Positions 1 through 64,000 of a stretch of DNA of 64,000 nt are shown here, piece by piece; position 1 is the first letter of the stretch; each line of letters begins with the position of its first letter. The DNA comes from Rheinheimera lutimaris. GTDB lineage: Bacteria > Pseudomonadota > Gammaproteobacteria > Enterobacterales > Alteromonadaceae. The position numbers and the translations under genes were made by a program. The notes beneath the pieces were generated by a model. The model searched no databases. It saw only the letters and a program-made list of their open reading frames with translations, and had not been told where the DNA came from. Location of the stretch: contig NZ_JABSOD010000005.1 of NCBI RefSeq assembly GCF_013283795.1, positions 124,001 through 188,000 on the forward strand, written 5' to 3'.

Positions 1-400
1 GTAACCCACTGAACGGGCCGTTAACTATGCTTATTTCGTCACCTTTTTTCAGCGAAGTATCTTGCGGCTGTTGTTTCAGCTGTATTTGTTGCTCGGTAAG
101 CAGCTGAATAAGCGCTGCCGGCACCCGGGCTAACTGTGCACCAAAGCGGACAAAATCGCTAATGCCGCGGGTAGCACGAATGGCACTGATATTCAGCTCC
201 TGCCCGACCGGCAGATGTAAAAACAGATAACGCGGAAACATCGGCTCAGTGCTCTGCAGCCATTTATTACCACGCAGCTTTTGCTGCGTTATTTGCGGCA
301 AAAATGAGCCGTAGCCCTGATTAGCCAGCTGTTGCTGCGCCCGTAACTCTTGCCGCGGTTTGCAATATAATAAATACCATTGTTTGTCGGCTGCATTCAC
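1..400 (-). CDS. rfaH: RfaH-like transcription antiterminator (NusG paralogue), 3' end cut by window edge
   Basis: The reverse strand from a GTG at 400 reads [18 protein letters not shown] and continues open for 133 codons to the edge. The N-terminal [11 protein letters not shown] stretch and the following PRYLF and [14 protein letters not shown] segments are typical of the NGN domain of RfaH. The C-terminal KOW domain lies outside the window. RfaH-type proteins travel with RNA polymerase and suppress early termination in long polysaccharide operons. The GTG start overlaps the TGA stop of rmlB (GTGA), so it is probably translationally coupled to the sugar operon. I saw no ops-like recruitment element ahead of wecB. 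The family assignment is good; which operon it acts on is inference. Confidence 0.85.
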
Positions 401-1425
401 CGGGCAAAACCCGGCTGCTGCAAATACCACTGTACGGTACGACGCAGCCCTGCAATAAAGTTATGCTGCGGCTGCCAGTTTAGTGCAGCCTGAATTTTGC
501 TGCTGTTTATGGCATAGCGTACATCGTGGCCGGGACGGTCCTGCACATAAGTTATTAGTGATGAGTGTTTAGTGTTTAGTGGGTAACCACGCTGGTGCAT
601 AGGGGAAAATTCATCCATTAATTCACAGATGGCTTTGACAACCTCTATATTTTTTTGTTCGTTATGACCGCCGATATTGTAGCTTTGACCCACCTCAGCA
701 CAGTTTAGTACCTGCCATAACGCCTGCACATGATCTTCTACGTACAACCAATCGCGTATTTGTTCGCCGTTACCATATACCGGTATCGGTTGCCCGCTTA
801 AGGCTTTGCTGATGGTATTGGGGATCAATTTTTCGGCGTGCTGCCAGGGGCCGTAGTTGTTTGAGCAGTTAGTAATAATAACCGGCAAACCATAGGTGCG
901 GTGCCAGGCGCGTACCAGATGATCACTGGCGGCTTTGCTGGCAGCATAAGGGCTGCTAGGCGCGTAAGGCGTTTGCTCGGTAAATGCCGGTGCAGCGGCT
1001 GTGGCCAGATCGCCGTACACTTCATCAGTAGAAATATGCAAAAAGCGAAATTGTTGTGCTGTCGGCCCGGACAGCGTTTGGAAGTAGTGACGGCTTACTT
1101 CGAGCAACTGAAAAGTACCATTGATATTGGTTTCGATAAACCCGGCGGCACCGGCAATTGAACGGTCGACATGGCTTTCTGCCGCCAGATGCATAATTGC
1201 CGTTGGCTGATACTGTGTAAACACCTGCTGCAGCGCAGCGGCATCGCAGATATCCAGTTGCTTAAAATGATAACGCGGATTACCGGCAATCTCTGCCAGA
1301 GCAGCAGGATTAGCGGCATAGGTTAGTTTGTCCAGATTAACAAGCTGATGTTCAGTATGTTGCAGCAGATAACGAATTAATGCCGAGCCGATAAAGCCGC
1401 AGCCGCCGGTAATCAGAATTGTCAT
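397..1425 (-). CDS. rmlB: dTDP-glucose 4,6-dehydratase
   Basis: Converts dTDP-glucose to dTDP-4-keto-6-deoxyglucose, the second step of dTDP-L-rhamnose synthesis, in the cytoplasm. The 342-residue product starts [17 protein letters not shown] (Rossmann GxxGxxG). It carries STDEVYGD and the YxxxK catalytic pair in [11 protein letters not shown], as in extended SDR enzymes. The ATG at 1425 is chosen over an upstream in-frame TTG because the Rossmann motif begins at once and the ATG overlaps the rmlD stop by 4 bases (ATGA). Near residues 282-292 the coding DNA contains a tandem 7-base repeat that slightly lengthens a variable loop before [11 protein letters not shown]. Otherwise it has normal family length. 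Confidence 0.95.
554..581 (-). repeat. Four tandem heptamers (CACTAAA-like) inside rmlB
   Basis: Read on the coding strand of rmlB, four consecutive 7-base units occur: CACTAAA, CACTAAA, CACTCAT, CACTAAT. Two are identical and two differ at one or two positions. They encode part of a loop (about LNTKHSSLI). Seven is not a multiple of three, so gain or loss of one unit would shift the reading frame. Confidence 0.8.
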
Positions 1426-2324
1426 AGTGTTGCCTGTTTTAATTGCTGTAATGCCGCTTGCCATTGCGGCGGCGCTATGCCAAACGTATCGCAAAATTTT
1501 GTGCAGTCAAGCGCCGAGTTGGCCGGCCGCGTTGCTGCGCCGGCGTAATTGGCACTGCTAACCGGCACAATTGTGATAGCCGGTTGCTGGTTAGCAAAAA
1601 TGGCTTTAGCAAACTGATACCAGCTAATGGCAGGCTGCCCCGCCAGATGATAAACCCCATAGGCTAAACTGCCCTGCTGCTGATAACGCTGCAGCAACTG
1701 CAGCACTATGGCTGCCAGATCGCCGGCATAGGTTGGGCAACCAAACTGATCATTAACTACCGATAACGGCTGTGCCGGGCTTTGTTCTGCCGCCGCAAGC
1801 TGTTGTTGTGCCAGCCGCAGCATAGTGCGGTAAAAGTTATGGCCATATTCACTAAACAGCCAACTGCTGCGGAAAATTAAATACTTACTGCAAACCGCCT
1901 GTATTGCCTGCTCTGCTGAGTGTTTGCTGTGGCCATACACATTAAGCGGCGCAGTAGCCTGTTGTTCGGTATAGGGCTGCGCTCTTGTGCCGGCAAATAC
2001 ATAGTCGGTAGAGAACTGCACCAATAAGCTGTTGTGCTGCTGACACAGCGTTGCCAATTGTTGCACTGCGCTGCTGTTTACCGCGAAACAGGCATCAGCT
2101 TGCTGCTCTGCTTTATCTACCGCGGTATAAGCGGCGCAATTAAGCACTATATCCGGCCGGTACGCGGCCATTTGCGCAGCAAGGGCTACGCTATCGGTAA
2201 TATCCAGCTGATTGCGGCTTAACGCCAGGCTTTGAAACTGTGACCGCTGTTGTTGCAATTGTAGCAGTTGGTGTAAAAAAGCCTGGCCTAACTGGCCATT
2301 GCTACCCAGTAACAGCAGTTTCAT
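1422..2324 (-). CDS. rmlD: dTDP-4-dehydrorhamnose reductase
   Basis: Reduces dTDP-4-keto-L-rhamnose to dTDP-L-rhamnose with NAD(P)H, the last step of the pathway. The 300-residue product begins [17 protein letters not shown] (glycine-rich nucleotide site). It has FSTDYVFAG and the catalytic YGHSK motif (YxxxK), all typical of RmlD. The ATG at 2324 is preferred to an upstream TTG: it overlaps the rmlC stop by 4 bases and places the Rossmann motif at the N-terminus. The stop overlaps the rmlB start. Part of the rmlC-rmlD-rmlB block. Confidence 0.95.
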
Positions 2325-2854
2325 GCCAGTGCCTGATAAAAAGCCGGTGCCGCAGCATCTTTCGCGGATAACTGCGTTGGCTGCTGCGGCCAGGCTATGG
2401 CCAAGTCGCTGTCGTTCCAGCAAAAACTGCCCTCGTCGGCACTGTTATAGTAGCTACTGGTTTTATACAGCACGTCGGCAATATCGGATAACACCAAAAA
2501 GCCATGGGCAAAGCCTGGCGGCAACCATAACTGCTGTGCGCTGTGTTCTGACAGCACTATGCCCTGCCATTGGCCAAAGCTGGTTGACCCGGGGCGGATA
2601 TCGACGGCGACATCAAAAATTTCACCGCGCAGCACACTGATTAACTTACCCTGTGGCTGTGTGCGCTGAAAATGCATACCGCGCAGCACGCCTTTTACCG
2701 AGCGCGACCAGTTATCCTGCAGCAGCGGCTGTGTAATTCCGGCTGCCTGATAAGCAGCGGCACGGAAGTTTTCCTGGAAAAAACCACGCTGATCACTAAA
2801 GCGCGGCAGTTCAAACAGTAAACTGCCGGGTAATTTGGTTGGGGTTATGTTCAT
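2321..2854 (-). CDS. rmlC: dTDP-4-dehydrorhamnose 3,5-epimerase
   Basis: Epimerises C3 and C5 of dTDP-4-keto-6-deoxyglucose. The 177-residue cupin protein shows FSDQRGFFQENF, the VLRGMHFQ segment with the catalytic histidine at residue 61, and PPGFAHGFLVLSD, all RmlC hallmarks. It starts at an ATG 68 bases after tviB ends and overlaps rmlD by 4 bases. The usual rml partner rmlA (glucose-1-phosphate thymidylyltransferase) is not between these genes nor elsewhere in the window, so dTDP-glucose must be supplied by a gene outside. Confidence 0.95.
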   Translation of the reverse strand: MNITPTKLPGSLLFELPRFSDQRGFFQENFRAAAYQAAGITQPLLQDNWSRSVKGVLRGMHFQRTQPQGKLISVLRGEIFDVAVDIRPGSTSFGQWQGIVLSEHSAQQLWLPPGFAHGFLVLSDIADVLYKTSSYYNSADEGSFCWNDSDLAIAWPQQPTQLSAKDAAAPAFYQALA

Positions 2855-2922
2855 CAGTTACGGATATTTACTAAATATGTACAGACTATAGCGCAGCGCC
2901 GCAGTAGAAGCATGATAGCGGC

Positions 2923-4200
2923 TTACAGCCGTAAGTCGCTGTCGGCAGCACTGAGTACGTATTTTAAGTCGTACACTATACCGCTGCTATTGGTTAAGGC
3001 TTTAATACCGGCGGCGCCAAGCTGGCGAAACTCGTTATGACCTACTGCCAGTATTACCGCATCGTAAATGCCTTGTTGTGGCTGTTTTATAAGCTGCAGG
3101 CCATACTCATGCTGCGCTTCTGTAGCGTCTACCCAGGGGTCGAACACATCGGCTTCTACGCCGTATTCTTTTAACTCGGCCAGAATGTCTACCACCTTGG
3201 TGTTGCGGATATCGGGGCAGTTTTCTTTAAAGGTTAACCCCAGTACCAGCACTTTGGCGCCGGCTACATGAATACGGCGTTTTACCATGACCTTAACCAG
3301 CTCGCTAACCACGTAACGGCCCATGCTGTCGTTAATGCGTCTTCCGGCGAGGATTACCTCGGGGTGGTAACCGATAGCCTGGGCTTTATGGGTTAAATAG
3401 TACGGGTCGACACCAATACAGTGGCCGCCGACTAAGCCCGGCCGAAACGGCAGGAAGTTCCATTTGGTACCGGCCGCTAATAATACTTCTTCAGTATCGA
3501 TACCCAGTTTATTAAAGATTACTGCCAGTTCGTTAATCAGGGCGATATTTAAATCGCGCTGGGTGTTCTCAATGACTTTAGCCGCTTCTGCTACCCGAAT
3601 AGAGCTGGCTTTGTAGGTACCGGCGGTAATAATGCTGCGGTACAGGCTGTCAACAAACTCTGCTACTTCAGGCGTTGAACCGGAGGTGACTTTTTTAATG
3701 GTGGTAACGCGGTGCTCTTTATCGCCAGGGTTTATCCGCTCCGGGCTGTAGCCGGCAAAGAAATCGACATTGTATTTTAAGCCGGATACGCGCTCGATAA
3801 CCGGAATACAGTCTTCTTCTGTGGCACCCGGGTACACGGTAGATTCATAAATAACCACGTCACCGGCTTTAATCACTTTACCTAAGGTTTCGGATGCTTT
3901 AATCAGTGGCGTTAAATCCGGCTGGCGATGTTCGTCTATTGGTGTAGGTACCGTAACGATATACACATTGGCGCGGCGCAAGTCGTCAAGCTCGCAGCTG
4001 TAACTCAGCTGGCCGGATTCAGCCAACTCGTCGCTGCTGACCTCCAGCGTATGGTCCAGGCCTTGTTGCAGCTCGGCAACACGGGCTTTGTTAATATCAA
4101 AGCCCAGCGTAGGGTAATGCTTACCAAATTCGACCGCCAGCGGCAGGCCGACATAACCCAAACCGATAATAGCTATTTGACTGTGTGCGATATCTTTCAT
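2923..4200 (-). CDS. tviB: UDP-N-acetylglucosamine 6-dehydrogenase, TviB/WbpO type
   Basis: Oxidises C6 of a UDP-N-acetylhexosamine to the uronic acid with two NAD+. The 425-residue product begins with an NAD site ([20 protein letters not shown]). It contains [20 protein letters not shown] and the catalytic cysteine motif [15 protein letters not shown], and ends in a UDP-binding domain ([17 protein letters not shown]). Overall similarity to Vi-antigen TviB is clear along its length, more than to WecC or Ugd. A good ribosome site (AGGAT) precedes the ATG at 4200. With the adjacent tviC it should give UDP-GalNAcA. Confidence 0.9.
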
Positions 4201-4252
4201 ACTAAAATCCTGTGTAAGTCCGTTTACGTTATTTTGGTTACTGTGCTTTGAT

Positions 4253-5248
4253 TTATGGCTGCTTAATGTACCAGGGCATCGCCTGTTTTAAACCATCGAG
4301 AATACGGTACTGCGGCTGATAGCCCAATATAGTCGTGGCTTTACTGATATCGGCCTGAGAATGGCGCACGTCGCCCGGCCGGAATGCCGCATAAACCGGT
4401 GTTTTACTGTATTGCACACCGTTTTCGGCCAGGGTGGCGGCAATGGCATTAAATAAGCTGTTAAGGCTGGTACGGTCGCCTACCGCCACATTAAACACTT
4501 CACTTTGTTCAATATTAGCCAGAGCCGCCTTAATATTGGCTTGCACCGCATTAGCCACAAAGCAAAAATCGCGGCTGGTTTCACCATCACCGTTAATTAC
4601 CACATCTTGCCCGGCTATCATGGCGGCAGTCCATTTCGGGATCACGGCGGCGTAAGCGCCGTTGGGGTCCTGCCGTGGGCCAAATACATTAAAATAGCGC
4701 AAGCCGACACAATGAAAACCGTAGCTGCGGGAAAACACATCGGCATACAGCTCGTTTACATACTTGGTAATAGCATAAGGTGATAAGGGTTTGCCGATAA
4801 CGTCTTCAACCTTGGGCAGTGCCGGATGATCACCATAAGTAGAGCTGGACGCCGCATAAACAAAACGTTTTACCCCGGCGTCTCTGGCGGCAACCAACAT
4901 ATTTAAAAAACCGCCGATATTGGTGTCGTTAGTGGTAATGGGATCGTTAATTGAACGCGGTACCGAACCAAGCGCAGCCTGATGCAGCACATAATCAACG
5001 CCGGCACAGGCCTGTTGGCAACTGCTGAGATTACGGATATCGCCGTTAATAAAGCTAAAGTTAGCCCACTGCGCAGGAGTAACCAGCGCCTGTACTTCGT
5101 CCAGATTACGCTGATGGCCGGTGGCAAAGTTGTCCAGCCCCACGACTTGCTGGCCGGCTTTAAGCAAGGTTTCCAGCAAATTGGAGCCGATAAAACCGGC
5201 GCAACCTGTTACCAGCCACTTATGCTGCGTTGTCAGTAATTTATGCAT
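4253..5248 (-). CDS. tviC: UDP-N-acetylglucosamine/uronate 4-epimerase, TviC/WbpP type
   Basis: Interconverts the gluco and galacto forms of UDP-GlcNAc or UDP-GlcNAcA. The 331-residue SDR enzyme has [42 protein letters not shown] and the YxxxK motif in [14 protein letters not shown]. The sequence follows WbpP/TviC closely through [25 protein letters not shown]. It starts at ATG 5248 shortly after wecB and precedes tviB, the same pairing as in the Vi antigen locus. Substrate preference (GlcNAc versus GlcNAcA) cannot be decided from sequence alone. Confidence 0.9.
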
Positions 5249-5274
5249 TAGTATCTCGTCTTCAGCCGGCGGCG

Positions 5275-6408
5275 TTACGCTTTGCTAACGTCTGTTTTAA
5301 TGGCGTCAATAATACGCTGACAGCCGTTGCCGTCACCATAGGGGTTATGCGCAAAGCTCATGCTGTCATAGTATGACTTGTCGGTCAGCAACTTGCTGAC
5401 TTCTTCTACAATACGCGCCTGGTTGGTGCCCACCAGTTTTACGGTACCGGCGGCCACAGCTTCCGGCCGCTCTGTAGTATCGCGCATAACCAGTACAGGT
5501 TTACCCAGCGATGGCGCTTCTTCCTGAATACCGCCGGAGTCGGTTAACACCAGGGTGCTGCGGCTCATCAGGTAAACAAACGGCAGGTAGTCCTGGGGTT
5601 CAATTAAATGTACGTTCGGTGCATCAGACAATAAGCGGAATACCGGTTCACGCACATTGGGGTTTAAATGTACCGGGTAGACGATATCGCAATCCGGAAA
5701 TTGCACAGCGATTTGTTTTAGTGCTGCACAAATATTGTCAAAGCCGGCGCCGAAGCTTTCACGGCGATGCCCGGTGACCAACACCAGCTGGCGGCCGTTC
5801 TGACCATACGGAAACTGCTTAGCAAAACCGGCACTTAAGGCGCTGTCGCTGTCGATTTTTTTCACTACCTGCAGCAACGCATCAATAACGGTATTACCGG
5901 TTACTACGATATGTGCCGGGTTAACCTGCTCATTCAGCAAGTTTTGTTTTGAGGTGTCGGTAGGAGCAAAATGAAACCGCGTAATAGCGCCGGTAAGCTT
6001 GCGGTTAGCTTCTTCCGGCCAGGGGCTGTAGATATTACCGGTGCGCAAACCTGCCTCAACATGGCCAACGGCAATTTTTTCATAATAACAGGCCAGTGCT
6101 GCAGCAAAGGTGGTGCTGGTGTCACCGTGCACTAATACCACGTCGGGTTTAAAATCACGCAGCACCGGTTTAATATTCAGCAGTATGCTGGTGGTTACGT
6201 CATATAAATCCTGGCCGGCTTTCATAATAGCCAGGTCATACTCTGGTTTAATATCAAATAATTGCAGTACCTGGTCGAGCATTTCCCGGTGTTGGCCGGT
6301 AACGCAAACACGGCTGTCGATATCGCTTTGTTGTTTCAGCAGATTAACTAAAGGTGCCATCTTGATGGCTTCCGGCCGGGTGCCAAATACGCTGAGTACT
6401 TTTATCAT
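5275..6408 (-). CDS. wecB: UDP-N-acetylglucosamine 2-epimerase (non-hydrolysing)
   Basis: Interconverts UDP-GlcNAc and UDP-ManNAc. The 377-residue product starts [20 protein letters not shown], followed by the family motifs [35 protein letters not shown] and [21 protein letters not shown]. The ATG at 6408 has an AGGGA ribosome site. An in-frame TTG at 6429 would add seven residues and is less likely. It is the first gene of the minus-strand sugar operon and diverges from the small membrane protein gene at 6512. Its dehydrogenase partner could be the neighbouring TviB-type enzyme or a wecC elsewhere. Confidence 0.93.
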
Positions 6409-6446
6409 CAAAGATCCCTGATTGTGCAATTGGCGTAAAGCTTACC

Positions 6447-6458
6447 AAAAGCGCTTTT
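6447..6458. repeat. 12-base perfect palindrome in the divergent wecB/6512 promoter region
   Basis: AAAAGCGCTTTT is a perfect palindrome in the 103-base gap between the divergent wecB and small membrane protein genes. It could be an operator for either direction. No convincing -35/-10 pair stands out, and palindromes this short are expected by chance in AT-rich promoters. Confidence 0.3.
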
Positions 6459-6511
6459 AAAGCGATAGTAAGAACCGCTAAACTAGCGACGGCAAAGATA
6501 AGGATCTGAAG

Positions 6512-6811
6512 ATGTTATACCTGAACAGTCAAAAAATACCCGAACTTGCCGGGTTAAGCTTTTCCCAGCGCATGGCCGTGATCCGCAGCGCGGCAGATAA
6601 ACTGCCGGTACCGACTAAAATTACGCTGAATATCGTTAAGCTGCTGGTGCTGGTGCCGTTGTTTTTATTAATAGCCCGTGCTGAGGGTTGGGCTATTGCC
6701 GGCTATATAGTGTTGCTGGTGCTGGCCTACCCTGCCATTACCCGCCCGCTAACCTTTGCACTGTGCCGCAAAAATTTTGCCGCTGTGCGCCGGCAGTTGT
6801 TTCCGAACTGA
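6512..6811 (+). CDS. Small inner-membrane protein of unknown function (DUF6170-like)
   Basis: A 99-residue product starting at ATG 6512 with an AAGGA ribosome site. After a polar N-terminus with a basic stretch it has two hydrophobic segments (about residues 44-57 and 62-78) separated by ARAEGW, then a basic tail ending RRQLFPN. That suggests a two-pass inner-membrane protein with both ends in the cytoplasm. I recall similar short proteins in Alteromonadales (DUF6170), but the match is from memory and the function is unknown. It is divergent from the sugar operon and upstream of a peptide transporter gene. Confidence 0.7.
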   Translation: MLYLNSQKIPELAGLSFSQRMAVIRSAADKLPVPTKITLNIVKLLVLVPLFLLIARAEGWAIAGYIVLLVLAYPAITRPLTFALCRKNFAAVRRQLFPN

Positions 6812-6960
6812 GGCGGCAAGCTGCAACAAAACCGCATTTTTATGCATTTTGTCCGTTAGTACTGCGCCAACAGATGACAACACCACGGAACATCTGCATA
6901 ATCCGCTGAGCTTCAGCATTAACTAAAGAAGCAGATAATTCTAATAATTCCGGGGATCCC

Positions 6961-8517
6961 ATGACTACAACTGACACTGTTGCGGTGGCGAATGCCAACC
7001 AGCCGCAATTTCTCGGCCACCCGGTCGGGCTTTATGTGTGCTTTCTCACTGAAATGTGGGAACGCTTTTCTTTCTACGGCATGAAATACCTGCTGTTACT
7101 GTATTTAACAAAGTACCATTTATTCAGTGATGCCGGCGGCCTGGATGTGCTGGGCAGTTATGCCGGTTTAGTGTATGCCATGCCGGTTATCGGCGGCATG
7201 CTGGCCGACCGCTACTTAGGTATGCGCAAAGCCGTTACCTTTGGTGCTGTTTTACTATGTCTTGGCCACCTTGGCCTGGCGTATGAGGGCTTTCAGGCCT
7301 ATGTACAAGACGGTGTAGTGGTACAGGATACCGGCGCTATTCAGGTATTTTACTTCTCGCTGGCGCTGATCATTATGGGTGTCGGCTTTTTAAAACCGAA
7401 TATCTCCACTATCGTCGGCCAGCTGTACGGTAAAGAAGATGCGCGGCGTGACTCCGGCTTCACCATCTTTTATATGGGTATTAACCTGGGCTCTTTTATT
7501 GCTACCTTAAGCGTGACGTATTTAGGCGAAACTTACGGTTGGGGTTATGGCTTTGGCCTGGCCGGTATTGGTATGGTGGTGGGGTTAATTATCTTTTTAA
7601 CCGGACAAAAATACCTGTATGGCTATGCCGAACCAGCAAATCCGGCGCTGTTAAAGGAAAAGGTATTTGCCGGTATTAACCGTGAATGGCTGATTTATCT
7701 GACAACGCTGCCGGCACTGGCCGTTGTATGGCAACTGGTACAGTACAACGCTGTAGTACACAGTACTTTGCTGGGTATGTCGTTTATCGTGTTGGTTGGC
7801 ATAATTTGGTTTATTACTACCCAGTGTACCAAAGAAGAGCGCGACCGCATGATAGTGCTGATTGTGCTGACGATGTCGACCGTGGTGTTCTGGGCGCTGT
7901 TTGAGCAATCTGCTTCGTCAATGACGCTGTATGCCGACCGCGTAATGGACCGCAATGTGCTGGGTTATGACGCCACAGCCGGTCAGTTTGGTTCTTTAAA
8001 CGCCTTTTTTATTATTACCCTGGCACCGTTGTTTGCCTGGTTATGGATTTTTCTGGCAAAACGCAATTTAGAACCCGGTACCCCGGTTAAATTTGCACTG
8101 GGTATTATTCAGGCCGGTTTAGGCTTTGGTGCTCTGGTGCTGGGCGCGCAGTTTCCGAATGAAGCCGGTTATGTTGCCGCCTGGTGGTTGATTCTGGCCT
8201 ATGCGCTGCACACTATGGGCGAGCTGTGTTTATCTCCGGTAGGTTTATCGGCAGTAACCAAGCTGGCGGTGCCTAAAGTGGTTGGCGTTATGATGGGTGC
8301 CTGGTTCCTGGCTACGGCATACTCAGAATTGTTGGCGACTCAACTGGCGAAACTGGCAGCGATAGATGTGCCGGCCGGCGAAGTAGTTGAAGTAAGCACG
8401 GCGCTGGCAGGTTACACGGAGCTGTTCAGCTTTCTGTGTTATGTCGGTGTAGGCTTTGGTGTATTTATGTTGTTTATCAGCCCCTGGTTGAGAAAACGTA
8501 TGCACGGCGTGCATTAA
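6961..8517 (+). CDS. Proton-dependent oligopeptide transporter (POT/PTR2 family MFS)
   Basis: A 518-residue polytopic inner-membrane protein that imports di- and tripeptides with protons. The first helix has the POT motif EMWERFSFYGMKYLL (ExxERFxYY-like). A second signature, PVIGGMLADRYLG, lies between helices 2 and 3, and a PTR2-type segment, FTIFYMGINLGSFIATL, follows near residue 175. The helix 7 region has FWALFEQSASSMTLYAD. The ATG at 6961 follows GGGGATCCC. A strong terminator lies just downstream, so it appears to be a single-gene unit. Confidence 0.93.
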   Translation: MTTTDTVAVANANQPQFLGHPVGLYVCFLTEMWERFSFYGMKYLLLLYLTKYHLFSDAGGLDVLGSYAGLVYAMPVIGGMLADRYLGMRKAVTFGAVLLCLGHLGLAYEGFQAYVQDGVVVQDTGAIQVFYFSLALIIMGVGFLKPNISTIVGQLYGKEDARRDSGFTIFYMGINLGSFIATLSVTYLGETYGWGYGFGLAGIGMVVGLIIFLTGQKYLYGYAEPANPALLKEKVFAGINREWLIYLTTLPALAVVWQLVQYNAVVHSTLLGMSFIVLVGIIWFITTQCTKEERDRMIVLIVLTMSTVVFWALFEQSASSMTLYADRVMDRNVLGYDATAGQFGSLNAFFIITLAPLFAWLWIFLAKRNLEPGTPVKFALGIIQAGLGFGALVLGAQFPNEAGYVAAWWLILAYALHTMGELCLSPVGLSAVTKLAVPKVVGVMMGAWFLATAYSELLATQLAKLAAIDVPAGEVVEVSTALAGYTELFSFLCYVGVGFGVFMLFISPWLRKRMHGVH

Positions 8518-8519
8518 CG

Positions 8520-8549
8520 CAAAAGGGTCGGCAATGCCGACCCTTTTTA
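8520..8549 (+). terminator. Intrinsic terminator after the POT transporter gene
   Basis: AAAAGGGTCGGC, a short AAT loop, then GCCGACCCTTTTT: a perfect GC-rich stem followed by a T run, immediately after the transporter stop codon. The flanking A and T runs would let it work in both directions. Confidence 0.9.
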
Positions 8550-8571
8550 TTTGGGGTGATGTAAAAATAAC

Positions 8572-8635
8572 TTACTGGCCACGCCACTTTTTACATATTA
8601 CTGGCCGCGCCACCTTATTTTACTGACCGCGCCAT
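8572..8635 (-). repeat. Triplicated gene-end sequence (TGGCGCGGTCAGTAA-like)
   Basis: Read on the minus strand, the last codons of yciU plus stop (TGGCGCGGTCAGTAA, [16 protein letters not shown]) occur at 8620-8635. They recur twice downstream, at 8598-8613 (TGGCGCGGCCAGTAA) and 8572-8587 (TGGCGTGGCCAGTAA), with 22- and 26-base spacing. The copies lie beyond the stop and are not translated with the gene. Confidence 0.8.
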
Positions 8636-8943
8636 TGGGCATGACATAACGCTTCGTGTTTTTCGCGGCTTAACAGAATACGCGCTAACACGATATCTGC
8701 TTCGCCGTTTTCTCCGGTTAAGCCTATTTGTGCTTCGTAGTGCAGCTCGGGTTCCAGATCCTGCATCATCATTTCTACCCAGTCTTCACCCGGAATGGCT
8801 AAGTCGACATAGCCGCGTGCTTCATAGTGTTGCTGGTAAAGTGTGTAGTCTGCTGCGGTCAGGTTTTCTGACGCCAGTTCTTCAAAAATATCAAATGCGT
8901 GGTCACATAACTCGTCCAGCGTCCACAATTCTAAATCCTGCAT
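8620..8943 (-). CDS. yciU: YciU-family (DUF440) acidic double-strand DNA mimic protein
   Basis: The 107-residue product is very acidic. It aligns by eye with E. coli YciU/H. influenzae HI1450 along its length: HAFDIFEELASENLTAADYTL, ARGYVDLAIPGEDW, IGLTGENGEADIVLARILLS and REKHEALCHAQWRG. The family is described as a putative dsDNA mimic on the basis of its acidic surface; its target is not established. ATG at 8943. It is convergent with the POT transporter and divergent from rlmA. The 3' end is repeated twice downstream. Confidence 0.88.
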   Translation of the reverse strand: MQDLELWTLDELCDHAFDIFEELASENLTAADYTLYQQHYEARGYVDLAIPGEDWVEMMMQDLEPELHYEAQIGLTGENGEADIVLARILLSREKHEALCHAQWRGQ

Positions 8944-8993
8944 TGGTGCTCCGGTATCAACATCAGTGTAATCGCAGGCCTTGCGTTACAACA

Positions 8994-9065
8994 CTGCTGT
9001 GCTCGCCAAAGCAACTCGCTCACGCTTGCGCGCTCACTCAGACACTCTTTGGCTGTGCGCAGCAG
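8994..9065. repeat. 72-base imperfect inverted repeat between yciU and rlmA
   Basis: The left arm CTGCTGTGCTCGCCAAAG (8994-9011) and right arm CTTTGGCTGTGCGCAGCAG (9047-9065) are near reverse complements around a 35-base GC-rich loop. Part of the left arm (AACACTGCTGTGCT, 8990-9003) recurs as a direct repeat at 9158-9171. The 265-base gap between the divergent genes contains no other feature I can support. Confidence 0.55.
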
Positions 9066-9208
9066 GTTCTAACCGGCCAGCTTGTTCATGTCAGCAGCTT
9101 ATCACCCGACACGAGGCTAAATTAACAATGCCGCCAGTATAGCAAGCCTTTGCCGAAAACACTGCTGTGCTGCTACACTGTCGGCCTTTTTTCCGGCCGG
9201 AAGTTGCT

Positions 9209-10021
9209 ATGTACCTGTGTCCGCTGTGCCAAAATCCGCTGGCGCTTAATGATAAACAGTATCAGTGTGCCAATCGTCACAGCTTTGATATTGCCCGCGA
9301 AGGTTATGTTAATTTACTGCCGGTGCAGCAAAAAAACTCTAAAGCCCCTGGCGACAACAAAGAGATGATGTTAGCCAGGCGGGCCTTTTTGCATGCCGGT
9401 TGGTATGCCCCGCTGGCGCAGGCGGTATGTGACACACTAACCCCGCTGGCAGCAAAAAGCATATTAGATACCGGCTGTGGCGAGGGTTATTATACGGCGC
9501 AGGTTAAACAAGCACTGCCGGGCGCGACAGTATATGGCGTTGATATCTCCAAAGCGGCGATTAAGTTTGCCGCCAAAGCCAACAGTGCTATTCAGTTTAG
9601 TGTGGCCAGTGTGTACCAGTTGCCGTTTGCGGCGCAGTCTTTTGACGCCATAGTGCGCATTTATGCGCCGTCTAAACCGGAAGAGCTGCAACGACTGTTA
9701 AAACCCGGCGGCCATTTGGTTACGGTAACGCCCGGCCCACAGCATCTGCTGCAAATAAAACAAGCTGTGTACGACACGGTGCGGCTGCACAGCGACGATG
9801 TGGAAGCCATTAACGGTTTTAGCCACCTGAGCCGGCAACGGCTGCAATATCAGCTGAGTTTCAGCCAACCGGCAGACGTGCTGGCACTGATACAAATGGT
9901 GCCACTGGCGTGGAAATTCAGCGCAGAGCAAAAACAGCAATTTGCCGCCACGCTGCCGCAAATTGATGTCGACTTTCAGCTGGATGTGTACCAAAAAGCA
10001 CCGCTAACAGCCGGGCACTAA
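9209..10021 (+). CDS. rlmA: 23S rRNA (guanine-N1)-methyltransferase RlmA
   Basis: Methylates N1 of G745 (E. coli numbering) in helix 35 of 23S rRNA using S-adenosylmethionine. The 270-residue product has the diagnostic N-terminal zinc finger with Cys4, Cys7, Cys20 and His24 (MYLCPLCQNPL and QCANRHSFD). The segment REGYVNLLPVQQKNSKAPGDNKEM and the SAM-binding motif ILDTGCGEGYYT follow. The start at ATG 9209 has a GGAAG ribosome site and puts the zinc finger at the very N-terminus; an upstream in-frame start would add 14 unconserved residues. It is alone on its strand between yciU and the TonB receptor. Confidence 0.93.
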   Translation: MYLCPLCQNPLALNDKQYQCANRHSFDIAREGYVNLLPVQQKNSKAPGDNKEMMLARRAFLHAGWYAPLAQAVCDTLTPLAAKSILDTGCGEGYYTAQVKQALPGATVYGVDISKAAIKFAAKANSAIQFSVASVYQLPFAAQSFDAIVRIYAPSKPEELQRLLKPGGHLVTVTPGPQHLLQIKQAVYDTVRLHSDDVEAINGFSHLSRQRLQYQLSFSQPADVLALIQMVPLAWKFSAEQKQQFAATLPQIDVDFQLDVYQKAPLTAGH

Positions 10022-10208
10022 CAGTGCAATCTGTTACGCACCATCACTGCACATTTTGCCCTGTTATGGGGTGTCCAGCAGTTTGTTTTTACTACATATA
10101 TTGCTTATATACCTGCTAGCCGAAAAAAATTTCCGGCTATTTCCCGCCGCTTTATTAACAGCATGTTTTGTCTTAGCCCCAGAAAATGTAAGCGCTACAC
10201 CCCACTTT

Positions 10209-10227
10209 GTTAATTAATTTAATTAAC
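10209..10227. promoter_or_regulatory. 19-base perfect palindrome, possible operator
   Basis: GTTAATTAATTTAATTAAC is a perfect 9-1-9 inverted repeat about 170 bases upstream of the receptor start. Its dyad symmetry and length suit a dimeric regulator, but it is AT-only apart from its ends and does not match a Fur box. Confidence 0.4.
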
Positions 10228-10273
10228 TATCGTTAACCAACCCCTCCCCTGGCTACACCTTCGCAGGCGAGGC

Positions 10274-10288
10274 GCGCAAAATTTGCGC
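10274..10288. promoter_or_regulatory. 15-base perfect palindrome, possible operator
   Basis: GCGCAAAATTTGCGC is a perfect 7-1-7 inverted repeat about 110 bases upstream of the receptor start. Together with the palindrome at 10209 it suggests regulated expression of the receptor. The regulator is unknown and no regulator gene is adjacent. Confidence 0.35.
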
Positions 10289-10398
10289 ACACTCTTTGCA
10301 TTAATGCTACTGAAGCGCAAAAAATTGTGGCGTTTTCATCTTTCAACAATTTGATATTAATCATTTTTAATTAAAGATTAACGAATATGGGAACACAG

Positions 10399-12966
10399 AT
10401 GAAATATAATAAAAATTCAGTAGCACACTGCATCAAAGTTGCGCTTTTTGGCACAGTCGCAATGGCGATGCTTTCCCAACCGCAAGCGTGGGCAGATGAG
10501 GCGGCGCAAAGCGACGCTGAACCGGTAGAAAAAATTGCGGTAGTTGGTTCCAGGTCTGCACCACGCTCAGTGGGCGAATCTCCGGTACCTATAGACATTA
10601 TCGGCGGTGAAGAGTTTACCAACCAGGGTAACTCCGACATGCTGAATCTGCTGAGCACTATGGTGCCCAGCTTTAATATTAATGCTCAACCTATCAGCGA
10701 CGCCGCAACACTGATCCGCCCGGCCAACCTGCGGGGTTTGGGTCCGGACCAAACACTGGTGCTGGTAAATGGTAAACGCCGCCACCGTGCCGCTGTTATC
10801 GCCTTCTTAGGCGGTGGTATTTCGGACGGAGCCCAGGGACCGGACATTTCCGTGATCCCAGCCATTGCTATTCGCCAGGTCGAAGTGCTGCGCGATGGTG
10901 CTGCAGCACAATATGGCTCGGATGCTATTGCCGGGGTACTGAACTTCCAACTGAAAAACGCCAGTGAAGGCGGCATGCTGGAAGCAAAATGGGGGGAATA
11001 CTACGATGGCGGTGCCAGCGATCAATTTGCCGGTAATATCGGCTTGCCGTTTACTGACAAAGGCTCGGCCAACTTTAGTTTTGAATACCGCACCGCCGAT
11101 GCAACCAGCCGCAGTGTGCAACGGGATGATGCCGCCGGGCTAATTGCCGCCGGTAATACCGCAGTAGCCAACCCCGCGCAAATTTGGGGCTCGCCGCAAA
11201 TTAAAGACGATTTAAAACTGTTTGCCAACTTTGAGCTGGACTTAGGTAACGGCAAAGACGCCTATGCCTTTGGCAACTATGCCAAACGCGAAGTAGAAGG
11301 CGGCTTTTATTACCGCAACCCAACCAACCGCAGCGGTGTATATCAAGGCTCACCGGTTACCGTAGACGATGTAGAATACGATACTGTGCTGGTAGGTGAC
11401 CTGACCCCGGATGATGGTGTCAGTTGCCCGGCACTGCGCCTGGATGAAAATGGTATTCCCATAGCTGCCGATCTGGCCGCCATAACTGCGGATGCAAACT
11501 GTTGGGCTTTTACCGAAATGTTGCCCGGCGGCTTTACCCCACGCTTTGGTGGCACCGTGTATGATGCCTCTATTGCCGGTGGCGTAAAAGGCGAATGGCT
11601 CAACGATATTATGTTTGATATGAGTGCCTCTTATGGTCGCAGTCAGGCAGATTTTTCTATCAGCAACACCATTAACCCGTCGATGGGTCCGGAAACGCCA
11701 ACCTCATTTGATCCCGGCACCTATGTGCAAACCGAAATTGGCCTGAACCTGGATATGTTCCGTGAATTTGACGCCGGCCTGGCTGAACCATTAATACTGG
11801 CCGGTGGTGTGGAGTGGCGCGAAGATATCTTTGAAGTAAAAGCAGGTGATGTGCCGTCTTTTACCGTAGGGCCGCTGGCCAGCCAGGGTTTTGGCATAGG
11901 CTCTAACGGCTTTCCCGGTTTTAAACCGGAAGCCGCCGGTGTTTTTACCCGGCGTAACCTGTCGTTCTACACTGATGCTTCAGCCTGGGTTACCGACGAC
12001 CTGATGTTAAACGGCGCCCTGCGTTATGAGGATTTTACCGATTTCGGTGATACCACGAACTGGAAAGTATCGGCGCTGTATCATCTGACGGACAGTTTTT
12101 CGCTGCGTGCTGCCGCAGGCACCGGTTTTCGGGCACCGACTATCGGCCAGAGCAAAGTGATTAACGTGACTACCGCTTTTGGTCCGAACGGATTGGAAGA
12201 TCAGGCAACCTTGCCGCCGGACAACCCTATTTCGATTCAAAAAGGCGGTAAGCCGTTAAAACCGGAAGAGTCAGAAAACTTCTCCTTCGGTGCGGTAATG
12301 AACCTGGGGACAACGCACGTGTCGCTGGATTACTACAACATTAAAGTAACCGACCGTTTAAGCCAAACCTCGCCGCTGACATTAGAGGAAGAGGATATCG
12401 CTGCCCTGCTGGCTATGGGGGTAAGTGACGCCAGCAGTTATTCCAGTATTTTGTTCTTTACCAATGACTTTGATACCCGCACTCAGGGTATCGATTTGGT
12501 GGTAAGCCAGGATATAGATATAGGCCGCGGCCGCAGCAAACTAAACCTGGTGTTTAACTGGAACGATACCGAAGTTACGCTGGACCCGTTAACCACCAAC
12601 GTCGGCGAAACCAAAGTGCGCCAGTTAGAAGAAAACTTGCCCAACACCCGGGGTAGCTTGTCGTTTAGCCACGAAGAGAACAACTGGCGGGCCCTGGCCC
12701 GGCTTAACTACTATGGCTCGTTCTGGGAAGCGCATTTGGATGACGGCAGCCTGCCTATTGACGAAGGTTCTGCTGTAACAGTTGACCTGGAACTGGGTTA
12801 TAAGCTTACTGCAGAGCTTGAGCTGGTGTTGGGTGCACAAAACGCCTTTAACAAGTATCCGGACGAAAACCCCTATGGCGGCATAGCCGGGGCAAAATAC
12901 CCGACGACTACGCCTTACGGCTTCAACGGCGGTATGTACTACGTGCGGGCTGTATACCAGTTCTGA
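10399..12966 (+). CDS. TonB-dependent outer-membrane receptor
   Basis: An 855-residue outer-membrane beta-barrel with a plug domain, expected to import a ligand by TonB energy. The signal peptide ends QAWA-DE around residue 32. A TonB box-like EKIAVVGSR follows at 44-52. The plug has RPANLRGLGPDQTLVLVNGKR and QVEVLRDGAAAQYGSDAIAGVLNFQL. The protein ends in the barrel signal ...YYVRAVYQF with a C-terminal Phe. ATG 10399 has a GGGAAC ribosome site; an ATG at 10387 would add four residues. The ligand is unknown; the amine oxidase cluster just downstream suggests an amine or amino-acid derivative. A strong terminator separates the receptor from those genes. Confidence 0.92.
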   Translation: MKYNKNSVAHCIKVALFGTVAMAMLSQPQAWADEAAQSDAEPVEKIAVVGSRSAPRSVGESPVPIDIIGGEEFTNQGNSDMLNLLSTMVPSFNINAQPISDAATLIRPANLRGLGPDQTLVLVNGKRRHRAAVIAFLGGGISDGAQGPDISVIPAIAIRQVEVLRDGAAAQYGSDAIAGVLNFQLKNASEGGMLEAKWGEYYDGGASDQFAGNIGLPFTDKGSANFSFEYRTADATSRSVQRDDAAGLIAAGNTAVANPAQIWGSPQIKDDLKLFANFELDLGNGKDAYAFGNYAKREVEGGFYYRNPTNRSGVYQGSPVTVDDVEYDTVLVGDLTPDDGVSCPALRLDENGIPIAADLAAITADANCWAFTEMLPGGFTPRFGGTVYDASIAGGVKGEWLNDIMFDMSASYGRSQADFSISNTINPSMGPETPTSFDPGTYVQTEIGLNLDMFREFDAGLAEPLILAGGVEWREDIFEVKAGDVPSFTVGPLASQGFGIGSNGFPGFKPEAAGVFTRRNLSFYTDASAWVTDDLMLNGALRYEDFTDFGDTTNWKVSALYHLTDSFSLRAAAGTGFRAPTIGQSKVINVTTAFGPNGLEDQATLPPDNPISIQKGGKPLKPEESENFSFGAVMNLGTTHVSLDYYNIKVTDRLSQTSPLTLEEEDIAALLAMGVSDASSYSSILFFTNDFDTRTQGIDLVVSQDIDIGRGRSKLNLVFNWNDTEVTLDPLTTNVGETKVRQLEENLPNTRGSLSFSHEENNWRALARLNYYGSFWEAHLDDGSLPIDEGSAVTVDLELGYKLTAELELVLGAQNAFNKYPDENPYGGIAGAKYPTTTPYGFNGGMYYVRAVYQF

Positions 12967-12987
12967 CGTACCGGAAAACCGGTTCGT

Positions 12988-13020
12988 GCACTAAGCTGAC
13001 ATCAGCTTAGTGCCGTTTTT
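12988..13020 (+). terminator. Intrinsic terminator after the TonB receptor
   Basis: GCACTAAGCTGA, CA, TCAGCTTAGTGC: a perfect 12-base stem followed by CGTTTTT. A smaller hairpin (ACCGG AAAA CCGGT) sits just before it at 12970-12983. It should end most receptor transcripts 20 bases before the amine oxidase start at 13040. Confidence 0.85.
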
Positions 13021-13039
13021 ACAGCGGAATTCGTTCTTT

Positions 13040-14644
13040 ATGAATAACTACCTTAAAGCCCCCCTAACCAGGCGCCAATGCCTGAATCTGCTGGCCAAAG
13101 CCGGTGGCAGCTCAGCGGTATTGCACGCCGCCGGCTTATTTGGTTTGACGACAACGCCACTGAAAGCCAGCCCGGTGACACTTAAGCCTTTAGCAGGACA
13201 GCAGCGCAAAATATTAATTTTAGGCGCAGGCATCAGCGGCCTGACCGCGGCTTATGAGTTAGAGCGCGCCGGTTACAGCTGCAGGATTATTGAAGCTTCA
13301 CACCGCGTTGGCGGCAGAGTAATGACACTGCGCCACGGCGATTTTATTGACGAGCTTGGTGCACCGCAAATTTGCCCGTTTGACGCCGCCCCCAACCTGT
13401 ATTTTAACGCCGGTGCAGCCCGTATTCCGGCACACCACAGTGCTATTTTGCATTATTGCCGCACTCTCGGTGTCGATTTGCAGTTGTTCAGTAATCACAA
13501 CAAAAATTGCTACACCCAGGATGATGCCGTATTCGGCGGCAAACCGCTGCGCATTCGTGAGTACGAAGCTGATGTGCGCGGCTTTATCGGTGAATTGCTG
13601 GCAAAATCTGCCGGCGCTGCTGCAACAGCAGAATTACCTTTTAATGCAGAGGACATGGAAAAGTTTATCGACTTTGCCAAAGCCTACGGCGATTTAACAG
13701 CTGATCTGCGTTATCGTGGCTCAGAACGAGCCGGTTATGCCAGCGGCGGAATTACCGCACCGGGCGTCATAAAACCAACCAGGCCACTGGCAGATTTACT
13801 GCGCAGTAATTTTGCCGCCGGTGCTATGCACTTTGCCGAAATAGCCGACCAGGCTCCGGCATTAATGACTCCCGCCGGCGGTATGGACAACATAGTTCAG
13901 GCCTTTTTACGCCAGCTGACAACTGATATTCAGCTTAACTGTCAGGTGACTAATATTCAGTTGCTACCGCAAGGTGTGGCAGTGACTTATTTGCGGCAAG
14001 GTGAACACCACACAGAGCAAGCCGACTACTGCCTGAATTGCATACCTGCGCAATTGGTTAGTGGTATTGAGAGTAATTTACCGGCTACTTATCTTGCCGT
14101 GATGCGCCGGCTGGGCCGTGGCAAACTAACCAAAATAGGCTTGCAGGCAAAGCAGCGCTTTTGGGAGCAGGAAGATATTTACAGCGGCATCAGCTGGACT
14201 AACCAGGACATTACGCAAATTTGGTACCCGCACCATGATGCGTTTAAGGCCAAAGGCATTTTGCTTGGCGCCTACAGCTGGGTACCGGAAATCTCGGACC
14301 GCTTTGCTGCGATGACACACCCGCAGCGGATAGCGGCAGCCATTGCTCAGGGGACTAAAGTACACGCCAACTACGCGCAGTATATTGAGAGCGGCGTAAG
14401 TGTTTGTTGGCAACGGATGAACCATATGCTTGGCTGCGGTGCAGTATGGTCAGAAGAGTTACAAAAAACCGGCTTTGCGCAACTGCAGGCGCCGGCCGGA
14501 AACCACTACTTAATTGGCGATCAACTCAGTATGCATCCTGGCTGGCAGGAAGGTGCAGTGCGCTCAGCGTGGCATGCATTAGCAGACATTGAACGCCGCG
14601 AAGCGACACGCGGCAAAAAACACAGCACAGGAGTTATGGCATGA
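13040..14644 (+). CDS. Tat-exported FAD-dependent amine oxidase/dehydrogenase
   Basis: A 534-residue flavoprotein of the monoamine/L-amino-acid oxidase family. The N-terminus has a twin-arginine signal (LTRRQCLNLL, Arg11-Arg12, then a hydrophobic stretch), so it should be exported folded with FAD. The FAD site follows: ILGAGISGLTAAYEL at about 60-74, then EASHRVGGRV. A C-terminal flavin-binding segment reads YLIGDQLSMHPGWQEGAVRSAW. ATG 13040 is chosen because an upstream GTG at 13010 lies inside the terminator stem. The stop overlaps the cytochrome c start (ATGA). The family oxidises amines to imines. The adjacent cytochrome suggests a dehydrogenase like NicA2, which passes electrons to a cytochrome c rather than oxygen. 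Substrate unknown. Confidence 0.85.
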   Translation: MNNYLKAPLTRRQCLNLLAKAGGSSAVLHAAGLFGLTTTPLKASPVTLKPLAGQQRKILILGAGISGLTAAYELERAGYSCRIIEASHRVGGRVMTLRHGDFIDELGAPQICPFDAAPNLYFNAGAARIPAHHSAILHYCRTLGVDLQLFSNHNKNCYTQDDAVFGGKPLRIREYEADVRGFIGELLAKSAGAAATAELPFNAEDMEKFIDFAKAYGDLTADLRYRGSERAGYASGGITAPGVIKPTRPLADLLRSNFAAGAMHFAEIADQAPALMTPAGGMDNIVQAFLRQLTTDIQLNCQVTNIQLLPQGVAVTYLRQGEHHTEQADYCLNCIPAQLVSGIESNLPATYLAVMRRLGRGKLTKIGLQAKQRFWEQEDIYSGISWTNQDITQIWYPHHDAFKAKGILLGAYSWVPEISDRFAAMTHPQRIAAAIAQGTKVHANYAQYIESGVSVCWQRMNHMLGCGAVWSEELQKTGFAQLQAPAGNHYLIGDQLSMHPGWQEGAVRSAWHALADIERREATRGKKHSTGVMA

Positions 14645-15267
14645 ACAAACTGCTTATAGTGCTGCTGTCGGTGGCGTTTTTACCGAGTAATGCCGCCGTG
14701 GCCGACTCGCAGCAACCAAACGCCCGCTATTGTTTGGTTTGTCACGGCTCTGCCGCACAGGGCAATGCTGCCATACAAGCACCAAACCTGAGCATACTGC
14801 CGGATTGGTATTTGCAGCAGCAGTTTGTCGCTTTTCGCAACAATTGGCGCGGTGGGGCGCAGGATGATACGCACGGCAAAGAAATGCAAGCTGTTGCCGG
14901 CATCATGAGCGATACCGAAATACATCAGGCCATTGCTTTTATCCGCAGTATTAAGCCGGTGGCAAAGCCAACACCAGGCAGCATAGAACATGATGTGCAG
15001 CACGGCCGGCTGTTGTACCAGACTTGCCGGGCCTGCCACGGGAGCAATGGCGAAGGTAACGCCCAACTTAAGGCACCGCCGCTGGCTGGTCAGCAACCCG
15101 GGTATCTGGCGCAGCAACTTATTGCTTTCAGAAATGGTTGGCGCGGTAACCAGGCAGACGATACCTACGGCCGCACTATGCGCCCGTTTGCGCAAAGCCT
15201 GCCGGACAAGCAGGCTATTGATGATGTAGTAGCCTATATTGACACTTTAGCTTCTTCCTCAAAATAA
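14641..15267 (+). CDS. Periplasmic diheme cytochrome c (c4-like, internally duplicated)
   Basis: A 208-residue protein with a Sec signal peptide (MNKLLIVLLSVAFLPSNAAVA) and two heme sites, CLVCH at 31-35 and CRACH at 129-133. The halves are clearly repeats: YLQQQFVAFRNNWRG in the first matches YLAQQLIAFRNGWRG in the second, and both are followed by a DD(T)xGxxM segment holding a probable Met ligand. It starts at the amine oxidase stop (4-base overlap), so tight co-expression is expected. Its likely job is to accept electrons from that flavoenzyme and pass them to a terminal oxidase. Heme attachment needs the Ccm system encoded at 25907-32900. Confidence 0.9.
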   Translation: MNKLLIVLLSVAFLPSNAAVADSQQPNARYCLVCHGSAAQGNAAIQAPNLSILPDWYLQQQFVAFRNNWRGGAQDDTHGKEMQAVAGIMSDTEIHQAIAFIRSIKPVAKPTPGSIEHDVQHGRLLYQTCRACHGSNGEGNAQLKAPPLAGQQPGYLAQQLIAFRNGWRGNQADDTYGRTMRPFAQSLPDKQAIDDVVAYIDTLASSSK

Positions 15268-15280
15268 TAAGGATACATAA

Positions 15281-15772
15281 ATGAAACTGAGTTTTTGCAC
15301 TGCAGCGGTACTGGTGTTCAGCAGTTATAGCCAGGCTGCGGATATAACCCGCTACCCTTTGCCGAATAACAGCAGCTTTCCGATAGCCGCAGCAGTAGAA
15401 GTGCCTGCGGCTAAAGCTGTGATCTATGAAAGCGGCAAGGTACCGTCGCCATTGGATAGCAGCGCAGAAAAAAACTCTGCCGCTTACTGGGGCAATACCG
15501 AACAACAAACGGTAAATGTATTGACACAGATTGAAGCCAGCCTGAAAAGCAAACAGCTGAGCATGGCAGATGTGGTAAAAATGACGGTATTTCTGGTGGG
15601 CGATGAAGCGCTGGACGGTAAGATGGATTTTGCCGGTTTTATGCGTGGTTATACGCAGTTTTTCGGTACCAAACAACAACCCAATTTGCCGGCCCGTTCG
15701 GCTTTTCAAATAGCCGGTTTAGTAGCAGAGGGCATGTTAGTAGAAATAGAGGTAATTGCTGTGCGTCCATAA
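15281..15772 (+). CDS. Secreted RidA-family (YjgF/YER057c) protein
   Basis: The 163-residue product carries a signal peptide (cleavage near SQA-ADI at 19), unusual for a RidA-like protein since classical RidA is cytosolic. The core shows VYESGKVPSPLD, QTVNVLTQIEASLKSKQLSMADVVKMTVFLVG and PARSAFQIAGLVAEGMLVEIEVIAV. The Arg in PARSA corresponds to the active-site arginine of imine-hydrolysing RidA. It lies 13 bases after the cytochrome c gene. RidA proteins hydrolyse reactive imines and enamines, so a periplasmic version beside an exported amine oxidase makes sense. The function here is inferred. Confidence 0.85.
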   Translation: MKLSFCTAAVLVFSSYSQAADITRYPLPNNSSFPIAAAVEVPAAKAVIYESGKVPSPLDSSAEKNSAAYWGNTEQQTVNVLTQIEASLKSKQLSMADVVKMTVFLVGDEALDGKMDFAGFMRGYTQFFGTKQQPNLPARSAFQIAGLVAEGMLVEIEVIAVRP

Positions 15773-15784
15773 CAGCTGACTGGC

Positions 15785-15822
15785 ACCAGTTGCAGTTAAA
15801 CACATTTACAATTACAACTGGT
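15785..15822. terminator. Inverted repeat between convergent ridA-like and serine hydrolase genes
   Basis: ACCAGTTG (15785-15792) and CAACTGGT (15815-15822) form an 8-base stem around a 22-base loop in the 72-base gap between two converging genes. No T run follows on either strand, so a termination role is only suggested by position. Confidence 0.3.
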
Positions 15823-15844
15823 CGCCGGTGAAACTAACAGACAG

Positions 15845-17032
15845 TTAATCCTGCACGGTAGAAAAATCAGTCTCGCTGGCATCGGCCGTTTGTTGCTGGC
15901 GGATAGCGGTAAGCATACCGGACCAAAAATAGGTGCCGAGCTCGTTAATCATGTTCGATTCAGCGTTAATCAACATCACTAACCCCAACTGATGCTCGCG
16001 CGAATAGGCAATTTCGGCGCGATAGCCTTTTACCCAACCACCGTGATAAATCAGCTCATCCTGGCCAAACTGGTAAACCCGCCAGCCCAGAGCATAGTGC
16101 GCATCGGTTAAATAGCGGCGCCATTCTTTACGGCGCAGATCACGGCGGGTTTTCACCCGTTTGCCGGTAAGCTGCTGCAGTAATTCATCGGGGAATACCG
16201 CCTGATTGTGCCCCAGTTGTGCTATCAGCCAGTAGCCTAAATCTATGGCGCTGGCATTAATGCCGGCAGCCGGACTAAAGCGATAGTAGCTCTCAGCCAC
16301 CTCAACGTCATGCCACTTGCCACGCGCTCTGACATGCGGCATGGCACGGTTTTCAGTGCTGAAAAAACCATCCAACCCTACCGATGCGGTGGGCAGTTGT
16401 AACGGGGTAAAAATACGCTCCTGCATTAATTCGGCGTAGCTTTTACCGGTAGACTGTTCAATAACCGGCTCAATTAAACTGAACAACACATTTTGATAGC
16501 CATAGCACTGACCTGGCGGGCACAGCGGATCAATTTTACTAAATTGCGGCAGTATGCTCTCCAGCGGTAAGTTGGCTTCAATCAGATTGTCATAAGCATT
16601 GGGCATAACACCGGTACTTTGCGACAATAAATGCGCCAGTTTTAACTGCTGATTGTAGCGCTTAGTTTTGAACGAAAAGCCCGGCAGGTAATCCACCAGC
16701 TTATCGTCCCAACTGAAATGCCCCTCTGCCGCCAAAATGCCGGCAAGGCCGCCGGCAAAGGTTTTTGACACTGAAGCAATACGAAAAACAGTATAAGGGT
16801 CTACCGGCTCAATACTGCCTTGCTGGCGTACACCAAATCCGGCGGTAGCAATAATTCTGTTGCCCTGCACTATGGCATAAGCGCCACCCGGAATATCATG
16901 CTGCGTTAACTGACCGGCAAAATATTGATCAAAGTCGGCAATCAGCGGCGCCACATAGCTATTGCTGACATGGGTATCAGCAACAACAGAGACACTGCAG
17001 CAACACAAAATCGTTAAGAAAAACTGTTTCAC
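15845..17032 (-). CDS. Exported serine hydrolase, beta-lactamase class C/PBP4* family
   Basis: A 395-residue protein with a signal peptide (MKQFFLTILCCCSVSVVADT). It has the family active site: the nucleophile Ser87 and Lys90 in SVSK, a YxN motif in CYGYQNVLFS, and HGG in LIYHGGWVKGYRA in place of KTG. This fits the Pfam beta-lactamase/esterase/D-aminopeptidase group. It does not indicate antibiotic resistance, since most members act on peptides or esters. The start is a GTG at 17032; no ATG lies near the signal peptide. It sits 85 bases downstream of the subtilase gene on the same strand and converges with the RidA-like gene. Confidence 0.85.
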   Translation of the reverse strand: MKQFFLTILCCCSVSVVADTHVSNSYVAPLIADFDQYFAGQLTQHDIPGGAYAIVQGNRIIATAGFGVRQQGSIEPVDPYTVFRIASVSKTFAGGLAGILAAEGHFSWDDKLVDYLPGFSFKTKRYNQQLKLAHLLSQSTGVMPNAYDNLIEANLPLESILPQFSKIDPLCPPGQCYGYQNVLFSLIEPVIEQSTGKSYAELMQERIFTPLQLPTASVGLDGFFSTENRAMPHVRARGKWHDVEVAESYYRFSPAAGINASAIDLGYWLIAQLGHNQAVFPDELLQQLTGKRVKTRRDLRRKEWRRYLTDAHYALGWRVYQFGQDELIYHGGWVKGYRAEIAYSREHQLGLVMLINAESNMINELGTYFWSGMLTAIRQQQTADASETDFSTVQD

Positions 17033-17086
17033 CCTGTACTGTTACCCTGTTTTTATGCGTTGTTATATATGTTTATTTGTTGCCGC

Positions 17087-17139
17087 CCGGCCAACACAGC
17101 CGGGCATTGTAGTGGCTTTAGCCCGGCTGTGTTGGCCGG
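17087..17139. repeat. Perfect 19-base inverted repeat at the 3' end of the subtilase gene
   Basis: CCGGCCAACACAGCCGGGC (17087-17105) and its exact reverse complement (17121-17139) flank a 15-base spacer. The right arm encodes the last residues (PTQPG region) of the subtilase and the spacer begins with its TAA stop. Neither strand has a following T run, so it is not a classic intrinsic terminator. Confidence 0.8.
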
Positions 17140-19823
17140 CGCCAGCATAACAAGCCAAGGGCGGCTAACCACCAGCCACTGCTGCTGCCACCACCGCTAC
17201 CGCCATTGTTAGCGCCATTATTGCTTCCCCCCCCGTTGCCGCCACCGCTATTTGACGGGTTTACGGTTATGGCAACATTACTGCTACTGGCGGTAATGCC
17301 ATTATCAGCGGTAAAGCTAAAACGTAAAATAGTTACACTGCTGACTGTCGGTGCGGTAAAGCTGCTGCCAAGTGTCGTGGTACTGCTAAGCGTAACGGCA
17401 GGGCCATCTGTTTGTTGCCAGTTGTACGTTAACGGATTAGCGTCAGCATCGGTTGCTGAGGCTTGCAATTGCACCACTGCGCCACTCGCCACCGTCTGCG
17501 CCGCGCCGGCAGATACCAGCGGTGCTGTATTATCACAATCGGCGTTAACTTCCAGCTCTTGCAGCCCGGCTAACCAATCATTAAATTGCTGGTTAATCGG
17601 GGCGCAAAGCTCTGTGCCGTCAAACCGCAAGGAGAACAGCTGAGATAAATTGGTAAGGGTTTGCGGCAGGGTGCCGGAAAAACCGTTGTTTGCCAGCCAT
17701 AACATGCCAAGCTGCGACAATTGTCCCAAACCGGACGGCACAGCGCCGGACAGCTGGTTATCTTCGACAAACAAACGCTGCAAATTGCTGAGGTTACTAA
17801 GCGTAGCCGGTAATTGACCACTAAAGCGGTTAAATGATATGTCCAGCCAAACCAACGCCGACAGGTTACCTAAGGCTGACGGTAAAGTACCTTCCAATGC
17901 ATTACCCCACAACTCCAGACGCTGCAACTTGCTCAGTTGCAGTACTGCCTGCGGGAAGGTGCCGGTAAGGCTGTTATAACTCAGATTAAGACGTTGCAGT
18001 TCTGTCAGCTGAGCAAAACCGGCAGCAATACTACCGAATAAGCGATTGTCATCCAGTTTAATACCGGTAACACGACCACCGGTACAAGTAATACCGTACC
18101 AGCCGCAGGGTAAGTTATTGGTTAACCAGTTATCTTGCTGCTGCCAGCTCTGGCCCTGAGTATCGTAATACAATTGCACCAGGGCATTACACTCAGCCAG
18201 CGGAATTTCGCTGACATTATTATCGCTGCAGTAGTTGTCATTGCGGGGCTGAATTTGTACTGCGCCATCAGGAAAGTTGAGCGTAGTAGCGTTACCGTCA
18301 AACACCCAGTTACCGCTATAGATACCATCACCGGCATGGGTATCAGGCGCTACGCCATTGTCGGCAATAGCTACCGGTGTATTGGCAACACCGGCGGTAA
18401 CCGTGGCAGCTACACTGTTGCCGTCACAATCTATGCTTAACAATTCAATGCCAATACTGCTGTTTGGCGCAACGGACAGGGAAGCCGCGGCCGGCAACAT
18501 CCGCCGTTGCAGTTGCTGATTAACACAATTTAATGCGCCGCTTTGGCCAGGGCCACTGGCTAATAAAAAGTTACCGCTGGCCGTTTGTGCAGCCAGCAAG
18601 GCGTCTGTTGCCGGCACCCCGGAGGCCAAAATGCGAGCCCGGAGTTGCTGCATAGTCAGCGCCGGCTCTGCCGCTTTTAATAAAGCTGCCACACCTGTCA
18701 CCATTGGCGATGCCATCGAGGTGCCGGACGCCAGAACAAAGTCATCATCTAATGTAGACGATAAAATTGCTACACCAGGCGCAGAAATATCCACCCAGTC
18801 GCGGCCATAGTTGGAAAAGTCGGCTCTTACGCCCTGTTCATCATGCGCTGCCACGCTGATTACATTGGGTAAATCGAAGGCGGCCGGGTAAAACTTGGCT
18901 TGTGAATTGCTGTTACCTGCGCTGGCAACAAATAAAATGCCGGCGGCGTTGTGCTCAGCAATGGCGTTATACAAAGCCTGGGACTGAGAACCACTACCCC
19001 AGGAGTTATTGGTTGCGACAATATTGATGCCATGGTTTAGTTTTAAATCCAGCACGTAATCCAGACATTTTATCGCGTCGCTGACAAAGCCGGAGCCGTT
19101 AATGTCCATAAAGCGGCACGCCAACAGCTTTAACTGCCAATTAACTCCGGTAACGCCCTTATTGTTATTACCGGCCGCTGCAATAATGCCGGCAACTATA
19201 GTACCGTGGCCGTCATCATCCATCGGGTCGACGCTGTCATCTGCCGGATTAATACCACGAATATCATCAATATAACCGTTGCCGTCATTATCAATGCCAT
19301 CAGCTGCAGTTTCGCCGGGGTTCTGCCAGATATTATCCACCAGGTCACCATGGGTGTAATCAATGCCGGTATCAATTACCGCCACTACCAGCTGATTATC
19401 ACCGGTAGTTTGATCCCAGGCATCCACCGCATTAATGCCGCTGCCGGCTTTTAAATGCCATTGCTCTGCAAAGCCGGGATCATTTGGCTCTGCTGTTTTA
19501 TATACGCGCTCATCGCGCTCTACCGCGGCGATACCCGGCATGGCACTGTACTGCGCAATAGCGGCATCTACATCGCTACCGGCTGACAATGCCACCACCG
19601 CCAGTTGTGGTAAATGGTTAAAATACTGCAGCCTGGCCTGTTTGCTGTTAGCCAATCCTGAACGCTGTGCCGGCGATAAATCAACACTACCGGCGCTTAC
19701 CTGCGCATCGAAAGTAAGGATAAGGCGCTGCTCTGTCGTCTGCAACTGAGTCGCCTGTAACTGAAAGCAGCCGGCAGCTAACAACACAACAGCTGACAGC
19801 TTACGAACAAAAGATCTGTACAT
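17118..19823 (-). CDS. Secreted subtilisin-like protease with LRRs, Ig/PKD-like domain and GlyGly-CTERM
   Basis: A 901-residue multidomain protein. It has a signal peptide (1-24) and an inhibitor_I9-like prodomain (about 30-108). The S8 catalytic domain has Asp151 (VIDTGIDYTHGD), His206 (DDDGHGT), Asn304 (ASAGNSN) and Ser369 (SGTSMASPMVTG). A Ca-binding-like loop (DGIDNDGNGYIDD) sits near 176-187. Plant-type leucine-rich repeats span about 570-750 (for example LQRLNLSYNSLTGTFP), then a PKD/cadherin-like domain. A Gly/Ser/Asn linker precedes the GlyGly-CTERM tail (GGGSSSGWWLAALGLLCWRR), the sorting signal cut by rhombosortase in type II secreting gammaproteobacteria. A good GGGGA ribosome site precedes ATG 19823. 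The substrate is unknown; extracellular protein degradation is likely. Confidence 0.9.
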   Translation of the reverse strand: MYRSFVRKLSAVVLLAAGCFQLQATQLQTTEQRLILTFDAQVSAGSVDLSPAQRSGLANSKQARLQYFNHLPQLAVVALSAGSDVDAAIAQYSAMPGIAAVERDERVYKTAEPNDPGFAEQWHLKAGSGINAVDAWDQTTGDNQLVVAVIDTGIDYTHGDLVDNIWQNPGETAADGIDNDGNGYIDDIRGINPADDSVDPMDDDGHGTIVAGIIAAAGNNNKGVTGVNWQLKLLACRFMDINGSGFVSDAIKCLDYVLDLKLNHGINIVATNNSWGSGSQSQALYNAIAEHNAAGILFVASAGNSNSQAKFYPAAFDLPNVISVAAHDEQGVRADFSNYGRDWVDISAPGVAILSSTLDDDFVLASGTSMASPMVTGVAALLKAAEPALTMQQLRARILASGVPATDALLAAQTASGNFLLASGPGQSGALNCVNQQLQRRMLPAAASLSVAPNSSIGIELLSIDCDGNSVAATVTAGVANTPVAIADNGVAPDTHAGDGIYSGNWVFDGNATTLNFPDGAVQIQPRNDNYCSDNNVSEIPLAECNALVQLYYDTQGQSWQQQDNWLTNNLPCGWYGITCTGGRVTGIKLDDNRLFGSIAAGFAQLTELQRLNLSYNSLTGTFPQAVLQLSKLQRLELWGNALEGTLPSALGNLSALVWLDISFNRFSGQLPATLSNLSNLQRLFVEDNQLSGAVPSGLGQLSQLGMLWLANNGFSGTLPQTLTNLSQLFSLRFDGTELCAPINQQFNDWLAGLQELEVNADCDNTAPLVSAGAAQTVASGAVVQLQASATDADANPLTYNWQQTDGPAVTLSSTTTLGSSFTAPTVSSVTILRFSFTADNGITASSSNVAITVNPSNSGGGNGGGSNNGANNGGSGGGSSSGWWLAALGLLCWRRPTQPG

Positions 19824-19943
19824 AACATTCCCCTAATGACACAACGGCATAGTTATAGTACGGCATTATTCACGAAAAAGAGCAACTGTTTATACAATAG
19901 CTAATTTTGTATTGCCTTTACATAACCTTTACCCCCGTTGACT

Positions 19944-19971
19944 TTGCCCGCCGCGCGCAGCTGGTTATAGT
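19944..19971 (+). promoter_or_regulatory. Candidate sigma70 promoter of the macA-macB operon
   Basis: TTGCCC (19944-19949), a 16-base spacer and TATAGT (19966-19971) lie about 30 bases upstream of the macA start, within the 178-base divergent gap shared with the subtilase gene. Confidence 0.4.
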
Positions 19972-20001
19972 AAGCAGGAACAATTTTACGGAGTAAAAGC
20001 T

Positions 20002-21444
20002 TTGCGTTATCTGATGTCTGCCGTTGTTGTAATAAGTGTTGCTGCCGGCTTTTGGCTGTTTGCCGGTGCTGAGCCACAGCAAATACAGTATCAAACCCAA
20101 ACCCTGGCCCGCGGCGATATTGAAAGTGTGGTAAATACTGCCGGCACTACCCGCGCGGTGGTCACCGTGGAAGTGGGTACCGAAGTATCGGGGTTGATAA
20201 CTGAGCTGTACGTTGATTTTAATGACGATGTCAGCCAGGGTCAGGCCATTGCCAAACTGGACGACCGCAGCTACGTAGCTAAATTACGCCAGGCGCAGGC
20301 CGATGTGGTAATGGCCCAAGCCAGCCTGGCGCAACAACAGGCGACACTGACCAAATCGAATACCGAACTGGCCCGTGCCGAACGCGCGTTTAAGCGCCAA
20401 CAACAATTGGTACAGCAAAAACTCAGTAATCAGAGTGAACTGGATGACGCACTGGCAGCATTTGAAACCGCGCAGGCGCAAATTTTACTGGCCGATGCCC
20501 AAATTCAAAGCGCACAAGCCCAGCTGCTGCAGCGCAACGCTCAATTGGAGCAAGCACAACTGGATTTAGACCGCACCACTATCCGCTCGCCGGTTAACGG
20601 CACCGTAATTGACCGCCAGGTAGACACCGGCCAAACCGTTGCTGCCAGCCTGTCGGCGCCGACGCTGTTTACCATAGCGCAGGATTTGTCACAGATGCAG
20701 ATCGAGGCCGATGTTGATGAAGCCGACATTGGCAAGGTACAACAAGGCCAGCAAGTAAGGTTTCAGGTTGATGCCTATCCCGGACAGCATTTTCGCGGCA
20801 GCGTAGCCCAGGTGCGCAAAGCCGCCACCAATACCAACAACGTGGTGACTTACAAAGTCATTATTAACGCCCCTAATCAGCAACAACTGTTGTTGCCGGG
20901 CATGACGGCCAATTTAAATATTGTGCGCGGCCAGCAAACACAGGTGTTGCGGGTACCCAATGCGGCACTGCGCTTTAAACCGGCCGGCAGCAGTAACAGC
21001 CCGGCCGCCGGCGAGCGGCCAGACCAGGCAGCAGAGCTGATTAACAGTTTGCAGTTAAACGCTGAAAAAGCCGCTAAGGTGCGCCGGTTATATGACACCT
21101 TCAGAGATAACCTGCAGCAAGCCAGAGCACAAGGTGCTGACAACCCGATGGCTGACGCACGTCAGGCCTTTAGCCGCGAGCGGCAAAAACTGCAGAATGA
21201 ACTGCAAATGCTGCTTTCTGAGCCGGAATATCAACAATACCTTAAGCTTACCGATGAGCGGCGCGCAACAAGGCAGAAAGGTGCTACCGGCACCGCAGCA
21301 CAGCTATGGTTGCTGGATAATACCGGCCAGCCACAGGCGGTAAACATCCGCATTGGCCTGAGTAACGATGAATACAGCGAAGTACTGAGCGGTGAGGTAA
21401 AAGACGGCGATGCGGTAATAGTACGCGCAGTAAGGGTAGATTAA
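20002..21444 (+). CDS. macA: MacA-like periplasmic adaptor (HlyD family) with an extra helical insert
   Basis: A 480-residue membrane-fusion protein anchored by one N-terminal helix (residues 4-20). The first biotinyl-lipoyl half-motif lies at about 55-90, a long alpha-hairpin at 92-190, the second lipoyl half RTTIRSPVNGTVIDRQVDTGQ at 191-211, and a beta-barrel to about 320. Residues 327-432 form a charged, mostly helical insert not expected in E. coli MacA (about 370 residues), before the C-terminal domain resumes at QLWLLDN. The TTG at 20002 is used because GGAG lies eight bases upstream; ATG 20014 would trim the anchor. Links MacB to an outer-membrane TolC not encoded here. Confidence 0.88.
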   Translation: MRYLMSAVVVISVAAGFWLFAGAEPQQIQYQTQTLARGDIESVVNTAGTTRAVVTVEVGTEVSGLITELYVDFNDDVSQGQAIAKLDDRSYVAKLRQAQADVVMAQASLAQQQATLTKSNTELARAERAFKRQQQLVQQKLSNQSELDDALAAFETAQAQILLADAQIQSAQAQLLQRNAQLEQAQLDLDRTTIRSPVNGTVIDRQVDTGQTVAASLSAPTLFTIAQDLSQMQIEADVDEADIGKVQQGQQVRFQVDAYPGQHFRGSVAQVRKAATNTNNVVTYKVIINAPNQQQLLLPGMTANLNIVRGQQTQVLRVPNAALRFKPAGSSNSPAAGERPDQAAELINSLQLNAEKAAKVRRLYDTFRDNLQQARAQGADNPMADARQAFSRERQKLQNELQMLLSEPEYQQYLKLTDERRATRQKGATGTAAQLWLLDNTGQPQAVNIRIGLSNDEYSEVLSGEVKDGDAVIVRAVRVD

Positions 21445-21446
21445 CC

Positions 21447-22199
21447 ATGACCACAGCAGTTATCGCCACCCTGGCGCTGGAAAAACACTATCAAATGGGT
21501 GGCCAGCATTTGCGTGCCTTAAAAGGCGTGGATATCAATATTGCCGGCGGCGAATTTGTTGCAGTAATGGGCCCGTCCGGCTCCGGTAAATCCACATTTA
21601 TGAACTTGCTGGGTTGTTTAGACTCGCCCAGCCTGGGCCGGATTTTATTACAGGGCGACGATGTCAGCCGCTTAAGCGCAGCGCAGCTGGCACGGGTACG
21701 CAACAAGTACATTGGTTTTGTATTTCAGCAGTTTAATTTGCTGCCGCGCACCACTGCCCTGGACAACGTCATGCTGCCATTGCTGTACAGTAATACGCCG
21801 AAACATGAGGCTATCCGCCGTGCTACCGAGTGTTTGCAGTTGGTTGGCCTGGCACAGCGCATGGACCACCATCCGGCGCAGTTATCCGGCGGCCAGCAAC
21901 AGCGGGTAGCCATAGCGCGGGCACTGGTAAACCAGCCGGCATTGCTGCTGGCCGATGAACCCACCGGCGCACTGGACAGTGAAACCGGGCTGGAGATCAT
22001 GCAGTTATTTCAACAGCTGCATCAGCAAGGTAAAACCATCGTATTAGTGACACACGAGCCGGATATTGCTGCCTTTGCCGGCCGCCAGCTGACATTTCGC
22101 GACGGTGAGCTTATTGCAGATAAAAAAACACAGCCACAAAACGCCGCTGTGGCGCTGCAGCAATTTCGCCAACAACGGTTAGCGCAGGTATCCGCATGA
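21447..22199 (+). CDS. MacB-type ABC transporter ATP-binding protein
   Basis: A 250-residue ABC ATPase of the LolD/MacB group. It has Walker A ([16 protein letters not shown]), a Q-loop in [22 protein letters not shown], the signature [15 protein letters not shown], Walker B ([12 protein letters not shown]) and the H-loop VTHEP. It starts two bases after the macA stop and its own stop overlaps the permease start (ATGA). In E. coli the ATPase and permease are one MacB polypeptide; here they are separate, common in Alteromonadales. Likely exports peptides, lipopeptides or small toxic compounds; the substrate is not evident. Confidence 0.92.
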
Positions 22200-23425
22200 A
22201 TACCTTAACACTGTTTAAAGTAGCCGCAGTGGCACTGCGGGTAAATTTGTTGCGCAGTATTTTAACCATGCTGGGTATTATTATCGGCGTGGCAGCGGTA
22301 ATTATTATGTTGGCGCTGGGCGCCGGCGCCCGCTATGACGTTGATCAGCAAATTAAAAGCCTGGGCGGCAATGTATTTGTGATCTTTGCCCGCGGTCGTT
22401 TTAGCGGCGGCGCCCGTGAAGCCAGCGGCAGTAGCCAGGGTTTAACCGAAATGGACGCGCTGGCGATTGAACAACAAATTCCGCAGGTCAATGTTGCCGC
22501 GCCAACCATGCGTGCCAGCGGCCAGTTAATCTACGGCAATATGAACTGGGCACCGGAAATTCATGGTGTGGATAACCGCATTTATGCGGCACAAAGCTGG
22601 CAGGTTGTTGAAGGACGCACGTTCAGCGACACCGAGTTAGCCAGCGCCGCCAGGGTAGCAGTAATAGGCCAAACCGTAAAACGCGAGCTGTTTGGTGCCG
22701 GCGACGCTTTAGGGCAAACCGTACGGGTGAATAAAATGCCGGTAACCATTATTGGCGTACTTAACGGCAAAGGCCAGAATACTCAGGGCAATGACCAGGA
22801 CGACCTTATTTTTATGCCGTTGGATACGGTGCGTAAACGTATTGCCGGCTTGACGTTATCCAGCCCCAAAGCGGTGCGCTCGATTATTGTTCAGGTAGAA
22901 GATGAGCGCGATATGGCCGATGTAGAGCAACAGATGGACAGCCTGTTACGTCAGCGCTTGCGCAGCACTGACAGCGAGCCGCCGTTTCGTATCCGCAATT
23001 TATCAGAAATGATCGCAACCCGTTCGGAAACCATGCAGATTTTTAATGGCCTGCTGGCAGCCGTGGCCTCAGTATCCTTGCTGGTAGGCGGTATCGGCAT
23101 TATGAATATTATGTTGGTGTCGGTCACCGAACGTACACGCGAAATTGGCCTGCGCATGGCGGTAGGCGCTGAGCCCAAAGTGATCATGAAACAATTTCTG
23201 ATCGAAGCGGTACTACTTTGCGGCCTGGGTGGCGCCATCGGCTTAGCGCTGGCAGTAGCCGTTAGTTTGTCATTGCAGCACTTTGCCGGCTTAACCGCTA
23301 TTATTGAATTGCATGTCGTACTGATGAGCGTGGGGTTTTCCTGCCTGATTGGTATTTTTTTCGGCTATTATCCCGCCACCAAAGCTGCCGGCTTACAGCC
23401 GATAGATGCGCTGCGTTATGAATAA
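22196..23425 (+). CDS. MacB-type ABC transporter permease
   Basis: A 409-residue type VII ABC (MacB/FtsX) permease. One N-terminal helix (LLRSILTMLGIIIGVAAVIIM, with the typical TMLGIIIGVAAVI motif) is followed by a large periplasmic domain (about 45-275). Three C-terminal helices follow, with SLLVGGIGIMNIMLVSVTERTREIGLRMAVGA between the second and third. It begins within the ATPase stop codon and ends the three-gene operon. It should form a dimer with the ATPase and dock to the MacA-like adaptor. Confidence 0.92.
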   Translation: MNTLTLFKVAAVALRVNLLRSILTMLGIIIGVAAVIIMLALGAGARYDVDQQIKSLGGNVFVIFARGRFSGGAREASGSSQGLTEMDALAIEQQIPQVNVAAPTMRASGQLIYGNMNWAPEIHGVDNRIYAAQSWQVVEGRTFSDTELASAARVAVIGQTVKRELFGAGDALGQTVRVNKMPVTIIGVLNGKGQNTQGNDQDDLIFMPLDTVRKRIAGLTLSSPKAVRSIIVQVEDERDMADVEQQMDSLLRQRLRSTDSEPPFRIRNLSEMIATRSETMQIFNGLLAAVASVSLLVGGIGIMNIMLVSVTERTREIGLRMAVGAEPKVIMKQFLIEAVLLCGLGGAIGLALAVAVSLSLQHFAGLTAIIELHVVLMSVGFSCLIGIFFGYYPATKAAGLQPIDALRYE

Positions 23426-23542
23426 ATGCAGCTAAGTGGCTATCAGACTTTAGTCTTATCCGGCGACAGCTGAATTGACAGCTGCTGTGTTTTTCCCAAC
23501 ACTGCTGCATTGGTAGTTTTTTTGTCGAAATAAGAGACGCTT

Positions 23543-25093
23543 ATGCAAAACATCAAGCTTAAACCTGCGTTGTTGGTATTGGCGTTTGTGCTGGTGCAAA
23601 CTCTCGCATTTACACTTAGCGGCTCTGCCGTATGGCCGTTACTCGGCGGCGCGGTATTGTTATTACTGTACCTGTATTGGCCAACAGCCGATGCAGGCGT
23701 AAGCCCGGCGGCAGATAACAGCAAAGCCGCTTTGGCTGACACCGCAGATAAAATCACCGCTGCCACGTCAAATATGGCTATCGGCTCAGCCGAAGTGTCG
23801 TTTTACATTGATAGCCTGATTAAAGACATTCAGCACAGCAGTGAAGACAGCGGAAAAATAGCCGATGTCAGCAATATGCTGGCCAGCACCAGCTCGCAGC
23901 TTACCCAATCGCTGCAATCTATCGGGGCAACCTTACAGCATACCGCCAGCGCGTCGGCAAAGGCCGATACCCTGCTTGGCAGCTCAGTGCAAAATATTAA
24001 CAACCTGGTGCAGGAAGTCAGAAAAGCCGCGCAGGACCTTGAGCAGCTGCGCAGCAGTAGCGACAATATCCAACACATTACTGAAGTTATCAACACGGTA
24101 GCCGGCCAAACCAATTTACTGGCGTTAAATGCCGCTATAGAAGCTGCACGTGCCGGTGAGCAAGGCCGCGGCTTTGCCGTGGTAGCAGATGAAGTGCGGG
24201 CATTGGCCGCGAAAACGGCTGCAGCTACGCAGGATATCGCCACCATGTTGGCCGATATCCGCCAACAAAGCCAACATACCGCCGCACAAATGCAAAACCT
24301 GCAACAAAGCGGCACCGCGGTACAACAAGAGTTAACCGGAGTAGCCGCCGGCTTCACTGACATTAACCGCCAGATTGCCCAATCTTCTGACACCTTCGGC
24401 CAAATTGAGCAAGCCGGCAGCGAACTGAACCGCACCAGCGTATCGTTGGCGCAATCGGTGGATAACATCAGCCGCACTTTGCAAAGTATTACCGATAAAG
24501 GCCAATCTGTAGCCGGCCAGGCAATTAGCTTATCTGAAGAAACCGAAAGCATTTACCGCGAACTGAACAGCCTTAGTGAGCACAGTTTTTACAGCGACAT
24601 TTTGCGCGAAGCACAACAGGCAGCGGACCAGATTGGCCAACTGTTCAGCAAGGCTATTGCCGATAACAAACTGACAGCAGACGCTGTTTTTGCTGAAAAA
24701 TACCAGCAAATCAGCGGCAGTAATCCACCGAAATATCATACCGGCTACGACAGCTTTACCGATCAGCAGTTTCCGACGATTCAGGAGCCCATTTTAACGA
24801 GGCATACCAATGTATTGTACGCCGGTGCCGTGGACAGAAAGGGCTATTTCCCGACGCATAATAAGAAGTTCTGCCAGCCGTTAACCGGGAATTATGACAA
24901 AGATTTACTGCAAAACCGCACCAAACGTATTTTCAGTGACCGTACCGGCAGCCGCTGCGGCAGCCACACCGAAACCATGTTGCTGCAAACCTATAAGCGG
25001 GATACCGGCGAGATTTTACACGACTTATCCGTGCCGGTTTATGTTAACGGCCGGCACTGGGGTGGTTTCAGAATTGGTTTTAAGCGGCACTAA
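23543..25093 (+). CDS. Methyl-accepting chemotaxis protein with C-terminal cytoplasmic sensor domain
   Basis: A 516-residue receptor. Two closely spaced helices (about 8-27 and 31-46) leave no periplasmic domain and no obvious HAMP. The signalling hairpin tip ([37 protein letters not shown], residues 186-222) is canonical. After the coiled coil, residues 350-516 form a separate domain with [40 protein letters not shown] and [13 protein letters not shown]. This is a module I know from other proteobacterial MCPs, and it is probably a cytoplasmic sensor. Ligand unknown. ATG 23543 follows AAGAGA. It is monocistronic and converges with mlaA. Confidence 0.9.
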
Positions 25094-25106
25094 AAAGTTT
25101 AGTGCC
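25086..25106. terminator. Bidirectional hairpin between the MCP and mlaA genes
   Basis: GGCACTAAA, AAG, TTTAGTGCC is a perfect 9-3-9 stem-loop that includes the MCP stop codon and ends seven bases before the mlaA stop. Its position between converging genes suggests bidirectional termination, though there is no long T run. Confidence 0.5.
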
Positions 25107-25113
25107 ACTGATG

Positions 25114-25905
25114 TTACAGATCGTCCAGCAGATCATCGAAAATATCTTCGTCCAGTTCCGGCTCTTCCTGCTGCGGTGGGTTACCGTCGTATATTTTAAA
25201 CTGCTGCCGCTGATAATAAGACTCTTTAATAAATGCATAAGGGTCGAGCGACTCTTCCAGCAGGCTTTCCATCGACATTAACTGCTCACGGCTGTCCAGC
25301 GCGCCAATTAAAGCGCGGGTCAGCGTCAGCGGCGTATTAAGCAGCCCCAGCGGAAAATACAGGTTGTCGACCAGGCCGCCGGTGGTGCCGCGCACTGTGG
25401 TTGGCCCCAGGGCCGGCAGCATCAGATAAGGGCCGTCACCCACGCCCCATACTGCCATAGTTTGGCTGAAGTCTTCCTGCTGCTCTACCAGGCCGATTTT
25501 AGTCGCCACATCAAATAAACCAAATAAACCCAGGGTGCTGTTAACTAAAAAACGCCCCGCACTTACCGCAGAGCGTGACGGCTTGGCTTGCAACATACCG
25601 TTTAAAAAGCTGGCCGGCTCTGCGAGGTTATTTGCCGCATTAACCAGGCCCTTACGCGCCGGTTTCGGCACTACTGTCATGTAACCCACAGTAGCCGGGC
25701 GCAACAGATAAGTGTCGAGAATATCGTAGTTAAAATCCCACAGCGGCCGGTTAATGGTTTCCAGCGGGTCACGCGGATCAGTATAAGCAGCCTGGCTTAC
25801 ACTTGACGCAGCAGCCTGCTCCGGCGCCACAGGCTTAGCCGCACAACCGGACAAAACCAGCAGAGCCACTGCCAATAAAAGATGACGCGATAAAAAAGGC
25901 CGCAT
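25114..25905 (-). CDS. mlaA: MlaA (VacJ) outer-membrane phospholipid-transport lipoprotein
   Basis: The 263-residue product has a lipoprotein signal with lipobox LSGC (Cys21). The MlaA core follows: DPLETINRPLWDFNYDILDTYLLRPATVGY, NNLAEPASFLNGMLQAKPSRS, STLGLFGLFDVATKIGL and FSQTMAVWGVGDGPYLMLPALGPTTVRG. MlaA removes phospholipid from the outer leaflet of the outer membrane and hands it to the Mla pathway. The tail is very acidic (DEDIFDDLLDDL). It starts one base after the ccmI stop, so it looks like the last gene of the cytochrome c maturation operon although functionally unrelated. The other mla genes are not in the window. Confidence 0.93.
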   Translation of the reverse strand: MRPFLSRHLLLAVALLVLSGCAAKPVAPEQAAASSVSQAAYTDPRDPLETINRPLWDFNYDILDTYLLRPATVGYMTVVPKPARKGLVNAANNLAEPASFLNGMLQAKPSRSAVSAGRFLVNSTLGLFGLFDVATKIGLVEQQEDFSQTMAVWGVGDGPYLMLPALGPTTVRGTTGGLVDNLYFPLGLLNTPLTLTRALIGALDSREQLMSMESLLEESLDPYAFIKESYYQRQQFKIYDGNPPQQEEPELDEDIFDDLLDDL

Positions 25906-25906
25906 A

Positions 25907-27103
25907 TTAAGGTTCCAGTTTTAAAGTTATTGTCAGTGTTGTCTCGTCAAAATTTAATACATCAGACACCGTTTGAATATCTCCCGGCCGTTGTTCTACT
26001 GTACCGGACAATGACATTCGCGCCACTACCTGCACCTGGTCGGAATTTGCCAGGCTCCAGCCGCTTTGCATCGCCATTTGCTCCGTTAACACCAGTTGCA
26101 ACTCTCCTTCCGGTAACGGAATACGTTGCACCGCTAACGGTAACGCTGCGCCATCTGCCGCACGGGCGAATAAAAACAAGCTGGCGTCCGGGTTAGCTTG
26201 TTTCAGCTCTGGTGCCACATACAAATTAACACGGATTTGCCGGCCGGCAGTTGCATCTGCTACGCCCAGTTCAGCCAGGCGTTGCTGCACCGCATCATAA
26301 CGCGGGTCATCTTGCGGCAATTGCTGTAATAACATTTGCCACGCGGCTGTGGCCTCGGCCATATCGCCTTTCTCATAGGCTATCAGCGCCATCAACGACA
26401 GCGCATCGCTGTTTTGCGCTTCACGGCTCAGCACTCTTGCTACTGCCCTGCCTGCCCGCGCCAGGCTATCATCATCACCCAGTAAAATAAGCGCCTGAGC
26501 GTAGCTCAGCAGCAATGGTGCCCGCTCCGGTGTCAGCCTCAATGCGCGCTCAAAGGCATCTATCGCCTGCTCAACCGCACCTTGCGACAAACGAATACGG
26601 CCCAGCAACATCCAGGCCACAGCGTCGTCGCCCTCGTTGGCTAACCGTGTACGCAGTGCCAATGCAAACAGCTCTACTTCTTGCTCTGACAACGGCTCGC
26701 CCTGGTTTAACAATGCACGCTCACCGTATTGCTGCAGATTTTGTTGCGCTTGCTGCCAGTCGTGTAACTGCCGGTAATGCCCATTAAGCGCGTAAACGCC
26801 GCCGACTATAACTGCCACCAGCAGTAGTAATATCGCCGGTACCGGCCAACCCGCGCGGTTATCTTGTTGCAGCTGATTTTGTTGCTGTAAGACAAACTGG
26901 CTTTTCAGCTCTTGTGCCGCGCTGTCAAAATCCTGCTCTGCCAGCTCGCCGGCATCGCGCGCCAGGGCCAATAATTGCAAGCGCTCTTCAAATAACTGTG
27001 CCGGGGTTTGCAGCGCTAATTGCGCACTGCGCCGTGGCCAAAACAGGCATAGCGCTGTTAACAACAGCATGCTTAAAGCAGCAATAAACAACGGCCACAT
27101 CAT
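25907..27103 (-). CDS. ccmI: Cytochrome c biogenesis protein CcmI (TPR apocytochrome chaperone)
   Basis: A 398-residue protein with two membrane helices (about 4-22 and 88-107) bounding a cytoplasmic loop. A periplasmic TPR domain follows (about 135-265, including AWMLLGRIRLSQGAVEQAIDAFERAL), then a beta-rich C-terminal domain. CcmI binds apocytochrome c and presents it for heme ligation with CcmF and CcmH. Its start overlaps the ccmH stop. In E. coli this region is fused to CcmH; here it is separate, as in most proteobacteria. Confidence 0.9.
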   Translation of the reverse strand: MMWPLFIAALSMLLLTALCLFWPRRSAQLALQTPAQLFEERLQLLALARDAGELAEQDFDSAAQELKSQFVLQQQNQLQQDNRAGWPVPAILLLLVAVIVGGVYALNGHYRQLHDWQQAQQNLQQYGERALLNQGEPLSEQEVELFALALRTRLANEGDDAVAWMLLGRIRLSQGAVEQAIDAFERALRLTPERAPLLLSYAQALILLGDDDSLARAGRAVARVLSREAQNSDALSLMALIAYEKGDMAEATAAWQMLLQQLPQDDPRYDAVQQRLAELGVADATAGRQIRVNLYVAPELKQANPDASLFLFARAADGAALPLAVQRIPLPEGELQLVLTEQMAMQSGWSLANSDQVQVVARMSLSGTVEQRPGDIQTVSDVLNFDETTLTITLKLEP

Positions 27104-27570
27104 TCTTTTTTACTCCGGTAACGGTCGATAAGCTGATCCAGCTCGCTTTCAAGCCCTTGTTGCTCTGCCCCGGCACTTTGCGCATCTTGCGGTACTTGCT
27201 GTACCCGGCGATACAAACCGGCGCCGGCCAATGCCAGTAACATTAGCAGCGGTGATAACCACAGCCATAAGGTATAACGGTTTAACGGTGGTTGATAATG
27301 CACAAAATCACCGTAGCGGTTTTTCATGTAATCCAGTACCTGTGCCCTGTCGTGGCCTTCCCGCACCAATTGATAGGTTTTTTGCCGCATATCTACCGCG
27401 ACAATGGCATGAGAGTCGGCAATATTCTGATTTTGGCACTGCGGACAACGCAGCTCTGCCGTGAGCTGCTGATACAGCTGGCGTTCGGTTTCATTTTCAA
27501 AGCTGAGTATTTCCTGCGCCTGGCCACTTACAGCGCACAACAGCAGTAACACACCAAGTATCCGCATCAT
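27100..27570 (-). CDS. ccmH: Cytochrome c maturation thiol-reductase CcmH
   Basis: Keeps apocytochrome c heme-site cysteines reduced in the periplasm. The 156-residue product has a signal peptide, the redox motif LRCPQCQNQNIADS near residue 40, MRQKTYQLVREGHDRAQVLDYMKNRYGDFVHY, and a C-terminal anchor (LWLWLSPLLMLLALAGAGLYRR). ATG 27570 is chosen because it overlaps the ccmG stop (ATGA) and has GGAG upstream; an ATG at 27582 would add four residues. The stop overlaps the ccmI start. Confidence 0.93.
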   Translation of the reverse strand: MMRILGVLLLLCAVSGQAQEILSFENETERQLYQQLTAELRCPQCQNQNIADSHAIVAVDMRQKTYQLVREGHDRAQVLDYMKNRYGDFVHYQPPLNRYTLWLWLSPLLMLLALAGAGLYRRVQQVPQDAQSAGAEQQGLESELDQLIDRYRSKKE

Positions 27571-28139
27571 GGTTGGCTCCATTGCTGATACAGCGGCGCC
27601 AACTTAGTACGCCATACCTGCGGGTTGATATCACCGATATGGTGTGCACGCACTACGCCGTTGGCATCAATAATAAAGGTTTCCGGCGCTCCGCTGACGC
27701 CTAAATCCAGTGCCAGGCTACGCTGCAAATCGAGAATATTAAATTGGTACGGGTTGCCATGCTGGGCCAGCTTTTGTGTTACGTCCTGCTGTAGCACCGC
27801 TAAGTCGAACGGGGCGTCAAATGCCGGGTCGCGCGGTAGTTCATAATACAGGCCGACAATTTTAACGCCCTGGCTACGCAGCTCGGTTAAATAGCCCAGC
27901 TCTGCATTACAGGTTGGGCACCAGGTGCCCCACACGTTCAGCAAAAAGGCTTCGCCACGCAGCTGCTCCGGTGTCCAGATATGCTGCGGTTGCATCAAAT
28001 CCGCCAGAGCAAAATCCGGCAATGCCGTGTCCAGTGCCGCTGAGGCCCGCTCGCGCGGATCGGAAAACAAGCCGCTGAGTAAAAACAACGCTAATGCCAG
28101 AAATAACACCAAAGGCACATAAAACAATACTTTACGCAT
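27567..28139 (-). CDS. ccmG: Thiol:disulfide interchange protein CcmG/DsbE
   Basis: A membrane-anchored periplasmic thioredoxin-like protein that reduces apocytochrome c disulfides. The 190-residue product starts MRKVLFYVPLVLFLALALFL (anchor). It has the active site WGTWCPTCNAE and the cis-Pro region GVSGAPETFIID typical of DsbE. The ATG at 28139 overlaps the end of ccmF by 8 bases; a longer frame upstream lacks conserved sequence. Electrons come from CcdA/DsbD, not encoded here. Confidence 0.93.
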   Translation of the reverse strand: MRKVLFYVPLVLFLALALFLLSGLFSDPRERASAALDTALPDFALADLMQPQHIWTPEQLRGEAFLLNVWGTWCPTCNAELGYLTELRSQGVKIVGLYYELPRDPAFDAPFDLAVLQQDVTQKLAQHGNPYQFNILDLQRSLALDLGVSGAPETFIIDANGVVRAHHIGDINPQVWRTKLAPLYQQWSQP

Positions 28140-30096
28140 TAGCAGGCTCCGTTGGCTGCCCTGAGGTTTTGCGCCGGTAACGCTTATCTGCCAGAGCAAG
28201 CAAAGCACCGAATGACATTAATAAGCCACCAAGCCAAATCCAGCGTACAAAAGGTTTAACCTGAATACGCATCGCCCAAGCATTGCCGGGCAACTCTTCG
28301 CCCAGCGACACGTATAAATCGCGGCTTAACCTGGCGTGCACCGCCGACTCCGTCATAATGGTGCGCTGAATACGATAAAAACGTTTTTCTGCGTGTAAAT
28401 GGGTAAGGTAACGGCCGTCTTTACGCACATCCAGCTCGGCGGCCTGGCCACCAAAGTTGGCGCCGTTAAGCTCATAAACTTCCACCAGGGTAAAGTCGTA
28501 ACCGGCTACATGAGCAGTGTCGCCTGCCTGCATGCGTACATCGCGCTCTACGGTATAAGTTTTAGTCATCGCCACGCCTACCACCAATACGGCAAAGCCG
28601 ATATGCGCCAGTGTCATACCGTAGTGGCTGGCATTTAACTTAGTGATACCTTTGCCGACAGAGCCAAACTGACGAATGCGCAGTGTTACTTCCGCCAGCG
28701 CGGAAATACCTACCCAGGCACCGAGCAATAAGCCCATTAATGCCAGATTAGCCTGCACCGTTTGCATGCTGGCCATAACGCCCAAAGCCAGAGTTAACGC
28801 CGCTAATGCCAGCAAACTAAAGGGTTTAATTAACGGTGCTAACTGCTGTTGCTTCCAGCGTACCCAGGGGGCTAACCCCAACATCAGAGCAAACGGGATG
28901 GTCAGGTAGTAAAACATTTGATTAAAGAACGGCTCACCGATAGAAATAGACCCCAAGCCCAACTCTTTATGAAACAGCGGGAACAAGGTACCGAGGAATA
29001 CGATTAAACAGGCGGTTAGCAGAAAAATATTATTGCCCCACAGCAGCATTTCGCGTGAGAACAGCTGGTAGCGCGCCTGGCTGCGTACTGAGTGCATCCG
29101 CCGGCCGTACAACAGTAAAGAACCACCAACCACTAACAATAAAAACACCAGCAGGTACATACCGCGGCCGGGATCGGTGGCAAAAGAATGCACCGATACC
29201 AACACGCCGGAGCGGACTAAAAAGGCGCCGACCAAACTAAGCGCAAAAGCCGCCAACGCCAGCAGCACAGTCCAGCTTTTAAAGGTGCCGCGTTTTTCCG
29301 TTACCGCCAGGCTGTGAATAAGCGCAGTACCGGCCAGCCAGGGCATAAAGGAGGCATTTTCTACCGGGTCCCAAAACCACCAGCCCCCCCAACCCAATTC
29401 GTTATAAGCCCACCAACTGCCGAGCATAATGCCCAAGGTTAAAAATAACCAGGCTGCCAAAGCCCAGGGCCGCACCCAACGCGCCCAAATACTGTCAAAG
29501 CGGCCGCTCATCAGCGCCGCAATGGCAAAGGCAAAAGCCACTGCAAAACCAACATAGCCCATATACAAGGTAGGCGGATGTAAAATCATGCCAAAGTCTT
29601 GTAACAAGGGGTTAAGGTCGCGCCCTTCTACCGGATAAAACGGCAGACTACGCTCAAACGGGTTAGACATAAACAGCGAAAAGGCGATAAAACCAGCCAA
29701 AATAATACCGAGAATGGCCAAAATACGGCCTTGTAACAGCAACGGCAGCGCTTTGGAATACTGCGCCACCAGCGCAGTCCAGCCGGCCAGCATTAATACC
29801 CACAGCAGCATGGAACCTTCGTGCGAGCCAAAGCTGGCGGTAATTTGGTAATACCAGGGCAAGGTGGAGCTGGAGTTTTGCGCCACATTAATTACGGTAA
29901 AATCGCTGCTGCGAAAGGCGTAAATCAGTGCCAGCATCGCCAGTAAGCAAAACACAAACTGGCCCAGCGCCAGCGGCTTTGCCAGCAGTAACAAACGCTG
30001 GTTAGCGACAAAACTGCCGTATAACGGCACTATGGCCAACAGAACCGATAGCGCAAAAGCAAAGGTAAGCGCCAACTGACCGGCTTCAACTATCAT
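28132..30096 (-). CDS. ccmF: Heme lyase subunit CcmF
   Basis: A 654-residue polytopic membrane protein, the usual CcmF length, that receives heme from holo-CcmE and ligates it to apocytochrome c. The WWD heme-handling motif is present (ELGWGGWWFWDPVENASFMPWLAGTAL). His-bearing segments flank it: ASFGSHEGSMLLW near residue 92, MILHPPTLYMGY near 172 and VSVHSFATDPGRG near 303. It lies one codon after ccmE and overlaps ccmG by 8 bases. Confidence 0.95.
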   Translation of the reverse strand: MIVEAGQLALTFAFALSVLLAIVPLYGSFVANQRLLLLAKPLALGQFVFCLLAMLALIYAFRSSDFTVINVAQNSSSTLPWYYQITASFGSHEGSMLLWVLMLAGWTALVAQYSKALPLLLQGRILAILGIILAGFIAFSLFMSNPFERSLPFYPVEGRDLNPLLQDFGMILHPPTLYMGYVGFAVAFAFAIAALMSGRFDSIWARWVRPWALAAWLFLTLGIMLGSWWAYNELGWGGWWFWDPVENASFMPWLAGTALIHSLAVTEKRGTFKSWTVLLALAAFALSLVGAFLVRSGVLVSVHSFATDPGRGMYLLVFLLLVVGGSLLLYGRRMHSVRSQARYQLFSREMLLWGNNIFLLTACLIVFLGTLFPLFHKELGLGSISIGEPFFNQMFYYLTIPFALMLGLAPWVRWKQQQLAPLIKPFSLLALAALTLALGVMASMQTVQANLALMGLLLGAWVGISALAEVTLRIRQFGSVGKGITKLNASHYGMTLAHIGFAVLVVGVAMTKTYTVERDVRMQAGDTAHVAGYDFTLVEVYELNGANFGGQAAELDVRKDGRYLTHLHAEKRFYRIQRTIMTESAVHARLSRDLYVSLGEELPGNAWAMRIQVKPFVRWIWLGGLLMSFGALLALADKRYRRKTSGQPTEPANA

Positions 30097-30603
30097 CTAG
30101 TAACGTCCTTCTGCTGGCTTGGCGTCGCTGTTTTTTTGTTGCAGCTGTGACGGCGGTACATGCCGGATACCTTTTAATGCTTCGGCCACTTCCGGTGGCA
30201 TATATTCTTCATCGTGTTTGGCCAGTACTTCAGTAGCGGCGATGGTTGTCTGGTCCACTAATGTGCCCTGGGCCACGATGCCCTGACCTTCACGGAACAA
30301 ATCCGGCAAGATACCTTCAAACGTTACTGTCACCACCGGGCCGGTGTCGACCAAATCAAAGCTGACTTTCAGCGAGTCCGGGTCCCGCTGTACGGAGCCT
30401 GGCACTACCATACCGCCAATACGCAGGCGCTGGCCGGGTTGTGGCTTAATTTTGTCTTTGCCCAAACCTTCAACCAACTGCGATGGCGTGTAAAACAGAT
30501 CAATATTTTGCTGCAAGGCATACAACATAGCGGCCACAGCGCCGGTTAACAGGCCAATAACCAGTAAAACCGCAAATAAGCGTTTCTGACGTCTTGATTG
30601 CAT
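30097..30603 (-). CDS. ccmE: Periplasmic heme chaperone CcmE
   Basis: Binds heme covalently through a histidine and delivers it to CcmF. The 168-residue product has an N-terminal anchor ([23 protein letters not shown]), the OB-fold [22 protein letters not shown] and the heme-binding His130 in [13 protein letters not shown], with Tyr134 close by. A Lys/Gln-rich tail follows, as in other members. The start overlaps the ccmD stop. Confidence 0.95.
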
Positions 30604-30803
30604 TACTCTGTGTGCTCCTGATACTGCTTAACCCGTTGCTCACGCGCTAACCTCGCGGCCAGCTGCTGTTTAAACTGCTTATGCTGATAATGGCTGTAAG
30701 CCACCAGGCCAACCAGCAACAAATAGGTAATACCAAATGACAGCCAGACAAACAGGCCGTAACCGCCCATGGCCCAAAACTCTGCCCACGACTGAAAATG
30801 CAT
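30603..30803 (-). CDS. ccmD: Heme exporter accessory protein CcmD
   Basis: A 66-residue single-pass membrane protein (helix about 15-37) with a basic, helical cytoplasmic tail ([20 protein letters not shown]). It helps release holo-CcmE from the CcmABC complex. Assignment rests on size, topology, the [16 protein letters not shown] segment common in CcmD, and position between ccmC and ccmE. Confidence 0.9.
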
Positions 30804-31541
30804 TTAGTGTCCTCCCGCCAGCGCTTTTACCCAGGGCCGGTGTTGCTCGTTCTGTAAAATGGCATTGCGAAGGCGCAAACACAGCAACGCTAACATTAAT
30901 ATTTTAAACGCCAGGATGCTGATCAACAGCGGCCACAGCATACTGGGATCGATCGACGGCTTGGCAAACTTGGTTATAGACGCGCCCTGATGCAAAGTGT
31001 TCCACCATTCGACAGAAAAATGGATCACCGGCAAATTAATCACGCCGATCACTGCTAACAAAGAAGCGGCTTTAGCCCCGGTTTGCCGGTCAGAAAAAGC
31101 ACCGCTCAGCGCTATCACGCCCAGATACAAAAACAACAAAATAAGCTCAGAGGTTAATCTGGCATCCCATACCCACCAGGTGCCCCACATTGGCTTGCCC
31201 CAGGCCATGCCGGTAATCAGTGCGATAGCGGTATACACCGCGCCCACCGGTGCTAGCGCCAGTACTGACCATTGAGCAACTTTTACCTGCCATACCAAAG
31301 CGGTAAAGGCCGCAATAGCCATAGCAGAGTATGTGCCCATCGACATAATGGCCGAAGGCACATGAATATGAATAATGCGATAGCTGTCGCCTTGCTGATA
31401 ATCCGGCGGGGTAAAGGCCAGGCCCCAAATATTACCCAACAACAATAGCAACACGGCTAACGCCATTAACCACGGATACAGCCGGCCGCACAAATGATAA
31501 ACGGTCTCAGGCTTGGCATAAGGATGCAACCACTTAAACAT
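30804..31541 (-). CDS. ccmC: Heme exporter/transfer protein CcmC
   Basis: A 245-residue six-helix membrane protein that loads heme onto CcmE. The WWD motif AMAWGKPMWGTWWVWDARLTSELIL is intact, flanked by the conserved histidines in IIHIHVPSAIMSMG and LPVIHFSVEWWNTLHQG. It starts at ATG 31541, one base after ccmB ends. Confidence 0.95.
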   Translation of the reverse strand: MFKWLHPYAKPETVYHLCGRLYPWLMALAVLLLLLGNIWGLAFTPPDYQQGDSYRIIHIHVPSAIMSMGTYSAMAIAAFTALVWQVKVAQWSVLALAPVGAVYTAIALITGMAWGKPMWGTWWVWDARLTSELILLFLYLGVIALSGAFSDRQTGAKAASLLAVIGVINLPVIHFSVEWWNTLHQGASITKFAKPSIDPSMLWPLLISILAFKILMLALLCLRLRNAILQNEQHRPWVKALAGGH

Positions 31542-31542
31542 A

Positions 31543-32208
31543 TCAGCTCACATTCAATTTTAATGCACTGATCACCGCCAGCGGGATCAACGCCATTGCA
31601 CACAACAACATTGCCAGCATAATTGCCAGCTGCCCATGATACGGTAACGCCATGGATGCAGCTTCTATTGCTGCACTGGCAAAAATTAACAACGGAATAT
31701 ACAGTGGCAGTATCAGCAGTGCCAGTAAAATGCCGCCTTTATCGGCCGATACTGTAAGTGCTGCACCCATTACGCTGAGTAAGCTCAGCAATGGCGTGCC
31801 AAGCAATAAGGTAAACACCATGGCGACTAAACTGGCCTGATCAATGTTAAGCAGCAAGGCCACCAGCGGCGACAGCAACACCAACGGCAGACCGGTACTA
31901 AGCCAATTGGTAATTAACTTCGCCAACACAAAACTCAATAATGGCTGTTGTGCCGCCACTAACTGTTCTATGACACCGTTACGGTAATCGTCTTTAAACA
32001 GCCGCTCTGCCGCCAGCAGCACACTGAGCAACGCCGCTATCCAGACGATGCCCGGCGCCATAATACGTAATAAGTTAGGCTCTGGCCCCACGCCCAGCGG
32101 AAACAAGCTGAGCACAATGACAAAAAACAACAGCGGATTAAGCCAGTCGGCTTTTTGCCGCGCCAGTAAGCGAAGCTCCCGCTGCGTAAAACGGTATAAG
32201 GTTACCAT
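31543..32208 (-). CDS. ccmB: Heme exporter permease CcmB
   Basis: A 221-residue six-helix membrane protein, the normal CcmB size. The sequence begins FTQRELRLLARQKADWLNPLLFFVIV, followed by LFPLGVGPEPNLLRIMAPGIVWIAALLS and ERLFKDDYRNGVIEQL, all characteristic. It pairs with CcmA in the ABC complex that releases CcmE from CcmC. The start overlaps the ccmA end by seven bases. Confidence 0.95.
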   Translation of the reverse strand: MVTLYRFTQRELRLLARQKADWLNPLLFFVIVLSLFPLGVGPEPNLLRIMAPGIVWIAALLSVLLAAERLFKDDYRNGVIEQLVAAQQPLLSFVLAKLITNWLSTGLPLVLLSPLVALLLNIDQASLVAMVFTLLLGTPLLSLLSVMGAALTVSADKGGILLALLILPLYIPLLIFASAAIEAASMALPYHGQLAIMLAMLLCAMALIPLAVISALKLNVS

Positions 32209-32900
32209 CGGTAAACCAGCTCCAGCGTGGTTAACGCCTCATAAGTGATCTGCAGTGGTTGGTGTGTGGTTAGCACTATCGCGCCACCTGATTGCAGGTG
32301 CTGCAAAAAGTGCTGTTGCAACATTGCAATGGCGCCCTGATCCAGTGCAGTAAAAGGCTCATCTAAAATCCACAGTTGCCGTTTTACAAACCACAACCGT
32401 GCCAATGCCACCCGGCGTTGCTGCCCGGCCGACAACATACGACAAGGAATATCTTCCAGCCCCGCCAGCCCTAACTTTGCCAGCAGCGTAAAATCGTCTG
32501 CCGCGGCCACACCCGACGCTGTACGCCAAAAACTGACATTTTCCAGCGCAGTAAGTTGCTCATGAATACCGCTTTGGTGGCCGATATAACATAAATCAGC
32601 GGCGTAGCCTGCGCCGGCCTGTGCTAAGGTTTGCTGCCGGTAATATACCGCGCCTTCATCAGGCTGCGCCAATCCGGCCAAAATACGTAACAACGAGCTT
32701 TTACCGGCACCATTTTTACCGGCAACCTGTAACAGCTCACCGGCGCGCAGTACCAGGTTTTGTTGTTCAAACAACACCCTGTCCTGACGGATACAGCACA
32801 ACTCGCGGCCTTCAAGCAAAGGCTGAGCGGTTGAAACGTGAAAAGGCTGTGGTTTAATGTCTAACCTCTGACTATCGACGACGGTTAAAATTGCGCGCAT
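32202..32900 (-). CDS. ccmA: Heme exporter ATP-binding protein CcmA
   Basis: The ABC ATPase of the CcmABCD complex. It has Walker A (VAGKNGAGKSSLLRILAGL), the signature LSAGQQRRVALARL, Walker B (QLWILDEPFTALD) and HQP (LTTHQP). From ATG 32900 the protein has 232 residues, with about 27 residues before the usual CcmA start region (LLEGRELCCIRQDRVLFE). Neither this ATG nor the in-frame TTG at 32819, which would give a standard N-terminus, has a strong ribosome site, so the start is uncertain. First gene of the ccm operon, divergent from the FliK-like gene. Confidence 0.9.
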   Translation of the reverse strand: MRAILTVVDSQRLDIKPQPFHVSTAQPLLEGRELCCIRQDRVLFEQQNLVLRAGELLQVAGKNGAGKSSLLRILAGLAQPDEGAVYYRQQTLAQAGAGYAADLCYIGHQSGIHEQLTALENVSFWRTASGVAAADDFTLLAKLGLAGLEDIPCRMLSAGQQRRVALARLWFVKRQLWILDEPFTALDQGAIAMLQQHFLQHLQSGGAIVLTTHQPLQITYEALTTLELVYRW

Positions 32901-32966
32901 ATTACCATATTGACGGCATAATACGAATGCAGCAGCATGGCGGACCAAAGCAAAACAGGTAAAAAC

Positions 32967-34769
32967 ATGAACCAGATCAATCCGGATAAACTGTTGCAGC
33001 CGTTGCAGGGCAACAAGCCTGATAGCCCTGCAATTAAGCTGATGCTGGCAGAGGTGTATCAAAGCCAGGTGCAACAGTTAACCGATGGCCGCTTTCGGTT
33101 GCAATTACCCTCGCCGCAGGGCGCGCTGCATATTGTTTTACCGGCATCAGCCAGCGCCGCAGTGCAAGCCATGCTTCCGGCCATACCGGTAAACCCACAG
33201 GGCAGCTTGCAACAGCTGCAGCTGCAGTTTCAACCACTGGCTAACGGTCAGCTGCAGTTGACACTGCAAACAGCCGTCAACACTCTGAGCATTCCATTGT
33301 CGGCGACGCAAGTGCGGCAGTTATTGGCGATATCAGTGCCCGGCAGCACGACTGCACAAGCAACAATACCGGCCAGGCTGCTGCCAGCTGCCGCTGCCGT
33401 TACTCTGGCAGCGCCCGGCTTTAACCCGGTGCCGTTATCCACACAAACACAGCAAGCGCTCAGCGCTATGCTACCGTTGTTGTCTGGTGCTACAGCACAG
33501 CTAATGCTAAAACTGGATACCAGCACTACAGACTTACAGTTGCGTTTAATCGCGGTGCCGGCGCACTCTAATCAAGGCAATACGACCGGCAACAGCGTGA
33601 CGTTACAAAAATCTGAGCAAGCGGCAGTATTACAGCAATTGGTAAGACTATTTAATCAGCAAGCCGGCACCGCTGATACCACTAAACTGAACCCGATGCT
33701 GCAGTCAGCACTGCAATCCGTGTTGTCAGCAGCACCAGCAGCCTTGCCGGCACAGTATAAGTTGCAATTGCAGCAACAAACCGGCCAATGGCAACTGCAG
33801 CTAAGTACTGCGCCCGTTAGCAGCAAAATAAACGTGCCGGCAGACGATATCAGCCGGCCGCTGCAATTTGTCGCCAGCCCAAACCAAAGCAGTAACGAAA
33901 AAACACCGCTAAATGCCTCCAATACCTCTGCAGCCTTGCAACAAACAGCACAACAAGCCGTACAGCAAGCCTGGCGACACTTATTACCATTACTGCCGGC
34001 CACTGCAGATCCACTGGCCGGCACAGCAGACTTACCGGAGCCGGTGCAACAGATATTACAGCTATTGCGACAAAGCCAACCGGATGGCGCCAAAGTACAA
34101 ACGCCGCAACACATTACGCAGCAACTGGCATCGCTACTGCAGTTTCAGCCACTGCAGCCGGCAGCGACGGTGCAAAGCAGTGGCGGTGCTTTGGCAGCGG
34201 CAATTCAACTGCTGCTGGGCAACCTGTTGCAACGTCCGCCTGCACTGGCCACTATGCCGGCGAACCAGCGTTTGGTGCAATTAGTTAACCAACTGGAACC
34301 CGCTCAGGCCGGCAACCTGCTGCGCCAATTAGCCGGTCACAGCAGTACTTTGCAGCAAAGCCAATTAGCCACCTTAGACAGTAATAACGCTGCGCAGCAA
34401 CAGCTGTTGCTGCAATTGCCACTGCAACTGGCGGGCCAGTCAGTATTCAGCCAGTTGCAGGTAGAGCAACGCGAAGCCGATGGTAAGCAAGGCGGCGAAA
34501 AACAAACACAATGGCAGCTGACAATGAAATTTGATTTGCAGCAGTTAGGCCAGTTACTGGTGGTAGCAAAACTGCAACAACAGCAATTGCAGCTGCAGTT
34601 TTATACAGAGCAGCAGCACGCCAAACAGTTGGCCGAGCAGTTTTTACCGCTGCTGAAAGACCGCTGCAACGCCCAGGGGCTTGAAGTAAGTCAGGCAGAA
34701 TGCGTACTGGGAAAAATACCCGACAGCTTATTGCCAAGGGCTAACAGCTTACTTACAGTTAAGGTATAA
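32967..34769 (+). CDS. FliK-like flagellar hook-length control family protein (second FliK-type gene)
   Basis: A 600-residue protein rich in Gln, Leu and Ala, low in complexity through its middle, as in FliK. The last 130 residues resemble the Flg_hook domain (QWQLTMKFDLQQLGQLLVVAKLQQQQLQLQFYTEQ, then AEQFLPLLKDRCNAQGLEVSQAECVLG). ATG 32967 has AGG at a good distance; ATG 32937 would add ten residues without a clear ribosome site. The next gene is a FlhB C-terminal homologue, mirroring the functional FliK-FlhB pair. The canonical fliK sits at 54775-56475, so this is a paralogue. Role unproven. Confidence 0.7.
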   Translation: MNQINPDKLLQPLQGNKPDSPAIKLMLAEVYQSQVQQLTDGRFRLQLPSPQGALHIVLPASASAAVQAMLPAIPVNPQGSLQQLQLQFQPLANGQLQLTLQTAVNTLSIPLSATQVRQLLAISVPGSTTAQATIPARLLPAAAAVTLAAPGFNPVPLSTQTQQALSAMLPLLSGATAQLMLKLDTSTTDLQLRLIAVPAHSNQGNTTGNSVTLQKSEQAAVLQQLVRLFNQQAGTADTTKLNPMLQSALQSVLSAAPAALPAQYKLQLQQQTGQWQLQLSTAPVSSKINVPADDISRPLQFVASPNQSSNEKTPLNASNTSAALQQTAQQAVQQAWRHLLPLLPATADPLAGTADLPEPVQQILQLLRQSQPDGAKVQTPQHITQQLASLLQFQPLQPAATVQSSGGALAAAIQLLLGNLLQRPPALATMPANQRLVQLVNQLEPAQAGNLLRQLAGHSSTLQQSQLATLDSNNAAQQQLLLQLPLQLAGQSVFSQLQVEQREADGKQGGEKQTQWQLTMKFDLQQLGQLLVVAKLQQQQLQLQFYTEQQHAKQLAEQFLPLLKDRCNAQGLEVSQAECVLGKIPDSLLPRANSLLTVKV

Positions 34770-34777
34770 ACAGAACT

Positions 34778-35098
34778 ATGACAGACAGTGAACAGAAAAG
34801 CGGCCGCGAGCGCACGGCGACAGCCTTACAATATGAAGGTAAAAAAGCGCCTACTGTTACTGCTAAAGGGCATGGCCAGTTGGCAGAGGAGATGATTGCG
34901 CTGGCACGTGAGCATGGTGTATTGGTGCATCAGGATGATGAGCTGAGTAAATTACTGGGCCAACTGCAGTTAGGCGAACAGATCCCCGCCCAACTGTATA
35001 TTGTGATTGCTGAGCTTATCGCCTTTTCATATGTACTGCAGGGGAAATTTCCGGACAACTGGCACAATATTCACCAGCGCATTGATATTAAAAGCTAG
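34778..35098 (+). CDS. Free-standing FlhB C-terminal-domain homologue (EscU/YscU/HrcU family)
   Basis: The 106-residue product aligns with the part of FlhB just after the NPTH cleavage site: ATALQYEGKKAPTVTAKGHGQLAEEMIALAREHGVLVHQDDELSKLLGQL matches VALKYDQGKFRAPVVVAKGVDEVAMHIRKIG in the full FlhB of this window, and the tail IPAQLYIVIAELIAFSYVL matches IPEQLFAAVAQVLAYVYQL. The membrane part and the NPTH motif are absent, so it cannot autocleave. Such FlhB-like proteins (FhlB) can partly replace the FlhB C-terminal fragment in some bacteria. It directly follows the FliK-like gene, and its stop shares CTAG with the opposing gene. Confidence 0.82.
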   Translation: MTDSEQKSGRERTATALQYEGKKAPTVTAKGHGQLAEEMIALAREHGVLVHQDDELSKLLGQLQLGEQIPAQLYIVIAELIAFSYVLQGKFPDNWHNIHQRIDIKS

Positions 35099-35538
35099 CC
35101 TTGCTGCTTTTGCTGGTGTAAGTTAAACAGCAATTCAGCTTCCGCACGCGGCAGTTCACATTCGCGCATGATTTCATCGAGATCAGCGCCCAGTTGCACC
35201 ATTTTCATCGCACGGCTGTATATCTTTGACTCGGGATCTGTCAGTTCCAAAGCCTGCTGTTTATCAGCCAACTGCTGCAGTTGTGCGGTTAGCTGCTCGC
35301 TAAGCTGGCTAAGCCCGCTATCCAGTTGCAGCACCCGTTGGCCGACGCCAATAATACCGGCACGTAACTCTTCTACTTCAAGCTGACTACCGGCCAATTG
35401 CTTAGCCGCATACTCCAACCGTTTCTCCAGCGCGCTTTGCTGCTGTTGCTGTTGCCGCTGCTGCCGGCCAAGCCACATATAAATACCGACCGCAAACAGC
35501 AACAACAGGCCGGTTTGAATTGCTACACCAAGCCACAT
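35095..35538 (-). CDS. DUF2802 membrane-anchored coiled-coil protein
   Basis: A 147-residue protein with an N-terminal helix (WLGVAIQTGLLLLFAVGIYMWLG), a Gln-rich coiled coil and a conserved C-terminus (DPESKIYSRAMKMVQLGADLDEIMRECELPRAEAELL) typical of DUF2802. The C-terminal part looks like a small helix-turn-helix. ATG 35538 is chosen because AGGAACC lies just upstream, overlapping the cheW stop; a GTG at 35571 would overlap cheW. It is usually the last gene of this chemotaxis block in polar flagellates. Function unknown. Confidence 0.8.
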   Translation of the reverse strand: MWLGVAIQTGLLLLFAVGIYMWLGRQQRQQQQQQSALEKRLEYAAKQLAGSQLEVEELRAGIIGVGQRVLQLDSGLSQLSEQLTAQLQQLADKQQALELTDPESKIYSRAMKMVQLGADLDEIMRECELPRAEAELLFNLHQQKQQG

Positions 35539-35546
35539 AAGGGTTC

Positions 35547-36041
35547 CTAGATCGAGTTTACTTCTTCCCACTCTTCTTCGCTGAGCAATTTGTTCAGGTC
35601 AACAAGAATAAGTAACTCGCCTTCACGGTTGGATACGCCCTGAATAAAACGCGCGCTTTCATCGGTACCAACATTAGGCGCAGTATCAATTTCGGATGAT
35701 TTTAAATACACCACCTCGGCCACACTATCGACCATAATGCCGAGTACTTGCTTTTCTGCCTCAATAATCACAATACGGCTATTATCGGTAACATCGGCCG
35801 GCGCTAAACCAAAGCGGGAGCGGGTATCAATAACGGTTACCACATTGCCACGCAGGTTAATAATACCCAGTACATAGTCCGGTGAGCCCGGCACCGGTGC
35901 AATTTCGGTATAGCGCAGCACTTCCTGCACCTGCATAACATTAATACCGTAGGTTTCATCCTGCAGCTTAAATGTTACCCACTGTAATACGACATCGGCT
36001 GCTACGTTTTTGTTGGCAGACTGCTTGGTTAAATTACTCAT
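35547..36041 (-). CDS. cheW: Chemotaxis coupling protein CheW
   Basis: The 164-residue protein couples receptors to CheA. It has the CheW fold sequence WVTFKLQDETYGINVMQVQEVLRYTEIAPVPGSPDYVLGIINLRGNVVTVIDTRSRFG and the later VAEVVYLKSSEIDTAPNVG. A clear AGGAG site precedes ATG 36041. Downstream of parP and parC, matching the Vibrio/Shewanella polar array gene set. Confidence 0.95.
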   Translation of the reverse strand: MSNLTKQSANKNVAADVVLQWVTFKLQDETYGINVMQVQEVLRYTEIAPVPGSPDYVLGIINLRGNVVTVIDTRSRFGLAPADVTDNSRIVIIEAEKQVLGIMVDSVAEVVYLKSSEIDTAPNVGTDESARFIQGVSNREGELLILVDLNKLLSEEEWEEVNSI

Positions 36042-36071
36042 GCACAGCTCCTGTATAAATAGCTTTTCCGG

Positions 36072-36875
36072 TTAAGCACTGATATCCAGCCCCCGGTTTA
36101 ATAAATCAATCATAGCGTCAACATCAATCAGTACGCACATATGCTGTTTGATCAAACCAGCCATCCACGGACGTTTGCCTTCTGCCTCACGCCACTTCAC
36201 CTCATCCTGTTCCAGTACATAGGTGTTAATCAGGGTTTCGCAGCACAGGCCCCAGTTACTGTTACCCAGCATAATAACATATTGATAGTTTAGCTTTTGC
36301 TGCAAAGTTTGATCATATTTTTCCGGCATTACCCAGCGCGCGGTATCAACAATATTTATTTTTTGTTCACGATACAGCATAACACCTTTAAACCACTCAG
36401 GTTTACCGATAAGGCTGCTGACATTACCCAACTGATGAATACCGCCCAATTCTTTTAACGGCACCGCCACTTTTAACCCGGCAACGTCGAAAAACAATGC
36501 CTGAAACCGGCCCTGACGATAATCTTTCAGCTGCGTTTTCGCCGCTACCGGTATAGCCGCTTTAACTGCCGGCGCTACCGGAGCAATGCGCTCAGCGACC
36601 GGGATATCACGCTGTGCCAGGCTTTGTGCCTGTTCTGCCGCCGCAAATTTAGCTTTGAGGGTTTCCAACGCTGCATTATCTGCCAGCGTAGCATCTGCCG
36701 GCGCAGCCTTTACCGCAGTTTTCACTGCCGGCGCTGTTACCACCGCCTGTGACAACAAAGCATTAAGCTGCTGCTTTTTCTCTTCTGCCAGCACTACGGC
36801 ATCAGTATCATCCTCTGTCAGTAAGGCTGACAGATAATGCTGCATCACTTTCTGGCTGGCAATTAAATTACTCAT
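36072..36875 (-). CDS. parP: ParP-like polar chemotaxis array protein (CheW-like domain)
   Basis: A 267-residue protein. An Ala/Pro/Lys-rich N-terminal region (1-120) is followed by a CheW-like domain at about 120-262 (GRFQALFFDVAGLKVAVPLKELGGIHQLG ... EWFKGVMLYREQKINIVDTARWVMP). In Vibrio, ParP links the ParC ATPase to CheA and MCPs through such a domain and keeps arrays at the pole. The order parC-parP-cheW is the same here. Assignment relies on this order plus the domain layout. Confidence 0.85.
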   Translation of the reverse strand: MSNLIASQKVMQHYLSALLTEDDTDAVVLAEEKKQQLNALLSQAVVTAPAVKTAVKAAPADATLADNAALETLKAKFAAAEQAQSLAQRDIPVAERIAPVAPAVKAAIPVAAKTQLKDYRQGRFQALFFDVAGLKVAVPLKELGGIHQLGNVSSLIGKPEWFKGVMLYREQKINIVDTARWVMPEKYDQTLQQKLNYQYVIMLGNSNWGLCCETLINTYVLEQDEVKWREAEGKRPWMAGLIKQHMCVLIDVDAMIDLLNRGLDISA

Positions 36876-36878
36876 CCG

Positions 36879-37655
36879 TTACTCCGGTGCCAGTTGCAGT
36901 AAATAAGTCAGCAAGGTGTTGTAGGCAAACACACCGCGCGATGCCGAGGCAAATTCACTGGGCGGGGTTTGTGCCAGGCTGGCATCACGAAATTTGGTAT
37001 CTACCGGGATAACAGCCGACCAAACCCTGTCCTGATATTTGGCTTTCAGCTCTTTATACGCTTCCAGCGATGCCTTAGTGCGTTTGTCATACATGGTCGG
37101 AATAATGGTGTAGGCGTAATCTTTTTTCTGTGAAGTACGCATTAGTGCCATAGTGGCAATCATGCGCTCCAGGCCTTTTAAAGCAAGGAACTCGGTTTGC
37201 ACCGGAATTAAAATACGGTCGCAGGCAGCAATGGCGTTTACCATTAACACGCCCATTACCGGCGGGCAGTCGATCAGTACGTAATCGTATTCTGTTTTAA
37301 CTTTTTGCAGTGCTTTTTTCAGCATCAGCCCCATACCGCCTTTATTACCAAGCGAGCGGTCCAGGGTTGCTAACGCCATAGATGATGGCAAAATATCTAA
37401 ATTGGCTACACCACTGGGGCAAAGTGATTGCATAATCTCTTCGCTGGTGATGTCTTTACCACGGATAAACATGTCGTATACGCTGACTTCCAGTTCTTCC
37501 GCATCGATGCCAAAATAGTACGTCAGCGACGCGTGCGGATCGGTATCAACCAGCAGCACTTTATAGCCACGCTGCGCCAACAAACCGCCGAGGGTTACTG
37601 TAGTGGTGGTTTTGCCTACACCACCTTTTTGATTTGCTACCGTCCAAATTACCAC
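36879..37655 (-). CDS. parC: ParC-like ParA-family ATPase for polar array positioning
   Basis: A 258-residue Walker-type ATPase beginning VVIWTVANQKGGVGKTTTTVTLGGLLAQRG (deviant Walker A, KGGVGKTT) with VDTDPHASLTYYF and YVLIDCPPVMG. In Vibrio, ParC recruits chemotaxis arrays to the cell pole and hands them to daughter cells. The GTG at 37655 is preferred: AGGAA lies seven bases upstream, overlapping the motD end, while earlier in-frame codons fall inside motD. Not topoisomerase IV ParC despite the name. Confidence 0.85.
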   Translation of the reverse strand: MVIWTVANQKGGVGKTTTTVTLGGLLAQRGYKVLLVDTDPHASLTYYFGIDAEELEVSVYDMFIRGKDITSEEIMQSLCPSGVANLDILPSSMALATLDRSLGNKGGMGLMLKKALQKVKTEYDYVLIDCPPVMGVLMVNAIAACDRILIPVQTEFLALKGLERMIATMALMRTSQKKDYAYTIIPTMYDKRTKASLEAYKELKAKYQDRVWSAVIPVDTKFRDASLAQTPPSEFASASRGVFAYNTLLTYLLQLAPE

Positions 37656-37656
37656 T

Positions 37657-38637
37657 TCAGGGTTCCTGTTGTTGCTCCGGCTGCGCATCCGGGTTGTCTT
37701 GCCGCGTAGTAATACGAATACCACCGCCGGGTAGGGCGATTACTCTGATACTGCCGTCCTGTTGCGAGATCTGTTCCAGCTGACGCTGCAAGGCGTCATT
37801 TTCAGCGTTTTCATCGCTGTTGGTTGTTTGCTGCTGTTCGGCATAGCCGTAGCGCGAAATCGCGATAACTACTTTACGGTTTGCGGCCCGCCCCTGCGCG
37901 TTGTCATTAGCGCTAAACGGATAATACTGACCAAAACCCTCAATAGCCATACGCTGTGGTGCTGTGCCCAAACGTTCTAACATACGCAGCACTGACGTTG
38001 CCCGGCTTACTGACAATTCCCAGTTAGAGGCGAACAGTTCGTTGTTAATCGGTTGATTATCAGTGTAGCCACGCACACGAATAAAATTATTGATTGGATT
38101 AATCACTTTGGTAATTTCAGCCAACAATGTCTGTGCCGACGCCGTTGCTGTGGCGCTGCCACTGGCAAACAGTAAACCACTACTCAGTTCAATCGTCAGC
38201 CAGTTTTCATCCTGCTGTATTTTTGCCAGGCCCTGCTCCAGCAGGTTAGCCAACGCGCGGGTTAACTTTTGCTCCACAGATTGTAATGGGCTGCCTAACT
38301 GTTTCGCCGTAACCTCTGACAACTGCTTTGCATCTGCAACCAGAGCAGGGCCTTTGGCCTCCTCCAGTGAGGTGCCGTATAACTCCAGCTCACTTTGCGG
38401 TGCCGGTTTGGTTAACACCGCACTGCCAGGCACTCCGGTGCCGGATTGCTCCGGCTTTTCAAACATACGGGTAATAGAATCTGCCAGTACATTGTATTGC
38501 TCTTCTTTTACAATAGACATGGCGTACAACACCACAAAAAGCGCAAACATCAGTGTCATATAATCGGCATAAGACACCAGCCAACGGTCAAGCTGTTCTT
38601 GCTCTACGTGCTGATGTTTTTGCTTATGCCGGTACAT
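37657..38637 (-). CDS. motD: Flagellar motor stator protein MotD (MotB family)
   Basis: A 326-residue protein with one N-terminal helix (YADYMTLMFALFVVLYAMSIV) whose Asp24 fits the conserved proton-binding residue of MotB/PomB. An OmpA-like peptidoglycan-binding domain follows (about 150-268: FIRVRGYTDNQPINNELFASNWELSVSRATSVLRML and GRAANRKVVIAI). The C-terminal tail after 270 is Gln/Asn-rich with no known fold. Partner of motC just upstream; a second stator pair probably exists elsewhere, as is usual with MotCD. Confidence 0.9.
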   Translation of the reverse strand: MYRHKQKHQHVEQEQLDRWLVSYADYMTLMFALFVVLYAMSIVKEEQYNVLADSITRMFEKPEQSGTGVPGSAVLTKPAPQSELELYGTSLEEAKGPALVADAKQLSEVTAKQLGSPLQSVEQKLTRALANLLEQGLAKIQQDENWLTIELSSGLLFASGSATATASAQTLLAEITKVINPINNFIRVRGYTDNQPINNELFASNWELSVSRATSVLRMLERLGTAPQRMAIEGFGQYYPFSANDNAQGRAANRKVVIAISRYGYAEQQQTTNSDENAENDALQRQLEQISQQDGSIRVIALPGGGIRITTRQDNPDAQPEQQQEP

Positions 38638-38643
38638 ACTTGC

Positions 38644-39387
38644 TTAACCCGGATGGTAAGCGGCCAGCTTACGCTCAATATTACGTGGATTTTCACCATG
38701 AGCAATCGACACCAACCCTTCGACGATCAGTTCATGGTACAGCGTGCGTTGCTGCACCAGGCTCTTTAACTTATTGCCCACCGGAATAAACACCAGGTTA
38801 GCAAAACCGACACCATAAATAGTGGCAACAAAAGCGGTAGCGATACCCAAGCCAAGCAATTCCGGCTCAGAAATATTCGACATCGCCTGAATAAGACCCA
38901 ACACCGCGCCGACAATACCAATAGTCGGGCTGTAACCGCCCATGGCATCAAAAATTCGCGCCCCACGCAGCAAACGCTCGCGCTCCAGCGTCAGCTCTGC
39001 ATCCAGGGTATCTTGCAACACCGCCGGCTCTACACCGTCTACCAATAAATTAAGACCACGGTGTAAAAACGCATCATGTTCTGCCAGAGCATCATTTTCC
39101 AGTGCAAGAAAACCGCTGCCGCGAGCTGCACTGCCCCATTGCACTATACGTTCTGCGGTGTGCTCCAGCGGCAACTGCGCCGGACGAATCACCCAGGGTA
39201 ACATACTTAACCCGAGGCGGAATTGATTAAAAGGTGTTTGCAGCATAACTGCACCGACGGTGCCGCCAACTACAATTAAAAACGCCGGAAAGTGCAACAA
39301 GGTGGATAAGGCACCACCTTCCATAACAAAGCCGCCGGCAACTGCCAGCACCGCTAACAAAAAGCCGCTGATGGCCAGCTTATCCAT
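38644..39387 (-). CDS. motC: Flagellar motor stator protein MotC (MotA family)
   Basis: A 247-residue four-helix membrane protein with the MotA/PomA signature. It includes [18 protein letters not shown] in helix 2, [34 protein letters not shown] covering the cytoplasmic loop and helix 3, and [29 protein letters not shown] in helix 4. With MotD it forms the ion channel that drives the rotor. The start overlaps the cheB end by eight bases. Confidence 0.92.
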
Positions 39388-40525
39388 GCGTCACTTCCGT
39401 GATAAGGCGGGTTGCTACTTCGTTCAGGCTAACTTCTACATCCATTAAACCGGCTGCAGCTATCGCTTGCGGCATACCGTACACCACACAGCTGGCTTCA
39501 TCCTGAGCCCAAATCCGTGCACCGCTTTGCTTTAACAACCGGGCCCCTTCACGGCCATCGGCACCCATACCGGTTAATACTATCGCCAGTACTTTATCGC
39601 TGTACACTTTAGCTGCGGTGGCAAAGGTGATATCTACGCTGGGTTTAAATGTAATGCGCGGCGAGTCATCTTCTTTAATGCGTAACCGTGCTTCGCGGTC
39701 GTTACCTTCAATCAACATTTGTTTGCCGCCGGGTGCCAGATACGCCACCCCAGGCCGCAGCACATCATTATCGACAGCTTCACGTACTTCCACTTTCGCT
39801 AACGAATTTAAGCGCTGGGCAAAAGCGCCGGTAAAGGCAGCCGGCATATGCTGAATTAATACGATGGGTAGCGGAAAGTTGGCCGGCAATGCAGTAATAA
39901 TACGTTGCAATGCCACCGGACCGCCGGTAGAGGTACCTATCGCCACTAACTTATAACTCTTACCGCTGGCATGGAAAGTGCCGCTGCGCGCCGGCGCAGT
40001 GACTCTGTCGCTAAGCTTTGGTCGTTCAAAGGCGGTACGGGTTAATGCCGGACGCTCGCTTAACCGCGGCGCCGGTGTTTCAGTGCGTGCAGCGATGGTG
40101 CTGCTAAAACCCGTTCTGCCCGGCTGGCGTTTACGTGCTACGGCTTTAACTCTGTCGCGCAGCAACTGCCCGGCTTCGTCTTTATCGCGGGCGATGTCTT
40201 CAAATTTTTTCGGCAGAAAATCTACCGCTCCGGCTTCAAGGGCGTCAAAAGTAGCTTTTGCCCCTTCATGCGTTAACGAGGAGAACATCAGAATAGGGAT
40301 ACGCTGTTGCTGCATTATTTCGCGCACAGCAGAAATGCCGTCTAACACCGGCATTTCCACATCCATAGTAATAACGTCCGGCTTTAACGCTAAGGCTTTA
40401 TCTACAGCTTCTCTGCCGTTATTGGCGGTGTCGATAACTTCAATATCGCCATCCTTTGCCAGGATTTCTGTCAAGCGGCGACGAAAAAAACTGGAATCAT
40501 CGACCACTAACACCTTAATCGCCAT
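39380..40525 (-). CDS. cheB: Chemotaxis protein-glutamate methylesterase CheB
   Basis: Removes methyl groups from MCP glutamates when phosphorylated by CheA. The 381-residue product has a receiver domain ([13 protein letters not shown], phospho-acceptor Asp55 in [14 protein letters not shown]) and a variable linker (about 135-190). The methylesterase domain has the catalytic triad: Ser in [12 protein letters not shown], His in [14 protein letters not shown] and Asp in [14 protein letters not shown]. No cheR is in the window. Confidence 0.95.
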
Positions 40526-40537
40526 AGTTATCTCTCT

Positions 40538-42700
40538 TTAGGCATTAATTTTGTTGAAGCGATCAAACTTGATCTTTGATTTCTTCGCGTAATGTTTCAG
40601 CAGGTTAGGCACATCAAGGATCAGTGCTATACCACCATCGGAAGTAATGGTTGCACCAGCCATACCCGGCGTCCCCTGCAATAAGGCATCCAATGGCTTG
40701 ATCACCACCTCTTCCTGGCCTATCAACGAGTCGACCACGAAGCCAACCTGCTGGGTGCCAATTTGTACAATCACCACATGACCCTGCTCACGGCGGCGTT
40801 TTTTATCTGAGCCTTTTACCAACCAATGTTCGAGGAAAAACAGCGGTATGGCTTTATTACGCACCACAACCGTTAACTGGCCGTCAACCACGTTAGTTTT
40901 ATTTAAGTCGAGATGGAAAATTTCGCTGACGCCGGCCAGCGGTAAAGCAAAGGTTTGCTTGCCAACAATAACCATCAGAGTGGGCAATATAGCCAGTGTT
41001 AGCGGCACTTTGATTTCCAGTAAGGTGCCCTCACCCATTTTAGAGTGAATATGCACAGTACCGTTTAATTGCGTGATCTTGGTTTTTACCACATCCATGC
41101 CAACACCGCGGCCGGAGATGTCAGAAATTTGTTCTTTGGTAGAAAAACCAGGCGCAAAAATCAGGTTAAACGCTTCGGTATCTGACATTCTTGCAGCGGC
41201 GTCGGTATCTAAAATACCGCGCTTAATGGCAATGCCCTTCAACTTCTCCGGATCCATACCGGCACCGTCATCGTGAATAGTCAGTAAAATATGATCACCG
41301 GCCTGCGCCGCAGCTAACTTCACGGTACCGGTACGGTTTTTACCGGCCTTTTGCCTGATTTCCGGCATCTCGATACCGTGGTCTACCGAATTGCGCACCA
41401 AGTGCACTAAAGGATCGGCCAGAGCTTCTACCAGGTTTTTATCCAGATCGGTTTCTTCACCTTCCAGCACCAGCTCAATGTCTTTTTGCAGAGAGCGCGC
41501 TAAGTCACGTACTACCCGCGGGAAGCGACCAAACACTTTCTTGATCGGCTGCATGCGGGTTTTCATTACCGCGCCCTGAATGTCAGCAGTAACCACATCC
41601 AGATTAGAAATGGCCTTGCTCATCTCTTCATTTTGCGCAGTAGTAGATAAGCTAACCAGCCGGTTACGCACCAACACCAGTTCACCGACCATGTTCATGA
41701 TCTGATCCAGCCGTTTGGTATCTACCCGCACTGTGGTTTCTACCTGCGCGGCTTGCTGTGCAGCAACGGCTTTATCAGCCGCAGCCGGTGCAGCTGGTGC
41801 CGCTTTGCTTTCTGCTACCACAGCTTTGGTTGGTGCGGCGGCCACCGGTGCAGCTGCTACGGCTGGCGATGCCACTTCTACCGGTGCTTTGCCTTTGCCA
41901 TGTAATTGGTCCAGCAAGGCTTCAAATTCGGCGTCGTCTATTTCGTCATCGGATTTCTTCGCCGCCTTATCCTGGCTTGCGGCAGGTGGTGCAGTGTCTT
42001 TGCCGGCTGCTGCTGCGCTATCAGGAATAAAGGAGCCCTTACCGTGCAGTTGATCAAGAATAGATTCAAATTCATCGTCGGTAATGTCGTCACTGCCTGA
42101 CGTGCCGGCTGCCGGGCTCGCAGGAGCCGGACTTGCCGGAGCAGAGCTGGCAGCTGGCGCGCCTTTTTTGCCGTGCAGCTCGTCCATCATGCGTTCAAAT
42201 TCTTCTTCGGTAATATCATCAACACTGCCGCCTGCGGCAGGCGCTACCGGTTCAGGCTCTGCCGGTGCAGGTGCAGCCTTAGCCACTGCAGGTGCAGGGT
42301 TAGATGCGGATTCCGGTTCACTATAGTGATGTAAAGCTTCAAGTATGGCTGGAGATGCAGGGGTTAACGGTTGGCGATTCTGCACTTCGACAAACATTTC
42401 GTTGATGCTGTCGAGTGATTGCAAAATAACGTCCATCAATTCCGGCGTAACGCGACGTTTGCCGGTGCGCAAAATATCAAATACGTTTTCTGCACCGTGG
42501 CAGGCATCGACCAGCTCAGTTAATGACAGGAAACCGGCGCCGCCTTTTACTGTATGAAAACCACGGAAAATTGCATTAAGCAAATTGGCATCATCCGGAT
42601 TATTTTCCAGTTCTACCAGCTGTTCCTGCAGTAATTCGAGGATTTCACCGGCTTCAACCAGAAAGTCCTGCAGTATATCTTCATCCATATCAAAGCTCAT
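40538..42700 (-). CDS. cheA: Chemotaxis histidine kinase CheA
   Basis: A 720-residue kinase. The P1 Hpt domain is residues 1-105 with phospho-His49 (IFRGFHTVKGGAGF). A long Ala/Pro-rich linker (115-320) holds three copies of an acidic motif ending ..LHGKG. P3 dimerisation begins near 325 (VDTKRLDQIMNMVGELVLVRN). The P4 ATPase has HLVRNSVDHGIE (N box), DDGAGMD (G1) and DISGRGVGMDVVKTKI (G2), and the CheW-like P5 is C-terminal. I see no clear P2 CheY-binding fold in the linker. Lies between cheZ and cheB. Confidence 0.95.
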   Translation of the reverse strand: MSFDMDEDILQDFLVEAGEILELLQEQLVELENNPDDANLLNAIFRGFHTVKGGAGFLSLTELVDACHGAENVFDILRTGKRRVTPELMDVILQSLDSINEMFVEVQNRQPLTPASPAILEALHHYSEPESASNPAPAVAKAAPAPAEPEPVAPAAGGSVDDITEEEFERMMDELHGKKGAPAASSAPASPAPASPAAGTSGSDDITDDEFESILDQLHGKGSFIPDSAAAAGKDTAPPAASQDKAAKKSDDEIDDAEFEALLDQLHGKGKAPVEVASPAVAAAPVAAAPTKAVVAESKAAPAAPAAADKAVAAQQAAQVETTVRVDTKRLDQIMNMVGELVLVRNRLVSLSTTAQNEEMSKAISNLDVVTADIQGAVMKTRMQPIKKVFGRFPRVVRDLARSLQKDIELVLEGEETDLDKNLVEALADPLVHLVRNSVDHGIEMPEIRQKAGKNRTGTVKLAAAQAGDHILLTIHDDGAGMDPEKLKGIAIKRGILDTDAAARMSDTEAFNLIFAPGFSTKEQISDISGRGVGMDVVKTKITQLNGTVHIHSKMGEGTLLEIKVPLTLAILPTLMVIVGKQTFALPLAGVSEIFHLDLNKTNVVDGQLTVVVRNKAIPLFFLEHWLVKGSDKKRRREQGHVVIVQIGTQQVGFVVDSLIGQEEVVIKPLDALLQGTPGMAGATITSDGGIALILDVPNLLKHYAKKSKIKFDRFNKINA
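41891..42220 (-). repeat. Threefold acidic motif repeat in the CheA linker
   Basis: Residues 161-180, 204-222 and 251-270 of CheA repeat the pattern D-(D/E)-I-x-x-x-E-F-E-x-(M/I/L)-(M/L)-D-(E/Q)-L-H-G-K-G/K (for example DDITDDEFESILDQLHGKG), separated by low-complexity Ala/Pro/Ser spacers. The repetition is at protein level; the DNA copies have diverged. Confidence 0.85.
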
Positions 42701-42715
42701 GCAATGACACCTCTG

Positions 42716-43471
42716 TTAAAAACCTAAACTGGATAATAAATCATCGACGTCATCCTGACCGCTTACCACATCATCGCGCTCTGCTGCGTCAATAATAGGC
42801 CCTTCTGCTTCATGCGCCTTGGGTTTGCTTTTTGCGGGTTTCGCTTCAGCAGCAGGCACCATCAAGCTTGATTGGCCGAATGCTGTTAGCAAACCAATCA
42901 GGCTTTCTTCAACTTCGCGCACCAGCTCGATAACCCGACGCAAAATTTGCCCGGTTAAATCCTGATAGTCTTGTGCCATCAGAACGTCCGTCAGCAATGA
43001 GTTTAGCGTATTGGAGTCACCACTGGCTTGCTGAAAAAAAGCATCCAGGTTATGACACAGCACTTTAAACTCGCCCAACTGCATTTGGCGTTGCATCAGC
43101 TTTTGCCATTGCGGTTGAATACTACCCAGCTTTTGGCTGATTTGATCAGCAATAGGCAGGCAAGATTCTACGGCGTCCATGGTGCGGTTGGCTGCCTGCT
43201 CGGTCATATCGATAACATGATTAAGACGCTTTTTAGCGTCCGGGATATCTTCTTCAAGCAGGTTATTCAGTGAGGGGTCTATCTGGAAATTTTTTAATGA
43301 GTCGTGCAGCTGGCGAGTTAACTTACCTACTTCAGCAAACAACTCTGATGAACCTGGCACAGCAAGTTGCTGTACCAATTCGTTGGCAGAGTCATGCTCA
43401 CCCATTTCCAGCAGCTGTACCAGCTCCCGAGCCTGGTCCAGAGAAATTAAAGGCGCCGTAATTGCAGACAT
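42716..43471 (-). CDS. cheZ: CheY-P phosphatase CheZ
   Basis: A 251-residue mostly helical protein that speeds CheY-P dephosphorylation. The catalytic region reads VLMAQDYQDLTGQILRRVIELVREVEESLI, with the Gln and Asp of QDYQDLTGQ in the expected place. The C-terminal peptide DDVDDLLSSLGF is the CheY-docking tail. Directly follows cheY, as in other polar flagellates. Confidence 0.95.
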   Translation of the reverse strand: MSAITAPLISLDQARELVQLLEMGEHDSANELVQQLAVPGSSELFAEVGKLTRQLHDSLKNFQIDPSLNNLLEEDIPDAKKRLNHVIDMTEQAANRTMDAVESCLPIADQISQKLGSIQPQWQKLMQRQMQLGEFKVLCHNLDAFFQQASGDSNTLNSLLTDVLMAQDYQDLTGQILRRVIELVREVEESLIGLLTAFGQSSLMVPAAEAKPAKSKPKAHEAEGPIIDAAERDDVVSGQDDVDDLLSSLGF

Positions 43472-43496
43472 GGCTATGCTCCTTTGTCAGTTACGG

Positions 43497-43880
43497 TTAG
43501 CCGATGCGTTCAAATACTTTAGCTAACTTCTCTTGCAGCGTGGCTGCAGTAAAGGGTTTGACGATATAACCGTTAACGCCGGCTTGCGCCGCGGCGATAA
43601 TTTGCTCTTTCTTCGCTTCTGCCGTTACCATCAGCACAGGAATATGCTTTAACTTGGCATCAGCACGAATAGCACGCAACAGATCGATGCCTTGCATACC
43701 CGGCATATTCCAATCTGTTACCACGAAATCAAAATCGCCGTTTTGCAGCATAGGCAAAGCCGTACTACCATCGTCGGCTTCAGACACGTTTGTAAAACCA
43801 AGGTCACGTAACAGGTTTTTTATAATTCGTCTCATGGTTGAAAAGTCATCTACCACAAGAATCTTCATGTTTTTATCCAA
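43497..43880 (-). CDS. cheY: Chemotaxis response regulator CheY
   Basis: A single receiver domain of 127 residues: [21 protein letters not shown] with the acidic pocket, phospho-acceptor Asp56 in [16 protein letters not shown], Thr in MVTAEA and Lys in GYIVKPF. The start is taken at a TTG (43880), because GGAGGGG sits six bases upstream and the reading MDKNMKIL matches relatives I know. ATG 43868 would give a protein four residues shorter. Binds FliM/FliN to reverse the motor. Confidence 0.95.
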
Positions 43881-43920
43881 AATCCCCTCCGACGAGATAT
43901 TATTTTTATCTCAGAATAGG

Positions 43921-44640
43921 TTACAACCAATCCTGCATTCTGGCTTTTAACCTGATTAATGCCTGACTATGAATTTGACTGATCCTGGACTCACTAACAT
44001 TCAGTACCGCCCCGATCTCTTTCAAGTTTAGCTCGTCATTATAATACAGCGAAAGTACTAATGCTTCACGCTCAGGTAAATTACTGATTGTTTTCGCTAA
44101 ATCCTGGTGGAAAGTTTCATTTGCTTGTGTTTCGTACAAATGATCGCTATCTGTATCACCGGATGTTACCAATACATCTGACGAAATACCGAGATCTTCA
44201 ATACCTATAATTCTGCCGCTACTGATGTCGCTAAGCATATGATGGTATTCATCTATAGATATATCAAGTTTTTCAGCAACTTCTGTATCTTTAATATCAC
44301 GACCATACTCCGCTTCCAGCGCAGCAATGGTTTCTGCTATTAACCTGGCATTACGGTGCACTGAGCGCGGCGTCCAATCGCCACGGCGCATTTCATCTAA
44401 CATGGCGCCACGAATACGAATGCCGGCAAAGGTTTCAAAACTGGCGCCTTTGCTGCCATCAAAATTCTTAGCGGCCTCAATCAGGCCTATCATGCCGGAT
44501 TGAATAAGGTCGTCTACCAGCACGCTGGCAGGTAACCTCGCCATTAAATGGTAGGCGATGCGCTTTACCAGCGGAGCGTGACGCTCGACCAACTGCTGCA
44601 TATGGTCAATACCGCCATAAGCTGCAACTTTGCTGTTCAC
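43921..44640 (-). CDS. fliA: Flagellar sigma factor FliA (sigma28)
   Basis: A 239-residue sigma70-family factor for late flagellar genes. Region 2 reads RHAPLVKRIAYHLMARLPASVLVDDLIQSGMIGLIEAAKNFD and GASFETFAGIRIRGAMLDEMRRGDW. Region 4 reads LPEREALVLSLYYNDELNLKEIGAVLNVSESRISQIHSQAL. The start is a GTG overlapping the fleN stop (GTGA). I did not see a sigma28-type promoter in the window; its targets, such as flagellin, lie elsewhere. Confidence 0.95.
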   Translation of the reverse strand: MNSKVAAYGGIDHMQQLVERHAPLVKRIAYHLMARLPASVLVDDLIQSGMIGLIEAAKNFDGSKGASFETFAGIRIRGAMLDEMRRGDWTPRSVHRNARLIAETIAALEAEYGRDIKDTEVAEKLDISIDEYHHMLSDISSGRIIGIEDLGISSDVLVTSGDTDSDHLYETQANETFHQDLAKTISNLPEREALVLSLYYNDELNLKEIGAVLNVSESRISQIHSQALIRLKARMQDWL

Positions 44641-45524
44641 GCTATCCCCCGATCAACCTGAGGTTGCACCAGTTGCTCCAAAAAAAACTCCAAATGGCCG
44701 GATGCCGTTGCCGGAAGCGGCCATTTGCCGGCTTTTAACGCAAGGCTTTTAATTGCCATGCTGGCCGGTGTCTTCGGAAACGCCTCGACAAAGCCTTTTT
44801 GCTTGCGCGCGGCTTTACGCACGTTTTCGTCGTAAGGGATAGTAGCGACCAATTCCAGACTTATATCAAGAAAACGATCGGTTACGCGGGTTAATTTTGC
44901 AAACAGTTCCTGGCCTTCTTTTAAACTGCGCACCATATTGGCGACAATTTTAAATTTATCTACGCCATGGTCGCGGCTGAGTATTTTCATCAGTGCATAA
45001 GCGTCGGTAATTGATGAAGGTTCATCACATACCACCACCATTACATCCTGAGAAGCACGGGAGAAGCTTAGCACCATATCGGAAATACCGGCTGCCGTAT
45101 CTACCAGTAGTACATCTACCGGTGTTTTTAATTCACTGAAAGCACGGATAAGGCCGGCATGCTCTGCCGGTGCCAGCTCAGTCATATTTTGCGAGCCGGA
45201 TGTCGCGGGAATAATTTTGATGCCGAAAGGGCCGTCGATAATAATGTCATCAAGCCCTACATCGCCTGCCAGCACGTGTGACAGGTTTTTTTCTACCCGC
45301 AGGCCGAGCATTACATCACAATTGGCCAAGCCAAGGTCAGCATCCAGTACCAGCACGCGTTTGCCCATCTGGGCCAGTGCCATGGCAAGGTTTAGCGTAA
45401 CGTTGGTTTTACCCACGCCGCCCTTACCACCGGTAATTGATATTACTTTTACCATCTGCTTATTCATTTTTCTCAGGCCATTGGCTTGATCGTCGATATT
45501 GTCATGACTATGCATAGGTTCCAT
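44637..45524 (-). CDS. fleN: Flagellar number regulator FleN/FlhG (MinD-like ATPase)
   Basis: A 295-residue MinD/ParA-type ATPase (VISITGGKGGVGKTNVTLNLA, VLVLDADLGLANCDVMLGL, DVLLVDTAAGIS). It restricts flagella to one per pole by counteracting FlhF and, in Pseudomonas and Vibrio, by inhibiting FleQ/FlrA. Two starts are possible: ATG 45524 (used) and ATG 45515, the latter preceded by GGAACC. It overlaps the flhF end. Confidence 0.93.
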   Translation of the reverse strand: MEPMHSHDNIDDQANGLRKMNKQMVKVISITGGKGGVGKTNVTLNLAMALAQMGKRVLVLDADLGLANCDVMLGLRVEKNLSHVLAGDVGLDDIIIDGPFGIKIIPATSGSQNMTELAPAEHAGLIRAFSELKTPVDVLLVDTAAGISDMVLSFSRASQDVMVVVCDEPSSITDAYALMKILSRDHGVDKFKIVANMVRSLKEGQELFAKLTRVTDRFLDISLELVATIPYDENVRKAARKQKGFVEAFPKTPASMAIKSLALKAGKWPLPATASGHLEFFLEQLVQPQVDRGIA

Positions 45525-46923
45525 CCGCGCGGTTCATCTCATCGTTGTACCACTGATGACCCGTACTACTGTGTGCGATTCTTAATTTTTCTGCCTGTTG
45601 CACCATCAACCGTGCTTCAGCAACGGCGATATCCTCAGGTACGCGCTGGCCATTGGTCAGGTAACTGACAGGTAACGCATTCTGAATAGCAACATTGATG
45701 ACTTCACCTAAGCTTAAGCATTCATCAAGTTTGGTGAAAATACAACCAGACAAAGGTATGCGTTTGAAATGTGTTACGCTTTCCTGCATAACCCGAGCCT
45801 GTGCTGTGGCAGACAATACCAGATAACTTTTTATTTTGACACGACTATTATGCACCAGACCGGCAAGTTTTTCCGCTAACCGTACATCACGCTGGCTCAT
45901 ACCGGCAGTGTCGATTAATATCAGTTTACGTTGTTGTAACTGATTAATTAACAACGCCAACTCATCACTGTCTTTGGCTTGCTTCACCGGACAACCGATA
46001 ATGCGGCCAAAGGTAGCTAACTGTTCAAAGGCACCGATACGGTAACTGTCAGTGGTAATAAGCGCCACCTGATCAGCGCCATGGCGTTTGGCAAACTCAG
46101 CGGCTAACTTGGCAACGGTAGTGGTTTTGCCCACACCGGTAGGACCAACCAACGCCACCAGACCGCCGCGACGTAAAATATCATCATTAGTGGTACTAAG
46201 CTGGCCGGCTAATAACTCTAATGCCGCATCCCAGGCGTCAGCGCTGTTCAGCTCTTCCGGCATAAAACACGCCAATTGATCGGCGACCTGCTCAGACAAG
46301 CCCAGCTGTTGCAGGTTTTCGATGACTAACGCCCGCACCGGTTCGCGCCGGGCCAGGTCTTGCCACATTAAGCCCGACACCTGATGCTGCAATAACTGGC
46401 GCATTGACAACATCTCGTTGCGCATGGCATCCATTTGTTGCTGCACCAGTTTAGCTTGCTGCTCTTGCTGCTTGCTGAGCTCGTTCAACTGCAATGTACT
46501 ACCGCCTTGCGCCACGGCGGAAGTTTGACGCTCGAACTGTGGGCTGCGCACAGCGGCCGCTTGCGCCTGCAACTGGGGTTTCGCCGCAGACTGCGAATTA
46601 ACCTGCTGCTTAATCATCTGCCGTGCCAGCAGTGCCTTAAGCGAGTCGGCCGGTGCCTCAGCAGTTCCGGCTGCATCACCGGAGCCCATGGTACTGTCAT
46701 TATCATCATCAGCAACGGTTACCGCAAACCGCGGCTCGGTGCGCTTTTCTAATGCCGGCGCTGCCTTTACTGCCGCGGCTGCGTCATGATCAATTGCCGC
46801 GACTATCTCAACGCCACCGGCCACCTTTTTATTCGACAAAATAATGGCGTCAGGTCCAAGGAACTCTTTTACCTCAGTTAAGGCAGTACGCATATCTTTT
46901 GCCACAAAGCGTTTGATTTTCAT
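45508..46923 (-). CDS. flhF: Polar flagellar placement GTPase FlhF
   Basis: A 471-residue SRP-type GTPase that fixes the flagellar position at the pole. The N-terminal B domain (MKIKRFVAKDMRTALTEVKEFLGPDAIILSNKK) is followed by a variable basic/Gln-rich stretch to about 190. The NG domain has VALVGPTGVGKTTTVAKLAAEFAKRHG, LITTDSYRIGAFEQL, LILIDTAGMSQRD and FTKLDEC. ATG 46923 has an AGGAG site. Lies between flhA and fleN, the standard order. Confidence 0.95.
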   Translation of the reverse strand: MKIKRFVAKDMRTALTEVKEFLGPDAIILSNKKVAGGVEIVAAIDHDAAAAVKAAPALEKRTEPRFAVTVADDDNDSTMGSGDAAGTAEAPADSLKALLARQMIKQQVNSQSAAKPQLQAQAAAVRSPQFERQTSAVAQGGSTLQLNELSKQQEQQAKLVQQQMDAMRNEMLSMRQLLQHQVSGLMWQDLARREPVRALVIENLQQLGLSEQVADQLACFMPEELNSADAWDAALELLAGQLSTTNDDILRRGGLVALVGPTGVGKTTTVAKLAAEFAKRHGADQVALITTDSYRIGAFEQLATFGRIIGCPVKQAKDSDELALLINQLQQRKLILIDTAGMSQRDVRLAEKLAGLVHNSRVKIKSYLVLSATAQARVMQESVTHFKRIPLSGCIFTKLDECLSLGEVINVAIQNALPVSYLTNGQRVPEDIAVAEARLMVQQAEKLRIAHSSTGHQWYNDEMNRADGTYA

Positions 46924-46933
46924 CCGTTAACTC

Positions 46934-49036
46934 CTAGTTCGCCTGGCCAATAACGCTGACAATACGAATTTGTTTATCGTCGGGAATTTCCTGGTAGGAC
47001 AATACCCGCAAGCCTGGTATGGTGTACTTCACGAATCGTGCCATAACTGAGCGTAAAATTCCTGACGTTAATAATACTGCGCTGTCACCGCTAAGTTCCT
47101 GGTTCTGATGCGCATCCTGCAGCGACTGTTGAATACGATCGGCCAGCCCGGGTTCAATGCCGGCACCATCATTACCGGCCGCCTGCATTGATTGATGCAG
47201 CATTTGCTCCAGCTCAGGTGCGAAGGTAATAACCGGAATTTCCTTACGGCTGCCGCCCACTTCCTGCACGATTAAGCGGCGCAGTGCAATCCGGCATGCC
47301 GCCGTCAATACATCGACATCCTGGCTCTTGCCACCATACTCCACCAGGGTCTGTACTATGGTACGCATGTCGCGGATCGGCACGCCTTCCTGCAACAGGT
47401 TTTGCAGCACTTTAACTACCGTGGTCAGTGCCAGGGTATCCGGCACCAGGCCTTCGACCAGTTTCGGCGAATGTTTCGCCAGCATATCCAGCAGATTTTG
47501 CACTTCTTCATGCCCCAGCAAGCTGGCAGCATGATTGGTTAAAATTTGGCTTAAATGCGTAGCCACAACAGTGGCGGCGTCCACAACCGTATAACCCAGT
47601 GTTTGCGCGTGCTCTCGCTGATCTTTGGCTATCCATACTGCCTCCAGGCCAAAGGCTGGGTCTTTAGTTGCTACACCTTTTACTGTGCCAAACACCTGGC
47701 CCGGGTTAATCGCCAGCTCGTTGTCGTGGCGCAGCTCACCTTCGCCACTGGTTACGCCCATTAATGTCATGCGATAGCTGTTGGGCTCCAAATCCAGGTT
47801 GTCACGGATATGTACCGCAGGAATAAGAAAACCGAGCTCCTGTGACAGTTTTTTCCGTACACCTTTAATCCGGCTAAGCAGTTCGCCGCCCTGCGATTTA
47901 TCTACCAGGGGTATCAAGCGATAGCCGACTTCCAGGCCAATGGTATCGACGCCCTGCACATCATCCCAGCCAATCTCTTTTACCACTCCGGATTCTACCG
48001 GTGTCAGCTCTGCCGTATTGCGACTAACAAGTTCAGCCTGGCTCTGTTGCGCACGTTTATGCATCAGATAAGCCATACCGCCAACCACGGCAGCTAAGGT
48101 TAAAAATGCGAAATGCGGCATGCCGGGTACAATACCCATTAGAGTCAGTACGCCGGTTGCAACAAACAGCACTTGTTTGTTACCCAGCTGGGTCGTCATT
48201 TGCTCGCCCATATTTTCTGACTTGTTTTGCCGCGTGACGATAATGGCAGTGCCGATAGACAATAACAGCGCCGGTATTTGCGCCACCAGGCCATCACCTA
48301 TGGTAAGCAGCGTATAAATTTCCATCGCGTCGCCAAAAGACAAACCATGCTGGATCATGCCAATAAACAAACCGCCCACCAGGTTAATCACCAATATAAC
48401 AATACCGGCGATGGCGTCACCTTTAACAAACTTACTGGCACCGTCCATCGAGCCATAAAAGTCAGCTTCACTGGTAACTTCGTCACGGCGTTTACGGGCA
48501 TCTTCCTGGGTAATCAGACCGGAGTTTAAATCGGCGTCAATCGCCATCTGTTTACCAGGCATCGCATCCAGAGTAAAACGGGCAGATACTTCAGCAATAC
48601 GGCCGGCACCTTTGGTTACTACCACAAAGTTGATGATGATTAAAATTAAGAACACCACTATACCGACAGCATAGTTACCGCCGATAACCACAGAGCCAAA
48701 GGCCTCAATTACTTTACCGGCAGCATCACCGCCGTTATGGCCCTCAAGTAACACTACCCGGGTACTGGCCACGTTCAGTGCTAAACGCATAATGGTGGCT
48801 ACCAGCAAAATAGCCGGAAAAGCACCAAAATCCAGCGGTCGCATGGTGTAAACCGTCACCAGTAATACCACCAATGCCAGCGCAATGTTAAAGGAGAACA
48901 ACATATCCAACAGCATCGGCGGTAATGGCAATACCACCATTGCCAACGCAGCAAGGATAAACAGCGGCGTGCCCAGGCCTTTTGCAAAAGCAAAACGGGA
49001 GCGATCGAACTTAGTAAAATAACCGGCTAACTGCAT
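46934..49036 (-). CDS. flhA: Flagellar type III export gate protein FlhA
   Basis: A 700-residue inner-membrane export gate. An N-terminal multi-helix region carries the FHIPEP segment (MRPLDFGAFPAILLVATIMRLALNVASTRVVLLEGH, and RFTLDAMPGKQMAIDADLNSGLI). A large cytoplasmic domain follows, forming the nonamer that binds export chaperones. ATG 49036 has CAGGG upstream; a TTG at 49063 would add nine residues. It has its own apparent sigma54 promoter and heads the flhA-flhF-fleN-fliA run. Confidence 0.95.
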   Translation of the reverse strand: MQLAGYFTKFDRSRFAFAKGLGTPLFILAALAMVVLPLPPMLLDMLFSFNIALALVVLLVTVYTMRPLDFGAFPAILLVATIMRLALNVASTRVVLLEGHNGGDAAGKVIEAFGSVVIGGNYAVGIVVFLILIIINFVVVTKGAGRIAEVSARFTLDAMPGKQMAIDADLNSGLITQEDARKRRDEVTSEADFYGSMDGASKFVKGDAIAGIVILVINLVGGLFIGMIQHGLSFGDAMEIYTLLTIGDGLVAQIPALLLSIGTAIIVTRQNKSENMGEQMTTQLGNKQVLFVATGVLTLMGIVPGMPHFAFLTLAAVVGGMAYLMHKRAQQSQAELVSRNTAELTPVESGVVKEIGWDDVQGVDTIGLEVGYRLIPLVDKSQGGELLSRIKGVRKKLSQELGFLIPAVHIRDNLDLEPNSYRMTLMGVTSGEGELRHDNELAINPGQVFGTVKGVATKDPAFGLEAVWIAKDQREHAQTLGYTVVDAATVVATHLSQILTNHAASLLGHEEVQNLLDMLAKHSPKLVEGLVPDTLALTTVVKVLQNLLQEGVPIRDMRTIVQTLVEYGGKSQDVDVLTAACRIALRRLIVQEVGGSRKEIPVITFAPELEQMLHQSMQAAGNDGAGIEPGLADRIQQSLQDAHQNQELSGDSAVLLTSGILRSVMARFVKYTIPGLRVLSYQEIPDDKQIRIVSVIGQAN

Positions 49037-49074
49037 AACAACCCTGACAGTAAATTGGCGCAATACAGGGTGTC

Positions 49075-49090
49075 AGCAAGAAGTGTTCCA
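49075..49090 (-). promoter_or_regulatory. Sigma54 promoter of flhA
   Basis: On the minus strand TGGAAC-ACTTC-TTGCT matches the -24/-12 consensus with exact GG to GC spacing (12 bases from the second G to the C). It lies about 40 bases before the flhA ATG and right after the hairpin that ends the flhB transcript. Expected activator: FlrC, encoded in this window. Confidence 0.75.
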
Positions 49091-49123
49091 AAACGTGCAA
49101 GCTGATAACTCAGCACACGTTTT
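49090..49123 (-). terminator. Hairpin terminator after flhB
   Basis: On the minus strand AAAACGTG ... CACGTTTT forms an eight-base outer stem with a five-base inner stem (GCTGA/TCAGC), ending in TTTT. It sits 20 bases after the flhB stop and just before the flhA promoter. Confidence 0.6.
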
Positions 49124-49142
49124 GTTTACGGATATTACAGAA

Positions 49143-50270
49143 TTAGTGACGGTAATCGTCCGGAATTGGCAGCTCTTTCGCCAGCGTTTTCGGCCGGCTG
49201 CCCTTGCCTTTTTTATACATTTTCAGCTGATACACATAGGCCAGCACCTGGGCAACTGCCGCAAATAACTGCTCCGGAATAGGATGATCCAGCTGTGTGG
49301 TGTAAAAAATTGACCGCGCCAGGCCCGGCGATTCAATTACCGGTACTTTATGCTCATTACCGATTTTACGGATATGCATCGCCACTTCATCCACGCCTTT
49401 AGCTACCACCACCGGCGCACGGAACTTGCCCTGATCGTATTTCAGCGCTACCGCATAGTGGGTTGGGTTGGTCACAATAACATCGGCTTTGGGCACTTCC
49501 TGCATCATGCGCTTCATCGACATTTGCATTTGCGTGCGGCGGATGCGGGCTTTAATTTGCGGATCGCCTTCAGAGTTTTTAAACTCGTCTTTAATTTCCT
49601 GCAATGACATTTTCAGCTGTTTAATATGATTCCATTTTTGATAAGGCGCATCTACAACGGCAATCACTGACACACTGGAGCACAAGCCTAAAAACAGCCA
49701 GGCCAGAAAATACAGTGCTGACTCAATATTGTTTGGCTCGCTCATCAACGACAGCGCCATAATGTCAGCGAAGAACACTTTAAGCAGCAGGTAGGCAATT
49801 CCCATTACCACTATTACTTTTAAAATACTTTTAAGCAGCTCCACCAACGCCTGCAGGCCAAACATGCGTTTAAAACCTTTCATCGGATCCATTTTGCTGG
49901 CTTTCGGCGCTGCGGCTTGCAAACTGAAGTTAAACCCGCCAAGCAAGGTATTACCCAAAAATGCGGCAATAAGGATCAGCACAAAGATGCCGCCTAACGG
50001 AATGACAAGTTTTTCGCCGGCAGCGCCCCAGGCGGTAAACATGGAGTTGGGCTCAAAAATATCTTTCGGGTTCAGCCGCAGCATACGCTGACAAATATCC
50101 AGCATCGCCATCGCCAGCATTTTGCCAAACACCAGCAGAGCAGCCGCACTGCCTATTAATACGAATGCGGTGCCTAAATCCTTCGAACGTGCTATCTGGC
50201 CCTTTTCCGCTGCGTCTTGCAGCTTCTTGGGCGTGGGCTGTTCGGTCTTTTCGGTGCTTTCATCTGCCAT
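49143..50270 (-). CDS. flhB: Flagellar type III export switch protein FlhB
   Basis: A 375-residue protein with four N-terminal membrane helices and a cytoplasmic domain that cleaves itself at NPTH (VIVTNPTHYAVALKY), switching export from hook to filament proteins. The N-terminus EKTEQPTPKKLQDAAEKGQIARSKDL is diagnostic. It ends the fliL-to-flhB run. A short homologue of its C-terminal half is encoded at 34778-35098. Confidence 0.95.
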   Translation of the reverse strand: MADESTEKTEQPTPKKLQDAAEKGQIARSKDLGTAFVLIGSAAALLVFGKMLAMAMLDICQRMLRLNPKDIFEPNSMFTAWGAAGEKLVIPLGGIFVLILIAAFLGNTLLGGFNFSLQAAAPKASKMDPMKGFKRMFGLQALVELLKSILKVIVVMGIAYLLLKVFFADIMALSLMSEPNNIESALYFLAWLFLGLCSSVSVIAVVDAPYQKWNHIKQLKMSLQEIKDEFKNSEGDPQIKARIRRTQMQMSMKRMMQEVPKADVIVTNPTHYAVALKYDQGKFRAPVVVAKGVDEVAMHIRKIGNEHKVPVIESPGLARSIFYTTQLDHPIPEQLFAAVAQVLAYVYQLKMYKKGKGSRPKTLAKELPIPDDYRH

Positions 50271-50285
50271 AACAGAGCCTTGTGC

Positions 50286-51059
50286 TTAGCAACCAATCAG
50301 CCGGCAGCTGTAATCAATACTGTGCTGCCACTGTTTGTCATAATGGAATAAAAAGGTATCCAGTGTCAGCCATAAAATAACTAAGCCGGCCAGCATGGTA
50401 ATAGGAAAACCGATAGAGAAAATGTTCAGCTGCGGCGCCGCCCGCGTCATAATGCCGAAAGATAAATTGACCACCAGCATCGACACTATCGGCGCCAGTG
50501 CAATCGCCAGCGCTGTAGCAAACATCCAGCCACCAAACTCAACCACGGTCCAATAGCTGGTTACTTCCCACCACTGGCCGTTAATCGGTAAGGTGTCAAA
50601 GCTGAATACCAGCATTTGGATCATAATTAAATGACCATCAAACACCCAAAACAGTAAGGTGGCCAAAATAAGGTAGAACTGACCGATAGCCGGCACGTTA
50701 ACACCACTGGCCGGGTCAACCATCGATGCAAAACCCAAACCGGTTTGCGTAGCCAGCAACTGACCTGCCAGCACAAAGGTGGTAATAAACATTAGTGAAA
50801 TAAAACCCAGCGCAAAACCAATCATCAGTTGCAGCAACACTTCCAAAAACATTTGCCCGGACATCAAATCAGGATTAACGACCGGCGGCAGTGTCGGCAT
50901 AATAATCAGTGTGATCATCACCACTAAACCGGTTTTTATCCGCATAGGCACGTTGCGCACGCCGATGCCGGCCATAATTAAAAACATGCCGGTAACACGA
51001 CACATAGGCAACAGGTAGTCCGCCAGGGTTTGCATCAACAGCTGCAGCGGAAAATCCAT
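50286..51059 (-). CDS. fliR: Flagellar export apparatus protein FliR
   Basis: A 257-residue polytopic protein of the export gate core (FliPQR). Typical segments are LMQTLADYLLPMCRVTGMFLIMAGIG, GLVVMITLIIMPTLPP, TQTGLGFASMVDPASGVNVPAIGQFY and NLSFGIMTRAAPQLNIFSIGFP. ATG 51059, five bases after fliQ ends. Confidence 0.95.
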   Translation of the reverse strand: MDFPLQLLMQTLADYLLPMCRVTGMFLIMAGIGVRNVPMRIKTGLVVMITLIIMPTLPPVVNPDLMSGQMFLEVLLQLMIGFALGFISLMFITTFVLAGQLLATQTGLGFASMVDPASGVNVPAIGQFYLILATLLFWVFDGHLIMIQMLVFSFDTLPINGQWWEVTSYWTVVEFGGWMFATALAIALAPIVSMLVVNLSFGIMTRAAPQLNIFSIGFPITMLAGLVILWLTLDTFLFHYDKQWQHSIDYSCRLIGC

Positions 51060-51064
51060 TGTCG

Positions 51065-51334
51065 TTACCCTACTACAGTGGGAATACTGAGGATCAGTTC
51101 ATGGGTGTACTCCATAATGACCCGGGTAAACCAATGGCCACCAAACATCAGCGCCAATATCGTGACAATTAAGCGTGGCAAAAAGCTTAAGGTTTGTTCA
51201 TTAATTGAGGTAGCAGCCTGGAACACCGCCACAATTAAACCGACAAACAGCGACGGCAAAATAATGGCGCTAACCAGCAGGATCACCAGAAACAGCGCAT
51301 CACGTAATACATCAACAAACACCTCCGGACTCAT
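51065..51334 (-). CDS. fliQ: Flagellar export apparatus protein FliQ
   Basis: An 89-residue two-helix protein of the FliPQR export gate: [55 protein letters not shown]. Normal family length. Its ATG overlaps the fliP stop by four bases (ATGA). Confidence 0.95.
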
Positions 51335-52077
51335 GTGCCTACTCCGTAACTGGTAGCCATGGTACCCATTACCAGTAGCCAGCCGTCAACTAACACAAAC
51401 ATCATCAGCTTAAACGGCAAGGAGATAATCATCGGTGATAACATCATCATACCCATAGCCATCAGCACGCTGGCGACCACCAAATCAATAATCAGAAACG
51501 GGATAAACAACATAAAACCAATTTGAAAAGCGGTTTTCAGCTCGCTGGTAATAAAAGCCGGAATAACGATGGTAATGGGGTAATCTTGCGGCGATGCGGC
51601 AATCTCATGGCCGGCTATCTGGGCAAAGGTGTCCAGATCCTTAGTACGGGTTTGGTGCAACATAAAAGCTTTAACCGGCGCTATAGCAGCGTCCAGCGCC
51701 TGTACCGGTGAAATCTCTTCACTCAGGTAGGGCTGAATAGCCGTGTCGTTAACGGTTTTAAATACCGGTGCCATAATAAAAAAGGTCAGAAACAGCGTAA
51801 TGCCGATTAACACCTGATTCGACGGCGACTGCTGCAAACCTATAGCCTGGCGTAGAATGGCCAGCACCACGATAATGCGGGTAAAACTGGTCATCATAAT
51901 GACCATGGCAGGAATAAAGCTCAGTGCTGTCATCATCGCCAGCACTTGCAGCGTTACGCTGTATTGCTGGCTGCCATCGGCAGCGGTAGTAACGGTAACG
52001 GCTGATAAGGCACCGTTATCAGCCAGAACATCGGGGCTCAGCAGCAGGGCCAGCACCACGAACAACAGTCGCAACAT
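51331..52077 (-). CDS. fliP: Flagellar export apparatus protein FliP
   Basis: A 248-residue export gate protein with a cleavable signal peptide ([19 protein letters not shown]). The FliP core follows: [52 protein letters not shown] and the C-terminal [25 protein letters not shown]. Sits between fliO and fliQ. Confidence 0.96.
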
Positions 52078-52085
52078 AGTTCACA

Positions 52086-52664
52086 CTATTTTTTCAGCAA
52101 AGATTGCAACTGTGTATGAAAGTCTGATGCCAACTTTTCTTCAGGCAGTGAATTTTCCAGTTCAAACAGTAAATTTATGCTGTTTGCCGTAACACCTAAA
52201 ACCCGCTGTTTCCCTTGCATTTCAATAACTAACAAGCGCTCTTTCGGCCCTAGCGGCATACTGGAAATAATTTTTATATGCCGGCTACCGGGCATGCGCA
52301 GCGTCAATTTTTTGAACGCCCAACCCAGCGCAATTACAATAGCAACCACGATGGCCAGCGACAGCGCCATTTTACCCAGTCCCAGCCCGGCAGAGGGACG
52401 CTCGCCGTCGCCTGTTTCAGTTTTCGGGCTAAGTGCCGGAATTTTGTTCTGCGCGCCGGCATCAGCCGGTTTTACCGGCTCAGTGCCGGCCTTCGCTTCA
52501 GCTGCCGATACAGATCCCGGCTGTAACGCTGCCTCTGTTTTCGGCTCAGACTCAGCCTGCTGCTCAGATGCAACCGCATTATTGTCTACTGCATCAGAAG
52601 TCCCGGCAGCAACAGGCCCCGCCAGTAACGCCAAACTTAAGCTTAAAACATAAAATATGCGCAT
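52086..52664 (-). CDS. fliO: Flagellar biosynthesis protein FliO
   Basis: A 192-residue protein. It has a hydrophobic N-terminus or signal, an acidic Ala/Glu/Lys/Pro-rich linker (about 20-92), a membrane helix (MALSLAIVVAIVIALGWAFKKL) and the FliO cytoplasmic domain (IKIISSMPLGPKERLLVIEMQGKQRVLGVTANSINLL). Helps assemble the FliP ring. Longer N-terminal linker than E. coli FliO, usual in this group. Start overlaps the fliN stop. Confidence 0.92.
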   Translation of the reverse strand: MRIFYVLSLSLALLAGPVAAGTSDAVDNNAVASEQQAESEPKTEAALQPGSVSAAEAKAGTEPVKPADAGAQNKIPALSPKTETGDGERPSAGLGLGKMALSLAIVVAIVIALGWAFKKLTLRMPGSRHIKIISSMPLGPKERLLVIEMQGKQRVLGVTANSINLLFELENSLPEEKLASDFHTQLQSLLKK

Positions 52665-53056
52665 TAACGTAACTTCTTAATCCGTTCAATCTGGCTGATT
52701 ACGTCAGTCAGGCGAATACCAAACTTGTCGTTTACTACTACCACTTCGCCGTGCGCAATTAAGGTGCCGTTAACCAACACATCTAACGGTTCACCGGCTA
52801 CCCGCTCTAACTCCACTACCGAGCCCTGGTTCAGCTGTAATAAATTACGGATGCTGATTTTAGCACGGCCCACTTCCATCGAAATGGTTACCGGAATGTC
52901 TAAAATAGTGTCCAGCTTACGCTTTTCATCTACCGTAATATCGGCCTTTTCATCACGTAGCTCTTCCAGCTCAACAGCCTCTGCACCGTCTCCATCACCT
53001 TCAGCTTCAGCCATTGCTGCAGCCCATTCGTCCATTGTGTCTTTATCATCAGCCAT
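52664..53056 (-). CDS. fliN: Flagellar motor switch protein FliN
   Basis: A 130-residue C-ring protein. An acidic N-terminus (1-45) precedes the SpoA domain: ILDIPVTISMEVGRAKISIRNLLQLNQGSVVELERVAGEPLDVLVNGTLIAHGEVVVVNDKFGIRLTDVIS. It binds FliM, FliH and CheY-P. ATG 53056, five bases after fliM ends. Confidence 0.96.
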   Translation of the reverse strand: MADDKDTMDEWAAAMAEAEGDGDGAEAVELEELRDEKADITVDEKRKLDTILDIPVTISMEVGRAKISIRNLLQLNQGSVVELERVAGEPLDVLVNGTLIAHGEVVVVNDKFGIRLTDVISQIERIKKLR

Positions 53057-53061
53057 GTTGT

Positions 53062-54150
53062 TTACCTTCTGTCGCGATCTGACAAGTTCAGATCGGCCTC
53101 TAGTTCAGAAATATCGGCGTCGCTGTCAAGCCGACGCCCGCCTTTAGTGAATACATTCATCTCAGATTTCACTGATTCAGGCCGTTTAATTTTTTCAATA
53201 ATCTTCAGTGCCGCATGCTCGCGCGAGCGGCCCAGTTTGGCTCTGTAGGTGGGTAAATCTTCCACCAACACCGTAATGTGTTCCGGCATTTCAATCGGAA
53301 TAATATCACCGGCCTGCAGTTCCATAATCTGGCGCAGTGACAGATCGAAATCCATCATTTTGGTGGTTAAGTCGACCTTTACATCCATAATTTCGTCGCG
53401 CAGTGCCTTACTCCAGCGTAAGTCGGTATCTTCTTTGTCGCTTTGTACCCCGGCATCGAGCAATTCACGGATCGGCTCCAGCATGGAATAAGGCAGGGCT
53501 ACGTGGAAGTCACCGCCGCCGCCGTCCAGTTCAATATGGAAGGAGCTTATTACCACCACTTCGGTCGGACTGACGATATTCGCCATGGCCGGGTTTACTT
53601 CTGAGTCGAGGTATTCAAAAGACACATCCATTACCGGTGCCCAGGCTTCTTTGTAATCCTCAAAAATCAACTTCAGCAGCATCTGAATAATACGCCGCTC
53701 GGTAGGGGTAAATTCGCGGCCTTCTATTTTGGCATGATAGCGGCCGTCACCGCCGAAAAAGTTATCCACCAGGATAAACACCAACCGTGCTTCCATGGTA
53801 ATAAGGCCGGTGCCTTTTAACGGCCTGAACCGCACCATATTCAAACTGGTAGGCACAAACAGCGTATGCACGTATTCGCCAAACTTAATCATTTGCACGC
53901 CGTTAATCGACACTTCAGCAGTACGGCGCATCATATTAAATAAACTGATACGCATATGCCGGGCAAACCGCTCGTTTACCATCTCCAGCGTTGGCATACG
54001 GCCACGCACAATACGATCCTGCGACGAGAAATCGTACTCCATGGCAGAGCGGCCCCGGCCACCGCCGGAATCGTCTATTTCTTCTTCTTCAACGTCATCA
54101 ACGCCATGTAACAGCGCATCAATTTCGTCTTGTGACAGTAAATCGGTCAC
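53062..54150 (-). CDS. fliM: Flagellar motor switch protein FliM
   Basis: A 362-residue C-ring protein. The N-terminal LLSQDEIDALLHG is the CheY-P binding peptide. The middle CheC-like domain (RFARHMRISLFNMMRRTAEVSINGVQ ... GLITMEARLVFILVDNFFGGDGR) and a C-terminal SpoA domain follow. The start is a GTG at 54150, required to keep the CheY-binding peptide at the N-terminus. Confidence 0.96.
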   Translation of the reverse strand: MTDLLSQDEIDALLHGVDDVEEEEIDDSGGGRGRSAMEYDFSSQDRIVRGRMPTLEMVNERFARHMRISLFNMMRRTAEVSINGVQMIKFGEYVHTLFVPTSLNMVRFRPLKGTGLITMEARLVFILVDNFFGGDGRYHAKIEGREFTPTERRIIQMLLKLIFEDYKEAWAPVMDVSFEYLDSEVNPAMANIVSPTEVVVISSFHIELDGGGGDFHVALPYSMLEPIRELLDAGVQSDKEDTDLRWSKALRDEIMDVKVDLTTKMMDFDLSLRQIMELQAGDIIPIEMPEHITVLVEDLPTYRAKLGRSREHAALKIIEKIKRPESVKSEMNVFTKGGRRLDSDADISELEADLNLSDRDRR

Positions 54151-54162
54151 GGCTGCTCACTC

Positions 54163-54681
54163 TTATTGCATTACAAAACCGGTGAAAAGTACTTCATCTA
54201 CCACCACCGAGCCCACCACTTCAATCATGGCTTGTTGTAAATCACTTAATGCTTTGTTCTTTAATGCATCACGCCCCGCTACAGTAACCAACTCATCGGC
54301 ATTAGCCGAACTGAAGGTTTGCAACAAGCTGCCTTCTATCAGCGGAATATGCCGCATAGCAATGGTTTCGTTGTTGTTACCGCGCACCAGTAACTGCACT
54401 TTAATTTGCACCATACGGTCACGCGAAGCGCCCGGCACATTAAACACAAAAGGCCGCGGCATCGGCACATACAGCGCACTGCCTTTGCTTTGCTCTGCCC
54501 CGGCGACGGCGGTAGTTTGGCCGCTATCGTCACTGCCACCGGCAGGCGCTGAGCCGCCACCGGAAAACAATATAAAGCCCACTATCGCCAACGCGACTAC
54601 AACAGCGGCACCACCGGCTATCAGGATTAACTTTTTCTTTTTACCGCCATCGGCAATCACTAAATCTTTTTCTGCGGCCAT
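54163..54681 (-). CDS. fliL: Flagellar basal-body protein FliL
   Basis: A 172-residue single-pass protein (helix LILIAGGAAVVVALAIVGFILF near 18-39) with a Gly/Ser linker. The periplasmic FliL domain reads YVPMPRPFVFNVPGASRDRMVQIKVQLLVRG and ends DEVLFTGFVMQ. It surrounds and stabilises stators. It starts the fliL-flhB run after a 93-base gap from fliK, in which only a weak CCGGCA/TGCCGG hairpin is visible. Confidence 0.95.
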   Translation of the reverse strand: MAAEKDLVIADGGKKKKLILIAGGAAVVVALAIVGFILFSGGGSAPAGGSDDSGQTTAVAGAEQSKGSALYVPMPRPFVFNVPGASRDRMVQIKVQLLVRGNNNETIAMRHIPLIEGSLLQTFSSANADELVTVAGRDALKNKALSDLQQAMIEVVGSVVVDEVLFTGFVMQ

Positions 54682-54774
54682 CTCATGCTACCTGTAAGGT
54701 TATTTGGCATTATTATGCTCATCTGTCGCCGGCAATGTAAATCACTGCCGGACAATTTGCGCCTTTAGCGTGCT

Positions 54775-56475
54775 TTACGCGTAATAATCCACCAGACGCT
54801 CATTGACTACCGCTGTTACGCTAACGCTACCCGATTGCAGCTCAGTATCTTCAGCAACCGTTTGCTGCATGCCGGAGTCGCGGCCATTGCCCTGTGCTAA
54901 CTGACGTTCCTGCTGCTGTTGCGTTTGCTGCTGCACATTGCCCTCGCCAAGCACTATGCCCTGTTGCTGCAACATCTCACGTAAACGCGGCAACTGCTGC
55001 TCTAACAATTCTTTAGCCTGCGGCTGCTGCACAATAAACTGCACCGACGCCTGGTCTTGTTGCATATCTATTTTTATTTGCATTTGGCCAAGCCCGGCCG
55101 GATCCAGCCGGATTTCCGCTACCTGAATATTTTGCCGCACCATCAGGTTTACCCGCTCGCGCAATTGACCGGCGGCATCTTGCTGCAACAAGTTCAGGCT
55201 TTGTTGCAACTGCTCTGCCGGTGCTTTAGCAGCGGTTTTTTGTAAGCCGGATTGTTGTCGCTGCTCTGCGGCCTGTAAATTATGGCTAAATGCCGCTTCG
55301 CTGCGCGCTGTACCGGCTTGCTCTGCGGTAGTTTTCACCGCAACGCTGCTGTCTTGTGCCTGCGTCTGACTGTCAGCTGCCAGCTGTGCCATCAGATTTT
55401 GCGGCGAATTTTGTTGCCCGGAATTCTGCTTGGCGCTGCCATCACTGCTATCTGAACCGGTCTTAGTGCCATTTTCGGCCATCGCAGTCAGTTTAACACT
55501 CTGGCTGCTCTTATCTGCGACAGCACTGCCAACAAGCTCCGGTTTTGTTTTATCACCTGCTGCTGCATCGGGTTGTAGTGCGGCGCTGTTTTGTTGCAGA
55601 TTGGCTTGCTGCTCCGCTTCAGTAGCCGCGCTGAGCAAAGTATTGCGCTCTGCCGGCGTGTTGCCAGGGGCGCTACCCGCGGCACTTGCCACCTCATTTA
55701 GGTTGACCGGCTGCGCCGCCTTTGTCACAGCCTCAGCGGCTTCGATATCGCCGCTGGCTGCATCTGTCATACTAAGTGCAGTTTCTGTCTGCTCTGCCTT
55801 AAGCTGTTTTGCATCAACAGGTGCTGTCTGCGACTTCGCCTCCAGCGGTTGCTCAGCTAAAGCTGTTGCAGCTGCAGCTGCAGGCTTAGCTTCACCTTGT
55901 GTGGCACTTAACACGGCTTGCTGTTGTGTGGTTAACAGGGTATCAGCGCCCTCTGTTTCCGCGTTAGCACCTTGCTCAGTGCCATCTGTCTGTGTTTGCA
56001 GCATAATAGCCAGCTCCGCCGCAACGGCTTTAGCTTCAGCATCCGTCAGTGGTGTTTTGTCTTTCAGCGCTATTTGTCCCAATAAGCTGGCGGCCAGCAA
56101 AGCGGCGTCGGCATCTGCCATATCAGTTTGCAGCTCTTGCTCTGCGCTCAGCAGCATGTTGGCATCGGTAAGTTCTGTGGTTTCAGTACTGCCGGCTTTT
56201 GCTGCCGCCAACGCCTGGCTTACGCCGGACAATAAACTGATACCGGCAGGAAGTTGCCGCAATTTCCCGCCTTGCACCTTATCGGTTGCCGCTGATGCCA
56301 TGCCATTGAGCAATTCACCAAAGCTGCTGCCGCTGGCGGACTCTGCCTGCTCAGCATCTGTGCCGCCGGCGCCGTCAAAGCGCAGCGCCTGATCTGCACC
56401 GCTCATCAGCGTGGATAATTGTAAGCCCTGTGCCATACCACTCTCCCGATTGCCGGCAGCTGCTGCCGGACTCAT
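54775..56475 (-). CDS. fliK: Flagellar hook-length control protein FliK
   Basis: A 566-residue secreted molecular ruler. The N-terminal and middle parts (to about 430) are low-complexity, rich in Ala, Gln, Glu, Thr and Ser. The C-terminal Flg_hook domain (LRERVNLMVRQNIQVAEIRLDPAGLGQMQIKIDMQQDQASVQFIVQQPQAKELLEQQLPRLREMLQQQGI) contacts FlhB to switch export specificity. A Gln-rich tail follows. ATG 56475. It sits between fliJ and fliL, the canonical place; a paralogue lies at 32967-34769. Confidence 0.93.
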   Translation of the reverse strand: MSPAAAAGNRESGMAQGLQLSTLMSGADQALRFDGAGGTDAEQAESASGSSFGELLNGMASAATDKVQGGKLRQLPAGISLLSGVSQALAAAKAGSTETTELTDANMLLSAEQELQTDMADADAALLAASLLGQIALKDKTPLTDAEAKAVAAELAIMLQTQTDGTEQGANAETEGADTLLTTQQQAVLSATQGEAKPAAAAATALAEQPLEAKSQTAPVDAKQLKAEQTETALSMTDAASGDIEAAEAVTKAAQPVNLNEVASAAGSAPGNTPAERNTLLSAATEAEQQANLQQNSAALQPDAAAGDKTKPELVGSAVADKSSQSVKLTAMAENGTKTGSDSSDGSAKQNSGQQNSPQNLMAQLAADSQTQAQDSSVAVKTTAEQAGTARSEAAFSHNLQAAEQRQQSGLQKTAAKAPAEQLQQSLNLLQQDAAGQLRERVNLMVRQNIQVAEIRLDPAGLGQMQIKIDMQQDQASVQFIVQQPQAKELLEQQLPRLREMLQQQGIVLGEGNVQQQTQQQQERQLAQGNGRDSGMQQTVAEDTELQSGSVSVTAVVNERLVDYYA

Positions 56476-56543
56476 GTTGTATTACTTTCACTACAAGGTG
56501 ATAACCAATATCCATTCAAATTTCAGGCCAAAATGTAAAACCG

Positions 56544-56999
56544 CTACAGCAAAGGCTCGGCGGCCAGACGGCGCATAAACTGCTGGCTGGCATATTCATC
56601 GGCATTACGCTGCTCTTGTTGCAGCTGCTTTTGTAACTCTGCGGCGTCATTACGCTGCACTAACAATTCCAGTGCTTTGCGCTTTTTCTGCATGGCTAAC
56701 CAACTTTGTTTACGCTGCTCTGCGGCGGCCTGAGCTTGTTGTACAGCACGACCTTGTTGCTGTATCGCCTGGTCCAACTTACCGATAAAACTGACAAACT
56801 GGTTATATTGCCGGCTTTGCAACCCGGCACTACCCTGCTGTTGGCTTTGTTGAATATACTCGGTGCGGTAGTTCGCCAGCCCCTGATACTTCTGCTGTGC
56901 CTGCTGATAAAACTGCTGCGCTTTAACAAAGTGCGCCTGCAGTTTTTCTTCTCTGTCCTGCTGAATTTTGATCAGCATATTAAAACGATGGTTTATCAC
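56544..56999 (-). CDS. fliJ: Flagellar export protein FliJ
   Basis: A 151-residue, almost entirely coiled-coil protein (Gln/Lys/Arg-rich), matching FliJ in size and position after fliI. It links the FliI hexamer to FlhA. The start is a GTG at 56999 that overlaps the fliI stop (GTGA) with GGGAG upstream; ATG 56978 is an alternative. Confidence 0.9.
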
Positions 57000-58342
57000 A
57001 AGCCGTTACTCCCGCTTACCGGCACCAGCCGCGCCAAACTTTGCAAGCTGTCGTCATAGCCCACCACTTCGTGCATACCTTGCTGCAAAAAGCGGTTTAT
57101 ATTCGGCATCATGCCGATGGCTTTATCCAATTGCGGATCACTGCCACGCACATAGGCGCCGATAGCGATAAGATCTTTACTTTGCTGAAAACCGGAGTAC
57201 AGCTGCTTTAAGGTACGCGCCATTTGTTGATGCTCGGGGCTGGTCACCGCCGGCATAACACGGCTGATGGATTTTTCCACGTCTACCGCCGGAAAGTGGC
57301 CGGCATCGGCCAACGCGCGTGACAATACGATATGGCCATCCAGAATTGCCCTCGAGGCATCGGCTATCGGATCCTGCAGATCGTCACCTTCCGATAGTAC
57401 GGTATAAAATGCCGTTATCGAGCCCTGGCTGCCGCTACCATTACCGGCCCGCTCTACCAGTGCCGGTAATTTGGCAAATACCGATGGCGGATAACCCTTG
57501 GTGGCCGGTGGCTCACCTACTGCAAGGGCTATTTCGCGCTGCGCCTGAGCGTAACGGGTGATGGAATCTATCAGCAGCAGTACATCCAGGCCCTGGTCAC
57601 GAAAATACTCCGCCACCTGCACCGCCGTTTCGCAGCCTTTTAACCGCATAAGCGGTGATACATCGGCCGGAGCGGCAATAACCACTGACCGGGCTTTACC
57701 TTCGTCCCCTAAAATTTCATCAATAAATTCTTTTACTTCGCGACCACGCTCGCCTACCAGACCAACCACGATGACATCAGCGCTGGTGCCCCGTGTCATC
57801 ATGCCCAACAGCACGCTTTTGCCCACGCCGGAGCCGGCAAACAAGCCCATACGCTGGCCTTTGCCGACAGTGATCATGCTGTTAATAGAGCGCACGCCGA
57901 CATCCAGCGGCTGTTTTATCGGCCGGCGCTGCAACGGGTTAATCGGTTTACCTTTGCCGCCACCATAGTGCTGCGCTGCAATAGGGCCTTTACCGTCAAG
58001 CGGTGTGCCGACACCGTCAATAACACGGCCAAGTAAATTCATACTCAGCGGTACACCTTTAAAATTCAGCAACGGCGTAACTTTTGCACCCGGCACCACG
58101 CCGGCAACATCATCTTTGGGCATCAGATAAATACGATCGTTAGCAAAGCCGACAACCTCGGCCATAATGGCGCCGCGCGCCGTTTCTACGCTACAAGCCT
58201 GGCCAATAGCCGCGCTGCAGCCGGTAGCTTCCAGCGTAAGGCCAACAACACGGACCAAATGCCCGGCTACGGCCGGTTTTGAGCCGTGCACATAAGCGTG
58301 CTGTTGTTGCAAAAAATGGCTTAGGGTGTCGCTGTCGGCCAT
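56996..58342 (-). CDS. fliI: Flagellum-specific ATPase FliI
   Basis: A 448-residue F1-beta-like ATPase that energises export. It has Walker A ([18 protein letters not shown]), [13 protein letters not shown], Walker B ([48 protein letters not shown]) and the C-terminal [18 protein letters not shown]. Standard length. Confidence 0.96.
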
Positions 58343-58345
58343 ATG

Positions 58346-59170
58346 TTATTCCTCAACATCCGGCTGCTGTGCATGTTGCTGCAGCTGTAAGAAATGCTCG
58401 AGGCTGCTTTGCAGCCGTTGTGTTAACGAACGGTCGACGCTGGAGCGGCTGCTATGTACCAGGCACCCGCCCTGCTCTACTGCCGGCTCCGGTCGCAATT
58501 GCCAACCGCGCTGTGTCAGCTCATCTTTGCCGTAATGCTGCTCTATAACAGCGATATCGGCCGGGTTAAGCTTAATCAACATCTGGCTAGCATCTAAAGG
58601 TAATGCTGCAGTGGCCTCCGCCAGCGCCTGCAGTATCACCTGTGGATTAGTTTTTACTTCAACGCCGATAACCGCCTGGGCCATGGCCAGGCTAAGCTGC
58701 AGCAATTGCTGTTGTACCTGTTCATCCACATTCGCCAGCGGTTGCTGCAGTTGGTCCAGTAAGGCCGTTAACTGTTGCAGCTTTTCCTGCAGTTCGGTTT
58801 CACCTTGCGCCAGCCCCTGCTTTTTACCTTCAGCTACGCCCTGAGCCAAACCATCTTGCTGGCCTTGTTCGCGCCCTTCGCCGTAGCCTTTACTGAAACC
58901 GTCATCTTTACCGACAGCAAAACCTTCATCATAAGCAGCCTGGCGCAGTTGCTCCATATCTTCAGCAGTCAAAGGTTTGACAACCAGCTCTTCGTCTTCT
59001 TCTTGACGCGCCGCTTTTGCTACCGGCCGGGTTTTATTCAACGCATTGGTGCGTTGCGGATCTACCCGCTTGTCAGACGTCAGCTCAGGCGTTTGCCATT
59101 GCTTCAGCTGCTCATCGGTGGCTTCATCCGGCGAAAACGGCCGCTTATATTTAAAGGCGTCATCAATCAT
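58346..59170 (-). CDS. fliH: Flagellar assembly protein FliH
   Basis: A 274-residue regulator of FliI. A charged N-terminal part is followed by a Gly-rich heptad region (AYDEGFAVGKDDGFSKGYGEGREQGQQDGLAQGVAEGKKQGLAQGE, a run of GxxxG repeats typical of FliH) and a C-terminal V-ATPase E-like domain (LQLSLAMAQAVIGVEVKTNPQVILQALAEATAALP). ATG 59170. Confidence 0.94.
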   Translation of the reverse strand: MIDDAFKYKRPFSPDEATDEQLKQWQTPELTSDKRVDPQRTNALNKTRPVAKAARQEEDEELVVKPLTAEDMEQLRQAAYDEGFAVGKDDGFSKGYGEGREQGQQDGLAQGVAEGKKQGLAQGETELQEKLQQLTALLDQLQQPLANVDEQVQQQLLQLSLAMAQAVIGVEVKTNPQVILQALAEATAALPLDASQMLIKLNPADIAVIEQHYGKDELTQRGWQLRPEPAVEQGGCLVHSSRSSVDRSLTQRLQSSLEHFLQLQQHAQQPDVEE

Positions 59171-59187
59171 GGTTCGGCTCAGTTAAC

Positions 59188-60222
59188 TTAGAGGAAGTCA
59201 TCGCCACCGCCGCTGCCAAGCATAATTTCACCGGCATCAGACAAGCGCCGCGCAGTTGACAGAATCTCTTTTTGCGCTGCCTCAACATCACTGACCCGCA
59301 CCGGCCCCATGGCTTCGAGGTCATCCGTTAACAATTCAGCTGCCCGTTTCGACATGTTTTTCAGGATTTTCTCTTTCAAGTTTTCGTCGGTACCTTTCAG
59401 TGCTTTCATCAGCACATCCTGCTGAATTTCACGCAGTAAGGTTTGAATACCGCGGTCATCCACATCCACCAGGTTTTCAAATACAAACATCAGGTCCTGA
59501 ATTTGCTGCGCCATTTCTTCGTCATGCTCACGGATAGAATCCATCAGCTGGCCTTCAATATTGGTATCCATATAGTTGAGGATATCGGCTGCCGCTTTTA
59601 AGCCGCCCATTTTCGCCGTTTGCGTACCGGCCTGACCGGCAAACTGTTTCTCCATAATTTCGTTTAACTCCTGCAGCGCTGCCGGTTGTACTTCTTCCAG
59701 GTTGGCAATACGCATGGTTAAATCCAGCCGCACCTTTTCCGGGAACTGCGATAAAATTTCCGCCGACTGCTCCGGCTCCAGATAAGACAACACGATCGTC
59801 TGTATCTGCGGGTGCTCGTTACGGATAATATTGGCAACCTGTTTGGAGTCCATCCACTTCAGTGAATCCAGACCTTTAGCACCGCCACCCAGTACAATTT
59901 GGTCAATCAGATTAGCGGCTTTTTCTTCACCCAGCGCTGCAGTTAAGGCACGCTTGATAAACTCTTCGCTTTGGAAGCCTATAGTGCTGAAATTCTGAAT
60001 TTGCTCAATGAACAAACGGTGCACAGCAGAGATTTTCGCCTGGTTCAGATCGGTCATCTGCGCCATCGCCAAACCCACTTTCTGCACTTGTTTTGGCTCC
60101 AGGTGTTTTAAAATCTGCGCAGCATCTTCTTCTGACAAGCTCAGCAGTAAGATGGCGGCTTTTTCAACACCGTCCAGTTTACCTACATCAAAGGCAGGTT
60201 TTGTTGCTTCTATGCTACTCAT
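59188..60222 (-). CDS. fliG: Flagellar motor switch protein FliG
   Basis: A 344-residue rotor protein of three armadillo-like domains. Visible motifs are KAAILLLSLSEEDAAQILKHLEPKQVQKVG, NEHPQIQTIVLSYLEPEQSAEILSQFPEKVRLDL and, in the C-terminal torque domain, MFVFENLVDVDDRGIQTLLREI with the charged LMKALKGTDENLKEKILKNMSKRA helix facing the stator. The start overlaps the fliF end by eight bases. Confidence 0.96.
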   Translation of the reverse strand: MSSIEATKPAFDVGKLDGVEKAAILLLSLSEEDAAQILKHLEPKQVQKVGLAMAQMTDLNQAKISAVHRLFIEQIQNFSTIGFQSEEFIKRALTAALGEEKAANLIDQIVLGGGAKGLDSLKWMDSKQVANIIRNEHPQIQTIVLSYLEPEQSAEILSQFPEKVRLDLTMRIANLEEVQPAALQELNEIMEKQFAGQAGTQTAKMGGLKAAADILNYMDTNIEGQLMDSIREHDEEMAQQIQDLMFVFENLVDVDDRGIQTLLREIQQDVLMKALKGTDENLKEKILKNMSKRAAELLTDDLEAMGPVRVSDVEAAQKEILSTARRLSDAGEIMLGSGGGDDFL

Positions 60223-61906
60223 CTTCAGCCAACCAGTTTTTCACTACCAGAGAGGATAATTCCGGCTCATTTGCTACCAGAGCCCGAACTGCGCGTAATA
60301 AGTCATCATCGCCATGCAAGTCCGGCAACATCAGGGTACCATCGGCGGCAAAGCCCACTGCGTTCTCATCAAAAGATGAGCTTAGCATGTCGATAGTATC
60401 ATCCCCTAAATCCAGCCCGCTGCTCAGCGCATTTTCGTCATAAGCATCTTTGGTATCTTCAGGGTAAATCAGTTTTTTCAGCATCGGCCGCACTATAGCC
60501 AATATCAGCACGATAATAATCAGGCCACCGATGGCCAAGCGCACAACGCGCAGGAACCAGTCCTCTTCATAAAATGCCGGTACAGCTTCTTCTATTACCG
60601 CATCTTTCATAAAGGGCACGGAGATCACTTCTATCATGTCACCGCGCTGGGCATCGAAACCGACACCGCCTTGCAACAGACGACGGATATTGGCCAGCTC
60701 GGCCTGAGCAAGCGGCTGCGGTTCGCCGTTTTCGCCGGCCACATAGTCAATTGCCACTGACACACTTAAGCGGCGGATCACTCCACTTTGCTGTGAAATA
60801 TGACTGATAGTCGTGTCCAGCTCGTAATTGCGGGTGGCTTCTTTGTGGTTGCGACCAGGGATCACCGGTTGCGCATTGCCGCCGGTAGCCTGCTCCGGAA
60901 TATTAGAGTTTAACGGCGGCTGGTTAGACAAGGCGCCCGGAATGCCGCCACTTAACCCACCAACACTGTTTTCTTCAATGGTCATTTCACTGCGTACGGC
61001 CGGCAAATCCGGGTTAAAACGTTTTTGCGTTTGCTCGGTAGCAGTAAAATCCATGTGTAAGTCAACCTGAGCGGTATAGTTACCATAGCCCAGTACCGGC
61101 ATTAAAATGGAGTCGACTTTTTGGCGGTATTCTTCTTCACGGGTGCGCTGCAGCTCATACTCTTTACGGGTACGGGCTGAACCGGCATCCTGCGAGCCGC
61201 TGTTTAACAGGCGGCCGTTCTGATCAGTTACCGTTACTCTGGACGGCGATAAGCCCTGCACAGCAGAAGCTACGATATCGACGATGGCATCCACTTCACT
61301 GTCGCGTACCATAGTGCCGCCGCGGGCGGTAACCAGTACCGTAGCCGACGGCAGCTTTTCTACCCTGGCAAAGACATTTTCTTTCGGAATAGCCAGTAAC
61401 ACCCGCGCCCGCGCGATGCTTTGTAATTCTTCAATGGTGCGGGCCAGTTGTTGTTCACGGCTGTGTTTTAACCGCTCCATTTCCAACCGTTGGCTAACAC
61501 CGAAACCACTGTCCTGCAGCAAAAATTCGGTACCACTTGACGGCTCTTTCGCCAGGCCGGCACGGGACAACGATAATTTAATATTCTGGAACTGATCTTC
61601 GGCAACCATGACCACATTGCCTTCGAGCTTGTAATCAATTTTCTGCGCGTCTAAATGATCCAGTGTCTGGATCAGTTCTTCTGTCGGAAAGGTACCCAAC
61701 GGGCGCATTTCAGGCTGGCGCGCCCACATAATAATTAAGATAGCGATAGCCAGACAGATAGTTAACGCCACAATCAGCGTTATTTGCCGCACGAGGTCCG
61801 TGCCGCCGCCCAGTGAGCCGACAAAACCCGGTTTTTGTTCCTGTTGCTCGCCGCCGCTGTACTCGTTACCAGACAGTGCCAGCTCGGTGGATTGATTCTC
61901 AGCCAC
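60215..61906 (-). CDS. fliF: Flagellar MS-ring protein FliF
   Basis: A 563-residue ring protein with two membrane helices (about 36-56 and 460-480) enclosing ring-building motifs in the periplasm (YKLEGNVVMVAEDQFQNIKLSLSRAGLAKEPSSGTEFL, ELQSIARARVLLAIPKENVFARVEKLPSATVLVTARGG). The C-terminal cytoplasmic tail that binds FliG ends ALVANEPELSSLVVKNWLAEDE. Its start is a GTG at 61906, 14 bases after fliE. Confidence 0.96.
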   Translation of the reverse strand: MAENQSTELALSGNEYSGGEQQEQKPGFVGSLGGGTDLVRQITLIVALTICLAIAILIIMWARQPEMRPLGTFPTEELIQTLDHLDAQKIDYKLEGNVVMVAEDQFQNIKLSLSRAGLAKEPSSGTEFLLQDSGFGVSQRLEMERLKHSREQQLARTIEELQSIARARVLLAIPKENVFARVEKLPSATVLVTARGGTMVRDSEVDAIVDIVASAVQGLSPSRVTVTDQNGRLLNSGSQDAGSARTRKEYELQRTREEEYRQKVDSILMPVLGYGNYTAQVDLHMDFTATEQTQKRFNPDLPAVRSEMTIEENSVGGLSGGIPGALSNQPPLNSNIPEQATGGNAQPVIPGRNHKEATRNYELDTTISHISQQSGVIRRLSVSVAIDYVAGENGEPQPLAQAELANIRRLLQGGVGFDAQRGDMIEVISVPFMKDAVIEEAVPAFYEEDWFLRVVRLAIGGLIIIVLILAIVRPMLKKLIYPEDTKDAYDENALSSGLDLGDDTIDMLSSSFDENAVGFAADGTLMLPDLHGDDDLLRAVRALVANEPELSSLVVKNWLAEDE

Positions 61907-61920
61907 TGCTTATCCCTCCG

Positions 61921-62256
61921 TTATACCGGCATCGACATAATGTCTTTGTAGGCTTCAACTAATTTATTGCGTACCTGCACCGTTGCTTCAAAAGCTAATG
62001 AGGATTTCTGACTGGCGATCATCACCTGCGCCAGCGATACGCTTTTGTCGCCCATTTCAAAGGCAGTGCGCATTTGGCCGGTTTCCTGAGCCAGGTTATT
62101 TACCTTGCTCAGTGCACTGGTCAGCATACTGCTGAAATCACTTTGGCTGGGATTTACTTCTGCCGCATTTTGCAGTTTCAGCTCATTGCCGACAGCCCGG
62201 GTTTGATTAACCATCGACTGCATTTCGGCGTAAAGGGCCTGACCTTTGATATTCAT
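61921..62256 (-). CDS. fliE: Flagellar hook-basal body protein FliE
   Basis: A 111-residue protein joining the MS ring to the rod. The C-terminal half is typical: FEMGDKSVSLAQVMIASQKSSLAFEATVQVRNKLVEAYKDIMSMPV. ATG 62256 has AGGTG upstream; a TTG at 62271 would add five residues. First gene of the fliEFGHIJ operon, under a clear sigma54 promoter. Confidence 0.95.
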   Translation of the reverse strand: MNIKGQALYAEMQSMVNQTRAVGNELKLQNAAEVNPSQSDFSSMLTSALSKVNNLAQETGQMRTAFEMGDKSVSLAQVMIASQKSSLAFEATVQVRNKLVEAYKDIMSMPV

Positions 62257-62303
62257 AGCGACACCTGTCAAAAAATTGCTGCTGTTACCGTTACACCAGC
62301 TAA

Positions 62304-62319
62304 AGCAGGAGTTGTGCCA
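62304..62319 (-). promoter_or_regulatory. Sigma54 promoter of the fliE operon
   Basis: On the minus strand TGGCAC-AACTC-CTGCT matches the sigma54 consensus TGGCAC-N5-TTGCW, with the invariant GG and GC 12 bases apart. It lies about 48 bases upstream of the fliE ATG and just after the flrC terminator. Confidence 0.85.
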
Positions 62320-62345
62320 TATTTTAATTTACTGAATTATATAAG

Positions 62346-62371
62346 AAAAAACCCTCTTTCTGAGGGCTTTT
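62346..62371 (-). terminator. Intrinsic terminator after flrC
   Basis: On the minus strand GCCCTC, AGAAA, GAGGG is followed by TTTTTTCTT, about ten bases after the flrC stop. It isolates flrBC from the fliE operon. Confidence 0.85.
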
Positions 62372-62376
62372 ACGGC

Positions 62377-63774
62377 TTACGCCGGCAGGTCGATGCCATG
62401 TTCACGCATACGCGCCAGCTTGTAACGCAAGGTGCGGTCACTGATCCCCAGCTTTTCTGCCACCTCTTTGCGCCGGTTAGCGCAGGCTTTCATTGCCGCC
62501 AGAATAATGCGGTGCTCTTGCTCATGTACCGACGCTTTAAAAGCACCACCGCTGTCGTCATTGCCTTCGTCGGCATCATCTTCAGTAAGGCTGTCCACAT
62601 CAAACCGGGCTGCTGCCGCTAAAGCCGGCTCGCGGGCCGGCGGCAACATATCAGCCTGCTCCAACATAATGTCATCCACATCAATCTCATCACCGGCGGC
62701 AATAATTAATGCCCGCTGCATAACGTTGTCCAGCTCACGCACGTTACCGGGCCAACTGTAGCGCTGTAAACGCTGTGCCGCAGCCGGCGTTAATATTACC
62801 TGGCTGCGGCCGTTATGATGGCAATGGCGTTGCAGCAGATGCTGCGCCAGCGGCACTATATCTTCCGGCCGCTCGCACAACGCCGGCCATACCAGCGGAA
62901 ACACGTTTAAGCGATAGAATAAGTCTTCACGAAATTCCCCCTGTGCCACCGCCTGCTTTAAATTACGATTGCTGGTAGCCAGGATGCGCACATCCAGCTT
63001 GATGGTTTTACGACCGCCCAAACGTTCAACTTCGCGCTCCTGTAATACCCGCAGCAGCTTGGCCTGCAGGTTAAGATCCATTTCGGTAATTTCATCCAGC
63101 AGCAAGGTACCCTGCTGGGCTTGCTCAAATTTACCCGGGCAGGCATTTACGGCGCCGGTAAAGGCACCTTTTTCATAACCGAACAGTGTCGATTCGAGCA
63201 TATTTTCCGGAATCGCCGCACAGTTAATCGCCACAAAAGGCCCGCTGTTGCGTGCTGACAATTGATGAATATAGCGCGCCAGCACCTCTTTGCCGGAGCC
63301 ACTGGGGCCGCTGATCATCACACTGGCGTCAGTCCGCGCCACTCTGGCGCACAGTGCCAGCAGCTGTTTACTGGCCGGCGCCGCAACCACAGGTTCAATA
63401 TTGGCAACCGCTTCCTGAGCAACATAACGGCTGACGGTGCTAAGCAATACCTCCGGCGAAAATGGCTTAGCCAGATAATCAATAGCCCCCAACCGGATGG
63501 CTTCAACTGCTGCCTGCACGGTGGCATAAGCGGTCATCATTAATACCGGAATTTGCGGATACTGGCTGCGCAGCGTTTTTAACAAGGTAAAACCGGATAC
63601 GGCGCCCATCTGTACGTCGCTGATCACCAGTTGCACGCTCTGCTGCTGTAAACACAGCAAGGCTTCCTCAGCACTGCTTACCGCACACAGCTGGTAGTTA
63701 GCCAATTGCAACGTATCGCTGAGTGCCTCACGCAGGCCGGCGTCATCTTCAACTAATAAAATACACTGGCTCAT
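62377..63774 (-). CDS. flrC: Sigma54-dependent flagellar response regulator FlrC/FleR
   Basis: A 465-residue activator of class III flagellar promoters. The receiver (ILLVEDDAGLREAL) has phospho-acceptor Asp53 (LVISDVQMGAVSG). The AAA+ domain has Walker A (GPSGSGKEVLARYIH), the sigma54-contacting GAFTGA (GYEKGAFTGAVN) and LLLDEITEMDLNLQAKLLRVLQ. The C-terminal Fis-type HTH reads KRKEVAEKLGISDRTLRYKLARMREHGI-like. Preceded by flrB with a 4-base overlap and followed by a terminator and the sigma54 fliE promoter it probably controls. Confidence 0.94.
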   Translation of the reverse strand: MSQCILLVEDDAGLREALSDTLQLANYQLCAVSSAEEALLCLQQQSVQLVISDVQMGAVSGFTLLKTLRSQYPQIPVLMMTAYATVQAAVEAIRLGAIDYLAKPFSPEVLLSTVSRYVAQEAVANIEPVVAAPASKQLLALCARVARTDASVMISGPSGSGKEVLARYIHQLSARNSGPFVAINCAAIPENMLESTLFGYEKGAFTGAVNACPGKFEQAQQGTLLLDEITEMDLNLQAKLLRVLQEREVERLGGRKTIKLDVRILATSNRNLKQAVAQGEFREDLFYRLNVFPLVWPALCERPEDIVPLAQHLLQRHCHHNGRSQVILTPAAAQRLQRYSWPGNVRELDNVMQRALIIAAGDEIDVDDIMLEQADMLPPAREPALAAAARFDVDSLTEDDADEGNDDSGGAFKASVHEQEHRIILAAMKACANRRKEVAEKLGISDRTLRYKLARMREHGIDLPA

Positions 63775-64000
63775 AACGCTGCACTCCCTTGCTCGGTTTC
63801 TGTTGTCGATGCATGTAGCGGCAATAACAGTTCAAAGCAAGCGCCACCGCCGGCAATATTGTGATATTGCACACTGCCGCTGTGCGCCGCGGCCACCGCC
63901 TGCACCACAGCTAACCCAAGCCCCGTACCGTCAGCACGACCGGTAACAAAGGGGTCAAATAAGCTGTTTTGTAAATGCGCTGCAACGCCAGGGCCATTGT
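63771..64000 (-). CDS. flrB: Sensor histidine kinase FlrB/FleS, C-terminal part (cut by window edge)
   Basis: The reverse strand from 64000 is open for about 75 codons and reads NGPGVAAHLQNSLFDPFVTG, then RADGTGLGLAVVQAVAAAHSG and YHNIAGGGACFELLLPL. These are the G1, F and G2 boxes of a HATPase_c domain (DPFVTGRADGTGLGL). The TGA stop overlaps the flrC ATG (ATGA). The sensor and dimerisation parts are outside the window. Expected to phosphorylate FlrC. Confidence 0.88.
   Translation of the reverse strand, partial: NGPGVAAHLQNSLFDPFVTGRADGTGLGLAVVQAVAAAHSGSVQYHNIAGGGACFELLLPLHASTTETEQGSAAL

Follow-up and report, generated by a model that had tools for sequence, protein, structure and literature searches.

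In a 64,000-nucleotide window of Rheinheimera lutimaris DNA (the whole stretch analysed), we identified a four-gene cassette that probably carries out the oxidation of an amino acid beyond the inner membrane, delivers the electrons to a cytochrome and uses a secreted helper to clear the reactive product. We interpret it as a periplasmic L-amino acid:cytochrome c dehydrogenase accompanied by a dedicated imine hydrolase and a linked TonB receptor, a reading to which we assign a probability of about 0.7. The gene families, export-like signals, catalytic residues, conserved linkage and block inheritance were established at the sequence level, as follows.

The four-gene block and its inheritance

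The cassette spans 5.8 kb, and its order (receptor, flavoprotein, cytochrome, Rid) and positions agree with the first-pass annotation of this DNA. The features are:

9209..10021, + strand: rlmA, left flank, outside the module (above the cut-off of NCBIfam NF008300)
10399..12966, + strand: TonB-dependent receptor, 855 aa (Pfam TonB barrel and Plug)
12988..13013, + strand: terminator-like 11-pair hairpin, then CGTTTTT, between receptor and flavoprotein
13040..14644, + strand: Tat-type flavoprotein of the L-amino acid oxidase (LAAO) family (Pfam Amino_oxidase PF01593)
14641..15267, + strand: diheme cytochrome c with an export-like signal and a c4-like fold (Pfam Cytochrom_C)
15281..15772, + strand: Rid3-like putative imine/enamine hydrolase with an export-like signal (Pfam Ribonuc_L-PSP PF01042)
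15845..17032, - strand: beta-lactamase-family gene, right flank, outside the module (Pfam PF00144)

The coordinates bear out the close packing that had been claimed for the last three genes: the flavoprotein and cytochrome genes share four bases (ATGA, 14641-14644), and 13 bases lie between the cytochrome stop and the Rid start. An alternative in-frame ATG for the receptor lies at 10387, and a possible GTG start for the flavoprotein at 13010. The inverted-repeat arms of the hairpin are conserved in all four aligned relatives, its T-run in L002 only; given this hairpin, the receptor may have a transcript of its own.

The first-pass annotation had treated the four genes as one module and had named conservation of their order across relatives as a way to check this. 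The order is kept in 8 of the 31 genomes of the genus, where the block sits between rlmA and the beta-lactamase-family gene, the latter found in 31/31. A receptor orthologue (at least 91%) occurs in exactly the eight genomes that carry the LAAO at this site. In 21 of the 23 genomes without the cassette at this position, rlmA and the right flank are close together (less than 200 nt apart in 17), and a tree of the three flanking genes requires that the block was gained or lost at least twice. The four genes are inherited as one block, present or absent together, and this pattern, along with the conserved order, upholds the single module. Because the block comes and goes whole in the genus and LAAO and Rid genes co-occur across genomes (see below), the linkage is not a matter of chance. 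The GC content of the four genes (0.48-0.54; window, 0.51) gave no compositional sign of transfer, and we set aside recent foreign DNA.

For a wider comparison, we drew clades A (which includes the window), B and near-B from a tree of LAAOs, in which identical LAAO cores were entered once and 18 short, weak matches to the FAO family (L012-L029) were left out; the loci named here are the best 80 of at least 574 confirmed. A serious if unlikely alternative is that the flavoprotein, cytochrome and Rid form the functional unit on their own, with the receptor a neighbour in another role. The hairpin that follows the receptor gene is consistent with this, as are the varying position and orientation of the receptor between loci, the fact that less than half of the clade B loci show one within 3 kb (many of those flanks being 1.5 kb long) and the single clade A exception, L118/L153, which lacks a receptor (none in the 16 kb covered at L153). 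Against it, the receptor adjoins the core, on either side, in 25 of the 26 clade A loci, and was gained or lost with the core in each of the block events described above.

An L-amino acid oxidase relative and its diheme cytochrome

The flavoprotein had been likened to NicA2-type amine oxidases. By sequence and structural model, it is instead a relative of the L-amino acid oxidases, which were its best matches in both respects; the top match was 2jae in sequence and in fold (model TM 0.81/0.90). Among the matches listed, 60 by sequence and 50 by fold, no nicotine oxidoreductase appeared by name, and one entry, 8i6i, carries the name "Amine oxidase" only. The motifs RVGGRVMT and LGAGISG, together with the LAAO fold, place the protein in the GG-motif LAAO family, and the GG motif is found in 26/26 clade A and 25/33 clade B rows. 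Arg128, Lys365 and Tyr412 do not vary across 10 aligned rows, of which the window is one, and Arg128 and Tyr412 align with Arg84 and Tyr371 of the Rhodococcus LAAO, which we take to be its carboxylate clamp. Judged by its position, Lys365 is probably the near-flavin lysine tied to O2 reactivity, a residue that is also present in dehydrogenases (PMC12224317). The Pseudoalteromonas B3 LAAO was considered as a characterized relative and rejected: it is reported to be ~80% identical to L-aspartate oxidases and therefore falls outside this LAAO family.

The N-terminus of the flavoprotein carries a twin-arginine motif (TRRQCLNLL), the LAAO of L118 has one as well (SRRECLF), and the cytochrome and Rid each carry a Sec-like signal recognizable by eye, so that the export signals proposed earlier for all three proteins are matched by export-like N-termini. 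The cytochrome contains two CxxCH sites, CLVCH and CRACH, which, with Met82 and Met180, are invariant in 12 aligned rows. Its model matches cytochrome c4 (1h1o, TM 0.67/0.80), and the two class I c domains, the CxxCH sites and the fold assign it to this type, with Met ligands suggested by conservation.

A cytochrome gene adjoins the LAAO in 25/26 clade A, 32/33 clade B and 3/3 near-B rows, and in 0/56 others, the clade A exception being L043. The partner is a c4-like diheme protein in 25/26 of clade A (mostly Alteromonadales/Rheinheimera), an arrangement for which we found no published description. A single origin of both cytochrome clades was not rejected (p-AU 0.184, for groups named after the tree had been seen), and no LAAO-cytochrome fusion came to light, since all 118 LAAO frames that entered the tree lack a CxxCH.

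In 2025, most Tat flavin amine oxidoreductases encoded beside a cytochrome were shown to be dehydrogenases that use the cytochrome; a Tat signal with a cytochrome gene next to it is a predictor of dehydrogenase kinetics (PMC12224317). The window genes have this configuration: a Tat motif, seen by eye, and an adjacent export-like cytochrome c. We accordingly predict an L-amino acid:cytochrome c dehydrogenase, and the cytochrome, already proposed as acceptor in the first-pass annotation, is still the likely one, by gene context and by analogy with the kinetics of other FAO-cytochrome pairs. Alternatively, the flavoprotein could be a true peroxide-forming LAAO with an antimicrobial or signalling role, the diheme cytochrome serving as a minor acceptor or peroxide scavenger. 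The naming of 2jae, the nearest solved relative, as an oxidase, the conserved lysine at what would be the O2-linked position and the antimicrobial peroxide of other marine LAAOs (available part of PMC6316408) favour this possibility; the near-universal cytochrome linkage in both cytochrome clades, absent from the rows outside them and near-B, and the dehydrogenase activity that an adjacent cytochrome predicts, make it improbable.

A Rid3-like protein with an export-like signal

The closest solved structures to the window Rid are PFL1385 and PSPTO3006 (9bkc, 9bka), with which it shares the imine deaminase residues. Catalytic Arg139 and Glu155 are present in 61/61 linked Rids and Ile35 in 60/61; R139, E155 and I35, the last at what is by motif position the site of RidA Tyr17, identify the window protein as Rid3 by the definition in the available text of PMC4433059, which in 2015 stated the in vivo substrates of the subfamily to be unknown. 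According to the accessible portion of PMC5619798, PFL_1385 and PSPTO_3006 hydrolyse LAAO-made imines in vitro; with its catalytic residues kept and these homologues active, the window Rid is, as had been suggested, a likely imine hydrolase. That portion mentions no genomic LAAO partner for the two proteins, whereas the window Rid is linked to an exported LAAO. L140, a close PSPTO3006 homologue, lies beside an LAAO gene and has no signal peptide.

A secreted RidA-like partner had been thought unusual. On the contrary, an export-like N-terminus is the rule among linked Rids (59/61 by a simple hydropathy score), and Chlamydomonas is known to pair a periplasmic LAAO with a RidA: in the part of PMC10805672 available, the extracytoplasmic LAO1/LAO2 are accompanied by a clustered Rid gene; LAO1 differs in making peroxide, and no cytochrome partner is mentioned there.

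Two samples of 398 genomes were taken as one, since their identifiers and denominators agree. A Rid3-like Rid and an LAAO occurred together in 24 genomes, the Rid alone in 1 and the LAAO alone in 3 (Fisher p about 4e-34, relatedness ignored). The LAAO was thus present in 24/25 Rid-positive genomes, and 22 of 26 Rid places lay within 1 kb of it on the same strand. The clade A locus L041 ends at a contig edge before the Rid.

Proposed mechanism, precedents and meaning

In the proposed mechanism, the Tat-exported flavoprotein would take the alpha-carbon hydride of an L-amino acid, yielding an imino acid and FADH2. The diheme cytochrome would be the main reoxidant of FADH2 and would send the electrons to the respiratory chain, so that little peroxide would form. 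Within the same compartment, the exported Rid3-type protein would hydrolyse this imino acid, releasing a keto acid and ammonium, and the linked receptor would let in the substrate or another needed ligand. In this scheme the electron acceptor, the amino acid that is used and the ligand of the receptor are inferred.

The role of the receptor as substrate importer is likewise an assignment by context. Free amino acids normally cross the outer membrane without a TonB receptor, an observation that counts against an importer. The linked receptors of Rheinheimera and of the Alteromonadaceae share only about 35% identity and so do not imply a common ligand, and the context of a paralogue of the core receptor (L149, L151) offered no ligand clue by eye. 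A simple 19-mer match for Fur-box-like sites upstream of the receptor found none that stood out in the window and nine loci: of 300 mononucleotide shuffles, a fraction of 0.17 to 1.0 scored as well, and seven Alteromonadaceae loci scored without shuffles reached at best 10-13 of 19. It is very improbable that the keto acids act as iron chelators, as proposed for Proteus deaminases (keto acids as siderophores, available part of PMC5651824), and that the receptor retrieves their ferric complex: a receptor does adjoin an exported amino acid deaminating enzyme and its best solved matches are siderophore receptors, but these match mostly at the plug end and the scan gave nothing outstanding.

The three-gene core of the proposed dehydrogenase is known; the linked receptor and the diheme cytochrome set the window cassette apart, and we found no published description of a TonB receptor adjoining an LAAO cluster. 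The lao-cccA-ridA cluster of Gluconacetobacter diazotrophicus PAL5 (GDI2456-2454), published in 2016, places the LAAO, cytochrome c and Rid genes side by side, on one strand and in the order found here; its LAAO was proposed to be periplasmic, with the cytochrome and Rid as helpers (PMC5053998). Its phenotype is the conversion of tryptophan via indole-3-pyruvate: in two lao insertion mutants the output of indolic compounds falls by 95%, and the paper cites cytochrome c maturation mutants that retain 5% of auxin production; because cccA and ridA transcripts also drop with the lao insertion, individual roles are not separable (PMC5053998). At three loci from congeners of PAL5 (L085, L087, L091), the order is that of the window, whereas the cytochrome, of 139-165 aa, carries a single heme, the LAAO belongs to a different clade (about 38% identity) and no receptor match lies within 3 kb.

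NicA2/Pnao and their relatives likewise pair a Tat flavoenzyme with an adjacent Sec-exported cytochrome c, of diheme c4 type in clade 1 as in the window; that set was collected with NicA2 as query, unlike the window flavoprotein with its LAAO matches, and neither "L-amino acid" nor "Rid" occurs in the main text (PMC12224317). Clade 1 FAOs with diheme c4 cytochromes react only modestly in solution, at 290-2700 per M per s (PMC12224317), which counts against a dehydrogenase; for clade A, to which the window flavoprotein belongs, we found no published biochemistry. Tat-targeted oxidation is also thought to feed the respiratory chain in the membrane-bound L-amino acid deaminases of Proteus (available part of PMC5651824), and the 60 PDB sequence matches listed for the flavoprotein include none named as a deaminase of that type.

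More tentatively, and at somewhat less than an even chance, the four genes may form a transplantable unit in which import across the outer membrane is tied to the respiratory oxidation of a compound resembling an amino acid, an oxidation that would take place entirely outside the inner membrane. Its diheme partner could accept both electrons of one FADH2, its exported Rid3 would be obligate, and the Rid3 subfamily would exist chiefly as the imine hydrolase of exported LAAOs. The dehydrogenase reading would carry the 2025 finding for flavin amine "oxidases" beside a cytochrome over to LAAOs and would yield a testable prediction for L-amino acid oxidases whose annotation is peroxide-forming. The Rid3 subfamily would gain a physiological partner, and metabolite-damage control would be located in the periplasm.

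The cassette and its enzymes

The cassette consists of four genes:

10399-12966, +, TonB-dependent receptor
13040-14644, +, flavin amine oxidase-family (FAO) protein with a twin-arginine motif at the N-terminus
14641-15267, +, diheme cytochrome c
15281-15772, +, Rid-family protein with a Sec-like N-terminus

The coordinates confirm the 4-base overlap of the flavoprotein and cytochrome genes and the 13-base gap before the Rid gene described in the first-pass annotation. The receptor and flavoprotein genes are separated by a hairpin of 11 pairs with a trailing CGTTTTT (12988-13013); its stem is the longest among 16 terminator-like sites in the region (8.2 ± 3.2 in shuffles). Since the arms of the hairpin are kept in four aligned relatives but its T-run in only one of them (L002), the receptor may be transcribed separately. 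A palindrome 5' of the receptor, GCGCAAAATTTGCGC (10270-10310), is almost whole in the aligned locus L035, while L036-L038 retain its TTTGCGC half alone.

The first-pass annotation had cited NicA2 as a precedent for cytochrome-coupled amine oxidation; the best sequence and fold matches place the flavoprotein in the L-amino acid oxidase (LAAO) family. Its top solved relative is the Rhodococcus opacus LAAO (2jae, E 3.6e-77), which also leads the fold matches of an AlphaFold2 model (mean pLDDT 77, 10-row alignment; TM 0.81/0.90, rmsd 2.7), followed by snake-venom LAAOs and L-glutamate and L-lysine oxidases. Arg128, Lys365 and Tyr412 are invariant across 10 aligned rows with identity down to 35%, and Arg128 and Tyr412 align to residues of 2jae that we take to be the carboxylate-binding Arg84 and Tyr371. 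Given these matches and the invariant pair at carboxylate-binding positions, the substrate is most likely an L-alpha-amino acid rather than a simple amine. The cytochrome model (pLDDT 85) matches cytochrome c4 (1h1o, TM 0.67/0.80) and the thiosulfate dehydrogenase fusion TsdBA (5lo9), with weaker fold matches to the flavocytochrome c diheme subunit (1fcd, 3vrd); both CxxCH motifs and Met82/Met180 are invariant in 12 aligned rows.

Linkage across the oxidase tree and the genus

We assembled 80 named loci (the best 80 of 574 confirmed, among which the nearest named relatives of the window genome were Rheinheimera) together with loci from genome searches, and built an LAAO tree of 118 distinct rows. 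In two well-supported clades the LAAO genes adjoin a cytochrome gene: clade A (26 rows, including the window; mainly Rheinheimera and Alteromonadales; diheme cytochrome) and clade B (33 rows; mainly Proteobacteria, including Gluconacetobacter; monoheme cytochrome). The cytochrome gene is adjacent in 25/26 A rows, 32/33 B rows, all three near-B rows (L138, L139, L144) and 0/56 others. A single origin of these three groups, which were named post hoc from the tree, was not rejected (p-AU 0.184). A same-strand Rid gene lies near the LAAO in 25/26 A rows (the exception, L041, ends 719 nt past the LAAO), at least 23/33 B rows, many with flanks of 1.5 kb, and 17/59 other rows. The receptor likewise adjoins the core in 25/26 clade A loci.

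Receptor placement varied. In 23 loci it shares the strand of the core and in two (L009, L043) it is opposite; it is upstream on the same strand in the window's group of eight, L039-L042, L010 and L045, and 3' of Rid in L011, L044, L046-L051 and L120, with L045 having receptors on both sides. Among the 26 loci examined, L118/L153 is the one with no receptor beside the core, and the receptors of L043 and L044 are each broken into two ORFs. Linked receptors of Rheinheimera and Alteromonadaceae are ~35% identical, whereas the window receptor shares 50-55% identity with a second receptor present in all 31 genus genomes; these sequence identities suggest that receptors may have joined the core on more than one occasion, and such repeated recruitment would point to a functional link between the two. 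Receptor orthologues of at least 91% identity occur in exactly the 8/31 genomes with an LAAO at the cassette site. In three Alteromonadales loci, a LysR-type regulator (Pfam) is divergent from the lao operon (L046:5627-6625, L152:5728-6723, L154:8532-9545), a possible clue to the inducing ligand; in the Rheinheimera cassette, no LysR-type regulator lies between rlmA and the receptor.

In the eight carriers, the gap between rlmA and the beta-lactamase-family gene, measured between match ends, is 5.8-7.5 kb and contains the four genes. At the 23 non-carrier sites, nine of which were read, it is <200 nt in 17 and 1.5-3.6 kb in four, and the flank genes lie apart in two. One non-carrier, G020, has at another site an LAAO module of 56% identity that comes with a receptor of its own. 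A tree of the flanking POT, RlmA and beta-lactamase-family proteins from eight carriers and eight non-carriers splits the carriers into the window genome plus G018 and the other six (nearest, the non-carrier G030), which indicates, on these sequences, that the entire block has undergone at least two gains or losses in the genus. The R. faecalis group (L039-L042) has the same gene order, and the window's flanking genes are absent from the stretches examined; the cassette therefore sits at a different place there.

The G018 gap holds an extra 483 aa ORF, homologous to one at the cassette-free site of three genomes. In some genomes of the genus, homologous ORFs of 474-486 aa (71-86% identical) adjoin the beta-lactamase-family gene (L157:3957-5405, a cassette carrier; L165:4996-6417; L166:6203-7636; L168:4922-6379). 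In G016, that gene is broken into two ORFs (L169:10269-11486) and is likely a decayed copy. A subtilisin-like secreted protease with leucine-rich repeats (17118-19823, -) has a glycine-rich Trp/Arg C-terminal tail that, by eye, presumably resembles a GlyGly-CTERM sorting signal; its homologue comes next after the beta-lactamase-family gene in 8/8 cassette loci and 4/9 cassette-free loci read.

Pairing of the oxidase with Rid3

The solved chains closest to the window Rid, PFL1385 and PSPTO3006, are reported as Rid3 members that hydrolyse LAAO-made imines (PMC5619798). Following published criteria, Arg139 and Glu155 are retained in the window Rid, and Ile35 stands at the position of RidA Tyr17, a replacement described as a Rid3 mark (PMC4433059). 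Together, these residues and chains suggest a Rid3-like protein. Across 61 distinct linked Rids, the Arg and Glu are kept in 61/61 and the Ile in 60/61, and 59/61 have a signal-peptide-like N-terminal extension, by a crude, uncalibrated score (mean hydropathy ≥1.60 over 11 residues). The window genome has three further Rid genes; the one frame read (L145) lacks a signal-like N-terminus by eye. Two loci (L140:982-1401, -; L141:1028-1447, -) encode a 140 aa Rid3 with neither extension nor signal peptide beside an LAAO that retains RR at its N-terminus, which may reflect a compartment mismatch or a pair turned cytosolic secondarily. In L140, it is a close PSPTO3006 homologue that adjoins the LAAO gene.

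We also examined the pairing reciprocally in 398 genomes (LAAO, E ≤1e-60; Rid, E ≤1e-25). LAAO was found in 27 genomes and Rid in 25, with both in 24 and neither in 370 (Fisher p 3.7e-34, kinship ignored). Rid occurred without LAAO in one genome (G710, a partial match) and LAAO without Rid in three (G486, G545, G722). Of 26 Rid places, 22 were within 1 kb of a same-strand LAAO and 25 within 5 kb of an LAAO.

Proposed route and its novelty

In the most likely route, the Tat-exported LAAO would work in the periplasm and oxidise an L-amino acid, FADH2 electrons would pass to the diheme cytochrome, whose two hemes could accept both, and the exported Rid3 would clear the imino acid by hydrolysis. 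Other systems lend it support. A 2025 study reports nine newly tested Tat-FAO/monoheme cytochrome pairs, all reactive with their own cytochrome, eight strongly favouring it over O2 and one (B. anthina) mixed; its authors consider a Tat signal and an adjacent cytochrome good predictors (PMC12224317). In Gluconacetobacter, lao insertion mutants reportedly failed to make auxin, their output of indolic compounds fell by 95%, and transcripts of lao, cccA and ridA were 7-18 fold lower; cytochrome c maturation mutants, as cited there, made ~5% of the auxin (PMC5053998). Against the cytochrome route, the diheme c4 partners in clade 1 of that 2025 study were only modestly reactive in solution, at 290-2700 per M per s (PMC12224317). 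Nor did the literature searched yield an assay on any clade A enzyme.

The LAAO-cytochrome-Rid core has been known since 2016 (PMC5053998), cytochrome use within the FAO superfamily since 2025 (PMC12224317), and a periplasmic LAAO with Rid is already known from Chlamydomonas (PMC10805672). The Gluconacetobacter clade B loci have a monoheme cytochrome, whereas the window and clade A have a diheme one, and among the open-licence PMC matches listed we found no paper on a TonB-linked or diheme LAAO form. It is this TonB-linked, diheme form that seems to be new. That Rid3 clusters with FAD amine oxidases had been remarked in 2015 (PMC4433059); the sharper point added here is that the pairing of Rid3 with export-type LAAOs is near-obligate.
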